Both the position numbers and the translations under genes were made by a program. From NCBI GenBank assembly GCA_024742605.1, contig JANSYC010000021.1:1-58474 (forward strand): a stretch of 58,474 nt of DNA. Reading direction: 5' to 3'. Positions within the stretch are counted from its first letter, which is position 1; each line of letters begins with the position of its first letter. The notes under the pieces were generated by a model. That model was not told the DNA's origin. It searched no databases and worked only from the letters and a program-made list of their open reading frames with translations. Of the stretch, positions 1-58,474 are shown piece after piece. Source of the DNA: Alphaproteobacteria bacterium. Lineage in GTDB: Bacteria > Pseudomonadota > Alphaproteobacteria > Thalassobaculales > Thalassobaculaceae.

Positions 1-1255
1 CCTTTTCCAACTCAGCAAGGGCGGCGAACGGAACGTCGCCGACGATCTGAAGACCGACCGGGAGCGCCCCTTCGCCGACCCGAAATGGAAGGCTGATCGC
101 CGCCGTGCCGGTGGCGTTCGCCAATGCCGTCAGATCCGCCTGATTGGCCGGTGCGTCCTGGGTGAAGGGAAAGCTGACCTGCGGAGCCGTCGGCAGCAGG
201 ACTCCATCACATTTTGTCAGCACGTCAGCCAGCACCGGTCCGGCGGCATCCAGCACGGCCCGGCGCGCCGCCACCTTGTCCGGCGGCGCCTTGAGCCCGT
301 AGTCGAGGAACCCGGTCAACTCGGACGACAGCGCGTCCGGTCGTCTCGCCCGGATGGCGGACAAGGCCTCAGCCCCCTCCGCGACCACGATCAGGAGCCC
401 GGCCTTGCGAAGTTCCGCCAGATTGATGCCGAGATCAATCTGCTCAATCTCCACCACCGCACGCAGTCGGGAGACGGCGGAGTCAAAAGCCGCGCTCACC
501 TCTTCATCCACTGCAACACCCGCCATGGCCTTCGGCACCGCCAGCCGAAGCGGGCGGCCGAGACTCCGACCCTCGACCCCCGTGATCAGCCGCATCGCGA
601 GTGCGGTATCGGCCACGCTCGCTGTCAGCGGCCCGAGATGGTCCAGGCTGGGAGCCAAGGGGAACACGCCGTCGAGCGGCAGCACATCCCGCGCCGGCTT
701 GAACCCCACGCATCCGCAGTAGGCGGCGGGCAGCCTTACCGAGCCCATGGTGTCGGTTCCGAACGTCAGCGCCAGCCACCCCGCCGTGACCGCCGCCGCC
801 GACCCGCCCGACGAGCCTCCCGGGGTGAATCCGTGCCGGATCGGATTGTGGACGGCACCATGATGCGGGTTGTCCGAGGTCGCGCCCAAGGCCGCCTCGT
901 GCATGGCCAGCTTGGCGATCGGGATCGCCCCCAGAGCCCGCAGCCGCGCTGTGATCCACGCATCGGTTTCCGCAACCCAGGAGGCGCCGAGACCGTTGGT
1001 CATGGGCCAGCCCGCGACGTCGATGTTGTCCTTCAGGCCGACCGGTACGCCGTCCAGTTCCGACAGCGGCGCTCCGGCCGTCCGGCGGGCATCGCTCACC
1101 CGGGCCGCCATCCGCGCCTCGGCCTCCGCAAGATACCAGACCGCGCCGAGATCCGGGTTGTCCGCCGCGATTTTGGCCAGCGCCCGCTCGACCAGGTCGA
1201 CCGCGCTGGTCCTGCCAGCCGCCAGATCCGCTGTAACCGTCGCCAACCGCATCAT
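1..1255 (-). CDS. Amidase-signature family hydrolase (3' end off window)
   Basis: Hydrolase of the amidase-signature family (GatA/AtzF-like), which cleaves C-N amide bonds with a Ser-cisSer-Lys triad. The frame is open from the left edge to an ATG at 1255, giving about 418 residues and missing only the C-terminus. Visible family features are the catalytic-Lys segment GVPVGLKDNIDVAG near residue 70, the Ser-rich GGSSGGSA loop, and the GTDTMGSVRLPA segment, where the usual Gly-Gly-Ser is Met-Gly-Ser. The ATG overlaps the stop codon of the upstream ligase gene (TGATG), so the two are translationally coupled. The substrate is unknown; the coupling to an acyl-CoA-ligase-like gene suggests an amide whose acid product is then activated. 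It is not GatA by context, since gatC and gatB are absent. Confidence 0.88.
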   Translation of the reverse strand, partial: MMRLATVTADLAAGRTSAVDLVERALAKIAADNPDLGAVWYLAEAEARMAARVSDARRTAGAPLSELDGVPVGLKDNIDVAGWPMTNGLGASWVAETDAWITARLRALGAIPIAKLAMHEAALGATSDNPHHGAVHNPIRHGFTPGGSSGGSAAAVTAGWLALTFGTDTMGSVRLPAAYCGCVGFKPARDVLPLDGVFPLAPSLDHLGPLTASVADTALAMRLITGVEGRSLGRPLRLAVPKAMAGVAVDEEVSAAFDSAVSRLRAVVEIEQIDLGINLAELRKAGLLIVVAEGAEALSAIRARRPDALSSELTGFLDYGLKAPPDKVAARRAVLDAAGPVLADVLTKCDGVLLPTAPQVSFPFTQDAPANQADLTALANATGTAAISLPFRVGEGALPVGLQIVGDVPFAALAELEK

Positions 1256-2613
1256 CACTCTACCACCAGACGTTTCGGTTTCTGCCGGCTCTCGACCCCG
1301 GTCAGAGAAGCGGTGCCGCCGGGCGCGGTCAGATCGACCCGGATCGCGATGCCGATCCGCTGTTTCAGAACGTCCTCGGCACGGGCGCGCAGGCCGTCCG
1401 ACAGGGTCGCGGTCTCCGCAAGGACCCGCAGACTGTCCCGACCGCTCTCATCCCGCTGGACCACACAGACATACTCTCCAGCCAAGCCCTCGACCGATGC
1501 CAGAGCCGCGCCGATCGCGGTCGGGTAGACGTTGATTCCCTTGATCTTGACCATATTGTCGGACCGGCCCAGAAATCCCTCGATCCGCCGGAACGGCAGG
1601 TCGAGCGGATTGGCGCCCGGACGGACAGCGGACAGATCCTTGGTGTCGAACCGGATCACCGGATAGACGCCATGCTTGAACAGACAGGTGACGCAGACAT
1701 TGCCGGGCTGACCGTCCGCCGCCGCCAAACCGGTCTCCGGGTCCAGAAGCTCGACCAGCTGTGCGTCTTCCATCAGATGCAGGCCGTCCCGCTCCGGGCC
1801 CTCCGCGGCAATCGTTCCCGTGTCCCCGACGCCGTACCAGTCATAGGCCTTGACGCCGCCCCAGGCCGCCTCCAGCGCCGCCCGCGTATCGTGGGCGATG
1901 TGACCTGAGATCATGCGGAGCGGAATCCGGACACCCTCCTGTTGCGCGATCTCGGCCAGTCGGAACAGATAATCGCCAAACCCGACCAGAACGGTCGCTC
2001 CGAAGCGCTCCATCAGACGCACCTGCTGGACCGAGGGAGTCTCCGCGCCCGTACCGCCGGTGATCAGCAGGGCCTTGGTGAAGTGCAGCAGGGTCTCGCG
2101 GATATAATGCCCACCGTTGACCGTGCCGAAGCCGTAGACCGAATGCACCACGTCGCTGTCCACGATCCCGTGCAGCCGGTAGGCGCGCGCCAGCAGGGCG
2201 TTCTGCACTTCCCGATCCCAGGCACCGTAATAGATGGGCTGCGGCGCGCCGGTGGTGCCGCTGGTGGTATGGAAGACAATCGCCGGACGCTCTCCGGCGT
2301 CCGGAAACCCGTGAAAATCGCCGAACGGCGGAAACCGCTCGACGCTGTCCATCAGGTCTGATTTCGAGAAGCTGGGAAGACGCGGCAGATCGTCGATCGA
2401 GCGGATGTCGCCGGGCGCGATACCGGCCTCGCCCCAACGCCGGGCGTAAAACGGAACCTGCCATCCCCGCGCGATCACGCGACGGAAGCGGTCCTCCTGC
2501 ACCGCACGCAGCGCGTCAACCGACAGCCTCCGGAACCGCGCCAGGAAGGCGTTGCCGATGGGGTAGTCTTCCGCCAGACGCGCCGGATCCGCTTCGCTGA
2601 AGTAACCGCTCAT
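1255..2613 (-). CDS. PaaK-like phenylacetate-CoA ligase family protein
   Basis: AMP-forming acyl-CoA ligase of the phenylacetate-CoA ligase (PaaK) family, 452 residues, close to the usual 430-450. The ATP-binding P-loop-like motif TTSGTTGAPQP lies at residues 116-126. An adenylation-core segment with YGVGDTG follows near residue 260, and a C-terminal part contains the family's MVKIKGINVYPTAI hinge. It would activate an aromatic or other carboxylic acid as an adenylate and then a CoA thioester. It is first in a two-gene unit with the amidase, whose start overlaps this stop. None of the other phenylacetate-pathway ring-epoxidase genes (paaABCDE) are adjacent, so phenylacetate itself is only one possible substrate. 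The alternative is one of the many PaaK paralogues of unknown specificity. Confidence 0.85.
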   Translation of the reverse strand: MSGYFSEADPARLAEDYPIGNAFLARFRRLSVDALRAVQEDRFRRVIARGWQVPFYARRWGEAGIAPGDIRSIDDLPRLPSFSKSDLMDSVERFPPFGDFHGFPDAGERPAIVFHTTSGTTGAPQPIYYGAWDREVQNALLARAYRLHGIVDSDVVHSVYGFGTVNGGHYIRETLLHFTKALLITGGTGAETPSVQQVRLMERFGATVLVGFGDYLFRLAEIAQQEGVRIPLRMISGHIAHDTRAALEAAWGGVKAYDWYGVGDTGTIAAEGPERDGLHLMEDAQLVELLDPETGLAAADGQPGNVCVTCLFKHGVYPVIRFDTKDLSAVRPGANPLDLPFRRIEGFLGRSDNMVKIKGINVYPTAIGAALASVEGLAGEYVCVVQRDESGRDSLRVLAETATLSDGLRARAEDVLKQRIGIAIRVDLTAPGGTASLTGVESRQKPKRLVVE

Positions 2614-2681
2614 GTCGCGACGTTAGCCGGTGGCGGAAGATTCGGGAATGGCCGGCGCGCCCGTACGATGTGTCAGACACG

Positions 2682-2714
2682 AAAAGGCGGCCTTCCCGCT
2701 GGAAAGCCGCCTTT
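2682..2714 (-). terminator. Intrinsic terminator downstream of rpmJ
   Basis: A 9-bp perfect stem (AAAGGCGGC with GCCGCCTTT) with a loop of about 13 bases, followed on the minus strand by a short T run. It lies about 80 bases after the rpmJ stop and points the same way, so it should end the rpmJ transcript before the PaaK-like gene. Confidence 0.75.
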
Positions 2715-2793
2715 CTGCAACACGTCCCCTCGTCCGATAACGGATCCCGGCGCGCCCGATGCGGGCCGCGGCGCGGTCCCAATCGGCCGCCGA

Positions 2794-2919
2794 TCAGCCC
2801 TGGCGGGCCTTGAAGCGCGGGTTGAGCTTGTTGATCACGTAGACCCGACCCTTGCGACGGACGACCCGGCAGTTCTTGTCACGTTTCTTCAAAGTCTTAA
2901 GCGAGTTGGCGACACGCAT
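2794..2919 (-). CDS. rpmJ: 50S ribosomal protein L36
   Basis: Very short gene (41 codons) for the zinc-ribbon-type large-subunit protein L36. The product begins [17 protein letters not shown] and ends [12 protein letters not shown], the form typical of alphaproteobacteria. This is the variant that keeps only some of the zinc ligands: one Cys at position 17 and no His at the end, so it probably does not bind zinc in the classical C4/C3H way. It stands alone, as is usual in this class, between a methyltransferase gene and the PaaK-like gene. The upstream sequence GGGAGACG supplies a ribosome-binding site, and an intrinsic terminator follows. The gene is easily missed because it is below common length cut-offs. 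Confidence 0.95.
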
Positions 2920-3008
2920 GATCGTCTCCCGAATTCCTGGAAGCGCGGTTGGTACCCACCCCGACCCTCGATGTCAACCGGAAAGCGCCACCGCAGGTGC
3001 AAACCGTC

Positions 3009-4031
3009 CTACATTCGTTTGAGCGCGAAGAACCGGTAGGCCTTGATCTCACCGGCTTCCAGCATCGACGCACGGCGTGCCCAGATTTCCGCTTCTCGGA
3101 TCAGGGCCGCCTGACGCCGGGGTTTGCCCGAGAAAACGCCCGCGCCTCCGGCCTTGCCGTCCTTGGCCGACTGCCCGGCCGCCGTCACAAAAGCCGCAAA
3201 GGCCGCCTTTATGGTCTCCGCATAGAGCGGCGAAAGATCCTCGACGATGCGGATATCGAGCCCTCGGTCCGCCAGGGCCTGCTGGTAGCGTTCGACACTC
3301 CAGAGCGAGATCGGTTCGGCCGAGTCCTCGATCCAGGCTTTCACCCGTCCGCCCGGCGCGTCATTGGTCTCGGTCACGTAGTCGGTGATCAGCACCTGCC
3401 CGATATCCTTGACGGCCGCTTTCATGGCGTCGAGCATACCAACCTTGTCGGAAATCAGGTGCAGGCTGTCTCGCGACAGGACGCAGTCGGCTGATTTCGG
3501 CGGCAGGGCAAAGCCTTCGCCCTCATAACTCGCCAGCTTGACCTTTGAGGCGCCTTTGAGGCCCTTGATGGCGTTCGGCGCAGCGGACGCGAGTTTGGGC
3601 CGAAAATCGTACCCGCTGACCCGCACGCCGAAGAACTCGGCAAGGGCCGCCGGACCGCCCCCAAGCCCCGAAGACACATCGAGGACGCTCTCCTCAGAGG
3701 TCAGGCGGAACGGTTTGCAGGTCAGCGCCATCCGTTCGGCACCGCCGGGCCCGATGAATCCCCGGCCGAACAGGCGCTGGACGACGTCGATTCGGCTGTC
3801 CGGCCAGATCGGATCATCGTCGTCAACTTCCGGTTCCACCTCGAGCTTACGGGTGATGAAATTCTTGTGCGCGTCGGCGGGGCCAAGGTCAACCGACCCA
3901 TCCTGCCCCTGCTGGGCCAGCTTGAAAGCGTACAATTCCGAAGGGTCGTACCCGTTCCACCAGGCTTCAAGCCGAACGGGTAGGGGAATCCGCTCGGGTT
4001 CCGCTTCGGTCTTGGGGTCGTTATCCGTCAT
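3009..4031 (-). CDS. Class I SAM-dependent methyltransferase
   Basis: Putative class I methyltransferase of 340 residues. The SAM-binding motif I is seen as VLDVSSGLGGGPAAL around residues 116-130, where a Ser-Ser-Gly replaces the commonest GCGTG pattern. It is followed by an acidic motif-II-like region (GYDFRPKLA) and by LSRDSLHLI, a motif IV-like segment. The N-terminal 110 residues are an extra domain rich in acidic residues and Trp, and they recall the tandem-domain arrangement of phosphoethanolamine/sarcosine methyltransferases in which one half is degenerate. The acceptor cannot be told from sequence. The gene is divergent from an EamA transporter, with a perfect inverted repeat between them. 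No further pathway genes are adjacent. Confidence 0.75.
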   Translation of the reverse strand: MTDNDPKTEAEPERIPLPVRLEAWWNGYDPSELYAFKLAQQGQDGSVDLGPADAHKNFITRKLEVEPEVDDDDPIWPDSRIDVVQRLFGRGFIGPGGAERMALTCKPFRLTSEESVLDVSSGLGGGPAALAEFFGVRVSGYDFRPKLASAAPNAIKGLKGASKVKLASYEGEGFALPPKSADCVLSRDSLHLISDKVGMLDAMKAAVKDIGQVLITDYVTETNDAPGGRVKAWIEDSAEPISLWSVERYQQALADRGLDIRIVEDLSPLYAETIKAAFAAFVTAAGQSAKDGKAGGAGVFSGKPRRQAALIREAEIWARRASMLEAGEIKAYRFFALKRM

Positions 4032-4091
4032 GCATTCAGCGATCCGTGGTAGCGGTTGACCTGATCCGGTCCGGGCATCACATTCGCGAGC

Positions 4092-4107
4092 CTGTTCCGC
4101 AGAACAG
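4092..4107. promoter_or_regulatory. Perfect inverted repeat in a divergent promoter region
   Basis: CTGTTC and GAACAG flank a 4-base spacer in the 124-base gap between the divergent methyltransferase and EamA genes. It could be an operator for a dimeric regulator or a small hairpin. It does not match the alphaproteobacterial LexA direct repeat (GTTC-N7-GTTC), so no regulator is named. Confidence 0.3.
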
Positions 4108-4155
4108 CTTTATTCAAGTCTTCGTGCAGCCCAATTCAGTAAAGTCTAAAGAACC

Positions 4156-5064
4156 ATGCCTCAAGCCGCCGACCGAAGCCATGCAAAAGGCCTGATGTTG
4201 GCGTTCTTTGGGGTTCTGATCCTGACGCCGGATGCCCTGTTGATCCGGTTGATTGGAGCGGATCCCTGGACGTTTCTGTTCTGGCGCGGAGTCCTGACAA
4301 CCGTCGGCTTAGGGCTGATGATGTTGATCCGCTTTCGAGGGAGGATCCTGCAGCGGACGCTAGAGATCGGCAGCAACGGCGTTCTGATCTCGGTGGTCTT
4401 CGCCATCAATTCGGTCTGCTTCATCGTTGCCTTGTCCCATACGACCGTCGCCAATGTGTTGCTGATCGTCAGTATCTCGCCGTTGATCTCGGCGCTGATC
4501 GGTCTTGTGGCCCTCCGGGACAGGCTACCTCTACGCACCTGGGTTGCCATCTTCGTGGCGATCGGCGGGGTCGCGATCATCGTCGAACACGGCATCACCG
4601 CCGGCACCGTGGCGGGCGACGTGGCCGCACTCGGCACCGCGATCGGACTGGGGATTCATTTCAATATGGTCCGGGCGGCCCGACCGATCGACATGACGCC
4701 GGCCGTCGGCCTGTCCGGGATATGGACTGCTGCGGCCGGCCTCGTGGGCGCGTCGACGCTTGCGATGTCACCGGACCAGCTCGGGCTGGCCGTGGTGATC
4801 GGCCTGCTGATCATGCCCCTTTCCTTCGGCCTGATGACCATCGCCCCGAAATACATTTCCGCAGCCGAGGTCAGCCTGATGCTGCTGATGGAAACGGTTC
4901 TGGCACCGATCTGGGTCTGGATGGTCCTGAGCGAGCGGCCCAACACGCAGACGCTGATCGGCGGCGCGGTGGTGCTGGCGGCGCTGATCGGGCACGGCGT
5001 TCTTTCGCTGATCGGCCAGCACCGCCGCCGACGTTATCCAGTCGCGCCCGCCGTTCCGATCTGA
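4156..5064 (+). CDS. EamA/DMT-superfamily transporter
   Basis: Integral membrane protein of 302 residues with about ten hydrophobic helices arranged as two EamA repeats, typical of drug/metabolite exporters of the RhaT/YdcZ/RarD type. The first repeat includes the conserved LLIRLIGADPWTFLFWRG segment early on and the second ends in AEVSLMLLMETVLAPIWVW, the characteristic family helix. It acts in the inner membrane and probably exports a small amino-acid-like or nucleoside-like compound, but the substrate cannot be assigned. The start chosen is the only ATG before the first helix. The gene is convergent with the aldolase that follows and separated from it by a short AT-rich palindromic gap. 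Confidence 0.85.
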   Translation: MPQAADRSHAKGLMLAFFGVLILTPDALLIRLIGADPWTFLFWRGVLTTVGLGLMMLIRFRGRILQRTLEIGSNGVLISVVFAINSVCFIVALSHTTVANVLLIVSISPLISALIGLVALRDRLPLRTWVAIFVAIGGVAIIVEHGITAGTVAGDVAALGTAIGLGIHFNMVRAARPIDMTPAVGLSGIWTAAAGLVGASTLAMSPDQLGLAVVIGLLIMPLSFGLMTIAPKYISAAEVSLMLLMETVLAPIWVWMVLSERPNTQTLIGGAVVLAALIGHGVLSLIGQHRRRRYPVAPAVPI

Positions 5065-5078
5065 AGTCTCAAGAAAAC

Positions 5079-5108
5079 TGAACAAAATATTGATTTATTT
5101 ATTGTTCA
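5079..5108. terminator. AT-rich palindrome between convergent genes
   Basis: TGAACAA and TTGTTCA face each other across an AT-rich 16-base loop at the junction of the convergent EamA and aldolase genes. It includes the aldolase stop codon. It may act as a bidirectional terminator; the long loop makes this uncertain. Confidence 0.35.
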
Positions 5109-5865
5109 ATCCGCTCAAGAGTCCGGATGCGGCGCGTTCGATCAGCATCACGTCATAACCCATGATCAGGAACCGATAGCCGGCCGCGATCTTGGCATTG
5201 CCTTCCTCCGCCGACAGCGCCATCCCGCCCAGCCACAGGCCCGCATCCAGGATGCCGCGCTCGGCCCGCGCGATCGCGGCCAGGACCTCGGGATGGTCTC
5301 TCCGGCCTGGGAGGTTCATGCTGACCGACAGGTCCATCGGCGCGATCGCCGCGATGTCGATGCCCGGCACCGAGACGATCTCCTCGATATTCTCGACCGC
5401 CTCGATGTGCTCGATCAGGACGATGTTGAGCATTTCGGCATTGGCCCGCTCGAAATAGGCGACGGCACCGTCCACACCCCATCGGGCCGGTGCGTAGAAC
5501 GGTCCCCAGCCCCGCTCCCCCTCGGGCGGATAGCGGGTCGCCCGGACGGTCGCCTCTGCGGTCGCCCGGTCGTTCACCATCGGGAAGATCACCCCCATGG
5601 CGCCGCTGTCCATCACCGGCTTGGTAAGTGCCAGATCCGGCTTCGGGACGCGAACCAGCGGTGCGCACGGCGTTCCTGCGGTCGCCTGAATCAGATGATG
5701 GGCGCTGGCCACGTCGATAGGCCCGTGCTCCATATCGATGAACAGATAATCGAATCCGGAATGGGCCAGAATCTGCGCCATGTTGACGCTCGGCATGGTG
5801 ATCAGGACCCCGGCGCCGGTTCCCCCCGTCTCGAGTTTCCGCCGCAATGGGTTGATCCGGTCCAT
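5095..5865 (-). CDS. HpcH/HpaI aldolase family protein
   Basis: Class II pyruvate aldolase of the HpcH/HpaI family (2-dehydro-3-deoxyglucarate or 4-hydroxy-2-oxoheptanedioate aldolase-like), 256 residues, the usual length. Visible family segments are FIDMEHGPID near residue 45, the substrate-loop region LVRVPKPD, and the glycine-rich GAMGVIFPMVN. Also present are the metal-ligand region, here IEHIEAVENIEEI (families usually have IET-x-x-A), and IAPMDLSVSMNLPG with the second acidic metal ligand. It should cleave or form a C-C bond next to a 2-oxo acid, with pyruvate as donor. It is divergent from a metal-dependent amidohydrolase, so the two may serve the same catabolic route. Confidence 0.85.
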   Translation of the reverse strand: MDRINPLRRKLETGGTGAGVLITMPSVNMAQILAHSGFDYLFIDMEHGPIDVASAHHLIQATAGTPCAPLVRVPKPDLALTKPVMDSGAMGVIFPMVNDRATAEATVRATRYPPEGERGWGPFYAPARWGVDGAVAYFERANAEMLNIVLIEHIEAVENIEEIVSVPGIDIAAIAPMDLSVSMNLPGRRDHPEVLAAIARAERGILDAGLWLGGMALSAEEGNAKIAAGYRFLIMGYDVMLIERAASGLLSGLNNK

Positions 5866-5963
5866 GCTTAACTCTCCCGTTCCAGCGTTGGGTGAGCGGC
5901 GAGCCTATCGGTGTCCCGCAATGTCTTCAATCGCGCGCCATGCCATGCCATGGTCACCGGGCC

Positions 5964-6881
5964 ATGACCGACACCAAGCCCTTTCCGATCATCGACGCGC
6001 ACCACCATCTCTGGGATCTGGAGCGCAACTATTATCCCTGGCTGTCCGATCATCCGGAGCCGAACTTCTTTCTTGGGGATTATACGGCGCTCAAGCGTCG
6101 CTATATGCCCGACGACTATCGAGGCGACGCGGACGGCTTTGAGATCGTCGGAACCGTTCATGTTGAGGCGGAGTGGGACCGGACCGATCAGGTCGCAGAG
6201 ACCCGCTGGATCCATCAGGTGGCGGCGGCGCACGGCATGCCGAACGCAGTCGTCGGCCATGTCTGGCTCGACGATCCGGAGGTGGAGAGCAAACTCGCGG
6301 CACATGTGGAATATCCGTTGATGCGCGGCATCCGTTCGAAACCCGTCACCGCCCCGGCCGCCGACGCCCCCTTTCCCGACGGTCCCCGCTCGCTCTCCGA
6401 CCCGGCCTGGCGGGAGGGGTACCGGCTGCTCGGCGTTCACGGGCTGACCTATGATCTGCGGGTGCCGTTCTGGCATCTCTCGGAAGCCGCATTCCTGATT
6501 GAACGCCACCCGGAGGTCCCGGTCGCCCTGAACCACACCGGCTTTCCCTGGGACCGCTCCGAGGACGGTCTGACGGCGTGGCGCGTCGAGATGACGGCGA
6601 TCGCCCGCATCCCCTGGGTCCATGTGAAACTGTCGGAACTGGGCCTGAAAGACGCGCCGTGGACTGTGGAGAGCAACCGTCGGGTGGTGCTGGAGGCTTT
6701 GGAGATCTTCGGGGTGGACCGCTGCATGTGGGCCTCCAACTTCCCCCCGGCCAGCCTCCGGGTCGGCTATCGGGAACAGTTGGAGGGGTTCCTGGAGATC
6801 CTGTCGCCGCTGACTGACGCCGAGCGTCGGGCCGTCTTCCACAATAATGCCAAATCCTTCTACCGGATGGAGATTCCGTGA
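5964..6881 (+). CDS. Amidohydrolase family (COG3618-like lactonase/hydrolase)
   Basis: TIM-barrel metal-dependent hydrolase of the amidohydrolase-2 family, 305 residues from the ATG at 5964. Earlier in-frame ATGs give an unlikely Cys-rich leader. The N-terminal metal motif is IDAHHHLWD (His13 and His15), and the barrel end carries MWASNFPPASLRVGY, the segment that follows the last metal ligand in this group. Relatives hydrolyse lactones such as fuconolactone or decarboxylate carboxymuconate-type acids. The stop codon overlaps the start of the next gene (TGATG), so it is coupled to a hotdog-fold protein. The aldolase on the opposite strand ends the divergent pair. The substrate is unknown. Confidence 0.8.
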   Translation: MTDTKPFPIIDAHHHLWDLERNYYPWLSDHPEPNFFLGDYTALKRRYMPDDYRGDADGFEIVGTVHVEAEWDRTDQVAETRWIHQVAAAHGMPNAVVGHVWLDDPEVESKLAAHVEYPLMRGIRSKPVTAPAADAPFPDGPRSLSDPAWREGYRLLGVHGLTYDLRVPFWHLSEAAFLIERHPEVPVALNHTGFPWDRSEDGLTAWRVEMTAIARIPWVHVKLSELGLKDAPWTVESNRRVVLEALEIFGVDRCMWASNFPPASLRVGYREQLEGFLEILSPLTDAERRAVFHNNAKSFYRMEIP

Positions 6882-7717
6882 TGACCGACGCCAATGACGC
6901 CGTCCCCGAGGGCTATACCGAGACCTTCCGGTCCGATGTGCCGCCCTGGGAGGTCGATATCGTCGAGCATTTCACGGTCGCCTATTACTATGAGAAGTTC
7001 ATGACCGCCGGCGACCGCGCTCTGATGGCACATGGCCAGGACCCGAACGCCTGCCATACGGTCGACTGTCACACCCGCTATCTGGCGGAACTGCGCAAGG
7101 GCGACCAGTATCACATCCACTCGGCGCCGATCTCGATCGCGGAGGGCACGGTGGTCTTCGGCCACAAGCTCATCAACAGCGCCACCGGCGAGACCTGCGC
7201 CACCAATGAGCAGACGATCGTTGGCGCCGATCTGGCGGAGAATACCGTCGTACTCTGGGATGGCCCCGCCCGCGAGGCGCGCGCCGAGATCCCCGCCGGC
7301 CCTGGCTGGACCCGCGCCGTCGTCGACATCGTGGCGCCCAAGGACCTCGACCGCGCCGGGCATATGTCGGTTTCGGCCATGATCCACCGGTTCTCCTCGG
7401 CGATCGGCCAGCTGCTGACGCGGGCCGGCATGGACCCCGCCTATCATCGGGACCAACGGATCGGCTACTCGACCTTTGAATTCCAGTTGCAGATCCTGGA
7501 GCGTCCCGAGATCGGCCAGCCGATCGACGTGGTCTCCTGTTTCGCCCATGTGGGTGGCTCTTCCATGCGCCTGGTTCACCGCCTGCAACGTCCGTCCGAC
7601 GGCGCCCTGCTCGCCGAACTCTCGCAGTTCGGTGTCCACCTCGATCTGGACGCCCGACGCCCGAGCAGAATCCCCGAGCCGATGGCCAGCCGGGCAAAGG
7701 CGATGGTGGTGGGGTGA
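6881..7717 (+). CDS. Double-hotdog acyl thioesterase-like protein
   Basis: Protein of 278 residues that appears to contain two hotdog folds, as in acyl-ACP/acyl-CoA thioesterases. The N-terminal half has VDIVEHFTVAYYYEKF, a helix typical of 4-hydroxybenzoyl-CoA/acyl-ACP thioesterases. The C-terminal half has a second SAFEF-like strand pattern (GYSTFEFQLQILERPEIGQPI). The ATG at 6881 overlaps the preceding TGA; a GTG three bases earlier is also possible. It probably hydrolyses an acyl-CoA, or recognises one, together with the coupled amidohydrolase. I cannot identify a catalytic Asp/Glu with confidence, so a non-enzymatic role cannot be excluded. Confidence 0.65.
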   Translation: MTDANDAVPEGYTETFRSDVPPWEVDIVEHFTVAYYYEKFMTAGDRALMAHGQDPNACHTVDCHTRYLAELRKGDQYHIHSAPISIAEGTVVFGHKLINSATGETCATNEQTIVGADLAENTVVLWDGPAREARAEIPAGPGWTRAVVDIVAPKDLDRAGHMSVSAMIHRFSSAIGQLLTRAGMDPAYHRDQRIGYSTFEFQLQILERPEIGQPIDVVSCFAHVGGSSMRLVHRLQRPSDGALLAELSQFGVHLDLDARRPSRIPEPMASRAKAMVVG

Positions 7718-7748
7718 CCCCCAGATAAGGAGGAAAAGGCCTGACCCG

Positions 7749-9107
7749 TCAGGTCAGCCCGTGCGCCAGCATGGCGTCGGCCACCTTCACGAAACCGCCG
7801 ATATTGGCGCCATCCAGATAGTCGATATGTGCGCCGGATTGGCGGCTGTATTCTGCGTGCTCGACGCAGGTCTCGTGAATGTCGGCCATGGTTTGCTGCA
7901 GTTGGCAGTCCACCTGCTCCCGGCTCCAACTGATGCCGGTCACGTTCTGGCTGCGTTCGAACGCGCTGACCGCCACGCCGCCCGCATTGGCCGCCTTGCC
8001 CGGGGCGAAGAGAACCTCCGCATCGCGCAGCACTTCGATGGCGTCGGGCGTGGTCGGCATGTTGGCCCCCTCCACGACAGCCATCACGCCGGATTTCACC
8101 AGCGACTTGGCGGCTTCAGCATCCAGCTCGTTCTGGGTGGCGCAGGGCATCGCGATGTCGCAGTCGAGATCCCAGGGTTTCGAGCCCTTGATGTAGCGTG
8201 TGCCTGCCATGTCGAGATCCGACAGCCGCCCTCTTCTCCGAAGTTTATGCTCCTGGATCTCCTTGATCTGATCGCAGGACAGGCCGTCCTTGGAGGCGAG
8301 CACGCCGCCGCTATCGCTCACGCTGACCACACGGGCGCCTTCCGCCACCGCCTTGTCCGCCGCGAACAGAGCCACGTTCCCGGCGCCGCTGATGGCGATC
8401 CGCAGACCTTCCAGATCCCGGTCCTCCTGCTCGAGCATATTGCGCAGGAAATAGACCGCTCCGTAGCCGGTGGCCTCCTCCCGGACGGCACTTCCGCCGA
8501 AGGACTGGCCCTTGCCGGTCAGCACGCCCTCGAAACTGTTGGTCAGCCGCGTGAACTGCCCAAACAGGTATCCGATCTCCCGGTCCCCGACACCGATATC
8601 GCCGGCCGGAATATCGGTGTCCATGCCGACATAGCGGTAGAGTTCGGTCATCAGGGACTGGCAAAACCGCATGACCTCCGCATCGCTCCGACCCTTGGGG
8701 TCGAAGTCCGAGCCGCCCTTGGCGCCCCCCATCGGCAGGCCGGTCAGGCTGTTCTTCAGGGTCTGTTCGAAACCTAGGAACTTGAGGATCGATTCCGATA
8801 CCGACGGGTGGAACCGAAGCCCGCCCTTGTAAGGCCCGAGCACATGGTTGAACTGCACTCGCCAGCCGCGATTGACCTGAATGACACCCTGATCATCCAG
8901 CCAGGTGACACGGAAACTGAGCGCCCGGTCCGGTTCGGCCAGACGATCCAGGACCCGGGCGTCGCGATAATCCTGATTGTCCATCACCAGGGGGGCGACC
9001 GATCCGGCAACCTCCCGGATCGCCTGCAGGAATTCGGTTTGACCCGCGTTGCGGGTTTCGACCCGATCCATGAAACGGGAGACGAAAGACGTGATTGTTT
9101 CTGCCAT
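7749..9107 (-). CDS. gdhA: NADP-specific glutamate dehydrogenase
   Basis: Hexameric glutamate dehydrogenase of 452 residues, the normal length of the biosynthetic NADP-dependent class. It makes glutamate from 2-oxoglutarate, ammonium and NADPH in the cytoplasm. Diagnostic segments are GYKGGLRFHPSV-like text (here GPYKGGLRFHPSV), the catalytic-Lys region LPMGGAKGGSDFDPKG, the acidic MDTDIPAGDIGVG loop, and a Rossmann region ISGAGNVALFAADKA. It is a single gene with its own spacing on both sides. In a salt-tolerant organism it would also supply glutamate as an organic counter-ion, but the sequence does not show this directly. The start has no strong Shine-Dalgarno, and no alternative is better. 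Confidence 0.95.
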   Translation of the reverse strand: MAETITSFVSRFMDRVETRNAGQTEFLQAIREVAGSVAPLVMDNQDYRDARVLDRLAEPDRALSFRVTWLDDQGVIQVNRGWRVQFNHVLGPYKGGLRFHPSVSESILKFLGFEQTLKNSLTGLPMGGAKGGSDFDPKGRSDAEVMRFCQSLMTELYRYVGMDTDIPAGDIGVGDREIGYLFGQFTRLTNSFEGVLTGKGQSFGGSAVREEATGYGAVYFLRNMLEQEDRDLEGLRIAISGAGNVALFAADKAVAEGARVVSVSDSGGVLASKDGLSCDQIKEIQEHKLRRRGRLSDLDMAGTRYIKGSKPWDLDCDIAMPCATQNELDAEAAKSLVKSGVMAVVEGANMPTTPDAIEVLRDAEVLFAPGKAANAGGVAVSAFERSQNVTGISWSREQVDCQLQQTMADIHETCVEHAEYSRQSGAHIDYLDGANIGGFVKVADAMLAHGLT

Positions 9108-9166
9108 ACGCCGACACCTAGAGCCGTCGGGCGCGCCGTCAACGGCTCACAACTGACGTCAGTTGC

Positions 9167-9979
9167 TCATTTTCCGACGAAGCTCGGCTTGTCCTTCGCC
9201 AGGAAAGCGGTGTAGCCGCGCTTGAAATCCTCGGTGTCGAAAGCCTTGAATCCCTCCGCCCGCTCGGCCTCGCCCAGAGGCTCCGGGTTCAGCAGGCGAT
9301 AGACGAAGCTCTTGTGCCAGCGGGCGGTGAGCGGCGCGCCCTCGGCAATCTTGGCCGCCCAGTCATGGGTGGCCGCCTCGACCTGATCGTCGGCCACCAC
9401 CTTGTTGACGATACCGTGATGGTAGGCCTCCTGTGCCCCCAGCAGGTCTCCCACCAGCAGAATCTGCAGCATGGCGTTGGCGCCGTATTTCTTGACCTGA
9501 AACTCGAGCTCCTCGCAGGATTCGACCAGACCCAGGCGTTTCACCGGCACACCGAACCGGCTGCTCTCCCCGCAGACCCGCAGATCGCACAGGGTGGCGA
9601 GGCCGAAACCACCGCCGACACACAGGCCCTCGATCAGCGCAATCGTGGGATGACGGCAATTGACCACCGCATTCCCGGCAGGGGTCGAAACGTCGGCATA
9701 GGCCCGTGCCGCGTCGCTGTCCTTGCGCACGGTCTCGAACTCGGAAATATCCGCACCCGCCGCGAAGGCCTTGCCGCCGGCCCCGCGCACGATCACGCAG
9801 CGCAGCTCCGCATCCGCATCCAGCGCGGTGAACACCTTATGCAACGCCTGGAACACGCCAAGATTCATCGCGTTGTGTTTTGCCGGCCGGTTCAGCCAGA
9901 CGGTAGCGATCCGGTCCCGGATCTCGACCAGAACGTCCTCTGTCCCGGACAGGTCCGAAGTCCCTGTTGCGTCGCTCAT
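9167..9979 (-). CDS. Enoyl-CoA hydratase/isomerase family protein
   Basis: Crotonase-fold enzyme of 270 residues, in which the oxyanion-hole segments FAAGADISEF and GLCVGGGFGLATLCDLRV are clear. The start is the ATG at 9979, which overlaps the CoA-transferase stop by four bases (ATGA). The much longer open frame upstream of this ATG is only the shadow of that gene. Glu residues equivalent to the hydratase pair appear in the region around VKRLGLVESCEELEF, though the first one is not in the canonical position, so isomerase or hydrolase activity is possible. The CaiB-type transferase and this enzyme together resemble the caiB/caiD layout. Carnitine use is therefore one hypothesis, but caiC, caiA and caiT are absent here. 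Confidence 0.85.
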   Translation of the reverse strand: MSDATGTSDLSGTEDVLVEIRDRIATVWLNRPAKHNAMNLGVFQALHKVFTALDADAELRCVIVRGAGGKAFAAGADISEFETVRKDSDAARAYADVSTPAGNAVVNCRHPTIALIEGLCVGGGFGLATLCDLRVCGESSRFGVPVKRLGLVESCEELEFQVKKYGANAMLQILLVGDLLGAQEAYHHGIVNKVVADDQVEAATHDWAAKIAEGAPLTARWHKSFVYRLLNPEPLGEAERAEGFKAFDTEDFKRGYTAFLAKDKPSFVGK

Positions 9980-11214
9980 TCCGCGGCCTCCTTGCCCGGC
10001 AGTTCCCCGAGATGGGCGGCACCGTCGCGGCCCATCTCGGCGATGTCGTCGTCCGAATAGCCGAGCTCCCGCAGGACCTCGGCGGTGTGCTGTCCGAAGA
10101 TTGGGGCGGGTGCCGCGACCCGGCCCGGCGTTCCCTCGAATTTGATCGGCAGCCCGATGGTCTGGACTTCTCCCGCCACCGGGTGGTCTACAGTCGGCAC
10201 CATGTGCCGGGCGGCGGTCTGCGGGTCGTTGTGCATCTGGATCACGTCCAGGATCGGGCCGGCGGGAATTCCCGCCTCCTCCAGCACACCCAGCCAGTGG
10301 GCGCAGCTCTGGGTCTCGAACCGGGCGTTCAGCTCGGCTTCCAGGGCCTTCAGGTTGGCGAGCCGGTCGCCGTTGGTCCGAAAGCGCGGGTCGTCCGCAA
10401 GCTGCGGCGCCCCGATCAGGCCCAGCATCTTCTCCCAGAACACCTTTCCGTTGGCACCGATATTGATGTAGCCGTCCGTGCACTTCACAGCCTGATAGGG
10501 CGCGTTCAGCGGATGGGCCGAGCCCATGGCGCGCGGGGCTACGCCGGTGGCGAAGGCGATGGCGGATTGCCAATAGGTGTGGGTGATCCCGGCCTCGAAC
10601 AGCGAGGTGTCGAGGCGCTGACCCTCCCCGGTCTTGATCCGGTGCGAATAGGCGGCGCAGATTCCTAAGGCCAGCAGCAGACCAGCCGTGATGTCGCACA
10701 TGGGCGCGCCGACCTTGACCGGCGGGCCGTCGGGCCGCTCACCGGTGATGCTCATCAGCCCGCTCATCCCCTGAGCGATCAGATCGAATCCGCCGCGCTT
10801 GGCATAGGGACCCGACCGGCCGAACCCGGAGATCGAGGCGTAGATCAGCCCAGGATTGGACTCCTTCAACGTGTCGTAGCCGAGGCCCAGCCGCTCCATC
10901 ACGCCGGGCCGGAAGTTCTCGGTCACCACATCGGCTTTCCCGATCAGCTTGCGCAGGGCGGCGACCCCCTTCTCGGTCTTCAGGTCCAGGACGACGCCGC
11001 GCTTGTTGCGGTTCATCATCATGAAGGCCGCCGGCTCGCCTTTGATCTCCGGCGGAACCGAGCGCCGGCTGTCGTCGCCACCCGCGATCTTCTCGATCTT
11101 GATCACATCGGCGCCCATATCCGCCAGCATCAGCCCGCAGGTCGGCCCCGCCATGTGATGGCACAGCTCGATCACCGTCATCCCGGCCAATGGCCCGAAC
11201 CCCGAATTCGCCAT
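9976..11214 (-). CDS. CaiB/BaiF (class III) CoA-transferase
   Basis: Class III CoA-transferase of 412 residues, normal for the family. Family features are the N-terminal IELCHHMAGPTCGLMLADMGADVIKIEK block, the RNKRGVVLDLK strand, NFRPGVMERLGLGY, and GAPMCDITAGLLLALG, which carries the probable catalytic Asp. It transfers CoA between carboxylates through a mixed anhydride. I chose the ATG at 11214 because GGGAGG sits six bases before it; an ATG at 11220 is directly attached to that site and is less likely. It is first in a two-gene unit with an enoyl-CoA hydratase (4-base overlap). The exact acyl group is unknown. Confidence 0.88.
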   Translation of the reverse strand: MANSGFGPLAGMTVIELCHHMAGPTCGLMLADMGADVIKIEKIAGGDDSRRSVPPEIKGEPAAFMMMNRNKRGVVLDLKTEKGVAALRKLIGKADVVTENFRPGVMERLGLGYDTLKESNPGLIYASISGFGRSGPYAKRGGFDLIAQGMSGLMSITGERPDGPPVKVGAPMCDITAGLLLALGICAAYSHRIKTGEGQRLDTSLFEAGITHTYWQSAIAFATGVAPRAMGSAHPLNAPYQAVKCTDGYINIGANGKVFWEKMLGLIGAPQLADDPRFRTNGDRLANLKALEAELNARFETQSCAHWLGVLEEAGIPAGPILDVIQMHNDPQTAARHMVPTVDHPVAGEVQTIGLPIKFEGTPGRVAAPAPIFGQHTAEVLRELGYSDDDIAEMGRDGAAHLGELPGKEAAE

Positions 11215-11402
11215 CGTCATCCTCCCAGATCGCTCGGTTTCACCGCTTTTCGCTATTTTGCCCATGGGGAGCGGCGCGAGGTCAACCGGCGCGGAACCGG
11301 AACCGTCTCGCCCCAATTCGGGTACACCATCCCGAGGTTGACCCGGGCGCGGGAATGGCGACGATCCAGGGTCTCATCACCCCTGCCTTGGAGCCGCCCG
11401 CC

Positions 11403-12452
11403 ATGACCTCGTCCACCCTGCCCCGTATCGCCGTGCTCGCTCTCGGCGGCACCATCGCCATGGTCGAAGGGGATCAGGGCGGCGTCCGGCCCGGTCTGAG
11501 CGCCGATGATCTGGTCGCAGCGGTCCGCGGACTGGACGAGATCGCCACCCTGCGGGCCGAGACGATCAGCACGATCGGCAGCTCCGACCTGCGGATCGAG
11601 ACTGTAATCGCGGTCGCAAAGCGCATTCGGGCCTTGACGGAGAGCGGAGAGATCGACGGCGCCGTTGTCACCCAGGGCACCGACACGCTGGAGGAAAGCG
11701 CCTTCCTGCTGGACCTGCTGCTCGACAGCGCCATCCCGGTTGTGGTGTCGGGCGCCATGCGGAACCCCCTGTCGGTCAGCCATGACGGACCGGGCAATCT
11801 GCTGGCCGCCGTGCGGACGGTTGCCGATGCGGACGTGCGGGCACGCAGCCGGGACCTGGGCGTGCTGGTGGTGCTGCTGGATACAATTCATGCCGCGATC
11901 GACGTCGCCAAAGCCGACACCGCTCGCATCGACGCGTTCCACAGCCGCTTGGCGGGTCCGGTCGGCGTCCTGGTCGAGGATAGGGTGCGGATGATTGGAA
12001 CCCCGAATCTGACGCACAAGCGCGCCTTCCAGACCGCTGTGGCGAGTGCCCCGCGCGACTGGCTCGATGCCAGGGTTGCGGTGGCGCTGCTGACCCTCGG
12101 GATCGGCGAGAGCGGCGGGTTGATCTCGGCCCTGGCGGCGGATCCGGAAACGTTCGGCTATTCCGGGCTGGTGATCGGCGCCATGGGCGGCGGCCATGTC
12201 CCCAGTTGGCTGGTTGAGCCCGTGGAGGCACTGGCGGCTCGGATGCCGGTGGTGATGGCGGGCCGGATTCAGCAAGGCTACCTCCTCCAGAAGACCTATG
12301 AGCGCGCCGGCTCAGAACTCGATCTGGCAAGCCGCGGCGTGCGCTCGGCAGGCCGGCTGCCGCCGCTGAAGGCCCGAGCGCTGCTGACGCTCCTGCTGAT
12401 GGCCGAGCTCGACGCGGGGGCGATGGCGGAGGTCTGGGAGACGCTCAACTGA
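11403..12452 (+). CDS. L-asparaginase family protein
   Basis: Asparaginase/glutaminase of the bacterial type I/II family, 349 residues from the ATG at 11403; a GGAG site lies eight bases upstream. Both catalytic threonines are in place: Thr17 in LALGGTIAM and Thr90 in the TQGTDTLEE motif, followed by SGAMRNPLSVSHDGPGNL. It deaminates asparagine to aspartate and ammonia. No signal peptide is visible when this start is used, so a cytoplasmic (type I-like) role is likely. The final third (GAMGGGHVPSWLVEPVEALA) matches the small C-terminal domain of the family. The gene stands alone, 188 bases from the divergent CoA-transferase. Confidence 0.9.
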   Translation: MTSSTLPRIAVLALGGTIAMVEGDQGGVRPGLSADDLVAAVRGLDEIATLRAETISTIGSSDLRIETVIAVAKRIRALTESGEIDGAVVTQGTDTLEESAFLLDLLLDSAIPVVVSGAMRNPLSVSHDGPGNLLAAVRTVADADVRARSRDLGVLVVLLDTIHAAIDVAKADTARIDAFHSRLAGPVGVLVEDRVRMIGTPNLTHKRAFQTAVASAPRDWLDARVAVALLTLGIGESGGLISALAADPETFGYSGLVIGAMGGGHVPSWLVEPVEALAARMPVVMAGRIQQGYLLQKTYERAGSELDLASRGVRSAGRLPPLKARALLTLLLMAELDAGAMAEVWETLN

Positions 12453-12547
12453 TCGATTGGGTGCCGATCCCGTCACGGGATCTTGTTTTCCGATGAGGGA
12501 CTGCGGCCCGTAGAGTTTCCGCACACGTCACTCATGGGAGATTTGAG

Positions 12548-13033
12548 ATGGGTTTGCGCCTGACAGGCTTGGCCATGCTGTTCGTTCTGATGTTCGGATC
12601 TGCCGATCCCCTTCAGGCCGAAAACCCCACACCCTATTCCGGCACCCAGGTGATCGAGACCGGCAAGCCGTTTCTGCCCTATGTCGAGGCGCTGACCGCT
12701 TCGGTCAAATCGAATAATTTTGGCATTATCGGCTTGGCCTGCGCGACATGTGCCATCAAGGCTAAGTTCGGTGAGGAGATCCCCGGCAATCGGGTGTTCC
12801 TGATCTTCCGCCCCGATTTCGCCCGCCGGATGCTGGCCGCCAGCACCGCCGCCGGGATCGAGGCGCCGATCCGGCTCTACGTCACCGAAACGCCCGAGGG
12901 CTCGGCGACCGTCACCTATCGCCTGCCCAGTCATGTGTTCGGAGCCTATGAGGTTGCCGCCTTGACGGAGATGGGTGAGGAGCTGGACCGGTTGGTTGCC
13001 CAGGTGCTTGCCGACGCGGTCGCCGGGAGCTAG
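12548..13033 (+). CDS. Exported DUF302 domain protein
   Basis: Small secreted protein of 161 residues. The first 24 residues are a clear Sec signal peptide (hydrophobic LTGLAMLFVLMFGSAD, cleavage near PLQA-EN). The rest matches the DUF302 fold: GIIGLACATCAIKAKFG, a RVFLIFRPDFARRMLAAS strand-helix unit, and an APIRLYVTE...TYRLPS segment. A CxxC pair (CATC) sits in the domain and could bind metal or carry sulfur. The next gene, 8 bases downstream, is a YeeE/YedE-type transporter, and DUF302 proteins are known to occur beside sulfur-handling genes, so a periplasmic partner role in sulfur uptake is a reasonable inference. GGGAGA just before the ATG is the ribosome-binding site. Confidence 0.8.
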   Translation: MGLRLTGLAMLFVLMFGSADPLQAENPTPYSGTQVIETGKPFLPYVEALTASVKSNNFGIIGLACATCAIKAKFGEEIPGNRVFLIFRPDFARRMLAASTAAGIEAPIRLYVTETPEGSATVTYRLPSHVFGAYEVAALTEMGEELDRLVAQVLADAVAGS

Positions 13034-13041
13034 GCCGGGAC

Positions 13042-14226
13042 ATGTCCTTGGCTCCGCCCTCCGGTTCGGTCGCAACCGATCTTCCGATTCAACGGCTGCT
13101 ACTCGGGGTTCTCGGGGCCCTCACCCTGGCGCTCTGGGGACATCTGGCCACGCAATCGGTCACTCAGGCCCTGCTTCTGCCGATCGGGATTGGACTCGGG
13201 ATCTCGCTCTATCATGCCAGATTCGGCTTCACTTCGGCCTATCGCCGGGCAATGGCCGAAAAGGATATGACCGGTCTGGTCGCGCAGGCTTTCATGCTGA
13301 CCGTCGCCATGAGCCTGTTCGCTCCGGTTCTGTCGGCGGGGGAGATCTTCGGGCACTCGGCGGGTGGTGCGGTGGCGCCGGTAGATACCGCCATGCTGAT
13401 CGGCGCTTTCGTCTTCGGGATCGGCATGCAACTCGGCGGGGGCTGCGCGTCCGGCACGTTGTTCACGGTCGGCGGGGGCAATATCCGGATGATGGTGACC
13501 TTGGTGTTCTTCTGCCTCGGATGCTGGCTGGCCACCCTGAACATGGCCGAATGGCGCACCCTGCCGAGCCTGGGGGCGGTCTCCCTCGGACGAGAGATCG
13601 GCTACGGACCGGCGGTCGCCTTTCAGATTGCGGCCCTGGGATTGATCCTGATCGGACTGTGGCGGACCGGCGCCCGGATCCGAGGGCCGTTGTGGCAGAG
13701 CGGGTTCACCTGGCGGCGGGCGATCCGGGGCCCGTGGCCGCTGCTGCTGGGCGCCGTCGGGCTGGCGGGGCTGAACTTCGCGATCCTTGCCGTGGCGGGT
13801 CATCCCTGGGGCGTGACCTGGGGCTATACGATTTGGGCGGGTAAGGTTGCGGTGGCTCTCGGATGGGATCCGGCGAGCTCAGCCTACTGGGCGACGTCCT
13901 GGCGGGCTGGGGCGCTCGACGCCTCGATCCTGTCCGATCACAGCTCCCTCACCAATATCGGCATCCTGATCGGCGCCGCGATGGCGGGCTCTCTGGCCGG
14001 CAAGGTGCATCCAAATTGGCGGATACCCCTGAGATCCCTGATCGCGGCGGTTCTGGGCGGTCTGATGATGGGGTACGGCGCGCGATTGGCCTATGGCTGC
14101 AATATCGGTGCATTCTTCTCAGGGGTGGCCTCCACCAGCCTTCATGGCTGGGCCTGGATCGTGATGGCGATGGCCGGATGCTGGATCGGCATCCGCTTGC
14201 GACCGGTCTTCCAGCTGAAGGGCTGA
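13042..14226 (+). CDS. YeeE/YedE-family sulfur (thiosulfate-type) transporter
   Basis: Polytopic membrane protein of 394 residues in the YeeE/YedE family, whose studied members (TsuA) import thiosulfate. Two internally similar halves each hold a Gly/Cys motif facing the pore: GIGMQLGGGCASGTLF in the first half and GYGARLAYGCNIGAF, with a preceding GGLMM, in the second. Those cysteines are the residues known to relay thiosulfate. The fusion of two half-repeats in one chain corresponds to the long form of the family. It starts 8 bases after the DUF302 gene, so they are cotranscribed. A metallo-beta-lactamase-fold protein follows after 143 bases. Confidence 0.85.
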   Translation: MSLAPPSGSVATDLPIQRLLLGVLGALTLALWGHLATQSVTQALLLPIGIGLGISLYHARFGFTSAYRRAMAEKDMTGLVAQAFMLTVAMSLFAPVLSAGEIFGHSAGGAVAPVDTAMLIGAFVFGIGMQLGGGCASGTLFTVGGGNIRMMVTLVFFCLGCWLATLNMAEWRTLPSLGAVSLGREIGYGPAVAFQIAALGLILIGLWRTGARIRGPLWQSGFTWRRAIRGPWPLLLGAVGLAGLNFAILAVAGHPWGVTWGYTIWAGKVAVALGWDPASSAYWATSWRAGALDASILSDHSSLTNIGILIGAAMAGSLAGKVHPNWRIPLRSLIAAVLGGLMMGYGARLAYGCNIGAFFSGVASTSLHGWAWIVMAMAGCWIGIRLRPVFQLKG

Positions 14227-14369
14227 TCTTCAATCTTCCGTGAAGGGCCCTGTCCGCAAGCGCTTCGATCTTTGACTTCTCCGAACCGCGCATCACATTA
14301 GCGCCACGCCGAGCGAATGCGCACGGCTCCGCTGCCGATATCGCCTGGAACCACTAAGGGAGCAAACTC

Positions 14370-15353
14370 ATGGTCCAGATCAGCCGTCGCGCCGCCCTCG
14401 CGGGCGTCACCGCCACCTCCGCTCTTGCCCTGACGGGCGGGTTTGGACTCTCTCAGCCGGCGCAGGCCGCCGCTCCGATGAAGGGCCCGCTGCGCCCGTC
14501 CGTCTATCGGTTCAAGCTTGGCGGTTTCGAGGTCGCTACTGTTTTCGACGGTTCGATCCAGCTGGACGGTCCACATCCGATCTTCGGCCAGGATCAGGAG
14601 GCCGCCGATGTGCAGACCCTGCTGGAGGCCAATCTGCTGCCGACCGAGCGTTTTGAGATCGGGTTCACGCCCACGATCGTGAACACCGGCAACGAACTGG
14701 TCCTTTTCGACGCCGGCAACGGGGCCGGACGGCGCCCGGATGCGGGCTCGCTCCGGGCCCGTCTGACCGAAGCCGGGTATCCGCCGGAATCGATCGACGT
14801 GGTGGTGCTGACCCATTTCCATCCCGACCATATCGGTGGCCTGATGGAGGACGGCAGCCCCGCCTTCCCGAATGCCCGCTACGTCACCAGTTCGACCGAA
14901 TACGATTTCTGGTCGCCGGAGGAAAAAGCCTCGGGACCAACCGAGCGGGTCGGCAAGCTGGTGCAGGCCAACGTGGTGCCGTTCGCCGACAAAATGAGCT
15001 TCATCGGCGATGGAGACCAGGTGGTCTCGGGGATCACCGGGCTGGCCGCCAATGGCCATACGCCGGGGCATATGGTGTTCCACCTGGAGAGTGAGGGCAA
15101 ACGGTTCGCCATCACCGCCGACACCGCCAACCATTTCATCGTGTCGCTGCAGAAGCCGGACTGGCATGTGCGGTTCGACATGGACAAGGCCGCCGCCGCC
15201 AAGGCCAGGCGGGACGTCTTCGGCATGCTGGCCGCCGACAAGATCCCGTTCGCCGGCTATCACATGCCGTTCCCTTCGGTCGGCTTTGTGGAGCCGCTTG
15301 CGGGCGGCGGCTTCCGGTACGTTCCGGCCAGCTACCAGCTCGATCTCGGGTGA
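14370..15353 (+). CDS. Tat-exported metallo-beta-lactamase-fold hydrolase
   Basis: Metal-dependent hydrolase of 327 residues. Residues 1-34 are a signal peptide with the twin-arginine pattern ISRRAALAG followed by a hydrophobic stretch and an AQAA cleavage site, so it should be folded before export to the periplasm. The dinuclear metal site is seen as THFHPDHIGG at residues 148-157, ANGHTPGH further on, and TADTANH. The overall pattern is that of the quorum-quenching/AHL-lactonase-like and sulfatase-like subgroup rather than persulfide dioxygenases. It follows the DUF302 and YeeE genes on the same strand. If they act together, a periplasmic sulfur-compound hydrolase is possible, but this is inference. 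Confidence 0.85.
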   Translation: MVQISRRAALAGVTATSALALTGGFGLSQPAQAAAPMKGPLRPSVYRFKLGGFEVATVFDGSIQLDGPHPIFGQDQEAADVQTLLEANLLPTERFEIGFTPTIVNTGNELVLFDAGNGAGRRPDAGSLRARLTEAGYPPESIDVVVLTHFHPDHIGGLMEDGSPAFPNARYVTSSTEYDFWSPEEKASGPTERVGKLVQANVVPFADKMSFIGDGDQVVSGITGLAANGHTPGHMVFHLESEGKRFAITADTANHFIVSLQKPDWHVRFDMDKAAAAKARRDVFGMLAADKIPFAGYHMPFPSVGFVEPLAGGGFRYVPASYQLDLG

Positions 15354-15370
15354 GCCTCGCGATCTAGTTG

Positions 15371-15411
15371 CTTCGGGCGGGGGTGGCGCGGGTCGCGACC
15401 TCCGCCCGAAG
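15371..15411 (+). terminator. Nested palindromic stem-loop after the MBL-fold gene
   Basis: CTTCGGGCGG and CCGCCCGAAG form a perfect 10-bp stem, and the loop itself holds the self-complementary GGTCGCGACC. It begins 17 bases after the hydrolase stop. No T run follows, so it may be a transcript-end stabiliser or a factor-assisted terminator that separates this gene from the riboswitch leader. Confidence 0.45.
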
Positions 15412-15433
15412 AGATCCGCCAACCAGCATCCGC

Positions 15434-15462
15434 TTGACAGGGCGGGTCGAACATCGCACTTT
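15434..15462 (+). promoter_or_regulatory. Probable promoter of the SAM riboswitch leader
   Basis: TTGACA is a perfect -35 hexamer at 15434-15439. A 17-base spacer leads to CACTTT at 15457-15462, a weak -10. The predicted start site (about 15467-15469) falls exactly at the first base of the SAM-II P1 stem, which supports the assignment despite the poor -10. Confidence 0.5.
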
Positions 15463-15465
15463 GGG

Positions 15466-15523
15466 CCAGCGCCGATTTGAAACCAGATTGCGGGCGCTTT
15501 ACAAATGCGGCTAAACGGAAGGT
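15466..15523 (+). ncRNA. SAM-II (SAM-alpha) riboswitch aptamer
   Basis: S-adenosylmethionine-binding pseudoknot aptamer. P1 is formed by AGCGCC at 15468-15473 and GGCGCT at 15493-15498. The conserved loop GATTTGAAACC, then GATTGC, and the 3' strand ACAAATGCGGCTAAACGG align almost base for base with the known SAM-II core (GAUUUAA, UUGC, AAAUG, GCUAAA). The pseudoknot is closed by TTGC with GCGG and by ACC at 15482-15484 with GGT at 15521-15523. The aptamer ends one base before an intrinsic terminator, so SAM binding probably controls transcription read-through into the DmdA-like gene. Identification rests on comparison with the family as I remember it. Confidence 0.9.
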
Positions 15524-15524
15524 G

Positions 15525-15557
15525 AAAACCGCCCGGCCGCGCCGAGGCGGTTTTTTT
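15525..15557 (+). terminator. Intrinsic terminator of the SAM-II riboswitch
   Basis: AAAACCGCC pairs with GGCGGTTTT around a 12-base loop and is followed by an unbroken run of seven T. It starts directly at the 3' edge of the SAM-II pseudoknot. The ACC/GGT closing pair of the aptamer and the stem base are adjacent, so the expression platform is very compact. Confidence 0.9.
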
Positions 15558-15598
15558 GTCCCGGTACGCGCATGATGACTGGCCTGGTCCACCTACGG

Positions 15599-15650
15599 AC
15601 CCCCGGTGATTTGAGGGGCAGCTTGCTCCGGGTAACCAAAAGCTAAAGCG
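15599..15650 (+). ncRNA. Second SAM-responsive aptamer candidate (SAM-V-like)
   Basis: A second pseudoknot with the SAM-II/SAM-V core lies between the terminator and the start codon. P1 is CCCGG at 15602-15606 with CCGGG at 15628-15632. The loop repeats the SAM-II signature GATTTGA, then GCTTGC. P2 is AGCTT at 15620-15624 with AAGCT at 15640-15644, leading into GCTAAAGCG, which matches the conserved GCUAAA of both classes. SAM-V aptamers are known from marine alphaproteobacteria and share the SAM-II binding core; a SAM-II then SAM-V tandem has been described there. The position 47 bases before the ATG favours control of translation. Alternatively it could be a degenerate second SAM-II copy. 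Confidence 0.72.
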
Positions 15651-15690
15651 TTTCGGTATCGACCGCCCCTCTGAGCAAGAGACGAGGGAG
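15613..15690 (+). promoter_or_regulatory. Competing pairings around the Shine-Dalgarno of the DmdA-like gene
   Basis: GAGGGGC inside the second aptamer (15613-15619) is perfectly complementary to GCCCCTC (15665-15671). The same CCCTC can instead pair with GAGGG of the Shine-Dalgarno (15684-15688). The two pairings exclude each other, which is the layout expected of a translational switch. Which state is SAM-bound cannot be decided from sequence. Confidence 0.5.
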
Positions 15691-15696
15691 TGAGCT

Positions 15697-16893
15697 ATGA
15701 CCGACACGTTGACCCGAACCCGCCCTGCCCTTCAGACCGCATCCGTGGACCCGGTCGACCCGACCCTGGTGATGGGGCCGCGGGTCCGGACCTCGCCCTA
15801 TTTCGCGGCCACCAAACGCTGGGGCGCCACGGCCTTCACGATCTACAATCACATGTACATGCCGGTCGCTTACCGGGGCGAGGCCGACTACTGGTCGTTG
15901 ATCAACGACGTCACAATCTGGGATGTGGCGGCCGAACGGCAGGTGGAAATTGCCGGGCCGGACGCAGCCGCGTTCACCCAATATCTTACCCCTCGCGATC
16001 TGTCGAAAACCCGGCCGGGCCAGGCGAAATATATCCTCGTCTGCGATCACGACGGCGGGGTCCTGAACGATCCGTTGCTGCTGAAACTGGCAGAAGATCG
16101 GTTTTGGCTGTCACTCGCGGACGGCGATCTGCTGCTCTGGGTCAAGGCGCTGGCGCAGACCGGAGGCTGGGACGTGACGGTGACAGAACCGGACGTCTCC
16201 CCGCTGCAGGTGCAGGGCCCGAAATCGGGGGCCTTGATGCGCAAGGTGTTCGGTACGTGGATCGATGAGCTGAAGTACTTTCAGTTTCGGGAAACCGAAT
16301 TGGACGGTGCCCCGCTCCTGGTAGCCCGCACCGGCTGGTCCGGCGAGTTCGGCTACGAGATCTTTCTGCGCGACGCCCGTTATGGCGAAGCCTTGTGGGA
16401 GAGACTGTTCGAGCTCGGCCAGCAGTTCGATGTCGCGCCGGCCGGACCCAACGCCATCCGTCGCATCGAGGCGGGCCTGTTGTCCTATGGCGCCGACATG
16501 ACGGCGGACCATAATCCGTTCGAGCTTGGCTTGGACCGGCTGGTCAGCGAGACTTTGGACACCGACTATATCGGCAAGGCCGCTCTGCAGCGTATCCGGC
16601 AGACTGGCGTGACGCGGAAGCTGATCGGCATCGAGATCTTCGGCACGCCGCTCGCAGCCAATCTCGACAGATGGACGGCCCGTTTCGGCGGCACCGGGAA
16701 TCCGGGGCTTGTTACAAGCGCCATTCACTCCCCTCGGCTGCAAAAGAACATCGCCATCGGTTATGCACCGATTGAGAACAGCGAGATCGGAACCGGAGTG
16801 ATCGTCGACACGCCGGACGGACCGCGCGCCGGGACCGTGGTGGCCATTCCCTTTGTCGACCCCGCGAAAGCCCTTGCGCGAGGGCCGCACTGA
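15697..16893 (+). CDS. DmdA-like (DMSP demethylase/GcvT family) tetrahydrofolate methyltransferase
   Basis: Folate-dependent aminomethyltransferase-family enzyme of 398 residues. It strongly resembles DMSP demethylase DmdA: an early YNHMYMPV segment, WDVAAERQVEIAGPDA, LTPRDLSK, LNDPLLLKLAEDRFWLSLADGDLL, and EPDVSPLQVQGPKSG are all DmdA-like. At the place where DmdA has a Lys-Gln-Gly-Gly loop (WSKQGGFEIY), this protein has WSGEFGYEIF, closer to GcvT and dimethylglycine-demethylase relatives. It may therefore demethylate DMSP or a related methylated donor to give methyl-THF. The other glycine-cleavage genes are absent. Expression is predicted to be governed by the tandem SAM leader. GAGGGAG lies six bases before the ATG. 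Confidence 0.8.
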   Translation: MTDTLTRTRPALQTASVDPVDPTLVMGPRVRTSPYFAATKRWGATAFTIYNHMYMPVAYRGEADYWSLINDVTIWDVAAERQVEIAGPDAAAFTQYLTPRDLSKTRPGQAKYILVCDHDGGVLNDPLLLKLAEDRFWLSLADGDLLLWVKALAQTGGWDVTVTEPDVSPLQVQGPKSGALMRKVFGTWIDELKYFQFRETELDGAPLLVARTGWSGEFGYEIFLRDARYGEALWERLFELGQQFDVAPAGPNAIRRIEAGLLSYGADMTADHNPFELGLDRLVSETLDTDYIGKAALQRIRQTGVTRKLIGIEIFGTPLAANLDRWTARFGGTGNPGLVTSAIHSPRLQKNIAIGYAPIENSEIGTGVIVDTPDGPRAGTVVAIPFVDPAKALARGPH

Positions 16894-16916
16894 CCGCTTG
16901 GACGGCCGCCAAGCGG
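16894..16916 (+). terminator. Stem-loop directly after the DmdA-like gene
   Basis: CCGCTTGG and CCAAGCGG form a perfect 8-bp stem around a 7-base loop, starting at the base after the stop codon. No T run follows, so termination is possible but unproven. It lies in the 207-base gap between convergent genes, in which I see nothing else. Confidence 0.45.
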
Positions 16917-17100
16917 CCCTCTTCGGCAGCAGAGCATCGCCACAATTCGGCTGAAGCCTTGCGCCCGTCCAATTCCGGGGCCGGAGTCTGTCAAACATGG
17001 ATTGCACTGGCGGACCGACCGAAATTCAGTCCTGGAGGGTCTTCCATTCAAAAACCGTCCATCTATCGGCTGGGGATACAGCACCCGAGACCAGAAAATT

Positions 17101-17523
17101 CTACCGCGGTTTGCTGAGCATGGACGTCAGCCAGGCGCGGGCCTCATCCTCAGCTATGAACACTTCCAGATCGACATCGTTCCAGGCCCCGTCATCGAAG
17201 ATCGCCTTGTACAGGCGCATCAGGGATTCCTCGACACGGGTCGGACACACGACCGCGACAGGATATCGGGTCTCCGACGGCTTACCCATATCCTCGCCCA
17301 GATCATTGGCAGTCAGAGCGGACAGGTTCCGAAGCGACACCATGTCCAGGTTCGAGAGATCGCAGTCAGCGTGGTAAACGTAAAGCCGACCCATTCCAGG
17401 CTGAAAGTCCTGATGCGCGAGGTAGGTCATCATCGCCCCGCGAATCACTTCGATATCAACCCGATCCCGAAGCTGTACCCGAACGAGGAATGCACCGCTT
17501 TCGATTTTCACGTCAAAGGACAT
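17101..17523 (-). CDS. Uncharacterised 140-residue protein (SpoIIAA/STAS-like fold possible)
   Basis: Soluble protein of 140 residues with no signal peptide or membrane segment. It has a regular strand-helix alternation: an N-terminal hairpin ending in DRVDIEVIRGAMMTYL, a strand GRLYVYHADCDLSNLD, another strand YPVAVVCPT, and a final DVDLEVFIAEDEARAWL. The closing acidic segment followed by a helix recalls SpoIIAA-like/STAS proteins of alphaproteobacteria, but I do not recognise the family firmly. It is divergent from typA by 296 bases, with a perfect inverted repeat 23 bases before its start. It is convergent with the DmdA-like gene. No function is proposed. Confidence 0.65.
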   Translation of the reverse strand: MSFDVKIESGAFLVRVQLRDRVDIEVIRGAMMTYLAHQDFQPGMGRLYVYHADCDLSNLDMVSLRNLSALTANDLGEDMGKPSETRYPVAVVCPTRVEESLMRLYKAIFDDGAWNDVDLEVFIAEDEARAWLTSMLSKPR

Positions 17524-17545
17524 TTACGTGCCGCCGTTTAATTCC

Positions 17546-17560
17546 TGACATTTTATGTCA
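17546..17560. promoter_or_regulatory. Perfect inverted repeat upstream of the 140-residue gene
   Basis: TGACAT-TTT-ATGTCA, a 6-bp perfect dyad in the divergent 296-base region before typA. Its AT-rich composition stands out in a GC-rich window, which suits an operator. The rest of this region holds no further recognisable feature except a GAGGAT-like site near typA. Confidence 0.35.
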
Positions 17561-17819
17561 CGAATCGCCAGTGTCGGGAAGACACGCCTATCCCCTTCCA
17601 AATCAAAGAAGCTCGACCAGGATGCAGGCGCAGATCCGCCCTGAGTCGTTAAATTGCAGGGTGGTTCGAACGCATGCCTACCGCGAGGTCGCGGAAAAAT
17701 GTCGTGATTCCCGTTCCGCCGCGACGTGCAGCGCCGGTTTTGCTTGCGCTGCGACGCAACAAAGAGGATAACGCGCGCATCCCAAGTTGGGCGTTCTCCA
17801 TTTCCGCGGCGGATCTCTT

Positions 17820-19649
17820 ATGAAATTGCGTAACATCGCGATCATCGCGCACGTTGATCATGGCAAAACCACTCTGGTGGATGTGCTTCTCCGGCAGTCC
17901 GGCTCGTTCCGATCGAACCAGAAGGTCGCCGAACGCGTTATGGATTCAAACGATCTGGAGCGGGAGCGGGGTATCACGATCCTGGCCAAGGCGACCTCCG
18001 TCGAATGGGGCGACACGCGGATCAACATTGTCGACACGCCGGGACATGCCGATTTCGGCGGCGAGGTGGAGCGTATTCTGTCCATGGTCGATGGCGCGCT
18101 TCTTCTGGTCGACGCGTCCGAGGGCCCGATGCCTCAGACGAAGTTCGTGCTCGGTAAGGCCTTGCGCCTCGGGCTGCGACCGATCGTGGTGATCAACAAG
18201 GTCGACAAGCCGGAGCAGCGCGCTTTCGAGGTGCAGGACGAAGTCTTCGACCTGTTCAGCAATTTGGGCGCCGACGAATACCAGTTGGACTTCCCGACCC
18301 TGTTCTCCTCCGCCAAGAACGGATGGGCGTCGGAGACTCCCGATAACGTGACCGACAACATGGACGTCCTGTTCGACACGGTCGTCCGCCATGTCCCGGC
18401 ACCGACGATCGAAGAAGATCCGAACTTCCGAATGCTTGCGACCACTGTGAACTCTGACCAGTTTCTCGGACGCATTCTGACCGGGCGCATTTCCAGCGGC
18501 ACCATCAAAGCCAACAGCTACATCAAGGCGCTGTCTCGCGACGGCAAGGAAGTCGAGCGCACCCGTGTGACCAAGATCCTGGCCTTCCGCGGCATTGAGC
18601 GGACGCCGGTTGAAGAGGCCAGCGCGGGCGACATCATCTCGATCGCCGGGTTTTCGGAGGCAACCGTTGCGGACACCCTGTGCGCCAATGAAGTCACCGT
18701 TCCCATCGAAGCCCAGCCGATCGATCCGTCGACCATTGCCGTCACCTTCTCGGTGAACGACAGCCCGCTATCCGGCCGCGAGGGCGACAAGGTCACCTCG
18801 CGCGTCGTGCGGGACCGACTGTTCAAGGAAGCCGAAGGCAACGTTGCGATTCAGGTGAAGGAAACCGCCGACAAGGACGCTTTCGAGGTCGCCGGACGCG
18901 GCGAGCTGCAATTGGCGGTCCTGATCGAGACCATGCGCCGGGAGGGCTTCGAGATGTCGATCTCGCGCCCCCGTGTGCTGATGACCTCCGATCCGGAGAC
19001 CGGTCAACGGCTGGAGCCGATCGAAGAGGTCGTGGTCGATGTGGACGAGGACTATTCCGGCTCGGTGATCGAGGCGATCACCTCCCGCAAGGGCGAGCTG
19101 ACCGAGATGAAACCGGCTGGTGCCGGCAAGACCCGCGTCGTGTTCTCCGCCCCGTCTCGCGGGCTGATCGGCTACCATGGCGATTTCATGACCAGCACCC
19201 GGGGCACCGGTGTGATGAACCGGGTGTTCAACGCCTATGCCCCCTATCGCGGCCCCATTCCCGGACGTCGTGAGGGTGTGCTGATCTCGACCGAGAACGG
19301 TGAGGCGCAGGCCTACGCGCTGATCAACCTGGAGGACCGTGGCCCCCTGATGGTCGGTGCCGGCGAGAAGGTCTATCCGGGCATGATCCTGGGCGAGCAC
19401 AACAAGGGCAATGACCTGGAGGTCAACCCGCTCAAGGCCAAACAGCTCACCAACTTCCGCTCGTCGGGCAAGGACGATGCGATCGACCTGACCCCGCCGA
19501 TGAAGCTGACCCTCGAACGCGCCATCGCCTATATCGAGGACGACGAGCTGGTCGAGGTCACCCCGAAGAGCATCCGCCTCCGCAAGCGGTATCTCGATCC
19601 GAACGAGCGCAAGCGGATGGCCAAGAAGTCGGCCGCCGAGAGCGCCTGA
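17820..19649 (+). CDS. typA: Ribosome-associated GTPase TypA/BipA
   Basis: Translational GTPase of 609 residues, the normal size. It binds the ribosome and is needed for growth under stress and for efficient 50S assembly at low temperature. The G1 motif is [10 protein letters not shown] (residues 9-18), the switch I segment contains [13 protein letters not shown]3 is DTPGHADFG, and G4 is NKVDK. Domains II, III, V and the C-terminal domain follow in the order usual for BipA, with the conserved [10 protein letters not shown] near residue 460. The ATG at 17820 was chosen because the GTPase domain begins at once; an upstream in-frame ATG would add 11 unconserved residues. It is convergent with an aldo/keto reductase only three bases away. 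Confidence 0.96.
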
Positions 19650-19652
19650 CGA

Positions 19653-20666
19653 CTACCCGACCCACGGTTTCCGCCCTTCGAGCGGATACTGCGGGTCGTT
19701 GTAGCCGGGGGTCGACGGATGACCCGGAGCGACCAGGCTGTCGATCAGGGCCTCGTCCTCGGCGGTGAAGTCGTAGGCGAGCGCGCGTTCGTAGCTCTTC
19801 CACTGTTCCATCGTGCGCGGCCCGGCGATGCAGCCGGTGATCAGGCGGTTGTTCAGCACCCAGCCGACTGCCAGATCAATCGGCGACACGCCCTTGGCCT
19901 CGGCATGGGTCTTGATGGTCTGGACGATTTCCAGGCTCTTGTGCCGCCATTCGGTCTCCATCATCCGCTTGTCCTTGCGGGCGGCCCGGCTGCCCTCCTC
20001 CGGCGTCACGTTGGGCGCGTATTTTCCGGTCAGGACACCGCGGGCCAGGGGACTGTAGGGCACGACACCCAGACCGTAGGCGGCACAGGCGGGCAGATGC
20101 TCGGTCTCGGGCATGCGGTTCATGATGTTGTAGTACGGCTGGGATACCACCGGGCGCGGGACCCCGAGCCGGTCGCAGGCCTCGCAGAACGCCGCCACCC
20201 GCCAGCCGCGATGATTCGAGAGTCCGAAGGCGCGGATCTTGCCTGCGCGGATCATGTCGCCCAGTGCCATGACCGCCTCGTCGATCGATACCGCGTGATC
20301 CTCCTTGTGCAGATAGAGGATGTCGATCACATCGGTGTCCAGCCGGCGCAGACTGCCCTCCACCGCGAGCTGAATCCACCGGCGCGCGTACCCTCCGGAG
20401 TTGGGATCGGTCGAATGAAGCTTGTTGGCGAGCTTGGTCGCCAGCACCCACCAGTCCCGATCGGCCTTGATCGCCCGCCCGACCACAACCTCGCTCTCGC
20501 CGCCGTTGTAGGCATCGGCGGTATCGATGAAGTTGATCCCGGCTACGCGCGCTGCAGCGATGATATCCCGCGACTCCGCTTCCGGTGCCGGACCTCCGAA
20601 CATCATCGCGCCCAGACAATACCTGGAGACCTGCATTCCCGATCGGCCCAAATACCGGTACTCCAT
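19653..20666 (-). CDS. Aldo/keto reductase
   Basis: NADPH-dependent oxidoreductase of the aldo/keto reductase superfamily, 337 residues. The catalytic tetrad is visible: Asp and Tyr in FIDTADAYNGGESE near residue 50, Lys in WVLATK, and His in IDILYLHKED. The C-terminal cofactor-binding part has the family's VLNNRLITGCIAGPRTMEQW. The sequence type is that of the AKR11/AKR12-like (YghZ, Tas, YajO) group. It reduces aldehydes or ketones of unknown identity in the cytoplasm. It is a single gene. The 245-base gap before the following PAS gene contains an AT-rich stretch suitable for promoters but no clear motif. Confidence 0.92.
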   Translation of the reverse strand: MEYRYLGRSGMQVSRYCLGAMMFGGPAPEAESRDIIAAARVAGINFIDTADAYNGGESEVVVGRAIKADRDWWVLATKLANKLHSTDPNSGGYARRWIQLAVEGSLRRLDTDVIDILYLHKEDHAVSIDEAVMALGDMIRAGKIRAFGLSNHRGWRVAAFCEACDRLGVPRPVVSQPYYNIMNRMPETEHLPACAAYGLGVVPYSPLARGVLTGKYAPNVTPEEGSRAARKDKRMMETEWRHKSLEIVQTIKTHAEAKGVSPIDLAVGWVLNNRLITGCIAGPRTMEQWKSYERALAYDFTAEDEALIDSLVAPGHPSTPGYNDPQYPLEGRKPWVG

Positions 20667-20910
20667 GACGCGTTCCCCTGTGGCGGTTGAGACCGAGATG
20701 GTGGCGGCTGAAGCGGGCGATGTCGAGAGAGCCGATGGGCCGACGACGGTCGGGTCTCAAGACGCGATCCGCGACTCCAAGTGTTTGGTGCGTCCGGGAA
20801 GCTCCGGCGGCTACGGACTCCCGGGAAAACAAAATTCATGGAAAATTAATCATAGAATTCTAGGGTCACGTCACAGGGTTAACTGATCCTCCATTTGAGA
20901 AAAGACGTAA

Positions 20911-21444
20911 ATGGACCTTGCCAGAAAAATAGACGGACCCGTCCTTTCCGAGAAAGACGCTCTTGAACTGCCGGGTTTCGGTTTGTCGTTTGAGTTGCTT
21001 GCTGTTTGGCAGGACATGCGCGCGTGCGGTCGGGTCTCCCGTGCCGATCTTGATCCGCTGATGCTTGGACCGAGGATACTGCCCCATTTGGTCATCATAA
21101 ACGTCCTCCAGAGCGGACAGGACTATCAGTGGCGGCTGTTCGGCGGCGCCCATGTCGAGGAATATGGCGTTGATGTGACCGGCGTCTGCCTCAACCAGCT
21201 GATGACGACCAAAAACCAGATCGATGAAGTAAAATTGATTTTCGATAAGTGTTTTAAGGAGCAGGGCCCGGTCTTTTATCGCATCCAGTATCAGAACGAC
21301 AGAAAGAACCTCCGAATTGCCAGTGGGTTAATCTTACCGTTATTCGACAACACCGAAGACCGCCCCACACATCTTGTTTCCTGCACCGAATGGCTCACAG
21401 GGCATAAGAGAGCGATCGAGACCTTTGGGGATCATTGTCTTTGA
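20911..21444 (+). CDS. PAS_5-family sensor-like protein
   Basis: Cytoplasmic protein of 177 residues consisting of one PAS_5-type domain, a group abundant in alphaproteobacteria. The typical order is seen: a helix with LLAVWQDMRACGRVSRADLDPLMLG, then PRILPHLVIINVL, then a five-stranded PAS sheet with YQWRLFGGAHVEEYGVDVTG. No output domain (kinase, cyclase, regulator) follows. Such stand-alone PAS_5 proteins are thought to be signalling modulators, but function is unknown. The N-terminal MDLARKIDGPV stretch is variable. AT content around its start is higher than in neighbours. It is convergent with a Bcr/CflA exporter 8 bases away. Confidence 0.75.
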   Translation: MDLARKIDGPVLSEKDALELPGFGLSFELLAVWQDMRACGRVSRADLDPLMLGPRILPHLVIINVLQSGQDYQWRLFGGAHVEEYGVDVTGVCLNQLMTTKNQIDEVKLIFDKCFKEQGPVFYRIQYQNDRKNLRIASGLILPLFDNTEDRPTHLVSCTEWLTGHKRAIETFGDHCL

Positions 21445-21452
21445 GATAGCCC

Positions 21453-22664
21453 TCAGGGCCGTCTCGTTCCTCCGCCGACCAGAAAGGTGTAGCTCACCAG
21501 ACCCAGCACCCCGGTCGCGCCGATCAGAATGCCCATCGGCAGAGGTGTTCCGTCATGCATCAGCCCGACGATCCCGCCCATCACGGCGCCCAGCATCATC
21601 TGAGAGAACCCGAACAGCGACGCCGTGGTCCCGGCCAGGGTCGGGAACGGGTCCAGCGCACCGGCGATCGCATTGGCGCCAACGAAGCCGAGGCTGCCGA
21701 CCACCACGATCATCGGCACCACGACCCCCACAAGTCCGCCGATCTCAAAGGTGATGCAGACGAACAGCAGCACCCCACCGAAAGCCGAGAGGATACTGCC
21801 AATCCGCAGCATCGCCATCGCACCCTTCTCGATGACGAGCCGGGTGTTGATGTAGTTCGCCGCCATGATCCCCAGCACGTTCATGGCAAACAGCAGACCG
21901 TAGTGCTGGTACGGGACGCCGTAGATCTCGATATAGACGAACGGAGACGCCGCGAAGAAGGTGAACATGCCGGCGAATGCGAAGGCTCCAGTCAGGATGC
22001 ACCCGACCGATCGGCGCTCCCGCAGGATCCGTCGATAGTTCCGGAGCAGGACGCCGAAGCGCAAGGGGGTGCGGTTCTCGGGCGCCAGGGTCTCTGGCAC
22101 CCGTGTCATCAGCAGAAACAGGCAGACGGCTCCGAACCCGCAAAGCACCAGGAAGATCGCCCGCCACCCGAACGCGATCAGGATGTACCCGCCGATGTTC
22201 GGAGCCAGCAGCGGCGTGATCGAGAAAGCCAGGGCGATGAAGGACTGGGCCCGCGCGGCCTCGTTCAGGGAAAACATGTCGCGCACCATCGCGCGCGCGA
22301 TCACCCCGCCGGAGGCGGCCCCCAGGGCCTGGACAAACCGGGCGGCGATCAGCTGTTCCATGGTTCCCGCGAACGCGCACGCGAGGCTGGCCACGCAGTA
22401 GAGGATGATCCCGCCCATCAGGACCCGACGGCGCCCGAACGCATCGGAGGCTGGACCGTAGAACAACTGGCCGATACCGAGCCCCACGAAGAACGCGCTG
22501 AGCGTGAACTGAGCCTGGCCGCTGCCCGGGGCCAGATCGCTTTCGATCATCGGCAGGCTCGGCAGATACATGTCGATCGCCGCCGCGCCCAGTGCCGCCA
22601 GCGCCCCGAGAATGACGGTCAGCCCGCGGGTTCCGCCAGAGGGTTTCGATATCTCGCCCGACAT
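21453..22664 (-). CDS. Bcr/CflA-family multidrug MFS exporter
   Basis: Twelve-helix major-facilitator transporter of 403 residues in the Bcr/CflA drug:H+ antiporter family. Family hallmarks are AIDMYLPSLPMIESDL in helix 1 and FFVGLGIGQLFYGPASDAFGRRRVLMGG covering helix 2 and the loop 2-3 motif A. VQALGAASGGVIARAMVRDMF follows in helix 5, the antiporter motif C region. The ATG at 22664 was chosen. An upstream in-frame ATG at 22742 would add 26 residues that overlap the cold-shock-gene terminator and look non-coding. It probably exports hydrophobic drugs or amino-acid derivatives from the inner membrane. Confidence 0.9.
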   Translation of the reverse strand: MSGEISKPSGGTRGLTVILGALAALGAAAIDMYLPSLPMIESDLAPGSGQAQFTLSAFFVGLGIGQLFYGPASDAFGRRRVLMGGIILYCVASLACAFAGTMEQLIAARFVQALGAASGGVIARAMVRDMFSLNEAARAQSFIALAFSITPLLAPNIGGYILIAFGWRAIFLVLCGFGAVCLFLLMTRVPETLAPENRTPLRFGVLLRNYRRILRERRSVGCILTGAFAFAGMFTFFAASPFVYIEIYGVPYQHYGLLFAMNVLGIMAANYINTRLVIEKGAMAMLRIGSILSAFGGVLLFVCITFEIGGLVGVVVPMIVVVGSLGFVGANAIAGALDPFPTLAGTTASLFGFSQMMLGAVMGGIVGLMHDGTPLPMGILIGATGVLGLVSYTFLVGGGTRRP

Positions 22665-22705
22665 TCCGTCACCACAGCGTGTTGAAGTCCTGAAACCCGA
22701 GTACG

Positions 22706-22737
22706 AAAAAACCCCGCGGGGCGAACCCGCGGGGTTT
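22706..22737 (-). terminator. Intrinsic terminator of the cold-shock gene
   Basis: On the minus strand AAACCCCGCGGG and CCCGCGGGGTTT enclose a short GAACG/TTCGC loop and are followed by a T run. It lies 26 bases after the csp stop. The stem is very GC-rich and symmetric, and it should stop csp transcripts before the Bcr/CflA gene. Confidence 0.88.
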
Positions 22738-22762
22738 CTCAAGTCAGACCCGACTAAGCGGA

Positions 22763-22969
22763 TCAGACGTAGCTGATGTTACCAGCCGAGGTACGGCCGT
22801 CGCGGCCGGTCTCGATCTCGTACTGAACCTTCTGGCCTTCGCCCGGGTTCTGCAGGCCGGCGCGCTCAACAGCGGACACGTGCAAGAAAACGTCCTTGCC
22901 GCCATCTTCCGGCTGGATGAAGCCAAAGCCCTTGGTGGAATTAAAAAACTTAACGGTTCCTACGGCCAT
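22763..22969 (-). CDS. Cold-shock protein (CspA family)
   Basis: Single-stranded nucleic-acid-binding protein of 68 residues, one cold-shock domain. Both RNA-binding motifs are intact: RNP1 as KGFGFI (residues 13-18) and RNP2 as VFLHVS (27-32). It acts as an RNA chaperone or transcription antiterminator. AGGAG lies nine bases before the ATG, and a strong terminator follows, so the transcript is monocistronic. The 269-base divergent gap to the RraA-like gene must hold its leader; I see several short AT-rich stretches but no conserved cold-box that I can name with certainty. Whether it is cold-inducible or constitutive cannot be told. Confidence 0.96.
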   Translation of the reverse strand: MAVGTVKFFNSTKGFGFIQPEDGGKDVFLHVSAVERAGLQNPGEGQKVQYEIETGRDGRTSAGNISYV

Positions 22970-23238
22970 CTTAGTATCTCCTAGTCTATCCGCGCGCAGT
23001 ATGCCGCGGCTCAGCTTGTCGGTCAGATAAGAAAGGTAACCGACGTCTAGGAAGACGGGGCAGTAACTTTCAGTCCTTCACGATAGCAAGCCGTATATCG
23101 GCCCTATTCACCGTTAATGCAACCCCCCTTTCAGAACTGCAGCGTTGCGTCGCGTTCATGGCGAACCCTTGCAAGCGGAACGTCCGCGTGGTGCCATCCC
23201 CGACACCGAGCCCGATCCGCAAGCACTGAGGCCCTCCG

Positions 23239-23976
23239 ATGACACCCCCTGAGAAGAATTTCGAACCACTTTCAGAAGAGACCCGAGAGCGGCTTTCCAA
23301 CGTGAGTTCCGCCACACTGACGACCCAGATGTTCAAGCGCGGCTTCCGGAACGTGTTCCTGCAGGGCGTCAGCCGGCTGACCGGTCATGACCGGTCGATG
23401 GTCGGGCCGGCCTTCACCCTGCGCTACATTCCCGCACGGGAGGATCTGGACGGTCTGGAGGTGTTCCAGGACTACGACCATCCCCAGCGCCGAGCGGTCG
23501 AGACCTGTCCGGAAGGTGCTGTTCTGGTGATGGACTGTCGCGGGGACGCGTCGGCGGCATCGGCCGGGTCGATCCTGGTCACCCGCCTGATGATGCGCGG
23601 CGTCGAGGGACTCGTCACCGATGGCGGATTGCGCGACAGCCCGGAGATTTCCGAGTTCGATATTCCCGCCTATATCGGCGCCCCCTCGGCGCCCACCAAC
23701 CTGATCAAGCATCACGCGGTCGAGACCCTGAACGAGCCGATCGCCTGCGGCGGCGTCGCGGTGTATCCGGGCGACATCATGGTCGGGGACGAGGAGGGCG
23801 TGTGCGTGATCCCGCGGCACCTGGCCGACGAGGTCGCGGCCGACGCGATCGAACAGGAACGCATGGAGGAATTCATCATCGGCGAGATCCGGGACGGCAA
23901 GCCGCTGCGCGGGACCTATCCGCCGGATGATCTCGCCAAGGCCCGCTACGAAGCCTGGAAGGCCAAGAACGGATGA
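23239..23976 (+). CDS. RraA-like family protein (HMG/CHA aldolase type)
   Basis: RraA/MenG-like fold protein of 245 residues. The active-site segments of the related 4-hydroxy-4-methyl-2-oxoglutarate/4-carboxy-4-hydroxy-2-oxoadipate aldolases are present: GVEGLVTDGGLRDSPEI, where the Arg and Asp bind pyruvate and metal, and DIMVGDEEGVCVIPRHLADEV near the end. It probably cleaves a 2-oxo-4-hydroxy acid, releasing pyruvate, in aromatic or branched-acid catabolism. True RraA (RNase E inhibitor) is shorter, about 160 residues, so this is the longer aldolase-like group. Its stop overlaps the next gene's start (ATGA). CHA aldolase would fit a protocatechuate 4,5-route, but its partner genes are absent. 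Confidence 0.82.
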   Translation: MTPPEKNFEPLSEETRERLSNVSSATLTTQMFKRGFRNVFLQGVSRLTGHDRSMVGPAFTLRYIPAREDLDGLEVFQDYDHPQRRAVETCPEGAVLVMDCRGDASAASAGSILVTRLMMRGVEGLVTDGGLRDSPEISEFDIPAYIGAPSAPTNLIKHHAVETLNEPIACGGVAVYPGDIMVGDEEGVCVIPRHLADEVAADAIEQERMEEFIIGEIRDGKPLRGTYPPDDLAKARYEAWKAKNG

Positions 23977-24605
23977 GTGCCGACGAGCCCACACAGGAGA
24001 TCCCGGTCGCGCAGACCATAGCCGCCTATGATGACCAGGCGGCGGAACTCGCAGAACGCTATGCGAAAACGGACACCGAGCGGTTCTTCCGCTGGCATGC
24101 CGATCTGCTGCCCGAACCGCCGGCGCCGGTGCTCGATATCGGTGCCGGGTCCGGCGTGCTGGCGGACGCCTTTGCCAAGCGCGGCTACGAGGTGGCGGCG
24201 ACCGAACCGTCCTCGGGCATGGCCAAGGAATCGCTCCGGCTGTTTCCGTCCAACGGGGTGCTTTATTTCGGTGAGGCCCTGCCCTCGCTCTCGATCTTGA
24301 AGGCCACGACCGGACCGTATGACGTCGTCGTCTGCGACGCGGTCTGGATGCATGTGCCGCCCAGTGACCGGCCGGAAGCCTGGGATTCCCTTGCCGAGCT
24401 GACCAAGGATGGCGGACTTCTGACCATGGCGGTGCGCTACGGCCCCCACCCGCCGGGGCGTCCGATGCACGATGTCGATCTCGATGATTTCGTGGCCGAG
24501 GCGGCGGCCAACGGGTTCGCCGAAGTCAAGCGCAGCGCGCCAAAACCGATGCCCGATCAATCGGACGGCAGCGGTTTCGTGCGGATCTGTTTCAGGAAAG
24601 GCTGA
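23973..24605 (+). CDS. Class I SAM-dependent methyltransferase
   Basis: Small methyltransferase of 210 residues with one Rossmann-type domain. Motif I is VLDIGAGSGVLADAFAKRG near residue 52, motif II is AATEPSSGM, and a motif IV-like VVCDAVWMHV lies further on. This is the pattern of UbiE/Tam-like small-molecule methyltransferases. The acceptor is unknown. It starts inside the stop codon of the RraA-like gene (4-base overlap), so translation is coupled. That suggests the two act on the same metabolite or at least are needed together. No signal peptide or membrane part is visible. Confidence 0.82.
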   Translation: MSADEPTQEIPVAQTIAAYDDQAAELAERYAKTDTERFFRWHADLLPEPPAPVLDIGAGSGVLADAFAKRGYEVAATEPSSGMAKESLRLFPSNGVLYFGEALPSLSILKATTGPYDVVVCDAVWMHVPPSDRPEAWDSLAELTKDGGLLTMAVRYGPHPPGRPMHDVDLDDFVAEAAANGFAEVKRSAPKPMPDQSDGSGFVRICFRKG

Positions 24606-24694
24606 TCTCCGCGCGTCCCGTACCGGAGCCGTCGCGCCCGGTTGCCCGGCCGGTCCACACTGGTAAGCTCCCGGTCTCACTTGGGAGAATGATC

Positions 24695-25492
24695 ATGGAA
24701 TTCGAAACCCTTATCGTCGAGCGGCTCGGCGCCACCCTGCGCGTCGCCATCAACCGGGAATCCAAGCGCAACGCGGTCAATGATCAGGTCCACGAGGATC
24801 TGCGCGCGGCCCTCACCCTGGTCGAGACCGATAAGACCATTCGGGCGCTGATCCTGACCGGAACCGGAAAGGCATTCTGTTCCGGCCAGGATCTGTCCGC
24901 CCGCATGCCGCCGGAGAGTGGCCCCCCGGTTCGGGATCTCGGCGCCGGTCTGGCCAAGAGCTACAACGCATTGGTCAAGCGCCTGCGTGACCTGGACGTG
25001 CCGGTGATCGTCGCGGTCAATGGGGTGGCGGCGGGGGCCGGCATGGGATTGGTTCTGGCCGGAGACGTCATTCTGGCCGGCAAATCCGCCAGCTTTCTGG
25101 TGTCCTTCGGCCGGATCGGCCTGATCCCGGACGCCGGTGTCACCCACCATCTGCCGCGTCTGATCGGCGAGGGCCGCGCGCTTGCGATGGCGCTCACCAC
25201 CGATCCGCTCGACGCAGAGACGGCGGAGCGCTGGGGGATGGTGTGGAAGGTCCATGACGACGACAAACTGGCGGAGGCATCCGTCGCCATGGCGCAGAAG
25301 CTGGGCGCCATGCCGGTCAAGGCCATCACCCTGACCCGGAAGGCAATGCGGGCGTCCCTGTCCAACGATCTGGAGACCCAGCTTGCCCTGGAGGCCGACC
25401 TGCAGCGTGAGGCCGGTTTCTCCATGGACTATGCCGAGGGCATCCGGGCGTTCCTGCAGAAACGGCCTGCCGCGTTCGACGGTCGGACCTGA
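24695..25492 (+). CDS. paaG: PaaG-like enoyl-CoA hydratase/isomerase
   Basis: Crotonase-family protein of 265 residues close to PaaG, which isomerises the epoxide of phenylacetyl-CoA to an oxepin. Supporting segments are GTGKAFCSGQDLSARMP and VNGVAAGAGMGLVLAGDVILAG (oxyanion hole). SFGRIGLIPDAGVTHHLPRLIG follows, in which the Asp corresponds to the single catalytic acid of PaaG; the usual hydratase Glu pair is missing. GGGAG lies seven bases before the ATG at 24695, which therefore beats the ATG at 24689. A PaaI-like thioesterase gene follows four bases later. The epoxidase genes are not in the window. Confidence 0.8.
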   Translation: MEFETLIVERLGATLRVAINRESKRNAVNDQVHEDLRAALTLVETDKTIRALILTGTGKAFCSGQDLSARMPPESGPPVRDLGAGLAKSYNALVKRLRDLDVPVIVAVNGVAAGAGMGLVLAGDVILAGKSASFLVSFGRIGLIPDAGVTHHLPRLIGEGRALAMALTTDPLDAETAERWGMVWKVHDDDKLAEASVAMAQKLGAMPVKAITLTRKAMRASLSNDLETQLALEADLQREAGFSMDYAEGIRAFLQKRPAAFDGRT

Positions 25493-25496
25493 GCCT

Positions 25497-25919
25497 TTGA
25501 GCGGCAACAGCATCTCTCCGTCGAACCGATGGCTGGAAGCCAGGGATTCGGCGGCCCGGGAACTTGGGATCGTGCTCCTGGAGGCCCGCGGAGGCTACGC
25601 CAGGGCGGAACTGAGACTGGAGCCCCGTCACGGCAATCCGCACGGCATGTGCCATGGCGGAGTGATCTTCACCCTTGCCGACAGCACCTTCGGCCATGCC
25701 TGCAACGGCCATGACCGCAAGACCGTGGCCTCGGGCGCCGATATCGACTTTCTGCGCCCCGGCCTGATCGGCACCACCCTCACCGCCGAGGCAATCGAGA
25801 GCGCGGCCAGCGGCCGGACCGGGATCTACGACATCACCGTGCGCGACACCGCGTCCGGAGACGTCGTGGCGGTCATGCGCGGGCGGTCACGCGTGATCGG
25901 CGGGAGCTTTGAGACCTGA
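25497..25919 (+). CDS. paaI: PaaI-like hotdog thioesterase
   Basis: Acyl-CoA thioesterase of the PaaI type, 140 residues, a single hotdog domain. The signature GMCHGGVIFTLADSTFGHACN carries the catalytic Asp and the HGG turn, and is followed by ASGADIDFLRPG. PaaI clears stalled phenylacetate-pathway CoA esters. The start is not obvious: there is no suitable ATG in frame after the paaG stop. TTG at 25497 gives a protein starting SGNSISPSNRWLEARD, which fits family length. Longer frames reaching back into paaG look like antisense shadow. The arrangement paaG-paaI without other paa genes is a partial pathway island. Confidence 0.8.
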   Translation: MSGNSISPSNRWLEARDSAARELGIVLLEARGGYARAELRLEPRHGNPHGMCHGGVIFTLADSTFGHACNGHDRKTVASGADIDFLRPGLIGTTLTAEAIESAASGRTGIYDITVRDTASGDVVAVMRGRSRVIGGSFET

Positions 25920-25923
25920 CAGA

Positions 25924-26478
25924 CTATCCGGCCCGCTTCCGATACAGGACATGCCGACGCAGCGGGTGACCCGGCGCGATCAGCGGGTGGTCGAAATCGC
26001 CCGATGGATCCCGCATCATCCCGATCGACCGCATCACCGCCTGCGACGGCAAATTCACAGCGGCGGTGAACGACACCACCTCCTCCCGGCCCAGGTCCTC
26101 AAAGGCGAAGCGCAAGACCTCGGCCGCCGCCTCTCTTGCGTATCCCTTGCGCCAATGGGCCCTGGCCAGACGCCAGCCGATCTCGAAGGCCGGACTGAAC
26201 GGCAACTCATCGGCATAATCCGGGATGTTCAGGCCGACGAAACCGATGAACGGCGCACCACCACGCACCTCGACCGCCCACCAGCCCCAGCCCTGGGCGG
26301 CGAATTTTTGCCCGAGCCGACGGGCCAGCCTGTCACTGTCCGCTCGATCCAGCGGGGCCGGGAAATAGCGCATCACCTCCGGGTCGGCGTTCAGTTCCGC
26401 GAAGGGCACGAGGTCGCTGTCCCGCCAGGGCCGCAGGATCAGACGTTCTGTCTCGAGTGTGATGGAGGATGTGGTCAA
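25924..26478 (-). CDS. GNAT N-acetyltransferase (RimJ/RimL type)
   Basis: Acetyltransferase of 184 residues in the GNAT superfamily, group 3 (RimJ/RimL/YdaF). Signature parts are TLETERLILRPWRDSDL at the N-terminus and the acetyl-CoA loop region GWRLARAHWRKGYAREAAAEVLRFAFEDL. An AAVNLPSQAVMRSIGMM helix follows, where the N-S pair packs against CoA. It acetylates an amino group of a protein or small molecule in the cytoplasm; the target is unknown. It is convergent with paaI (4 bases apart) and divergent from arsC, so it stands alone as a single gene. Confidence 0.88.
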   Translation of the reverse strand: MTTSSITLETERLILRPWRDSDLVPFAELNADPEVMRYFPAPLDRADSDRLARRLGQKFAAQGWGWWAVEVRGGAPFIGFVGLNIPDYADELPFSPAFEIGWRLARAHWRKGYAREAAAEVLRFAFEDLGREEVVSFTAAVNLPSQAVMRSIGMMRDPSGDFDHPLIAPGHPLRRHVLYRKRAG

Positions 26479-26535
26479 GGCCCGGCTCCAAATGTTTGAA
26501 TACCGCCCGCACCTGACTCAGGAAGGACTGAAGCG

Positions 26536-26877
26536 ATGGCCGTGCGCATATACCACAACCCGCGCTGCTCGAAATCCCGCCAGACCCTGGACCTCTTGAA
26601 GGCGAAAGGGATCGTGCCGCAGGTCGTTGAATATCTGAAGACCCCTCTGGATGCGGCGGCTCTTCAGGCTCTCAACGCCAAACTGGGTGTTCCAGTCCGC
26701 GCCATGATGCGGACCAAGGAAACGCCATATGGGGACCTGGGATTGGCGGAGGCTGATGACACAGCCCTGCTCGCGGCGATCGCGGCGCACCCGATCCTGC
26801 TGGAACGCCCGATCGTGGAGAACGGCGCAAAAGCCGCCATCGGCCGTCCACCGGAGGCGGTCGAGGCGGTATTGTAA
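26536..26877 (+). CDS. ArsC-family reductase (arsenate reductase-like)
   Basis: Thioredoxin-fold protein of 113 residues of the ArsC family. The catalytic Cys is Cys11 in YHNPRCSKSRQTL, exactly the ArsC motif, and RPIVENG later supplies one of the conserved Arg residues. True ArsC uses glutaredoxin and reduces arsenate to arsenite. The gene stands alone without arsB/acr3, which often means a Spx/YffB-like relative of uncertain substrate. However, an arsR-permease pair is present far away at 55-56 kb. GAAGGACTG before the ATG serves as a ribosome-binding site. Confidence in the family is high, in arsenate specificity moderate. Confidence 0.85.
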   Translation: MAVRIYHNPRCSKSRQTLDLLKAKGIVPQVVEYLKTPLDAAALQALNAKLGVPVRAMMRTKETPYGDLGLAEADDTALLAAIAAHPILLERPIVENGAKAAIGRPPEAVEAVL

Positions 26878-26915
26878 CGCCGGAGGCCAGATGCCCTCCG
26901 ACTGAAGACCGGGAC

Positions 26916-28289
26916 CTATTCCGCAGCGCGGGAATTCGGTCGTGCGAACCTGGCTTCCATCTCGCGTCGGATCTTCACCGCCTGGCTGGTCTCGTCGATC
27001 ACCACATCGGTCCAGCGCAGCTTCTCGCCCTGTTTGATCGGACGGGTGAGTTTGACGTTGTGAGCCAGGCCGAGCGGCAGATAACCCTCGGATAGGGAGG
27101 CATCGGCCGGGGTCTGCTTGCCCCAGACGCAATAGCCGCCCTCCCCGTCCAGCAGGTCGCCTGCCGCCATGTCCTTCTTGGCGGTCGCCACCACATCGGA
27201 ATGAAACGCCACCGGGCTGCCGGTCGGCTCACCGCGCAAGGCGACCGAGGCGACGGAGATGCCCAACTCCAAGCCGATCATATGGATCGGCCGGTAAAGC
27301 GCCGCGTATTTGTAGCTGCTGTCCGGCAGCATCTTGTATTCCTCGAAGCAGAAGGTCGCGTAGTCGGTCTCGGCCTCAATCACCACATAGGTGCCGAACT
27401 GGATATGCCCCGGCACCTCGTTGCCGTCCCGGTCGAGCGAGGAGATCACCTCGGTGGTGCCGATCGCCGGATCCGTAAGGGTCACGACGCCACCGGCCGT
27501 CACCGGTTTGCAGACTTCCGCCACGCCTGCCCCGGATGACGGCGGGAACAGCAGGCCGTCCGGTTGCGGCAACAGGCCGGTCGCATTGCAGACCGCCGTC
27601 ATCTCGATCCCGGATTTGGTGCCGTCCACGAAGCTGTTGAACATCTTGGGGTTCATCCGTCCCCGTTCGACCATCTCTCGCGAAAAGCCGAAATTGTCCC
27701 AGACCGTCTCCGGCGTGGAGGCGTGGTAGTGCGGCAGGTAGCGGGTGCCCTTCCCCGCGCAGACCACCTTGAAACCGGCAGCCCGGGCCCAATCCACATG
27801 CTCCGCGATCAGCGCCGGCTGGTCGCCCCAGGCCAGGCTGTAGACCAGACCCGCGGCCTCGGCCTTGGCGGCCAGCAGGGGGCCGGCCACCACGTCCGCC
27901 TCCACGTTGACCATGATCACGTGCCGGCCGTGCTCGATCGCCTGCAGGCAATGCCTGATACCCGCCGCCGGGTCCCCGGTCGCCTCGATCAGCACGTCAA
28001 GACCGTCCGCCGCGATCAGCGCATCGGCATTGTCGGTGACGAAGGTGGAGCGATGGGCCCGCGCGTCGTCGAAGGAGGTGGCGGCAAACCGCTCCGGCTC
28101 CCAGCCGATATGCGCAAGCTGATCGCGCGCGCGCGCCGGGTTCAGGTCGGCCACGCCCAGGATGTGGATGCCCTGGGTCAGACGGGCCTGGGACAGGTAC
28201 ATCGCGCCGAATTTGCCGGCGCCGATGATACCGACGCGTACGGGACGCCCCTCGGCCTCGCGGGCCGAGAGCATACGGGAGAGATTCAT
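26916..28289 (-). CDS. NAD(P)-dependent oxidoreductase with C-terminal SAF domain
   Basis: Oxidoreductase of 457 residues. The N-terminal Rossmann fold shows VGIIGAGKFGAMYLSQ (about residues 19-34) and a homoserine-dehydrogenase-like layout (DVLIEATGDPAAGIRH). The C-terminal third is a SAF domain (KKDMAAGDLLDGEGG to LTRPIKQGEKLRWTDV), an arrangement seen in sugar-acid dehydrogenases. It probably oxidises a polyol-derived or hydroxy acid with NAD(P); the substrate is unknown. It begins 12 bases after the PhyH dioxygenase stop, so they are one operon. Both may handle a hydroxylated small acid. A nearby GGAGC supports the ATG at 28289. Confidence 0.82.
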   Translation of the reverse strand: MNLSRMLSAREAEGRPVRVGIIGAGKFGAMYLSQARLTQGIHILGVADLNPARARDQLAHIGWEPERFAATSFDDARAHRSTFVTDNADALIAADGLDVLIEATGDPAAGIRHCLQAIEHGRHVIMVNVEADVVAGPLLAAKAEAAGLVYSLAWGDQPALIAEHVDWARAAGFKVVCAGKGTRYLPHYHASTPETVWDNFGFSREMVERGRMNPKMFNSFVDGTKSGIEMTAVCNATGLLPQPDGLLFPPSSGAGVAEVCKPVTAGGVVTLTDPAIGTTEVISSLDRDGNEVPGHIQFGTYVVIEAETDYATFCFEEYKMLPDSSYKYAALYRPIHMIGLELGISVASVALRGEPTGSPVAFHSDVVATAKKDMAAGDLLDGEGGYCVWGKQTPADASLSEGYLPLGLAHNVKLTRPIKQGEKLRWTDVVIDETSQAVKIRREMEARFARPNSRAAE

Positions 28290-28301
28290 GGAAAAGCTCC
28301 T

Positions 28302-29099
28302 TCAGGCCGCCTTGGCTTCGTCGGCGACGAGATCCGTCAGACAATCATCGGACAATGGGGAGATCGGGGTGAAATCCCGATGCGCGATCCATTCGGCGCG
28401 TTTGAAGTCGGTGATGTGATTGTCGACCCGGTTGAGGCTGAGATACACGATTGTCCGATCAAACGGGCTGATGTTCGGCGGGCTGGCGTGCACCAGATTG
28501 CCGTGGAACATGACGACCGAACCCGGTTTGCCGACAGGTGCCACGCAGCCGCCGCGCTCCGCCAGCCGCTTCACCTCGGCCTTCGACAGGGTCCACAGCG
28601 GGTAGCTGGTGGTCGCCAGGTCGTGTCCGGCTTCCAGAGTCCCTTCCACATGGCTGCCCGGAATGAACAGCAGGGGACCGTTGGCCGGGGTCACCTCGTC
28701 CAGGAACAGGGCGATGTTCATCGCCTTCGGCTCCGGCATGCCGTCATCCCGGTGCCAGGTTCCGAAATCCTGATGCCATTGCCAGACCTCGCCATCAAAG
28801 GCGGCCTTGGCGTTGATCTTGTACTGGTGCATGTAGACTTCGCCGCCCAACAGATCCATCACCGGTTCGACCAGACGCGGATGCGCGCCCAGACGCTTGT
28901 GCGCCTCATCGTAGGTGTGGGCCGCGAAGGCGGTCCGGGCGACGCCGCTGCTCTCGCGCCAGACCTCTTCCCGGTCGGTAGCGTAGATCTGGGCGGCATG
29001 TCGGCGCAGCACGGCGGTTTCCTGTTCGGTGAACATTTCCGGCAGGAACAGGTAGCCGTCCTTCTCGAACGCGGTGAGCTGGTCTTGCGTAAGCTTCAT
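28302..29099 (-). CDS. Phytanoyl-CoA dioxygenase (PhyH) family oxygenase
   Basis: Fe(II)/2-oxoglutarate-dependent oxygenase of 265 residues in the PhyH family, which includes ectoine hydroxylase EctD. The iron-binding triad is seen as His and Asp in WQWHQDFGTWH, near the middle, and a distal His in MFHGNLVHASPPN, followed by the 2-oxoglutarate-binding Arg in FDRTIVYLSLN. NGPLLFIPGSH is the conserved loop. EctD-like features (HQDFGTWHRDDGMP) are suggestive in an osmolyte-rich context, but ectABC is absent, so hydroxylation of another compatible solute or small acid is possible. ATG 29099 has GGGAG seven bases upstream. It is cotranscribed with the SAF oxidoreductase. Confidence 0.87.
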   Translation of the reverse strand: MKLTQDQLTAFEKDGYLFLPEMFTEQETAVLRRHAAQIYATDREEVWRESSGVARTAFAAHTYDEAHKRLGAHPRLVEPVMDLLGGEVYMHQYKINAKAAFDGEVWQWHQDFGTWHRDDGMPEPKAMNIALFLDEVTPANGPLLFIPGSHVEGTLEAGHDLATTSYPLWTLSKAEVKRLAERGGCVAPVGKPGSVVMFHGNLVHASPPNISPFDRTIVYLSLNRVDNHITDFKRAEWIAHRDFTPISPLSDDCLTDLVADEAKAA

Positions 29100-29230
29100 G
29101 GTGATTCTCCCTTGGCATCGGCCCAATTCGAGATCAGGCGTCGTCTTGCTTGAATCCAGTCTGCCGTCCCGGTGCGGTAAAGAAAAGGGGCGCACAGTCG
29201 CAACCCCGCCAGGCCATCCGCAGAGAGACG

Positions 29231-30559
29231 TCAGGTCCGAAGGACGCGCACCTCGGCCAGTGCGCGGTCAATCAGCCGATCGCTGTCGCCGAGATAGTTC
29301 GCCGGGTCGGCAACCTGGGCCCAGTCGACGGGGGCATCGACCTCGCTCTTGAGCCTGTCGAACAAGTTGCCGCCGCTTCTGGCCACATCCAGGGCGAGTG
29401 TCTTGACCACGGCCTGCGCCTCTGGCCGGGGCATATGCCGGGCCAACGCGAAACTGGCCGCCTCCGCCATGATCAGACCGTCGGAGCCGAGATTCGCGCG
29501 CATGCGGTCAATCTGCGGGTCCATCCGGTCGACCAGCCCCTCGGCATGACGGGTGGCGGCCGCTGCGGCAATCGCCAGACGCGGCAGAACCTGCCATTCC
29601 AGGGTCCAGCCGGGCGAGCCGCGCTCATGTTCCTGAATCTGAGCCTGATGCAGGGTTCCGACCAGGCCCGCCGCCTCGCGTGCGACGGCGATAAGGGCCT
29701 CACCGCTCACCGGGTTGGCCTTCTGCGGCATCGTGCTGGAGCCGCCGCGTGCCCCGCCGGCCCCCGGAAGCTCCCGCAGCTCACCGAACTCCGATTGAGC
29801 CAGCAACACGGCGTCCTGACCGATCTTCCCCAGCGAGCCCGCCACATTGCCGAACCAGGATCCGAGCTCCACCAGCCCGTCCCGTTGCGCATGCCAATGC
29901 ATCACGGGAACCGGCAGATCCAGTTCCTCACCCAGAGCGACCATCACATCGAGACCGCGGTCGTCGAGGGCGGCCAGGGTGCCCGCCGCCCCTCCGAATT
30001 GCACCGTCAGGACGCGATCCCGCATCTCGGTGAGGCGAAGGCGATGCCGGTGCAAGGGCAACATCCAGTTGACGAGTTTGAGACCGAAGCTGATGGGAAG
30101 CGCCTGCTGAAACCGGGTCCGGCCCGGCATCACGGTGCATCTGTGGCGCTCCGCTGCGTCCGCGAGGAAATGGATCACCTTCGCCAAACGCAGATCGATC
30201 AGATCCAGCGCGTGCCGCATCCGCAGCACCAGGGCCGTATCCATAACGTCCTGGGTGGTCGCCCCCCAATGGACATAGCTGCCGGCAGCGCCCCCAACTG
30301 CCTCCCGGAGCTGAGCCACCAGCGCGATCACCGGAACCCCCGAGCTCTCGACCCCTCGGGCAACCTCATCCTCGTCGGCCACAAACGTGGTCAGCGCCCG
30401 GTCAATCTCCGAGCCAACCTGCTCCGGGATGACACCAATCCGGGCCTGTGCCCGGGCGAGCCCACGTTCCATCTCCACCATTGCGGCCAGCAACGCAGGC
30501 GTTCCCAGCAGCGGCCCCACGTCAGGATCCGAGAAGATCGGGTCGAGATAACCGGTCAC
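29231..30559 (-). CDS. pcaB: 3-carboxy-cis,cis-muconate cycloisomerase
   Basis: Member of the fumarase/aspartase superfamily, 442 residues, matching PcaB of the protocatechuate branch of the beta-ketoadipate pathway. It converts 3-carboxymuconate to 4-carboxymuconolactone. The superfamily signature GSSTMPQKANP is intact, with the Ser nucleophile region, and YVHWGATTQDVMDT forms the other conserved region. The start is the GTG at 30559, which overlaps the pcaC stop (GTGA), and the product begins MTGYLDPIF. Longer upstream frames are antisense to pcaC. It ends 131 bases before the PhyH gene. pobA lies 22 kb away, and together they imply use of 4-hydroxybenzoate. Confidence 0.92.
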   Translation of the reverse strand: MTGYLDPIFSDPDVGPLLGTPALLAAMVEMERGLARAQARIGVIPEQVGSEIDRALTTFVADEDEVARGVESSGVPVIALVAQLREAVGGAAGSYVHWGATTQDVMDTALVLRMRHALDLIDLRLAKVIHFLADAAERHRCTVMPGRTRFQQALPISFGLKLVNWMLPLHRHRLRLTEMRDRVLTVQFGGAAGTLAALDDRGLDVMVALGEELDLPVPVMHWHAQRDGLVELGSWFGNVAGSLGKIGQDAVLLAQSEFGELRELPGAGGARGGSSTMPQKANPVSGEALIAVAREAAGLVGTLHQAQIQEHERGSPGWTLEWQVLPRLAIAAAAATRHAEGLVDRMDPQIDRMRANLGSDGLIMAEAASFALARHMPRPEAQAVVKTLALDVARSGGNLFDRLKSEVDAPVDWAQVADPANYLGDSDRLIDRALAEVRVLRT

Positions 30560-30957
30560 CCGCGCTGCTCCCCCTCGCTGTCGGGCAGGATGCCAAGTTC
30601 GTCCCTGGCAATAGCGTAGCCCCGGTTGGCGGCGGGGACTCCGGCATAAACCGCAACGTGGAACAGGGCTTCCTTGATCTGATCGACGGTTGCACCGGTA
30701 TTCCGAGAGGCGCGGATGTGCATGGCGAACTCGTCCCAATGTCCGAGGCTGGCCAGGATCGACAGGGTGAGCAGACTGCGGATCGGACGATCCAGGCCCG
30801 GCCGGGTCCAGACCGACCCCCATGCCCCTTCGGTAATGAATCGCTGGAAATCCGCATCGAAGGAGGTTTTTCGGCCCTCGGCGCGATCCACATGCGCCGC
30901 CCCCAGAACCTCGCGCCGGACCGTCATCCCCGCCTCGAACCGTTCGTTGTCGGACAT
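30556..30957 (-). CDS. pcaC: 4-carboxymuconolactone decarboxylase
   Basis: Small alpha-helical decarboxylase of 133 residues (AhpD-like fold) from the protocatechuate pathway, making beta-ketoadipate enol-lactone. The conserved FDADFQRFITEGAWGSVWTRPGL and GHWDEFAMHIRASRNTGAT segments are both present. The latter contains the active-site His residues, followed by IKEALFHVAVYAGVPAA. There is no CxxC, so it is not a peroxidase of the AhpD type. ATG 30957 has GGAGGGAG upstream. The pair pcaC-pcaB is coupled by a GTGA overlap. The pathway's pcaD, pcaGH and pcaIJF are not in the window. Confidence 0.93.
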   Translation of the reverse strand: MSDNERFEAGMTVRREVLGAAHVDRAEGRKTSFDADFQRFITEGAWGSVWTRPGLDRPIRSLLTLSILASLGHWDEFAMHIRASRNTGATVDQIKEALFHVAVYAGVPAANRGYAIARDELGILPDSEGEQRG

Positions 30958-31021
30958 CGGATCTCCCTCCCCAATTGTCTGGTTCAGGTGGTAGCGCGCC
31001 CGTCGATAAGCGTCCAGCGGC

Positions 31022-31735
31022 TTAGACCGCCTCATCGACCTCATCAAGGTCGGTTTCACGCGGCGCCAGCAGCTGACGGCGCACCTCCCGTTCTTCCTGG
31101 GTGAGGCGGTCGACTTCCCCCTGCTTCAGGGCATGGGCAGCGCCCCTCATCTCCTCGGTCCATTTCGGCATCGCGCCCTCGAGCGCCGCCAGGGCCTGAC
31201 GTTGAGACGAGGCTAGTTTGGAGGCCTGCTCGAACTGCTCGACGATGTCGCTCTTTCTAAGCGCAACGAAATCCCGATGGTCCGGAAGAACCTGGCCTAT
31301 CGCCGGCAGCACCTCGGCCTCGTAAGTGGCTGCGGCCGCCTGACGTTCGGGCGAAGTCATCCAGAGAAAACCCCACCCGGACGGTGTCCCAAGACGCCAG
31401 ACCCCAAGCCTGCAAACCTCGAACACATACTCGGTGGGGTACGCCGCGACCATGTCCTCAAGTGTACGAAGCACTTTGTTCGGATGTGCGTAGCATCCGC
31501 GCAGGGCCTGGTGCAGGGCGTCCACCTTGGCCTCGTGCCGACGAAAGAACGTGTGATCGTCCTGCAGTCGACGAACCTCGCCATCCAAGGTCTTGACCTT
31601 GCGACGCACCCGCTCCAACACCTTGTAGCTTTGGTCGATCAAGGTGACGTAGGCGCGCAAGGTGTCGATACGGTCGCTTGCGGCAACCGCTTTCTGATGC
31701 AAGTCCGTCAGCGCGGCGGGAACGAGGTCAGTCAT
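31022..31735 (-). CDS. Uncharacterised coiled-coil protein
   Basis: Cytoplasmic protein of 237 residues without signal peptide or membrane helices. Residues about 30-70 (LIDQSYKVLERVRRKVKTLDGEVRRLQDDH) and the C-terminal 60 (many Glu, Gln, Arg, Lys) look like coiled coil. A middle part holds YVFEVCRLGVWRLGTPSGWGFLWM, a compact Trp-rich strand region. I do not recognise the family. It lies between pcaC and the glucosylglycerol-phosphate synthase gene on the same strand, 92 bases after the synthase stop, so it could be read with the osmolyte genes, but nothing in the sequence shows a related role. Confidence 0.6.
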   Translation of the reverse strand: MTDLVPAALTDLHQKAVAASDRIDTLRAYVTLIDQSYKVLERVRRKVKTLDGEVRRLQDDHTFFRRHEAKVDALHQALRGCYAHPNKVLRTLEDMVAAYPTEYVFEVCRLGVWRLGTPSGWGFLWMTSPERQAAAATYEAEVLPAIGQVLPDHRDFVALRKSDIVEQFEQASKLASSQRQALAALEGAMPKWTEEMRGAAHALKQGEVDRLTQEEREVRRQLLAPRETDLDEVDEAV

Positions 31736-31827
31736 CTTCGGTCGCTCACAACAATCGAGAGACGACAGAATACCCCAAAATAGTTAACGAGGCCCTGCCA
31801 CTCTCCCAAAACAACCGTCTTTTCGTC

Positions 31828-33348
31828 TCACTCAGCAGCAGGCTTGTGGGAAATCGGACGGCCGGCCCGGCTGTCGGCGAGTTCGCCAAACCGGCTCATG
31901 GTATGCTCCGACCAGTGCTTTATGTCATAGCGGCTGACATTGGCGCGCATCTTCTGCATGCGCCCCTTCTGCTCTTCCGGCGTCATCTCCAGCGCCTGAT
32001 CGATCGCCGCATCCATGAAACGCTCAGAATAGGGGTTGGTCAGCACCGCATAGGGCAACTGCACAGCCGCACCCATGAACTCCGAGATCACGAGCGCGCC
32101 CTGCTCATCGATCCGAGCGGCGCAATACTCCTTACAAACGAGATTAAGTCCATCCCGTAACGGCGTGAGCCAGCAGACATCTGCTGCCTGAAAATAGGCG
32201 ACCAAATCCTCCAGCGGGATCGCGCTGGCGAACAAGCTGATCGGCACCCAGTCGAACCGGCCGAAGCGGCCGTTGATGCGCCCGACAAGACCTTCGATCT
32301 CCTGTTGGACCTGCTGGTATACGGCCATGTTCTGATTGGCGACCACCGACACCACCATCAGGCGGACCCCGCCATGCAGGTCCTTGCGCCGTTCCAGGAG
32401 CCGCTCATAGGACTCCAGCATCTCCTTGGTGCCCTTCGTGTAGTCAGTCCGGGCAATCGAGACGATCAGACGTTTGCCGGCGAGCTCTTCCCGAATGGAG
32501 TTCAGTTTTTCCGCGGTTTCGGGCTTGCGGGCGATTTCCTCGATATGCGCCATGTTCGTGCCGACCGGGAAGGCGTCGATATTGACGATCTGATCCCGGA
32601 ACTTGAGACGCGTGATGATCGTCGGCTCCGACAGCGCCATGCCCCGGGGCGACATGCCGTCCTCTACGTCCAGTTCCTCCTGCACCTCGACGTCGAACAG
32701 GCTGCGAGCCGCGTGCGCGAAGTTCATTGCGTAGCGGGGAATGTGAAACCCGACCAGATCGCAGGCCAGCAGGCTTTCCATGATCTCGTTCCGCCAGGGC
32801 AGGACATTGAAAATGTCGGCAGACGGGAATGGCGTGTGGTGGAAGAAGGAAATCCGCGCATTCGGCTTCATCTGCCGCAGATACATCGGTGCCAGCCACA
32901 GATTATAGTCGTGCACCCAGATGATCGCGTCATCGGCCGCCTGTTCGGCAGCAGCCTGGGCGAACAGGAAATTCACCTCCTGAAAGGTCGGCCAGTCGAC
33001 CGGACCGTAATCGTAGGCGTCCACAAACGAGTGCAGGATCGGCCAGAGCGCCTCCTTCGAGGTCACATGGTAGAAGCTCGCCACCTGCTCCTCGGTCAGC
33101 GCCAGCCTGGCCACGTCGTAGTCGCCGAAATCGTCACTGATCGTGACCACCCGGTCCCAGTCTGCCAGTTCGCCTGTCTTGCGCAGCTTCCAGGCGACCC
33201 AGGACCCGCGCGAGACTTCGCCGAAAAAGCTCTTCAGGGTTGGCACGATACCGTTCGGGCTCTTATTGGCGCGGAGTTCGACGACGCCATCGACCTCGAC
33301 CTCCTCATAGGGCTGCCGATGGTAAACGATTACAAGATCGGACTTCAT
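31828..33348 (-). CDS. ggpS: Glucosylglycerol-phosphate synthase
   Basis: GT20-family glycosyltransferase of 506 residues that joins ADP-glucose and glycerol-3-phosphate to make glucosylglycerol-phosphate. It follows cyanobacterial GgpS closely throughout: YHRQPYEEVEVDG at the start, SPNGIVPTLKSFF, the KEALWPILHSF block, WVHDYNLWLAPMYLRQ, and FFHHTPFPSADIFNVLPWR. Further on come ACDLVGFHIPRY, GTKEMLESYERLLERR, and TPLRDGLNLVCKEYC. Trehalose-phosphate synthase differs at these sites, especially the KSPNG entry and the W-x-A-x-K loop. It is third in a coupled set gpsA, phosphatase, synthase, in which the start overlaps the phosphatase stop (ATGA). In many proteobacteria the phosphatase and synthase are fused in one GgpPS chain; here they are separate. 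Confidence 0.93.
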   Translation of the reverse strand: MKSDLVIVYHRQPYEEVEVDGVVELRANKSPNGIVPTLKSFFGEVSRGSWVAWKLRKTGELADWDRVVTISDDFGDYDVARLALTEEQVASFYHVTSKEALWPILHSFVDAYDYGPVDWPTFQEVNFLFAQAAAEQAADDAIIWVHDYNLWLAPMYLRQMKPNARISFFHHTPFPSADIFNVLPWRNEIMESLLACDLVGFHIPRYAMNFAHAARSLFDVEVQEELDVEDGMSPRGMALSEPTIITRLKFRDQIVNIDAFPVGTNMAHIEEIARKPETAEKLNSIREELAGKRLIVSIARTDYTKGTKEMLESYERLLERRKDLHGGVRLMVVSVVANQNMAVYQQVQQEIEGLVGRINGRFGRFDWVPISLFASAIPLEDLVAYFQAADVCWLTPLRDGLNLVCKEYCAARIDEQGALVISEFMGAAVQLPYAVLTNPYSERFMDAAIDQALEMTPEEQKGRMQKMRANVSRYDIKHWSEHTMSRFGELADSRAGRPISHKPAAE

Positions 33349-34112
33349 GCGGCAGCCTCCCGGAGTGTCGTCAGAGTGGAAAGAACTTCGTGGATCCCAG
33401 CGGCCCCATCGCCGCGCGCGATCGTGGTGTTGGGCAGCCCCCGCACACGGTCCAGCAGACCGGGCTCGCTGTTGGCAACCGCCACGCCGCGCAAGCCGGT
33501 CTCGAACAGGGACAGGTCGTTCATCGTATCGCCTGCGACCAGCACACGGCCGCCGTCGATCTTCAGGTGATCGACGACCCGCAATAGGGTCGGCCCCTTG
33601 CTGACGCCCCTAGGGAGCACGTCGAAATAGGTGTCTGCCGAAGTCAGACAATCAAACCCGGCCTCCTCGACCTTCTGCACCACGGCCGGATCGTATTTCG
33701 AGGGGTTGTAGTAATAGCTGACCCGATAGCGGAACGGCGTCGGTTGCAACTCCAGCCAGGGGACATCCGACAGCATGTCCCGGATCCGATCGCCAGAATC
33801 CCCCCAGATCTCGGCAATCTCCGCCTCGAGCTCCGGGACCGGAACCAGATCCGGTCCGCCGACGATCGTGGTGCCCACATCGCCGATCACGAAATCCGGA
33901 AACGGCACCCAACCGTCGGCGCAGAGTTCTTTAATGAACGGGATGTCGCGACCGGTCACGAAGACCAGCATCACCTTGTCCCGATTGGCCTTGAGGGCGC
34001 CGTAGAGCGCATCCCGCTCAGTATTGCTGCCCCCGAGGAAAGTGCCGTCCAGGTCGGTTGCGAGGATCACATCCTTGGAGGATGCGTCCGGCATCTGGAA
34101 GGGCGTATTCAT
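33345..34112 (-). CDS. HAD-IIB phosphatase, probable glucosylglycerol-phosphate phosphatase
   Basis: Cytoplasmic HAD-superfamily phosphatase of 255 residues, sucrose-phosphatase/trehalose-phosphatase-like. Motif I is LATDLDGTFLG (two catalytic Asp), motif II is VFVTGRD, and motif III/IV is the Lys in SKGPTLLRV followed by VLVAGDTMNDLSLFE, which binds magnesium. It is expected to remove phosphate from glucosylglycerol-phosphate. It overlaps gpsA by four bases upstream and ggpS by four bases downstream, so all three are translationally coupled. It resembles the phosphatase half of the bifunctional GgpPS rather than the cyanobacterial StpA/GgpP type, as judged from the HAD motifs. No fusion with ggpS: the frames differ. 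Confidence 0.88.
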   Translation of the reverse strand: MNTPFQMPDASSKDVILATDLDGTFLGGSNTERDALYGALKANRDKVMLVFVTGRDIPFIKELCADGWVPFPDFVIGDVGTTIVGGPDLVPVPELEAEIAEIWGDSGDRIRDMLSDVPWLELQPTPFRYRVSYYYNPSKYDPAVVQKVEEAGFDCLTSADTYFDVLPRGVSKGPTLLRVVDHLKIDGGRVLVAGDTMNDLSLFETGLRGVAVANSEPGLLDRVRGLPNTTIARGDGAAGIHEVLSTLTTLREAAA

Positions 34113-35191
34113 GACAAAATCTCCGATACGTACTCAGGAACATTCTCTTCTGTCGGGTGCGCGAGCACCACATTGAGGGCATTCGGTTCCGCCTTTAGCG
34201 GCCGGCCCAACAGGGCCTGCAAGGCATCCGTGATTTCGACGCCATCGGCCACGATGGAGCGAACAGCCGAGCAGATCGGCATCTCGATGCCCAATTGCGC
34301 GGCGAGATCGGTGACCGAGACCGCGTTGACCACCCCTTCGACCACGCTGCGTCGGTTGCTCAGCAGCTCCTCCTTGGAGTGCTGCTCGCCCAGCGCCTTG
34401 CCGAAGGACATGTTGCGCGACTGCTCGCTGGAGCAGGTCAGCGCCAGATCTCCCATACCAGACAAACCGGTCACGGTTTCCCGCCGCCCGTCCAGGGCTT
34501 CGGCCAGCGTCTTCATCTCGTCCAGCCCGCGCGTGATCAAGGCCGCCCAGGTGTTGGTCCCAAAGCCTAGCCCCTTGGCGATCCCACAGGCGATGGCAAT
34601 CACGTTCTTCACGGCCCCGCCGACCTCCACGCCGACGACGTCATCCGACATGTAGGGGCGGAAGGTCGGGGTCGCGAGGGTGACGGACAACCGGGCCGCC
34701 AGCGATCCGGTCGGGTCGTGCGCCACATCGGCCGAGGCAATGGTCACCGCCGTCGGATGCCCGGCCGCCACTTCCGAAGCGAAACTGGGCCCCGACAGCA
34801 CCGCAATCGGATGCCCCGGCATCGCTTCCTCGACAACCGTGGTCAGCAGTTTTCCGCTGTCCCGCTCAATCCCCTTGCTCGCCAGAACCACCGGGACGCC
34901 GGATGCTGCGACCGCATGCACCCGCTCCCCAATATCGCGGATCGCCTGGGACGGCACGACCAGGAGGATCGCGTCCGCATCCCGGACCGCCAACGCCATG
35001 TCCGAGGTCACCGTGATCCCGTCCGGCAGATCGTACCCCGGCAGCAACTGATCGTTGACCCGATCGCGCTGCATCGCCGCCGAGAGCTTTGGATCGCGCG
35101 CCCACAGGGTCACCACGGCCCCGGCTCGGGCCGCCGTGATCGCCAGCGCGGTGCCCCACGCCCCGCCCCCGATCACGCAGATGCGTGTCAT
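34109..35191 (-). CDS. gpsA: NAD(P)-dependent glycerol-3-phosphate dehydrogenase
   Basis: Enzyme of 360 residues that reduces dihydroxyacetone phosphate to sn-glycerol-3-phosphate, the acceptor for glucosylglycerol-phosphate synthase. The Rossmann entry is VIGGGAWGTALA (residues 6-17). ILLVVPSQAIRD, VLSGPSFASEVAAG, and VGVEVGGAVKNVIAIACGIAKGLGFG with the catalytic Lys follow, then the LSGMGDLALTCSSEQSRN signature. It is about 20-30 residues longer than most GpsA at the C-terminus. It starts the coupled gpsA-phosphatase-ggpS set (4-base overlaps), so its role here is to feed osmolyte synthesis; it may be a second copy besides a phospholipid housekeeping one. There are 161 bases before it, with no clear promoter. 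Confidence 0.95.
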   Translation of the reverse strand: MTRICVIGGGAWGTALAITAARAGAVVTLWARDPKLSAAMQRDRVNDQLLPGYDLPDGITVTSDMALAVRDADAILLVVPSQAIRDIGERVHAVAASGVPVVLASKGIERDSGKLLTTVVEEAMPGHPIAVLSGPSFASEVAAGHPTAVTIASADVAHDPTGSLAARLSVTLATPTFRPYMSDDVVGVEVGGAVKNVIAIACGIAKGLGFGTNTWAALITRGLDEMKTLAEALDGRRETVTGLSGMGDLALTCSSEQSRNMSFGKALGEQHSKEELLSNRRSVVEGVVNAVSVTDLAAQLGIEMPICSAVRSIVADGVEITDALQALLGRPLKAEPNALNVVLAHPTEENVPEYVSEILS

Positions 35192-35352
35192 GGGCGCGGG
35201 TCCGTCGGTGGACGGCAGGGGAAGTTCAGATGTCGGATCGATGGAAGTAATGGGAGGGATCTCCTGAATGTGAAACTCGCCGAAAGGGTCGTGATTTTAC
35301 CATTTCTAAAGATGCGTCAAACCGCCGCTGGATCAAGATATCACCGCTCTCC

Positions 35353-36441
35353 TCACTGATGGGTTATGCGATGACCGTCTTGAGAAAATACATGGATATA
35401 GTCCTCTAAAATATTGACAAATATACGGCTACCTGAACTTCTGATTTCGGCATTCGCCGGTTCGCGGACCGTACAGTCCGGGCCGCCGGCAAGAACGCCA
35501 TGAAGGACCCGTGTATCGCCCAGGTCTTCGACCACATCGATCTCGAAGCCAAGCGCGCCATCCTGGTCCGAACCTTTTTCGAGAACCTCGAAATGTTCCG
35601 GACGGATGCCGACGGTGACGATGTGATCGTCCAAGTTTGCTGCACTTGCGAAAGGAAGATAACCCGGATCGACCGCTTTCTCCAAACGCAGGCCCTTCGG
35701 TTCGACCCGCGCCGAGAGCAAATTCATCGCGGGTGATCCAATGAAGGCGGCGACAAAGGTGTTTGCCGGGCGGTCGTAAAGATCGCGCGGGCTGCCGACC
35801 TGTTCGACCCGTCCATCATTCATCACGACGATCGTGTCGGCCAAGGTCATGGCCTCGACCTGGTCATGGGTCACGTGGATCATGGTGGTTCCGAGCCGAC
35901 GGTGCAGACGGCTGATTTCCAGCCGCATCCGCACACGAAGCGAGGCGTCCAGGTTCGACAACGGCTCATCGAACAGGAACACTTTCGGGTTGCGGACGAT
36001 TGCCCGGCCGATCGCCACCCGCTGCCGCTGACCGCCCGAGAGTTCCTTCGGCTTGCGATCCAGCAGGTCGGTGAGCCGCAGGATCTCGGCCACATCCCTC
36101 ACCCGCTGCTCGACCGTGCCTTCATCGGTCTTGGCCAGCCGAAGGCCGAAGGCCATGTTCTTGAAGACCGTCATATGGGGGTAGAGCGCATAACTCTGGA
36201 ACACCATGGAGACCTGACGGTCGGCCGGTGCGATATCGTTCACCACCCTGCCCGCGATCGAAAGCTCGCCCTCCGAGATCTCCTCCAACCCGGCGATCAT
36301 TCGCAGCAGAGTGGACTTTCCGCAGCCGGACGGCCCGACCAGGACACAGAACGCGCCGTCCTCAATCTCGAGATCGATCCCCTTGATCGCCTCGAAACTG
36401 GCGAACCTCTTGCGAACGCCCTTGAGCGTGACCGCTCCCAT
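35353..36441 (-). CDS. Sugar ABC transporter ATP-binding protein (UgpC/MsmK/GgtA type)
   Basis: ATPase of 362 residues of the CUT1 class of carbohydrate importers. Walker A is GPSGCGKST (residues 37-45), the Q-loop is VFQSYALYPHMTVFKNMAFG, the signature is LSGGQRQRVAIGRAIVRNP, and Walker B is VFLFDEPLSNLDA. The H-loop is HVTHDQVEAMTLAD, and a C-terminal OB-like regulatory (TOBE) region runs from about residue 240. In cyanobacteria GgtA is this type, and here it sits within the glucosylglycerol cluster, nine bases after the second permease. The gene is intact. Because the binding protein and first permease carry nonsense codons, the ATPase may now serve other CUT1 importers. Confidence 0.9.
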   Translation of the reverse strand: MGAVTLKGVRKRFASFEAIKGIDLEIEDGAFCVLVGPSGCGKSTLLRMIAGLEEISEGELSIAGRVVNDIAPADRQVSMVFQSYALYPHMTVFKNMAFGLRLAKTDEGTVEQRVRDVAEILRLTDLLDRKPKELSGGQRQRVAIGRAIVRNPKVFLFDEPLSNLDASLRVRMRLEISRLHRRLGTTMIHVTHDQVEAMTLADTIVVMNDGRVEQVGSPRDLYDRPANTFVAAFIGSPAMNLLSARVEPKGLRLEKAVDPGYLPFASAANLDDHIVTVGIRPEHFEVLEKGSDQDGALGFEIDVVEDLGDTRVLHGVLAGGPDCTVREPANAEIRSSGSRIFVNILEDYIHVFSQDGHRITHQ

Positions 36442-36450
36442 ACCCGCTCC

Positions 36451-37290
36451 TTACCCTTTCACCGCACCGGCCGTGAGACCTGAGACGATGCGTCGTTGGA
36501 AAACCAAGACAAGTGCGATCAACGGCACGGTGACGATCACCGACGCCGCCATGATCCGCCCCCATGGCACCTCGAACTCGCTTCCGCCGGTGATCAACGC
36601 AATGGCGACCGGAACGGTTCTCTGATCGTTCGTGAGGGTGAAGGTCAGAGCGAACAGAAACTCGTTCCAGGCCACGATGAAGGCCAAAAGGCCCGTCGTG
36701 ACCATGGCAGGGAGCATCAACGGCAGGAAGATCCTGGTCAGCAGGGTCCAGGGACCCGCCCCGTCCATGATCGCCGCCTCCTCGACCTCGATCGGCAGTT
36801 CCCGAATGAAACTTGTCAGCACCCAGACGGTGAACGGCAGGGTGAAAATCAGATACGAGAAGATCAGACCGAACCCGCTGTTGAACAGGCCCAGGACCCG
36901 GATCAGCTCGAACATTCCCGAGAGAACGGCGACCTGAGGAAACATCGAGACACTGAGAACCGCCAGCAGCATCATCCGCCGGCCTCGGAACCTGAACCGA
37001 CCCAGCGACATGGCGGCGGTCAGCCCCAGGGTCAGCGAAACGGCGACCACCGAGACCGAAACGAACAGCGAGTTCAGAATGTTCCGGGCAAAGGACTGTT
37101 CCTCGAAGATCGAGGTGTAATTGTCCAAAGGGAACCCGCGCGGCAGCACATCGACCTCAAAAATCGATGGACCGCTTTTGAACGAGGTGACGAGCGCATA
37201 GTAGAACGGAAACAGCAGAATCAGCAGCAGCACCGCGACCAGCAGCCAGAACGCGCTTTGTTTCAGCGGTTTCCACACCGAGTTCGGCAT
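36451..37290 (-). CDS. Carbohydrate ABC permease, MalG/GgtD-like
   Basis: Inner-membrane permease of 279 residues with six helices. Its cytoplasmic EAA loop is ELPIEVEEAAIMDGAGPWTLLTRIFLPLMLPAM, near residue 175, which contacts the ATPase. It is the MalG-type subunit of a CUT1 sugar importer. Its ATG overlaps the TGA of the first permease gene (TGATG), so it is normally translated by coupling to that gene. Since the first permease has an internal TAG 380 bases upstream, ribosome supply to this gene could be reduced. The family and position point to the glucosylglycerol/sugar uptake system; the gene itself has no defects. Confidence 0.9.
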   Translation of the reverse strand: MPNSVWKPLKQSAFWLLVAVLLLILLFPFYYALVTSFKSGPSIFEVDVLPRGFPLDNYTSIFEEQSFARNILNSLFVSVSVVAVSLTLGLTAAMSLGRFRFRGRRMMLLAVLSVSMFPQVAVLSGMFELIRVLGLFNSGFGLIFSYLIFTLPFTVWVLTSFIRELPIEVEEAAIMDGAGPWTLLTRIFLPLMLPAMVTTGLLAFIVAWNEFLFALTFTLTNDQRTVPVAIALITGGSEFEVPWGRIMAASVIVTVPLIALVLVFQRRIVSGLTAGAVKG

Positions 37291-38252
37291 CAGCGCTCCT
37301 CCCGCACGACGTCCGCCTTCAGGACGGTCAGATACAGTGCCGTCATGATCGCAATGATCATGAACAACAGGGTCGATGCGGCCGAGCCGTAGCCCACGTC
37401 CTGGAAGTCGACCAGTTGCTGGCGGGCATAGACCGACATGGTCATGGTCGACTCCGCGTTACCGGTCATGATGTAGACAACGTCGAACACCCGCAGGGCG
37501 TCCAGCATCCGGAAGACCAGCGCAACCATCAGCGCGGGCCAGATCAGGGGCAGCGTCACACCAAAGAACACCCGTACCGGATGGATGCCGTCGACCCGCG
37601 CCGCCTCGTAACAGTCCTTCGGCAGCATCTGGAGCGCTGCCAGCGCCAGCAGTGCGACGAACGGCGTGGTCTTCTAGGCGTCCACCAGAATGACCGAGAG
37701 CATGGTCAGATCGGGGTCGGCAAGCCATGCGATCGGTTGGGCGATCAATCCAAGCTTGAGCAGCACGTGGTTCACGACTCCGAACTGATCGTGCAGCATC
37801 CACGCCCACATCTTGGCGGACACGACGGTCGGGATGGCCCAGGGAATCAGAACGGCGGCCCGGAACAGGCCGCGCCCCGGGAAGCTGGTATTCATCACCA
37901 GCGCGAGGGTCACGCCCAGCAGCATCTCGATCGCGACCGACCCGAACGCAAAAACCAGAGTATTCTTGACCGACACCCACCACAGGGGATCGGTGATCAG
38001 CCCGTACCAGTATCCTTCGTCCCGCACCGCGAAGTTCTCGAAACCGATGAAGGACGCCGAACCCGGTGCCGACAGGGAAGCATCGGTGAACGCAAACCCG
38101 AAAGTGCGGACCAAGGGCCAAACCGCCACCACCGCCAAGGCCACAAGCATTGGCGTCAGAAACAGCCACGCCGTCCGGAGACGCGCACGCTGGTGCGACG
38201 AGCCCGTCGTCGTCTGAGGTGTCGGCGCAGATGTAGGCGCGGATCCTGGCAT
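37290..38252 (-). pseudogene. Carbohydrate ABC permease (MalF/GgtC-like) interrupted by in-frame TAG
   Basis: A single continuous reading frame of 321 codons that encodes a normal MalF-type permease except for one stop. Codon 193, at 37674-37676, is TAG and lies in ILVDA[24 protein letters not shown]. The family has VD-x-W-KTTPF here, so one base change of TGG to TAG explains it. Upstream are the first helices and the RAAVLIPWAIPTVVSAKMW loop; downstream is the EAA loop ([18 protein letters not shown]) and the last helices. The first part would end in the middle of the fourth to fifth helix and cannot work. Possible explanations are a true nonsense mutation, a base-call error, or amber suppression. 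A second nonsense codon in the neighbouring gene favours decay. Confidence 0.85.
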
Positions 38253-38271
38253 GGTCAATCCGGGCGTGCGC

Positions 38272-39564
<1,293 letters not shown>

Positions 39565-39981
39565 GTCAGAACTCCCTCTGCAGTGTAATTTTTTAGGGGC
39601 CGACGGTCGCGACGGACCGGCCCTGCAGTCGTGCGAAAGACCTCAATCCCTCGGATTGTCCGACCCTGCCGGTCGGTAACTCGTCGCACTCTGCCTACCA
39701 TCCGATATGTGTCCTCCTTTTATCATGTCCACCGAAAAATAGAGTGGTCGGTCTGGCATAATCTGAAGCACCCACTATTGTCTCCGGAGGGAGGCGCGAC
39801 CTGCTGGGCAGTAAAAAGATCCAAGTTCTGGTCGTAGTCGAGACAATAAAATCAACGCCTTAGATCTTCATCGCGACGACACTCAGCGACTGGTGCCAGC
39901 TTGCGCAGGCCGCACTGCCGCACTGTGGGGCGCCACGCAGGAGCCTCAGACAGACCGATCCCAATCGGAGGACGATTGAAT
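39565..39981. promoter_or_regulatory. Divergent intergenic region between the binding protein and glucosylglycerol hydrolase
   Basis: A 417-base gap with no credible gene. It must carry both divergent promoters of the transporter operon and the hydrolase. A CATAAT (39757-39762) is a fair -10 on the plus strand but has no good -35. GGAGGA at 39967-39972 is the hydrolase ribosome-binding site. No regulator gene of the LacI or ROK type is adjacent. Confidence 0.4.
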
Positions 39982-42363
39982 ATGACCGCACTTACCCAGA
40001 ACGCCGATGCAACCCAGGCTTTGGTCGATTGGTGCAGGCAGAAACTGGACACCGCAGAGACGACCTTCGACGCCGGTCTGGCGATTGCCCGTCGGATGGG
40101 CGCGCACAAGGCGGGCGAGTCCTGCGAAGTCGGCTTCTGGGTGCCAGAGCTTCTGGAGCGGCGGGTTCCGGACGGCGACATATTCATTGAGGTGCTCGAA
40201 CCGGTCGACGAGGTCCATCTCACCGTTTCCCGGCAAACCCACAAATTCGACCGGCACCTCATTCCGGCGGGTCGCTGCGAGGGTTTCGTGTTCTCCGTCA
40301 TCTCGGGCATGCGGGCCGGGACACGTGACACGATCGGCTCGTTCTACGCACTGACATGGCGCGACGAGAACGGCAAGTGGCACCGCATTCTCGATCCGCT
40401 CGCCCACTCCCTGCCGTTCGGCGTGTTCGCACCGGCCGAGTATTATGACATCGAGGCGATGCAGGCGGCCCGCTCCGACAAGGCGTATTTCGAAGCCCTC
40501 CCGGAGGGTGACCCGGTCAAACTGTCCAATCCGGTGAATATTCTGCAGATCCATCCCGGGACCGCGACCGCCGGCGGCACCCTCGCCAGTCTGGCACGCC
40601 GGTTCGACCACCTCGCCGAGCGAGTCCGAAACAATCTGCCGCTTGAGCCGGCCGACAAGCTGTTTCTGGGATACGACTCGGTCCAGTTGATGCCGGTCGA
40701 GCCGACCACCGTGTTCGAAACGGGTCAGGAATTCTGGACCGACACCGCGATCGAGGGAGACGATCAGACCGGCGGCATCGTAACCGCTGAATTGCATCGG
40801 CCAAGCACCACCAATTGGGGCTACGACGTGGTGGTTGCCGGAATGGCTGCCGTCAACCCGGCTATTCTGGAAAGCGGCCGTCCGGACGAACTGGTCGACC
40901 TCATCGAGGCCCTGCACAACTTCCCGGGCTCCCCGAAAAAGCTGGTGCTCGATGTGGTGTTCGGACACAGCGATAACCAAGGTCTGCACGCGCTGAACTA
41001 TCACTTCTTCGCCGGGCCGAATATGTACGGTCAGAACATCAACTATCGACATGGAATCGTCCGGGCGATCCTGCTGGAGATGCAGCGCCGCAAGGCGAAT
41101 TTCGGCGTCGACGGGATCCGGGTCGACGGCGCCCAGGATTTTACCTTCTGGAACAGTTCAACCGAGCAACTGGAACACGACGACGACTATCTTCAGGAGA
41201 TGTCGGATGTGGTCCAGGAGGTGGCAGGCCGCCGATACCGTCCGTGGTTCGTGTTTGAGGATGGCCGCCCCTGGCCGCAGGAGGACTGGGAACTGTCCTC
41301 CACATACAGGGCGGTGGTCGAAAAGCAGCGCGACGATGATGTGTTCCAATGGGGGCCGCTGACATTCGCCCACAATACCCCGTTCATCTATTCGTTCTGG
41401 CTGTCGAAATGGTGGCGCATCAAGGAGATCATGGAGGTCGGCTCGAACTGGATTTCAGGCTGCGCGAACCACGACACCCTGCGCCGCGGAACCCAGATCA
41501 ATCCCAAGCTCAACGTCAACACGCGGCTTGGCGACACGCGGATGGAGATTCTGGACAAGGCCTACGACAACCCTGCGGTTTCGCTGATCACCTACTGCGC
41601 CTTCCCCGGGGTCCCGATGGATTTCCTCAATGCGTCCGCGCGCGCCAGCTGGGGCTTTATCCGGAATCAGGACGACCAGTACGGCGTCAAGGTGGTCGCC
41701 GAAGAAGCGATCTCCTTGAAATGGCAGGTGGACGAGTACGCCTATTCGATGCCGATGGCCTTCCGGCGCCTGAAGGAAATGGGGTTCACCACCCGGGAGG
41801 ACCTGGTCCGGTTCATGGAATTCCTGCCGGCGCTGGTCGAGGTAACCAACAACGATCTTGAAGTGATCGCGAGGCTCGCCAACGAGGTGAACCCGCCGCT
41901 TGCAGGGCCCGGCCCGTTCACTGTCGCCGGATTGAAGCAGGTCGCGCGAGCCTGGATGGACGACATGCACGACTACTGCAACGTCTCCGGCTATGAAGCA
42001 GCGCTCAGCGAAACCCAGACCGGCTTCAATCTCGCGGTGCGACAGTTCCGGCACGCCAATCCTTGGCTGCAGGCCAACCTGAAGGGTGGGGATCACTACG
42101 ATTACCGGAAACCGGTCGACGGCAGCGTTCTCTTCACCACGCTGCGGCACGCGCCGAACGGGGACCAGGTATTCTGCATCGCGCATCTGGAGGGTGGACC
42201 GGTGACGATCGACCCGCTGACGATGGATATTCCCGGACTTGAGGGCATGGGCTGGAACGTCGCCCTGCGCACCCCGCCGATAGGTGGCGATTTCGTCGGC
42301 GGCGTGCTGACGATCGCCGACAGCATGGGCGTGCTCTACACCCGTCCCGCCGCGCGCCGTTAG
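39982..42363 (+). CDS. gghA: Glucosylglycerol hydrolase (GH13 family)
   Basis: GH13-type glycoside hydrolase of 793 residues resembling GghA (Slr1670 type), which splits glucosylglycerol into glucose and glycerol during hypo-osmotic shift. The catalytic nucleophile is Asp382 in DGIRVDGAQDF, the acid/base is Glu426 in FVFEDGRPWP, and the transition-state pair is Asn496-His497-Asp498 in CANHDTLRRG. An N-terminal beta-domain of about 200 residues and a C-terminal beta-domain flank the barrel. The ATG at 39982 is preceded by GGAGGA nine bases away. It faces away from the transporter operon, so synthesis, uptake and breakdown genes form one island. Alternative: sucrose-phosphorylase-like amylase, less likely here. 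Confidence 0.88.
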   Translation: MTALTQNADATQALVDWCRQKLDTAETTFDAGLAIARRMGAHKAGESCEVGFWVPELLERRVPDGDIFIEVLEPVDEVHLTVSRQTHKFDRHLIPAGRCEGFVFSVISGMRAGTRDTIGSFYALTWRDENGKWHRILDPLAHSLPFGVFAPAEYYDIEAMQAARSDKAYFEALPEGDPVKLSNPVNILQIHPGTATAGGTLASLARRFDHLAERVRNNLPLEPADKLFLGYDSVQLMPVEPTTVFETGQEFWTDTAIEGDDQTGGIVTAELHRPSTTNWGYDVVVAGMAAVNPAILESGRPDELVDLIEALHNFPGSPKKLVLDVVFGHSDNQGLHALNYHFFAGPNMYGQNINYRHGIVRAILLEMQRRKANFGVDGIRVDGAQDFTFWNSSTEQLEHDDDYLQEMSDVVQEVAGRRYRPWFVFEDGRPWPQEDWELSSTYRAVVEKQRDDDVFQWGPLTFAHNTPFIYSFWLSKWWRIKEIMEVGSNWISGCANHDTLRRGTQINPKLNVNTRLGDTRMEILDKAYDNPAVSLITYCAFPGVPMDFLNASARASWGFIRNQDDQYGVKVVAEEAISLKWQVDEYAYSMPMAFRRLKEMGFTTREDLVRFMEFLPALVEVTNNDLEVIARLANEVNPPLAGPGPFTVAGLKQVARAWMDDMHDYCNVSGYEAALSETQTGFNLAVRQFRHANPWLQANLKGGDHYDYRKPVDGSVLFTTLRHAPNGDQVFCIAHLEGGPVTIDPLTMDIPGLEGMGWNVALRTPPIGGDFVGGVLTIADSMGVLYTRPAARR

Positions 42364-42444
42364 AACCGGTCAAGCTCAGGGATCGTCACGAGAACGTCAT
42401 TCCGCGCCCCTGGACAGGGGGCGCGGCTAAGTCATGTTTAGGGG

Positions 42445-43245
42445 ATGCGCAAACTCCTGCTTCTCCTCACCCTTCTGCTCGCACTACCTGCCAAAGCGGA
42501 CCCGTCAAAACCGATCCAGGTTTCCAGCGGTGCCTACCATGCGGTGACGCCCCCAGGCTGGGATGGCACTTCACCGCTGCCGGTCGTGGTCTTCTTCCAC
42601 GGATACGGCCAAACGGGCCAGGTGGTTGCCACAAATGACCGCCTGACCGGCCCGTTCGGCGCCAACGGGGTGCTGCTGATCGCGCCGACCGGCCTGCAGA
42701 AGAGTTGGGGCCATGTCGGCTCGCCGCGGCGGCTGAGGGACGAGAACGCGTTCGTCGACGAGATCCTGGCGGACGTGAAAGGCCGCTATCCGATCGACGA
42801 GAACCGCATCTGGGCCTCCGGTTTCAGCCAGGGCGGCTCGATGGCCTGGGATGTCGCGTGTTATCGTGCGGATCGCTTCGATGCGGTATTTCCGGTGGCG
42901 GGCGCGTTCTGGCGACCGCATCCAAGCACATGCACATCCGGCCCGGTCAATCTGTTCCACACCCACGGCACCGGCGATACGGTCGTGCCCATGACCGGCC
43001 GGCCGATCCGGGAGATCTTCCACCAGGGGGATGTCATCGCGGGCATGGCGCTCTGGCGCCAGGTGGACGGTTGTTTGGTCGAGCCGGATCGGGTGGAGAC
43101 CCTCGACGATCTGCGCTGCGAGACGTGGACGAGGTGTAGTTCCGGCAAGGAACTGAAGCTCTGTCTGCATCCGGGCGGACATATGATCCCGAAGGGCCTG
43201 ATCGACATGGCCGTAACCTGGGCCAACGATCTTAGTCGCAGGTAG
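42445..43245 (+). CDS. Secreted alpha/beta-hydrolase, PHB depolymerase/LpqC-like esterase
   Basis: Exported esterase of 266 residues with a signal peptide of about 18 residues (LLLLLTLLLALPAKA). The nucleophile elbow is GFSQGGSMAW (residues about 131-140), and the family's HGYGQTGQ oxyanion segment lies near residue 52. A late His in PGGHMIPKG completes the triad. Members include polyhydroxybutyrate depolymerase, feruloyl esterase and LpqC. It probably acts in the periplasm on an ester of plant or polymer origin. It starts 81 bases after the hydrolase gene. Six cysteines in the second half suggest disulfides, which suits an exported protein. Confidence 0.85.
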   Translation: MRKLLLLLTLLLALPAKADPSKPIQVSSGAYHAVTPPGWDGTSPLPVVVFFHGYGQTGQVVATNDRLTGPFGANGVLLIAPTGLQKSWGHVGSPRRLRDENAFVDEILADVKGRYPIDENRIWASGFSQGGSMAWDVACYRADRFDAVFPVAGAFWRPHPSTCTSGPVNLFHTHGTGDTVVPMTGRPIREIFHQGDVIAGMALWRQVDGCLVEPDRVETLDDLRCETWTRCSSGKELKLCLHPGGHMIPKGLIDMAVTWANDLSRR

Positions 43246-43248
43246 GCG

Positions 43249-44037
43249 CTAGGTGGTGATTTCCAGATCGACCGACCCCAGACCCTCGACCTCATAGCGC
43301 ATGCGATCGCCGGCCTCGCCGAACCGGGTTTTCATGGACGACCCGGTCATCACGATCATTCCCGCCTGCAGCGGCCGTCCCTGCGCCACCAACAGATTCG
43401 CCAGCCAGGCGAGCGCGGTCAGGGGATTGCCGAGGGCTGCCCCGGTATCCGCCGTCTCCACCTCGTCGTTATAGGTCAGTCTCACCGGCGTTCGGGAGAG
43501 ATCGAGCGTGCGCCAGTCGCCCGTCACGTCTCCCAGGACCACGGCGCCGTTCCAGGCATTGTCCGCAATCAGGCTCTCCACGTTCAGTTTGGAATAGTCC
43601 GAGTTACGGTCCTCCACCATCTCGAAGGCGGGAATGGCCGCCTCAATCGCATCACGGACGGTCTCTGCGGTATATGGCGCACCGAGCCCCGGCAGATCGC
43701 GGCCCAGGCGCAGACAGATCTCGAATTCCAGTCCGACCCGCACGTAGTCGGCTCTCGAAATCCGCGCCGGACTGTCCTGAACCACGGAGCCGAAGATCGA
43801 ACCGGCGCAGGGCTCTGCCACGCCCACCAGGTCCTGCACCGCTTTCGAGGTCAGTGCGATCTTGTAGCCCACCACCTCGCCTTTGCCGGACGCGCGCCAC
43901 AGCGCCACCAATGCCCGTCCCGCCGCATAGGCGGCGGACTGGTCGGGCGGCAGCAGATCGCCCGTCAACGGTTCGAAGCGTTTGCGGGCGGCATGTTCGG
44001 CGGCAAGAAATGCGGCCGTTTTGCTTGGATCGAACAC
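43249..44037 (-). CDS. 2-oxopent-4-enoate hydratase-like / FAH-superfamily protein
   Basis: Cytoplasmic enzyme of 262 residues in the fumarylacetoacetate-hydrolase superfamily, hydratase/decarboxylase (MhpD/DmpE/DmpH) branch. Characteristic parts are the GRALVALWRASGKGEVVGYKIALTSKAVQDLVG block, EFEICLRLGRDLPG with metal-binding acids, and GNPLTALAWLANLLVAQGRPLQAG, with GMIVMTGS at the end. It would hydrate 2-hydroxypentadienoate from meta-cleavage of catechols. No meta-cleavage dioxygenase is nearby, so this is an isolated part of a pathway. It is convergent with the esterase, three bases apart. GGAGG precedes the ATG at 44037. Confidence 0.85.
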   Translation of the reverse strand: MFDPSKTAAFLAAEHAARKRFEPLTGDLLPPDQSAAYAAGRALVALWRASGKGEVVGYKIALTSKAVQDLVGVAEPCAGSIFGSVVQDSPARISRADYVRVGLEFEICLRLGRDLPGLGAPYTAETVRDAIEAAIPAFEMVEDRNSDYSKLNVESLIADNAWNGAVVLGDVTGDWRTLDLSRTPVRLTYNDEVETADTGAALGNPLTALAWLANLLVAQGRPLQAGMIVMTGSSMKTRFGEAGDRMRYEVEGLGSVDLEITT

Positions 44038-44052
44038 CGTATCCTCCTTAAC

Positions 44053-44235
44053 TCAGAGCCCATTTGTAGATTCCGGGACCCTAACACCGAAATCGTCGCG
44101 CACCCTATACAGCAAGACCAGCCCGAGACCGATGCCGCAAACCGGGATGACCACGACGCGGACGCCCCACTGCCCCCGTTTTAAAGGCCAGCGCTTCGTG
44201 AAACCCGATGCGCGACCGAGAGCTTGTGGCGCCAC
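44053..44235 (-). CDS. Possible small membrane protein
   Basis: Open frame of 60 codons with one hydrophobic stretch (VRVVVIPVCGIGLGLVLLY) preceded by basic residues and followed by a charged tail, which is the form of a single-pass protein with the N-terminus inside. It lies in the 221-base gap between a hydratase-like gene and alr. There is no clear ribosome-binding site at the first ATG, and no relative comes to mind, so it may be chance. Confidence 0.25.
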   Translation of the reverse strand: MAPQALGRASGFTKRWPLKRGQWGVRVVVIPVCGIGLGLVLLYRVRDDFGVRVPESTNGL

Positions 44236-44258
44236 AGTTTGCCTGATATCTCAGGGTC

Positions 44259-45416
44259 ATGATGGATTCATTCTCGCGCTCAACTGAGCAGGTCTCTTCG
44301 CCCTCGGATTTAGGTGCCCTGTCTCGGCTGACCGTCGATTTGGGCGCCATCCGGGCGAACTATCAACGCCTCTCCGAATCTCTCGGTGACGTGCCCGCGG
44401 GAGCCGTCGTCAAAGCCAATGCCTACGGTCTCGGGGTTGAACGTATCGCTCCCACGCTTTGGGATGCGGGCTGCCGTTTCTTCTTCACGGCCACCCTGCC
44501 CGAAGCGATTCAGGTTCGCGCCCTGCTGCCGAAAGCCGGAATCAGCGTGTTGAACGGTTTGGTGTCGGGCTGCGAGCCTCTGTTTGCCGAACACGGAATC
44601 GCGCCGGCGCTCGGGAGCCTTGAGCAAATCGCCGATTGGAAAGCCCATTGTGGCCGGGTGGGCAAGAGCTTGCCGGCCCTGCTCCATGTCGATACCGGGA
44701 TGAGCCGCACCGGTCTCGATGCCGGAGAATGGCAAGCTGTTCTGGACACGCCACAACTGCTGGATGGCGTAGACTGGCTGTATCTGATGTCCCATCTGTC
44801 CTGCTCGGACGAACCGGAGAATCCAGAGAACCGGCGACAGTTGGAGGCCTTCCAGGCGATCCGCCAGACCTGCCCAACCCAGATGAAATACAGTCTGGCC
44901 AATTCGGCAGCCTGTCTGTTCGACAGCAGCTACCATTTCGACATCGCCCGGCCCGGGATCGGGATTTACGGCGGGAACCCGCGCGCCGACCGGCCTAACC
45001 CGCACGCCTGTCCGATTCGGCTCGAAGGCCGGGTCCTGCAGACCCGGACGATCGCCGCAGATACGCCGGTCAGCTACGGCGCGACATGGCGGGCGAAACG
45101 GGAAACGAGGGTTGCGACGCTCGGCGCCGGTTACGCCGATGGCTACCTCCGATCCCTTTCCGATCGCGGCCGCGTGGCCTTCGGAGACCGGGTCTGTCCG
45201 ATCATCGGCCGGGTCACCATGGATACGATCATGGCCGATGTGACCGATCTACCCCCCGACCTGACACGGCCCGGCGCGTTCGCTGAGTTGTTGGGGCCGA
45301 CCATAACACCCGACGACGCGGCAGCGGCGGGCGGGACCATCAGCTATGAATTGTTGACCAGTCTCGGCGCGCGGTATGCTCGCCGCTATATCGACACAGG
45401 ATCGCCGACCGCATGA
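44259..45416 (+). CDS. alr: Alanine racemase
   Basis: PLP-dependent racemase of 385 residues that supplies D-alanine for peptidoglycan. The PLP-binding Lys is Lys52 in VVKANAYGLG, the catalytic Tyr region is VSYGATWRA (around residue 270), and GYADGYLRSLSDRG and IIGRVTMDTIMADVT are further signature parts. MM at the start leaves two ATG choices three bases apart. Its last codon overlaps the start of mlaE (ATGA), so the genes are coupled. This neighbourhood, alr followed by an MlaE permease, MlaF ATPase and radA, is a recurrent order in alphaproteobacteria. Confidence 0.95.
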   Translation: MMDSFSRSTEQVSSPSDLGALSRLTVDLGAIRANYQRLSESLGDVPAGAVVKANAYGLGVERIAPTLWDAGCRFFFTATLPEAIQVRALLPKAGISVLNGLVSGCEPLFAEHGIAPALGSLEQIADWKAHCGRVGKSLPALLHVDTGMSRTGLDAGEWQAVLDTPQLLDGVDWLYLMSHLSCSDEPENPENRRQLEAFQAIRQTCPTQMKYSLANSAACLFDSSYHFDIARPGIGIYGGNPRADRPNPHACPIRLEGRVLQTRTIAADTPVSYGATWRAKRETRVATLGAGYADGYLRSLSDRGRVAFGDRVCPIIGRVTMDTIMADVTDLPPDLTRPGAFAELLGPTITPDDAAAAGGTISYELLTSLGARYARRYIDTGSPTA

Positions 45417-46192
45417 ACCCACTTGCAAAGATCGGGGCCACCTTTCTGGCGTTTCTGGCCGGAACCGGACGGTTGGTCATGTTCGCCGGGGCGGTGGTGG
45501 GACAGGCTGTCACGCCGACCTACTATCCCCGCCACATTCTCAAACAGTTCATCGAGATCGGATACTACTCCCTTCCGGTCGTGGGACTCACGACCCTGTT
45601 CTCCGGGATGGTGCTGGCGCTTCAGAGTTACACCGGGTTCGCGCGGTTTTCCGCCGAAGGCGCTGTCGCGACGGTGGTGGTTCTGTCTATGACGCGAGAG
45701 CTTGGTCCGGTCCTGGCCGGGCTGATGGTCGCCGGACGGGTGGGAGCCGCCATGGCGGCGGAGATCGGCACCATGCGCGTGACCGAGCAGATCGACGCCC
45801 TGACGACGCTTTCGACAAATCCGTTCAAATACCTGATCGCGCCTCGGGTGATCGCGGCGACCGTCAGCCTGCCAATCCTTGTCTTGATCGGAGACATTGT
45901 CGGGGTGTTCGGCGGCTATGTGGTCAGCACCTACAAACTTGGCTTCAATCCCAGCAACTACATTCAGTCGACGGTCGAGTATCTTGAATTCATGGACGTG
46001 GTATCCGGTCTGGTGAAGGCGGCGGTGTTCGGCTTCATCATCGCGCTGATGGGCTGTTACCACGGCTACAACAGCGGACGCGGCGCCCAGGGCGTCGGCG
46101 CCGCCACCACGAACGCCGTGGTCTCCGCCTCGATCCTGATCCTGGTGGCAAACTATTTTCTGACCGAAGTGTTTTTCTCGGGCGGAGGATGA
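45413..46192 (+). CDS. mlaE: MlaE-family phospholipid ABC permease
   Basis: Inner-membrane permease of 259 residues of the MlaE/TtgD group, which moves phospholipids between inner and outer membrane. The family pattern is visible: RHILKQFIEIGYYSLPVVGLTTLFSGMVLALQ, then a long hydrophobic domain with TRELGPVLAGLMVAGRVGAAMAAEIGTMRVTEQIDAL, the coupling helix region, and FVALML-like C-terminal helices. It overlaps alr by four bases and is followed 10 bases later by mlaF. mlaD (the MCE substrate-binding protein) is not next to it, which is unusual, and is probably elsewhere. GCGTATGC upstream gives no strong ribosome site, consistent with coupling. Confidence 0.93.
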   Translation: MNPLAKIGATFLAFLAGTGRLVMFAGAVVGQAVTPTYYPRHILKQFIEIGYYSLPVVGLTTLFSGMVLALQSYTGFARFSAEGAVATVVVLSMTRELGPVLAGLMVAGRVGAAMAAEIGTMRVTEQIDALTTLSTNPFKYLIAPRVIAATVSLPILVLIGDIVGVFGGYVVSTYKLGFNPSNYIQSTVEYLEFMDVVSGLVKAAVFGFIIALMGCYHGYNSGRGAQGVGAATTNAVVSASILILVANYFLTEVFFSGGG

Positions 46193-46202
46193 GGAGCGTT
46201 CG

Positions 46203-46982
46203 ATGACCGAGGGAACCCCAAAGATCGCGCTCCAGAACGTCCACAAAAGCTTCGGCGCGAAGCACGTGTTGCGGGGCGTCGACCTGCAGGTCGCCAAGGG
46301 CGAGAGCCTGGTGATCATCGGTGGCTCAGGCACCGGCAAGTCCGTCGCCCTGAAATGCGTGCTCGGCCTGATGGAGCCTGAGCAAGGCTCGATCAAGATC
46401 GACGGCGAGGAAATGGTCGGCGTCTCCCGGAGCGAGCGGGCCGACGCGATGCGCAAGTTCGGCATGCTGTTTCAGGGCGGCGCCCTGTTCGACAGCCTTC
46501 CCGTCTGGGAGAACGTGGCCTTCGGTCTGATCCAGTCCCAAGGGATGCCCCGGCGTGACGCGCGGGATGCCGCTCGGGAGAAGCTGCGGCAGGTCGGTCT
46601 CGGCGAAGAGGTCATCGACCTCCATCCGGCAGAGCTGTCGGGCGGCATGCAGAAGCGGGTGGCGCTGGCACGGGCGATTGCGACGGCACCGGAGATCATC
46701 TTTTTCGACGAGCCGACCACGGGTCTGGACCCCATCATGGCCGACGTGATCAACGATCTGATCGTCAATTGCGTACGGGAACTGGGTGCGACGGCGCTTT
46801 CGATCACCCACGACATGGCGAGCGCGCGTAAGATCGCCGATCGGATCGCGATGATTCACCAGGGCAAGATCATCTGGCAGGGCTCGGTCTCCGAGATGGA
46901 GAACAGCGGTAGCCCTTACGTGGACCAGTTCATCCACGGCCGTGCCGAGGGCCCGATCAAGATGGCGATCCAGGACCATTGA
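46203..46982 (+). CDS. mlaF: MlaF-family phospholipid ABC ATPase
   Basis: ATPase of 259 residues powering the MlaE permease. Walker A is GGSGTGKSV, in the MlaF style with Val after the Ser; the Q-loop is FQGGALFDSLPVWENVAFGL, a hallmark of MlaF. The signature is LSGGMQKRVALARAIA, Walker B is IIFFDEPTTGLDP, and the H-loop is ITHDMASARKIADR. A C-terminal helical tail ends MAIQDH. It starts 10 bases after mlaE with GAGGAGCG before the ATG. Function is in maintaining outer-membrane lipid asymmetry. The usual mlaD, mlaC and mlaB genes are missing after it; radA follows instead. Confidence 0.94.
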   Translation: MTEGTPKIALQNVHKSFGAKHVLRGVDLQVAKGESLVIIGGSGTGKSVALKCVLGLMEPEQGSIKIDGEEMVGVSRSERADAMRKFGMLFQGGALFDSLPVWENVAFGLIQSQGMPRRDARDAAREKLRQVGLGEEVIDLHPAELSGGMQKRVALARAIATAPEIIFFDEPTTGLDPIMADVINDLIVNCVRELGATALSITHDMASARKIADRIAMIHQGKIIWQGSVSEMENSGSPYVDQFIHGRAEGPIKMAIQDH

Positions 46983-47025
46983 GGCACACCCGCTGACGCA
47001 CACGCACTAGGGACCGAACCGCACG

Positions 47026-48423
47026 ATGGCGAAACCTTCCACCCGCTATGTCTGTCAGGAATGCGGCGGCGTTCATGCCAAATGGGCGGGCAAGTGCGAT
47101 TCCTGCGGCGCGTGGAATTCGTTGGTCGAAGAGGTCGTGGAAGCGGCGCCGAAGGCGATGAAACCCGGTGGCGGGCGGCGGATCGAATTCGTGGGCCTGG
47201 ACGGAGCCGCCAAGCACACGCCCCGAAAAATGGCCAATATCGGCGAGTTCGACCGGGTTCTCGGCGGTGGGCTGGTCGCCGGCTCCGCCACCCTGATCGG
47301 CGGCGATCCGGGTATCGGAAAGTCGACCCTGCTGCTTCAGGTGGTCGCCCGTCTGGCCCAGACCGCCCGCTGCGCCTATGTGTCCGGCGAGGAGGCGATC
47401 GACCAGGTTCGGCTGCGCGCCCAGCGTTTGGGCGTGTCCAAGGCCCCTGTCCAGCTCGCCGCCGCCACCAGCATCCGCGACATCCTCGCGAGCCTGGACG
47501 GACCCGACGCACCGGAAGTCCTGGTGATCGATTCGATCCAGACCATGTATGTGGATGCCCTCGACAGCGCCCCCGGCACCGTCGCCCAGGTCCGCGCCTC
47601 GGCCCAGGAACTGATCCGTATCGCCAAGAAGACCGGGATCGCGGTTCTGCTGGTCGGTCATGTCACCAAGGAGGGGACCATTGCCGGTCCCCGCGTGCTG
47701 GAACACATGGTCGACACGGTGCTGTACTTCGAGGGTGAACGGGGCCACCAGTTCCGGATCCTGCGCGGCGTGAAGAACCGGTTCGGGCCGACCGACGAGA
47801 TCGGCGTGTTCGAAATGACGGAAGCGGGACTGATGGAGGTCGGAAACCCCTCCGCCCTGTTCCTGGCGGACCGGCAAGACGACGTCTCCGGCGCCTGCGT
47901 CTTCGCGGGTATGGAGGGCACGCGCCCCGTTCTGGTCGAGATCCAGGCCCTGGTCGCCCCGTCTCCCTTCGGAACCCCGCGCCGCGCGGTGGTCGGCTGG
48001 GACAGCGGACGGCTCGCGATGGTGACCGCCGTTCTTGAGGCCCGCTGCGGTGTCAGCCTGGCCGGGAACGACGTGTTTCTCAATGTGGCCGGCGGGCTGC
48101 GGGTCTCAGAGCCGGCGGCCGATCTGGCGGTCGCAGCGGCCCTGCTGTCGTCCATGAGCGGTATCGCGGTGCCCAAGGGTGCGGTCGTGTTCGGCGAGAT
48201 CGGGCTGTCGGCCGAGGTCCGCGCCGTCTCTCATGGTGAGGCGCGCCTCAAGGAAGCCGCAAAGTTGGGGTTTGAAAAGGCAATTCTCCCGTCCAGCCGA
48301 CGGAAGGGTGGCAAGCCCACAGGCGACGGACTGGAGCTTGTGTCAATCGATCAGCTCCATGATCTGGTTGCTCTCTTGCAGGACCCGAGCGAGGGCGGTC
48401 GTTTCGGCCGCCGCGCGGTGTAA
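47026..48423 (+). CDS. radA: DNA repair protein RadA
   Basis: Branch-migration ATPase of 465 residues that processes recombination intermediates. The N-terminal C4 zinc finger is CQECGG...CDSCGAW. The Walker A is GGDPGIGKST, and the RadA-specific motif KNRFGPTDEIGVF sits near residue 250. The final third is a Lon-like S16 domain (EARCGVSLAGNDVFLNVAGGLRV). It comes 43 bases after mlaF and 16 bases before the cvpA-like gene. Typical size is 450-460 residues. It may be cotranscribed with alr and mla genes upstream and with cvpA-purF downstream. Confidence 0.97.
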   Translation: MAKPSTRYVCQECGGVHAKWAGKCDSCGAWNSLVEEVVEAAPKAMKPGGGRRIEFVGLDGAAKHTPRKMANIGEFDRVLGGGLVAGSATLIGGDPGIGKSTLLLQVVARLAQTARCAYVSGEEAIDQVRLRAQRLGVSKAPVQLAAATSIRDILASLDGPDAPEVLVIDSIQTMYVDALDSAPGTVAQVRASAQELIRIAKKTGIAVLLVGHVTKEGTIAGPRVLEHMVDTVLYFEGERGHQFRILRGVKNRFGPTDEIGVFEMTEAGLMEVGNPSALFLADRQDDVSGACVFAGMEGTRPVLVEIQALVAPSPFGTPRRAVVGWDSGRLAMVTAVLEARCGVSLAGNDVFLNVAGGLRVSEPAADLAVAAALLSSMSGIAVPKGAVVFGEIGLSAEVRAVSHGEARLKEAAKLGFEKAILPSSRRKGGKPTGDGLELVSIDQLHDLVALLQDPSEGGRFGRRAV

Positions 48424-48439
48424 AGACGAAAGAGGACGG

Positions 48440-49126
48440 ATGGACACCCTGCCCTTCAACCCGACGGATCTTGCGGTCCTCGTGATCCTGCTGCTCTCGG
48501 GCTTGCTGGCCATGCTGCGCGGGTTCGTGGCCGAACTGCTCTCGGTCGCCGCCTGGGTCGGCGCGTTCCTGATTGCGATCTACCAGTATCCCCTCCTGGA
48601 ACCTCTGGTCACGCAATGGACCGGGATCGATGGTGATATCGCGGCGTTCGGGGCCGGCGCAGCCCTGTTCGTGATCGCGATCATCCTGCTGTCGATTCTG
48701 GCAAAGTTCGTGGCCAAGCCGTTGGGCCAGGTCACCCTCGGCGCGGTCGACCGCACCTTGGGCGTCATGTTCGGACTGGTTCGTGGCGCCATTCTGGTGA
48801 GTTTTGCCTACGCTCTGGTCGTCTGGGTTCTCCCGGACGAGACCGAGAGACCGGATTGGATCCGGGATGCCCGCACCCGACCCTATCTGGCAGCCGGTGC
48901 CGCCGAGTTGCAGAGGCTGGTGCCTGCACACATGCGCACGGAAGCGGATCTTCAATTGGAACGGGCGCATCGGCAGGCCGAGGAAGAGCTGCATCAACGC
49001 ACGATCGACCGGCTGACCAGTCCGAGCGTGGAAGATCCGTCGAAAGACGGTGCGCCGACGGACGGCACGGGTTATAATGACCGCGAACGTCAGGAATTGA
49101 ACCGTGCGATCCAGGGAACCCAATAG
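48440..49126 (+). CDS. cvpA: CvpA family membrane protein
   Basis: Inner-membrane protein of 228 residues with four predicted helices in the first 135 residues (for example LAVLVILLLSGLLAMLRGF and AALFVIAIILLSILAKF), which is the CvpA/colicin V production domain. A charged, Glu/Gln/Arg-rich cytoplasmic tail follows. The ATG at 48440 has GAGGAC six bases upstream. cvpA immediately before purF is a conserved order in proteobacteria, and it holds here with an 83-base gap. Its exact function is unclear; it is linked to biofilm and envelope homeostasis. No peptide toxin gene is present. Confidence 0.92.
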   Translation: MDTLPFNPTDLAVLVILLLSGLLAMLRGFVAELLSVAAWVGAFLIAIYQYPLLEPLVTQWTGIDGDIAAFGAGAALFVIAIILLSILAKFVAKPLGQVTLGAVDRTLGVMFGLVRGAILVSFAYALVVWVLPDETERPDWIRDARTRPYLAAGAAELQRLVPAHMRTEADLQLERAHRQAEEELHQRTIDRLTSPSVEDPSKDGAPTDGTGYNDRERQELNRAIQGTQ

Positions 49127-49209
49127 GGGGTAGACCCAGCCGCAAGGGATTGCCATCTATCACCCGGTCAGCCCTAAACACACCTCACCCAACGGGGTCA
49201 CCGCGACAT

Positions 49210-50688
49210 ATGACGCTCACAACATCGCCGTTCGCTTCCGCATCCGAAGATGACGATCATTTCCAAGAGGAATGCGCCGTCTACGGCATCTTCGGCTCGA
49301 TCGATGCCGCCGCCCATACCGCCCTCGGCCTGCACGCGTTGCAGCATCGGGGACAGGAAGCGACGGGCATCGTCTCGGCAGACGGCAAAAAGTTCCATCA
49401 GCACCGCGGCCTGGGCCATGTCGGCAAGAACTTCGGCGAAGAGAACAAGTCCATATTGGACGGGCTGCGCGGCTATGCGGCCATCGGGCACAATCGCTAC
49501 GCCACAACGGGCGAGACCGCGCTGCGGAACGTCCAGCCGCTGTATGCGGATCTGGAATTCGGCGGCTTCGCGATCTGCCATAACGGCAACCTGACGAACG
49601 CGCTCCAGCTCCGCCGGGAACTCGTTCACAACGGCAGCATTTTCCAGTCGACCACCGATACCGAGACCATCCTGCAGCTGATCGCACGGTCGCGCCATCG
49701 TACGGTGACGGACAAGCTGATCGACGCCATGAAGCAGGTCGACGGCGCCTTCGCGCTGGTCTGCCTGACCGAGGAGTCGGTGATCGGCATGCGCGACCCC
49801 TACGGCGTGCGCCCGCTTGTCATCGGTCGGATCGGCGACGCCTACATCCTGACCAGCGAGACCGTGGCCCTCGACATCATCGGGGCCGAGTTCATCCGCG
49901 ACGTCGAACCCGGCGAGATGGTGGTGATCGATACCAAGGGTTTGCACTCGTTCTTTCCGTTCCACAAAGCGCCGAAACGGTTCTGCATCTTCGAGTACAT
50001 CTATTTCGCGCGCCCCGACAGCACGGTCGAAGGCCACAGCGTCTACGCCGCCCGTAAGGCAATCGGCGCGGAACTGGCCAAGGAATCGCCGGTCGAAGCC
50101 GATGTCATCATCCCGGTGCCGGACAGCGGCGTGCCGTCGGCCATCGGCTATGCGGCGGCGGCGAAGACACCGTTCGAGCTGGGCATCATCCGGAACCACT
50201 ATGTGGGCCGGACCTTTATCCAGCCGACCGACCATGTCCGGCATCTGGGCGTGAAACTGAAGCATAACGCCAATCCCAGCGCGATCGCCGGCAAGCGGGT
50301 CGTTCTGGTCGATGACTCGATTGTGCGCGGCACCACCTCGACCAAGATCGTGGAGATGGTGCGTCAGGCCGGCGCCAAGGAGGTGCACATGCGGATCGCC
50401 AGTCCGCCGACCACCCATTCCTGCTTCTACGGTGTCGACACGCCGGAGCGGGACAAGCTCCTGGCCTCCCGCATGACCGTCGAAGAGATGGGCAAGCTGA
50501 TCGGCGTCGACAGCCTGGCCTTCATTTCAATCGACGGGTTGTACCGTGCGATGGGAGAGGCCGGCCGCAGCGAAGACGCGCCGCAGTACTGCGATGCCTG
50601 CTTCACCGGCCAGTACCCGATCGAACTGAGTGATTGGGAAGACGGCACCACCAACAATCAACTTTCCCTTCTGGCGGCGGCATCCTGA
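49210..50688 (+). CDS. purF: Amidophosphoribosyltransferase
   Basis: First committed enzyme of purine synthesis, 492 residues, forming 5-phosphoribosylamine from PRPP and glutamine. The N-terminal 21 residues are a propeptide; Cys22 in [10 protein letters not shown] becomes the nucleophile after cleavage. The glutaminase domain follows (GHNRYATTG), then the phosphoribosyltransferase domain with the PRPP loop [14 protein letters not shown]. Cys residues in [10 protein letters not shown] and in [12 protein letters not shown] belong to the iron-sulfur-cluster type (Bacillus-like) rather than the E. coli type. ATG 49210 was preferred to an upstream ATG at 49150. It is followed two bases later by an SDR gene. 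Confidence 0.97.
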
Positions 50689-50689
50689 C

Positions 50690-51397
50690 ATGACTGGACA
50701 ACTGGACGGACGGCTGGCGCTGATCACCGGCGCCTCCCGCGGTATTGGTGCGGCGGTTGCGGAACTTTTCGCCCGCGAAGGGGCGCACGTGATCCTGGTC
50801 TCCCGCACCGTGGGTGGCCTGGAAGAGACCGATGACCGGGTGAAGGCCGCCGGCGGCTCGGCGACCCTGGTTCCGATGGACGTGACCGACACCGACGCGG
50901 TCCATCGCCTGGGCGCCTCGATTTTCGAGCGGTGGGGCAGGCTGGACATTCTGGTCGCCAATCACGGTCTTTTGGGTACTCTGATGCCGATACACCAGTA
51001 CGACCTGAAGATCTGGGACGAGGTGATGGCCGCCAATCTGACCGCCTGCCACCGGCTGATCCGAGCCGCCGACCCCCTCCTCCGCCAATCGGATGCCGGA
51101 CGCGCGATCTTCGTCACATCGGGTGCCGCCGTCGGCGAGCGCCCGTTCTGGGGCGCCTATGCCGTCTCGAAAGCGGCCGTCGAGGCGATGGTACGGTCCT
51201 ATGCGGGAGAGAGCCGCAATTCCGACATGCGGATCAACCTTCTCAATCCCGGGGCCACCCGTACGGGCATGCGGGCGGCCGCCTTCCCGGGCGAGGATCC
51301 GATGACCCTCAAGACCCCCGAGGAGATAGCGCCCGCGTTCCTGAAGCTGGCGCTTCCAAGCTGCCAGCTTCAGGGCGAGCGGGTCGACGCCCAATAA
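50690..51397 (+). CDS. Short-chain dehydrogenase/reductase
   Basis: SDR of 235 residues. The NAD(P) motif is ITGASRGIGAAVAELFA, the NAG-like strand is VANHGLLG, and the active site is Ser in VTSGAAVGE with Tyr and Lys in YAVSKAAVEAM. Adaptation to NADP is suggested by the Arg in the turn after the second strand (LVSRTVGG). It starts one base after the purF stop, a conserved neighbour in several alphaproteobacteria, and is probably cotranscribed. The substrate is unknown. A stem-loop includes its stop codon. Confidence 0.9.
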   Translation: MTGQLDGRLALITGASRGIGAAVAELFAREGAHVILVSRTVGGLEETDDRVKAAGGSATLVPMDVTDTDAVHRLGASIFERWGRLDILVANHGLLGTLMPIHQYDLKIWDEVMAANLTACHRLIRAADPLLRQSDAGRAIFVTSGAAVGERPFWGAYAVSKAAVEAMVRSYAGESRNSDMRINLLNPGATRTGMRAAAFPGEDPMTLKTPEEIAPAFLKLALPSCQLQGERVDAQ

Positions 51398-51405
51398 GGG
51401 CGTCG
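51385..51405. terminator. Stem-loop at the end of the SDR gene, convergent with nhaA
   Basis: CGACGCCC and GGGCGTCG form a perfect 8-bp stem around the loop AATAA, which includes the SDR stop codon. It lies between the SDR gene and nhaA, which end toward each other, and could serve both. There is no T run. Confidence 0.45.
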
Positions 51406-51408
51406 CCG

Positions 51409-52629
51409 CTACGCCAGGGCCCGCGCCTCCTCGGCCGAGCGGCTGCGGACCGCGGCCCACAAGACCCCCATACCCAGGATGATCGAGACGCCCGAGCCGC
51501 CCAGCACGCCAAGCCGGACCGCCGACTGCAATGCCGGATCGCCGAATGCCAGGGTTCCGATGAAAAGGCTCATCGTGAAACCGATACCGGCCAGATGGGA
51601 CACGCCATAGATCTGCATCCAGGTCACGCCGGACGGCAGGCTGGCGAACCCCAGACGCACCGCCCCGTAGCAGCAGGCGAAAATCCCCAGAGGCTTGCCC
51701 AGAACCAGGCCCAGGGCGATCCCGAGGGGTACCGGTGCCAGGAAGTCCGCGAAACTCAGCCCGGACAGTGGGACACCGGCGTTGGCAAACGCGAACACCG
51801 GCAGAATAAAGAACGCGACCCAGGGGTGCAGAAGGTGCTCCAGCTTTACCAGCGGGGCCTCATCCTCACCGGACCTGGTCAGCGGAATGGTGAAGGCGAT
51901 CGCCACGCCGGCCAAGGTCGCATGCACGCCGGACTTGAGCACCGCGACCCAGATCACCACGCCGATCAGCACGTAGGGTGAGATCTTCCGAACGCCGAGC
52001 AGGTTCATCGCGATCAGAACAGCCAGACCGACACCCGCGACCACCAGGGCGCCGACCGACAGATTGGCGGTATAAAACAGCGCGATGATCACGATCGCGC
52101 CCAGATCGTCCAGGACCGCCAACGCCAACAGAAACACTTTCAAAGATGCAGGAACGCGGGAGCCCAGAAGCGCCAGTGCCCCGAGCGCGAAGGCGATGTC
52201 GGTCGCAGCCGGAATGGCCCACCCGTCCAGCGTCTCCGGCGTGTTCATATTGATCAGTGTGTAGATCAGCGCCGGTGCCGCCATTCCTCCGACCGCAGCC
52301 ACAGCCGGCAAGGTCGCGGTGCGGAACGAAGACAGCTTTCCAGCTTTCACCTCCCGCTTGATCTCGAGACCCACCAGGAAGAAAAATATCGCCATCAACC
52401 CGTCATTGATCCAAAGCAGCAACGCCTTGCTGAGTCCGGCATCGCCGAGCGAGACCGTGAACGGCACGCTCAGGATCGCATCATACCACCCGGCAAAGAC
52501 CGAGTTATCCGCGTACAGCGCCAGAGCGGCTGCCAGCGCCAACAAGACACCGGGGGTTGCCTCATGATGCAGCAACTTTCCGATCTTGGTTGTTGGGTGC
52601 CAGCCATGTTCATCGGCGCCGTATTCCAT
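51409..52629 (-). CDS. nhaA: Na+/H+ antiporter NhaA
   Basis: Inner-membrane antiporter of 406 residues with twelve helices that expels sodium in exchange for protons, important for salt and alkaline tolerance. The essential pair of aspartates is in LALAVLDDLGAIVIIALFY (helix V), and the TDIAFALGALALLGSRVP segment (helix IV) is intact. The family's GLEIKREVKAG loop follows helix II. GAGTTCGCAATG has a weak GGAG site. The 195-base leader toward the divergent pobA is AT-rich; I looked for a lithium-type (nhaA) riboswitch but could not support one. Fits a marine lifestyle together with the glucosylglycerol genes. Confidence 0.95.
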   Translation of the reverse strand: MEYGADEHGWHPTTKIGKLLHHEATPGVLLALAAALALYADNSVFAGWYDAILSVPFTVSLGDAGLSKALLLWINDGLMAIFFFLVGLEIKREVKAGKLSSFRTATLPAVAAVGGMAAPALIYTLINMNTPETLDGWAIPAATDIAFALGALALLGSRVPASLKVFLLALAVLDDLGAIVIIALFYTANLSVGALVVAGVGLAVLIAMNLLGVRKISPYVLIGVVIWVAVLKSGVHATLAGVAIAFTIPLTRSGEDEAPLVKLEHLLHPWVAFFILPVFAFANAGVPLSGLSFADFLAPVPLGIALGLVLGKPLGIFACCYGAVRLGFASLPSGVTWMQIYGVSHLAGIGFTMSLFIGTLAFGDPALQSAVRLGVLGGSGVSIILGMGVLWAAVRSRSAEEARALA

Positions 52630-52781
52630 TGCGAACTCCTTTAAAGTCCTCGGACAAATAGAGACTGATTTGGCGTTCGTCGATGTTTTTCGTGGTTTTT
52701 TGGCAAGGAATTCGACCCTAAAAATTGTGGTACTTTCTCCAGGCTCCGGAATTGAATTATGTAGGCCGAGGAAACAGCTAG

Positions 52782-55186
<2,405 letters not shown>

Positions 55187-55315
55187 GCGGGGCGGTCTTT
55201 GGTCACGTGGAGCGCGGGGCGGGGTAGACTTCGGGGCTGTCAAAAGGAAGGGCCCGAGCCGACGAAGCGCCGGCCCGGGTCCAAATTACTCCATTCGATC
55301 GGGTCCGTCAGGCCC

Positions 55316-55355
55316 GGACCACTAGGTCCGGACCATTAGGCCAGGACCACTAGGC
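55316..55355. repeat. Three tandem 14-base repeats
   Basis: GGACCACTAGG, GGACCATTAGG and GGACCACTAGG start at 55316, 55330 and 55344, an exact 14-base period with one mismatch. The last copy contains the permease stop codon. Copy-number change here would alter only the downstream untranslated part. Confidence 0.7.
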
Positions 55356-56375
55356 GATAAACGCGTAGCTCATCCCCAGGGTGAAGGAGCCGATGAAGGC
55401 GAAGCCGAGATAGGCCGCGAAGACCGGCGGCCGGGCCAAGGCCCAGACCGCGATCGCGGCCGGGATCGACGACACGCCGCCCGCCAGCAGGAACGCCATG
55501 CCGGCGCCCGGGGCCATGCCCTGCTCGATCAGGCCGCCGACCAGCGGCAGGGCGGCATACCCGTTCAGATAGGCGGGCACGCCGACCAGGGTGGCGCCGA
55601 CAACGGTCAGCCAGCCGTCGCCGCCGATCCAGGAGCTGACGGTCTCGGCCGGAATGAAGGCCAGCATCAGGCTTTCCAGGAAGAACGCCACGGTCAGCCA
55701 TTTGCCCAGGAACAGGGTGTTCTCGCCCGCGTTCTTCCAGAACTTCGCGCGCCGCTCCCCGTCAGTCCAGAACGTCCAGACCACATCCTTACGGCTCCGG
55801 ATCACGCTGCCGCCGCAGCCGCCGTTACCGACACCGGCCCGCAGCGGATCGGAGAAGGCCCCTGCCCGCATCAGGGCGTAGGTCCCGAAGCCGCCGATCA
55901 GGCCGATGACGATCGCCGCCGCGACCTTGTAGAGCGCGAAGTCCATGCCCAGGGTGCCGGCGGTCAGGAAGAACATCGACGGATCCATCAGCGGCGAGGC
56001 CAGCCAGAACGCCATCACCGGCGCCAGCGGCACGCCCATGCCCAGAAGGGCTGCGATCAGCGGGATCACCCCGCAGGAGCAGAACGGCGACAGTGCCCCC
56101 ATCAAGGCCGCCGCGAAGATCATCGTCACCTCGCGGCCGGTGAAGGCGCGGGCGATCAGGGCATCGGCCCCGCTGGCCTTGGCATAGGCCGCGATCCCGA
56201 TCGAGGCGAACAGGAAACCGGCCACACCGACCAGGGCTTCTGCCGTGAACAGGGCGCTGTCCAGCGCCTGTCGCGGCAAAGCGATGGCAAGCAGGGCAAA
56301 CCCGAACAGCAGGACCATCCAGACCGGGTCGAGCCGGGTTATGAACTTTCGGGTAGTCAGGGCCAGTTCGGTCAT
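55350..56375 (-). CDS. Permease of the YraQ/ArsP (DUF318) family
   Basis: Membrane protein of 341 residues with about eight helices, of the UPF0718/YraQ family that includes ArsP, an exporter of trivalent organoarsenicals. The motif SPFCSCGVIPLIAALLGMGVPL contains the conserved Cys pair; VGVPAYLNGYAALPLVGGLIEQGM is the second conserved part. It lies 73 bases after an ArsR regulator gene on the same strand, so it is regulated by that protein. In ArsP the extra Cys near the pore binds arsenic; only the CSC pair is visible here. It may export a metalloid or organic arsenic. Three tandem 14-base repeats begin at its stop. Confidence 0.85.
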   Translation of the reverse strand: MTELALTTRKFITRLDPVWMVLLFGFALLAIALPRQALDSALFTAEALVGVAGFLFASIGIAAYAKASGADALIARAFTGREVTMIFAAALMGALSPFCSCGVIPLIAALLGMGVPLAPVMAFWLASPLMDPSMFFLTAGTLGMDFALYKVAAAIVIGLIGGFGTYALMRAGAFSDPLRAGVGNGGCGGSVIRSRKDVVWTFWTDGERRAKFWKNAGENTLFLGKWLTVAFFLESLMLAFIPAETVSSWIGGDGWLTVVGATLVGVPAYLNGYAALPLVGGLIEQGMAPGAGMAFLLAGGVSSIPAAIAVWALARPPVFAAYLGFAFIGSFTLGMSYAFIA

Positions 56376-56448
56376 CGTTTCATGTCCTCAATCGGATCGT
56401 TGGTTCGTTGTTCCCAAGAGTATCGACATATCAGGCCAAAAAAAGGGA

Positions 56449-56760
56449 TCAGGCCGCATCCTCGGCGGCGCAGCCCGAATCCTGGCAGCATTCCCGCGAC
56501 AGAAACCCCATGGTCTCGTCCATCACGTCCAGACAGGCGTGACAGTAGAGGGTGGTCCCCTCCCGCTCCTGCCGCACGAGGCCGACGGCGATCAGCTTGT
56601 GCAGATGATGCGACAGGGTCGAGCGGGCCACGCCGGTGCGGCTCTGCACGTCGCCCACCGGCAAACCGTCCCGGCCCGCCCGGACCAGGATCCGGTAGAC
56701 TTCCAGACGGGTTTCATTCCCGAGCGCCTCAAGACGCGATGCCACGGTGCGTATCTCCAT
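56449..56760 (-). CDS. ArsR-family metal(loid)-responsive repressor
   Basis: Winged-helix repressor of 103 residues. The DNA-binding helices are DVQSRTGVARSTLSHHLHKLIAVGLV, typical of ArsR/SmtB. Sensing cysteines are not in the classical ELCVCDL position: none is in the recognition-helix region. Instead a Cys-rich tail SRECCQDSGCAAED is near the end, and LYCHACLD adds two more. This puts it in the C-terminal-cysteine-sensing types, for which organoarsenical or other metals are candidates. It precedes the YraQ/ArsP-like permease (gap 73 bases) on the same strand. Open frames reaching further upstream lie antisense to mtgA and are not part of it. Confidence 0.88.
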   Translation of the reverse strand: MEIRTVASRLEALGNETRLEVYRILVRAGRDGLPVGDVQSRTGVARSTLSHHLHKLIAVGLVRQEREGTTLYCHACLDVMDETMGFLSRECCQDSGCAAEDAA

Positions 56761-56886
56761 GATCGCAACATAATCGAGAATCCGGACCGCTACAACCCTA
56801 TTCCCGGAATTATCGACATAATGATTTTCCAGGCCGGTCCCGACGCCCCCGTGCGGGACCGCCTCAGGCGCGCTACCCTTCCCGCC

Positions 56887-57546
56887 ATGCGCCTGATTCG
56901 AAAAACCCTTCTGGGCTTGGCCCTGCTGCTGATCGGCCTGCCGCTGGCGGCGATCCTGATCTATCAGCTGCTCCCCCCACCGGCGACCCCGCTGATGCTG
57001 GTGCGGCCGGGGAAGATCGACTACCGCTGGGTGGACCTTGAGGAGATCTCGCCGCATGCGGTTCAGGCCGTGATCGTCTCGGAGGATCAGCTGTTCTGCA
57101 CCCACTGGGGCATCGACTGGCGGCAGATGCGGATCGTCGTCGACGAACTCATTGAGGATGGCCAGCCCAGCCGGGGGGCCAGCACGATCTCGATGCAGAC
57201 CGCCCGCAACCTGTTCCTGCCGCCCAGCAAGACCGCGCTCCGCAAGGCGGTCGAGATTCCGCTGGCGCTGGCCCTGGATCTGATCACCCCGAAGGACCGG
57301 CTGATCACACTTTACCTGAACATCGCGGAGTGGGGCGACGGGATCTACGGGATCGAGGCGGCGGCCCAGCGCCATTTCGGCAAGCCCGCCAAGGCCCTGT
57401 CCGCCGCCGAGGCCGCGCGGCTGGTCGCCGTCCTGCCCAACCCGCTTGCCCGCGACCCGGCCAGACCGTCGGCCGCGGTCCAAAGCCGGGCAAATCGGAT
57501 TGCTGCGGAGGTGCGGCGGTCAGGTGGCCTGTGGGACTGTATCTAG
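56887..57546 (+). CDS. mtgA: Monofunctional peptidoglycan transglycosylase
   Basis: GT51 glycosyltransferase of 219 residues anchored by one N-terminal helix (LLGLALLLIGLPLAAILIYQL). It polymerises lipid II into glycan strands. The catalytic Glu is in VIVSEDQLFCTHWGIDW, and QPSRGASTISMQTARNLFL and EWGDGIYGIEAAAQRHFGK are the other family motifs. ATG 56887 sits just before the helix; much longer open frames upstream are not coding. Size and motif set match MtgA rather than a bifunctional PBP. It ends convergent with a GNAT gene; the two stop codons share the same CTAG. Confidence 0.93.
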   Translation: MRLIRKTLLGLALLLIGLPLAAILIYQLLPPPATPLMLVRPGKIDYRWVDLEEISPHAVQAVIVSEDQLFCTHWGIDWRQMRIVVDELIEDGQPSRGASTISMQTARNLFLPPSKTALRKAVEIPLALALDLITPKDRLITLYLNIAEWGDGIYGIEAAAQRHFGKPAKALSAAEAARLVAVLPNPLARDPARPSAAVQSRANRIAAEVRRSGGLWDCI

Positions 57547-58004
57547 GCGGGTGCCACGTCCTTCTCCATGAACACGCTGGAGCCGTTTTCCGCATACTCG
57601 CCGAACGGGCCGATCTCTCGGTAGCCGAGGCGCTTGTAAAGCGCGATGGCCTCCGGGCTGGCGAGGCCGGCCTCGAGACGGACGACCGAGAGCCCCGCGC
57701 CCTTCGCGATCTCCTCGAGTGCGGCGACAACGGCTTTCGCCACGCCCCGGCCCCGCGCCGCCCTGGTGGTGAAGATCCGCTTCAGCTCGGCAAAGTCCTC
57801 GAACAGCGCCACCCCGCCGCAGCCCATCGCCACCCCCTCGACCTCCGCCACCACGAACCGCGCGCCAATATCCATCAGCTGCTCGGGCGACAGGGCATAG
57901 CGCAGCTCGGGCGGATAGATCCCAGCCAGCTCGGCTTCGCTCTCCCCGATCAGGCGCAGGGCACCCGGATCGCCGACCGGAACCTCGCGAACCTCGACGC
58001 TCAT
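57543..58004 (-). CDS. GNAT N-acetyltransferase
   Basis: Acetyltransferase of 153 residues. The acetyl-CoA-binding segment is [21 protein letters not shown] (Arg-x-x-Gly-x-Gly/Ala pattern), and [16 protein letters not shown] is the terminal family motif. It is related to the PA4794/YjgM-like small GNAT proteins. Its ATG overlaps the ureG stop (ATGA), so it is coupled to the urease accessory genes. That position suggests a role in the urease operon, but the target is unknown. Its stop codon overlaps that of mtgA on the other strand by three bases, sharing the palindrome CTAG. Confidence 0.88.
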
Positions 58005-58474
58005 CCGCCCGAAACGCCGCCGGTCTTGCGGATGAACGCCGCCACCTCGGCGACGCCCTTGCCAGATTTCAGGTTGCTGAACAGAAACGGCCGGTCGCCG
58101 CGCATGCGCTTGGCATCGGAGTCCATGACGTCGAGATTGGCCCCGACCAGGGGCGCCAGATCGATCTTGTTGATGATCAGCAGATCCGAGCGGGTGATGC
58201 CCGGGCCGCCCTTGCGCGGGATCTTCTCGCCGGCGGCCACGTCTATCACGTAGATGGTGATGTCGGCCAGTTCCGGGCTGAAGGTGGCGGCCAGATTGTC
58301 GCCACCGCTTTCGATGAAGCAGATCTCGGCGGTCGGGAACAGGCCGTGCATCCGCTCGACCGCCGCCAGATTGATCGAGGCGTCCTCGCGGATGGCGGTA
58401 TGGGGGCAGCCGCCGGTCTCGACCCCCATGATCCGCTCCTCCTCCAGCGCCTGGGCGCGGACCAGAATGCGGCG
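58001..58474 (-). CDS. ureG: Urease accessory GTPase UreG (5' end off window)
   Basis: GTPase that delivers nickel to urease with UreF, UreD/H and UreE. The frame is open to the right edge, so about the last 157 residues are present. The conserved [17 protein letters not shown] (including the Cys-Pro-His metal motif) comes early, then [19 protein letters not shown], and [13 protein letters not shown] as the G4 motif. The N-terminal P-loop is outside. The gene is coupled to a GNAT gene (4-base overlap). Urease structural genes should lie beyond the right edge. Confidence 0.95.

Follow-up and report, generated by a model that had tools for sequence, protein, structure and literature searches.

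Two RNA elements with the SAM-II core stand in series before a DmdA-like gene in Thalassobaculaceae

The leader of a DmdA-like gene in a marine alphaproteobacterium carries two RNA elements built around the SAM-II binding core, one behind the other, and probably senses SAM in two stages on a transcript that holds this gene alone, both stages being turned OFF by SAM; SAM binding, the switching directions and the chemistry of the enzyme are what we infer from the parts listed below. The leader lies in a 58,474-nt stretch of DNA (contig JANSYC010000021.1, from a member of the Thalassobaculaceae), the whole of which is called the window here. From 5′ to 3′, the sequence reads TTGACA, SAM-II aptamer, terminator with seven Ts, linker, second pseudoknot with the SAM-II core, and Shine-Dalgarno sequence, and each of the parts that a sequence-only reading had assigned to this one leader is found there, from the −35 box and the SAM-II aptamer through the terminator to the second pseudoknot built on that core and the Shine-Dalgarno sequence. 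The parts themselves, their conservation and covariation, the promoter and start-codon spacing, and the gene family were established by computation. The features are as follows (window coordinates).

15434-15696, + strand: leader of 263 nt preceding the 398-codon gene, read from the sequence
15434-15462, + strand: promoter, with −35 TTGACA (15434-15439), a 17-nt spacer and a weak −10-like CACTTT (15457-15462)
15468-15518, + strand: element 1, predicted SAM-II aptamer (Rfam SAM_alpha, 39.1 bits; 94% identity in four genomes), with P1 AGCGCC (15468-15473) / GGCGCT (15493-15498), GATTTG (15474-15479), TTGC (15488-15491), GCTAAA (15510-15515) and a short P2a, CC/GG
15524-15557, + strand: intrinsic terminator, a 14-bp stem with one bulge, followed by 7 T
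15586-15601, + strand: small hairpin GGTCC/GGACC adjoining P1 of element 2 on its 5′ side, seen by eye in many relatives
15602-15671, + strand: element 2, putative SAM-II subtype (93% identity in four genomes), with P1 CCCGG (15602-15606) / CCGGG (15628-15632), GATTTG (15608-15613), P2a 5′ strand GAGGGGC (15613-15619), AGCTTGC (15620-15626), a 9-nt J TAACCAAAA (15633-15641), GCTAAAGCG (15642-15650), inserted hairpin CGGT (15654-15657) / ACCG (15662-15665) and P2a 3′ strand GCCCCTC (15665-15671)
15684-15690, + strand: Shine-Dalgarno sequence GAGGGAG, 12 nt 3′ of P2a, with complementarity to CCCTC in the 3′ strand of P2a
15697-16893, + strand: DmdA-like gene with its ATG at 15697, encoding a 398-residue GcvT-fold protein, a predicted folate-dependent methyltransferase

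In the proposed mechanism, transcription would start at the foot of element 1. With SAM bound, the L1 and P2 strands of element 1 would be held in the pseudoknot, the terminator would fold and the transcript would stop near 15557; at low SAM, part of this RNA would pair otherwise and the polymerase would read through. The read-through mRNA would carry element 2, the putative SAM-II subtype with its P2 interrupted by a hairpin, and the SAM-bound pseudoknot of this element, ending ∼25 nt before the start codon, most likely hinders loading of the 30S subunit, making the second stage OFF by SAM as well. The DmdA/GcvT-family enzyme probably takes a methyl group off a methylated substrate and passes it to tetrahydrofolate, in support of methionine and, through it, SAM synthesis; low SAM would turn this putative methyl-salvage enzyme on.

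An Rfam search over the whole window gave a single match, to SAM_alpha (RF00521), at 15459-15534 with 39.1 bits and E = 2.5e-5. Element 1 passes the gathering score of that model (36) and is predicted to be a canonical SAM-II pseudoknot that would bind SAM; a match over threshold with a terminator behind it speaks for the two-stage model. RcsR1, isrK and further Rfam hits within the leader fell below threshold and were dismissed. TTGAC is found 40-44 nt before GATTTG in 22 of the 24 first-position or terminator-type SAM-II elements collected (chance expectation, 0.08 matches per 180 nt upstream), and this constant distance indicates that the aptamer begins at the transcription start, at the foot of P1, in agreement with the start predicted in the sequence-only reading. 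Because a generic sigma-70 scan of the leader returned no promoter, the −10 box counts as inferred. The window terminator alone folds at −21.8 kcal/mol. When the SAM-bound state of element 1 was mimicked in folding by withholding the L1 and P2 strands, a proxy that ignores the energy of the pseudoknot, pairing of the terminator rose from 0.36, 0.76 and 0.89 to 0.99-1.00 in three relatives. In the window it is 1.00 with or without these strands. The prediction that this terminator folds in the absence of SAM too counts against the model, and the switch margin is invisible to folding; with a P2a of only 2-3 bp in element 1, the antiterminator is weak. The other SAM-II element of this genome (L001; G000:C138:1025-1103, 48.4 bits) also has a terminator and precedes a metY/metZ-like gene.

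The gene is present in 4 of the 36 genomes of the window's family, with orthologues of 75-78% protein identity in Thalassobaculum litoreum (locus L035) and two related MAGs (L033 and L034), and all orthologous loci (four genomes with the window, that is, three Thalassobaculaceae relatives) carry both elements. Mean pairwise identity over the four genomes is 0.94 in the core of element 1 and 0.93 in element 2; it is 0.56 in the promoter stretch, 0.65 from P2 to the terminator, 0.47 in the linker, 0.51 from element 2 to the ATG and 0.39 in the first 60 nt of coding sequence, a pattern that seems hard to account for except by selection on two RNAs. In L033 (2742-3000; G035) and L034 (2786-3040; G034), an N-terminal extension, variable and ∼85 residues long, is found on the DmdA-like protein directly behind the riboswitch; the window and L035 proteins lack it. 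No operon-like co-directional neighbor of the gene was seen among the adjacent genes. The genes upstream (13042-15353) encode a YeeE/YedE-like sulfur transport protein and an MBL-fold protein nearest AidB-type lactonases, and neither is present upstream of the orthologous gene in L035; an operon with the neighbors was rejected on these grounds.

The gene product matches Pfam GCV_T (8e-52), and its best solved relative is Pelagibacter DmdA (3tfh), but it scores 394.9 bits against the NCBIfam DmdA model (NF009133), below the cut-off of 410. The same genome encodes a bona fide DmdA elsewhere (G000:C167:15231-16352; 623.2 bits), with the SKQGG motif of 3tfh, and another DmdA-like paralogue (C23:26605-27720; 369.7 bits). 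In a 95-row tree, in which 3tfh forms a long branch and which was built without the Ruegeria and SAR92 reference enzymes, the 3tfh clade (18 rows, 100/100) includes the C167 protein and excludes the window protein, which falls in another well-supported group (63 rows, 100/98) together with marine gamma- and alphaproteobacterial paralogues. By its sequence, then, the gene appears to be a DmdA paralogue in a sister clade, outside the DmdA clade, and not the organism's DmdA. We consider it unlikely, though a reading of some weight, that the leader controls a genuine DMSP demethylase and thereby ties DMSP demethylation to SAM: the kinship to 3tfh, the IWDVAAERQVE motif shared with Pelagibacter DmdA, the functional SAR92 DmdAs with only 38-40% identity to the Ruegeria enzyme (PMC10746254) and the production of DMSP by Thalassobaculum salexigens (PMC5395565) all favor it, but the sub-threshold score compared with 623 bits for the genome's other copy, the exclusion from the 3tfh clade and the replacement of SKQGG by SGEFG weigh against it.

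A covariance model, R1, built from 26 relatives of element 2 (described below), did not find the leader at the C167 DmdA or the C23 paralogue, and when it was run over 93 sources (the window, 90 DmdA-like loci and the stretches with C23 and C167; the known carriers L033-L035 were omitted), only the window matched; a looser pattern search for the leader found only the window's orthologues. The leader is therefore specific to this orthologue group, and the thought that other DmdA-like genes might carry it does not hold for the 90 loci or for C23 and C167. Of the earlier proposal, a DmdA-like gene behind the leader stands, since the protein belongs to the DmdA family; the direct link between DMSP demethylation and SAM stays a proposal, given the score below cut-off, the position outside the DmdA clade and the lack of the leader at the genome's own DmdA. 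The device itself is real and conserved, and of a known kind. Folate-transfer chemistry is usual in GcvT-fold proteins, as in DmdA, and the gene product may supply 5-methyl-THF for methionine synthesis. With this gene, SAM-riboswitch control would reach beyond methionine and sulfur assimilation, to an enzyme of the DmdA family in marine bacteria, and it offers a handle on the role of the paralogue clade, namely that of an enzyme wanted at low SAM if the usual logic holds.

Element 2 contains GATTTGA, TTGC and GCTAAA, with GATTTG, TTGC and GCTAAA arranged in an H-type pseudoknot (P1 and P2) that has no P3. P2a does not continue beside P2b: a hairpin intervenes between GCUAAAGCG and the P2a 3′ strand. 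Rfam SAM_alpha, the only riboswitch model that matches element 2, gives it 22.6 bits (E = 0.005 in 407 nt), below the gathering score of 36, which is a search threshold and not a structural feature. Because almost all the second-type elements scored fall below the RF00521 threshold, we call element 2 a SAM-II subtype, one whose P2 takes up an extra hairpin; by its sequence it is neither a SAM-V riboswitch nor a plain SAM-II member. The sequence-only reading would have counted as refuted if covariance models did not recognize the second element, and half of this came true: the SAM-V model gives no match, the SAM-II model a sub-threshold one.

When 385 species of the class were searched at the DNA level, sequences similar to element 2 turned up in 41 genomes. 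The 26 elements that were aligned have P1, GATTTG, AGCTTGC and GCTAAAGCG in common, with the core invariant or nearly so; in most of them a hairpin comes next (often CCACGGAG..CUCCGUGG; weak or unclear in L103, L104, L108 and L111), and then a P2a 3′ strand that pairs with L1. The covariation score is 0.198 compared with 0.142 in shuffles, none of 500 of which reaches 0.198; the number of paired cells likewise beats the shuffles (0/500), and both measures beat all slid versions of the structure. Each element's own P1 and P2a strands make a better fit than swapped strands do (0/300), and one P1 pair changes from G-C (19 elements) to C-G (6 elements, including the window's group). Model R1, trained on these elements, element 2 among them, scores element 2 at 77.4 bits and matches 71 of the 385 alphaproteobacterial species and 21 of the 36 family genomes; for comparison, a SAM_alpha match of any kind over the cut-off is found in 167 of the 385. 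At the loci scored with Rfam, elements of the second type mostly reach 24-32 bits or are not listed (window copy, 22.6; L035 copy, 22.4), and a single one, L106, passes, with 36.8. In a previous regulon study that covered ∼200 genomes, SAM_alpha was reported from Rhizobiales and Rhodobacterales alone (PMC4239095). Because the Rfam SAM-II model puts most examined copies of the subtype below threshold, and the subtype occurs in about a fifth of the sampled alphaproteobacterial species, SAM regulons there are probably undercounted.

Among the loci read, the targets of the subtype are mostly sulfur and methionine genes: metY/metZ, metX, metN, cysG, a sulfite/nitrite-reductase-like gene and, by eye, an apparent cysH. 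In a pattern search, another SAM-II core lies upstream of 19 of the 44 elements scored as lacking a following T-run, a set that includes a few first-position elements with a T-run outside the test. The frequent placement of the subtype behind a SAM-II aptamer and terminator and ahead of sulfur and methionine genes speaks for the two-stage model.

In 20 of 28 elements, GCUAAAGCG is followed by the start codon at a distance of 45-54 nt, and mostly 20-34 nt separate the end of the P2a 3′ strand from the start codon; this fixed spacing fits control of ribosome loading, that is, of translation. Over the same 28 elements, the Shine-Dalgarno sequence is on average no more complementary to the RNA upstream of it than shuffled sequences are, and pairing of the Shine-Dalgarno sequence with the inserted hairpin or P2a was rejected as a family mechanism for this reason. 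In two loci, L116 and L122, the loop and 3′ arm of the inserted hairpin are complementary to the Shine-Dalgarno sequence over 9-10 bp (z = −2.2 and −2.7).

The location of the Shine-Dalgarno sequence outside P2a counts against the two-stage model, as does the pseudoknot-free folding of the DmdA-like group, which suggests the opposite direction: in all four DmdA-like leaders, withholding the pseudoknot strands to imitate SAM binding (an approach that ignores the energy of the pseudoknot, which is beyond what the folding model can score) opens the Shine-Dalgarno sequence, from 0.21 to 0.55, 0.44 to 0.60, 0.39 to 0.77 and 0.23 to 0.58 (z = 1.3-1.9 relative to shifted-block controls), an effect that disappears once the 3′ strand of P2a is no longer withheld. 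Element 2 might accordingly be modeled as an ON switch in which, without SAM, GCCCCTC (15665-15671) would pair with GAGGG of the Shine-Dalgarno sequence and block translation, and in which the SAM-bound P2 would free it; by eye, a purine-rich L1 and a pyrimidine-rich 3′ strand are seen in most of the family. We judge this unlikely, though a serious rival, for over the 28 family members the opening is weak (mean z 0.6; above 1 in 9, below −1 in 2), the Shine-Dalgarno complementarity is that of shuffled sequences, an ON switch makes no obvious sense for the metY, metX and cysG genes that carry the same subtype, and the pseudoknot is beyond the folding model, with a 7-bp P2a that may form without SAM. 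More doubtful still is the corollary that such an ON switch behind an OFF terminator would give the best expression at intermediate SAM, a band-pass made from two copies of one aptamer class. We prefer translational OFF control by steric hindrance, since biosynthetic genes expected to be off at high SAM are under the control of this subtype too.

It is very unlikely that the SAM-II attenuator works alone, next to a copy that has decayed or does not bind SAM, as the sub-threshold Rfam score of 22.6 for element 2 and the Pelagibacter SAM-II/SAM-V tandem, in which the linker masked the SAM-II domain in vitro (PMC11508383), might suggest, in view of the 93% identity in four genomes compared with ∼50% in the flanks, the nearly invariant binding core in 26 elements, the covariation and the presence of the subtype in 71 of 385 species. 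The remaining reading, that element 2 is a SAM-V riboswitch, as the sequence-only reading had supposed, can be set aside: the core bases, the second position and the adjoining start codon are as in SAM-V, and the SAM-II and SAM-V cores are nearly superimposable (PMC6061858), but the defining features of SAM-V are a P3 stem-loop that follows P1 and a short P2a with the Shine-Dalgarno sequence inside it (PMC6061858), while element 2 has a J too short for a P3 and a Shine-Dalgarno sequence outside P2a, RF01826 has no match in the leader at E ≤ 10 or in 20 related loci at E ≤ 0.5, and SAM-V occurs in 1 of the 36 family genomes, which is not the window's. That one SAM-V match over the cut-off is L183 (G024:C3:118425-118494; 42.3 bits).

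Tandem SAM-II control, of transcription and then of translation, has already been described, and what is new here is the target gene and the subtype of the second aptamer. The closest precedent, as far as the parts of the source we drew on go, is the SAM-II/SAM-II doublets reported in 2022 (44 examples, some bi-mechanism; PMC9481103), which share two SAM-II aptamers in series, in some cases with the terminator first and the second aptamer apparently at the ribosome-binding site; the leader described here differs in its DmdA-like target, the hairpin in P2 of the second aptamer and a Shine-Dalgarno sequence outside P2a. The precedent first cited for this leader, the SAM-II/SAM-V tandem, is a known system, located before bhmT in ‘Ca. 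Pelagibacter ubique’ (PMC11508383, PMC5069961), with the same transcription-then-translation layout, likewise in a marine alphaproteobacterium and at a one-carbon/methionine gene, but its second element is SAM-V and its gene is bhmT; it is a precedent beside the doublets, which are closer. In Pelagibacter, the DmdA protein is unchanged under sulfur limitation (PMC5069961). Compared with SAM-II (RF00521) at metZ and metA of Sinorhizobium meliloti (PMC9373788), both elements share the core and the pseudoknot, and element 1 appears to be a plain member with a terminator; the Shine-Dalgarno sequence of S. meliloti metA is inside the riboswitch (PMC9373788), whereas that of element 2 is beyond P2a, and P2 has the extra hairpin. 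The protein resembles DmdA (3tfh; NF009133) in fold and much of its sequence and differs from it in clade, family score and active-region motif. In open-access full texts, supplements aside, our search turned up neither a SAM riboswitch upstream of a DmdA-like gene, a pairing that the sequence-only reading likewise did not know to have been described, nor a SAM-II subtype with a hairpin in P2.

Several smaller features recur at loci with the subtype. A GGUCC/GGACC hairpin adjoins P1 of element 2 in many species (window 15586-15601, L103, L108, L115, L116, L123 and L130), and GGACC is found again just 5′ of the Shine-Dalgarno sequence in L115, L116, L124 and L127. At two loci of family genomes, L166 and L170, element 2 precedes a small membrane-protein-like ORF of 82-88 residues with no obvious sulfur role. 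In L129, L126, L106, L107 and L109, short ORFs starting from the riboswitch-proximal Shine-Dalgarno sequence have Cys/Arg runs just before the stop codon (MTPMRKSILCCCR, ...RKSCRRSCCC, ...RRCRCRT) and in several cases precede metN-type genes; by their sequences, they look like cysteine-responsive leader peptides under a SAM-II riboswitch.

Follow-up and report, generated by a model that had tools for sequence, protein, structure and literature searches.

The ABC uptake system that heads a glucosylglycerol operon has probably undergone a recent and ordinary inactivation, with the genes for glucosylglycerol synthesis kept. The operon lies in the window, which is the whole stretch of 58,474 nucleotides analyzed in this study, a contig from an alphaproteobacterium of the family Thalassobaculaceae. 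It consists of seven genes on the minus strand, encoding a binding protein, permease 1, permease 2, an ATPase, glycerol-3-phosphate dehydrogenase, a HAD phosphatase, and glucosylglycerol-phosphate synthase (GgpS). The first two genes contained one nonsense codon each, at positions invariant in homologues, and the other five were open (Table 1). The presence of a nonsense codon in both of these neighboring transporter genes, each time where homologues do not vary, argues for the loss of the transporter. Among the readings considered, recent loss was the most likely, sequencing error was the main rival, and read-through of the stops came third.

The earlier note had described a TAG codon in a sugar permease with an intact frame on both sides and had explained it by a single G to A change in the TGG codon of a conserved Trp residue. 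The minus-strand codon at 37674–37676, which reads CTA on the plus strand, is indeed TAG. It is codon 193 of the 320-codon frame of permease 1, which starts with ATG at 38252 and ends at its natural TGA stop codon at 37290–37292. With the stop scored as X, permease 1 belonged to PF00528, with a score of 60.6 bits versus the gathering score of 26.4 bits. It aligned without gaps, and with 82% identity, to the protein of Thalassobaculum litoreum, the best named homologue, and the frame is open on both sides of the stop. The homologue set consisted of the best 80 of 202 relatives obtained from a genome scan. In all 80 of these loci, the residue at the position of codon 193 was Trp and was always encoded by TGG, in support of the proposed single change. 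The neighboring residues D (−2), K (+1), P (+4), and F (+5) were also invariant in these 80 loci. No internal stop was found in the 80 loci, and the one stop seen in an alignment (L072), at query residue 319 of 322, was the natural end of the gene. The frame of permease 1 is closed by the TAG before EAARVDG at codon 216, which we take to be the EAA-type ATPase-coupling loop.

The TAG had been treated as an isolated codon. It is present, but the adjacent upstream gene of the same transporter, encoding the binding protein, contains a second nonsense codon, TAA, which the earlier note had not reported. Past the TAA, the frame remained open for 41 more codons up to the TAG at 38272–38274, which is the natural end at codon 431. 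The position of the TAA was occupied by Tyr in 79 of the 79 homologues that reached it, encoded by TAC in 50 and TAT in 29, and the 80th alignment among the best 80 loci kept stopped short of it. Two homologue alignments contained stops at query residue 429 of 430, corresponding to the natural end. The solved structures nearest to the binding protein were those of alpha-glycoside/maltose-type binding proteins. As in pseudogenes, both genes thus have an internal stop where intact relatives have a sense codon (TGG in 80/80 and Tyr in 79/79).

Table 1. Nonsense codons and genes of the operon, with window coordinates.
Feature	Position	Strand	Evidence
TAG nonsense codon, permease 1 codon 193 (Trp/TGG in homologues)	37674..37676	-	TGG in 80/80 homologues
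TAA nonsense codon, binding-protein codon 389 (Tyr in homologues)	38398..38400	-	Tyr in 79/79 homologues reaching the position
Periplasmic substrate-binding protein (PF01547), 430 codons, interrupted at codon 389	38272..39564	-	Pfam 107 bits
ABC sugar permease 1 (PF00528), interrupted by TAG, EAA-type motif past the stop	37290..38252	-	Pfam 60.6 bits, cut-off 26.4; MalF/SugA relative
ABC sugar permease 2, intact	36451..37290	-	PF00528 56.4 bits; open frame
ABC ATPase, MalK/UgpC type, intact	35353..36441	-	PF00005, OB_MalK, TOBE_2; NF008653 above cut-off
NAD(P)H-dependent glycerol-3-phosphate dehydrogenase, intact	34109..35191	-	PF07479 and PF01210; NF000942 above cut-off
HAD-IIB sugar-phosphate phosphatase, intact	33345..34112	-	PF05116 139 bits; TIGR01484 above cut-off
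Glucosylglycerol-phosphate synthase (GgpS), intact	31828..33348	-	TIGR02398 equivalog 666.7 bits, cut-off 569

The last gene of the operon exceeded the curated cut-off of the GgpS equivalog, as expected of a glucosylglycerol synthesis operon, and the HAD-IIB phosphatase is the probable glucosylglycerol-phosphate phosphatase, with its exact substrate proposed from this context. Because both broken genes belong to an operon that ends in an intact GgpS gene, the transporter is predicted to carry a compatible solute, probably glucosylglycerol or a related alpha-glucoside. Neither permease 1 nor the binding protein reached a curated equivalog cut-off, and their sequences therefore do not settle the substrate. 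The flanks of the T. litoreum locus, in which four frames were scanned, contained no sugar enzyme that would settle it. GgpS adjoined the transporter in 2 of the 80 homologous loci (L044 and L045, both from alphaproteobacterial MAGs; best 80 of 202), and no GgpS match was found in the examined DNA of the other 78. A scan of 35100–40000 yielded no sigma-70-like promoter sites. Divergent from the broken transporter, an 820-residue frame on the plus strand (39901–42363) matched PF14872 (hypothetical glycoside hydrolase 5) with 816 bits, and its product could act on the same glucosides as the transporter. Directly downstream of ggpS, a 237-residue frame on the minus strand (31022–31735) had no Pfam match.

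Of the 36 genomes of the family, 5 carried the transporter permease and 6 carried GgpS, and the other four transporter copies had no internal stops. In two of the family genomes (G024 and G027), GgpS and the transporter were located far apart or on different contigs. The only genome of the same genus found (G001) keeps a partial ATPase gene and the genes for the dehydrogenase, the phosphatase, and GgpS. Its contig C436 begins inside the ATPase gene, and no match to the binding protein or the permeases was found in this 87% complete assembly. The GgpS protein encoded there (in locus L153, which spans 1–5046 of C436) was 97% identical to that of the window despite a dS of about 0.87, which indicates that GgpS is under strong protein constraint.

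Among the PF00528 matches genome-wide, 1 of 72 contained an internal stop, and this was the TAG of permease 1. No internal stops were found genome-wide in the 107 matches to ABC_tran, for which 150 of 167 candidates were scored, or in the 16 matches to SBP_bac_1; the TAA of the binding protein falls beyond the PF01547 match and is absent from the latter count. Four of 51 match rows for MFS_1 showed TGA, of which one was a normal gene end overrun by the domain match and three were below the cut-off. Across the four family searches, the TAG of permease 1 was the only stop inside a gene among the matches above the cut-off. In the window, a coding-potential scan based on codon usage was read as showing that the binding protein and permease 1 are the only genes with a stop far from their ends, and a weak coding segment at 26611–26940 contained TAA. 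No close intact second copy of the transporter was found in the genome, where the next best permease matches were 28–31% identical, and the idea of an intact copy elsewhere was rejected.

These counts bear on the main rival, in which the stops are sequencing or assembly errors, or minority or mixed alleles if the assembly is derived from a metagenome, and the organism itself has intact genes. The draft state of the assembly (187 contigs) and the fully constrained appearance of the surrounding coding sequence are consistent with such errors. However, a uniform error rate of two per 58 kb predicts a few more stops in the other approximately 240 domain matches, and none was found above the cut-off in them besides the checked gene end. 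In addition, both nonsense codons fall in the same transporter. The four transporter genes make up about 7% of the window, and two independent random hits, or two errors, would therefore rarely share them. Permease 1 showed no frameshift relative to T. litoreum, and the two changes differ in type (G to A in one, C or T to A in the other). We consider an error unlikely, while giving it more weight than any other alternative to recent loss.

The earlier note had also suggested a check for a suppressor tRNA. The genome contained 43 tRNA genes, all with anticodons assigned by ARAGORN, and none of the anticodons was CTA or TTA. RF1 was present (513 bits versus a cut-off of 423), whereas the PylS profile reached 26.6 bits versus a cut-off of 178. 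Within the window, TAG terminates ordinary genes, for example at 26916 and 43249. Neither a cognate suppressor tRNA nor a PylS match above the cut-off, as expected for a recoded or suppressed amber codon, was thus found in the genome. We conclude that the genome uses the standard code, and amber suppression was rejected on the basis of the tRNA set, RF1, PylS, and the genome-wide stop counts. A variant code of the genus, in which TAG is a sense codon, would account for the in-frame TAG itself and nothing else. It is at odds with a single TAG in 72 permease matches and none in 107 ABC_tran or 16 SBP matches, as well as with the lack of a CTA tRNA, the presence of RF1, and the genes that end in TAG, and its probability is negligible. 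The earlier statement that a full-length product depends on the reading of codon 193 holds as a conditional, but the tRNAs, RF1, and PylS gave no sign that it is read.

Read-through at some rate, by leaky termination or by an unrecognized suppressor, would yield a low level of the transporter. In the portions of Belinky et al. (2021; PMC7918605) drawn on here, read-through is proposed for many bacterial in-frame stops, and low dN/dS around the stop is used as an argument for it. The dN/dS values around both stops in the window resembled those under purifying selection and carry this same signature, but low values are equally expected from a recent change. Moreover, two different stops, TAG and TAA, would both have to be read; because the adjacent gene has its own TAA, the transporter would stay broken if the TAG were the only stop to be read. 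The absence of CTA and TTA anticodons from the 43 tRNAs, the RF1 and PylS scores given above (513 bits, and 26.6 versus 178 bits), and the use of TAG at the ends of ordinary window genes (26916 and 43249) also weigh against read-through, which we judge improbable. Still more speculative, and very improbable, is a version in which both stops act jointly as a short-lived regulatory brake, with low read-through, a trace of the transporter, a leak of glucosylglycerol, and an uptake system that stays under selection and could revert rapidly.

Recent loss, the preferred reading, was examined through the selection acting on the transporter genes; relaxed selection is expected only if a loss is not recent. 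Relative to T. litoreum, the dN/dS values of the binding protein, permease 1, permease 2, and the ATPase were 0.158, 0.144, 0.140, and 0.210, respectively, and those of GgpS, the dehydrogenase, and the phosphatase relative to family genomes were 0.11–0.19. The two broken genes thus had values similar to those of the intact operon genes. Homologues entered the conserved-position tests if their identity was 50% or higher and their coverage exceeded 85%, which retained 60 of 80, 80 of 80, 79 of 79, and 71 of 75 homologues for the four transporter genes in the same order. Among positions at which 95% or more of the homologues agree, departures were seen at 4 of 121 in the binding protein and 2 of 110 in permease 1, and all of these departures were common to T. 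litoreum. The intact permease 2 and ATPase had one and three departures, respectively, that were not common to T. litoreum. In Tajima tests, the highest chi2 values of the binding protein and permease 1 were 3.79 and 3.12, respectively, with Endolissoclinum as the outgroup, and the other five outgroups gave values of 2.29 or lower. The intact ATPase gave a chi2 of 16.25 with the Endolissoclinum outgroup and 0.22–1.98 with the five others. The relaxed selection of a pseudogene was thus not seen in the remaining sequence of the two broken genes (dN/dS of 0.14–0.16; no private departures at conserved positions), and an old pseudogene was rejected because the dN/dS, conserved-position, and Tajima tests gave no clear relaxation. 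The remaining coding sequence still looks constrained, and the inactivation must therefore be young; judged from the sequence, only a very recent loss would be compatible.

Of random changes in the four transporter genes, with transitions weighted twofold, approximately 2.8% would be nonsense and 69% missense. If mutation is random, a nonsense change would precede a missense change at a conserved site with a probability of about 0.11. Two nonsense codons without a private conserved-site missense change are mildly surprising under mutation or sequencing error alike, and the pattern weighs equally against random errors. The nonsense-only pattern could be due to selection for loss or to chance.

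If the transporter has been lost in this way, translation would end at the TAG and the TAA. The binding protein would lack its last 42 residues, and permease 1 would lack everything after codon 192, including the EAA-type loop through which it would touch the ATPase. No working importer would be assembled from these truncated proteins. Glucosylglycerol synthesis would continue, but the cell would be unable to recover leaked solute. In addition, the stretches from the TAG to permease 2 (383 bases) and from the TAA to permease 1 (145 bases) would be untranslated, and Rho-dependent polarity could lower downstream expression.

If the stops are real, they represent an apparently independent alphaproteobacterial loss of glucosylglycerol recovery with synthesis kept, at an early stage, and the strain would be expected to leak an osmolyte that its neighbors can use. 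They would also show why an in-frame stop is best interpreted in the context of its operon, since a second stop in the adjacent gene speaks against amber suppression. If they are errors, they are a warning about one draft contig and no more. By titles and abstracts, no description of this operon was found in the literature on glucosylglycerol with Thalassobaculum or Alphaproteobacteria.

Among known transporters, the system resembles CUT1-type alpha-glucoside importers, in that permease 1 is a sequence relative of SugA and MalF and the binding protein is related to maltose and trehalose binding proteins in the PDB. It differs in that neither of the two proteins reached a curated equivalog cut-off. 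Like the in-frame stops described in the consulted portions of Belinky et al. (2021; PMC7918605), which are short-lived, the stops are premature and lie in genes that keep a low dN/dS. Unlike the cases in those portions, the stops here strike neighboring genes that serve the same transporter, a pattern more suggestive of lost function than of tuned dosage. The closest physiological parallel is Synechocystis PCC 6714, which, according to the portions of the two reports used here, has no ggtABCD but does express ggpS, with glucosylglycerol building up in its medium (PMC4060947), and has a lower salt tolerance limit (PMC4390839). As in PCC 6714 (PMC4060947), glucosylglycerol synthesis would be kept and ABC uptake lost, and a leak of the solute to the medium is predicted. 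The two differ in that the transporter genes are absent from the cyanobacterium, whereas in the alphaproteobacterium they are present with two nonsense codons and the substrate is assigned by inference.
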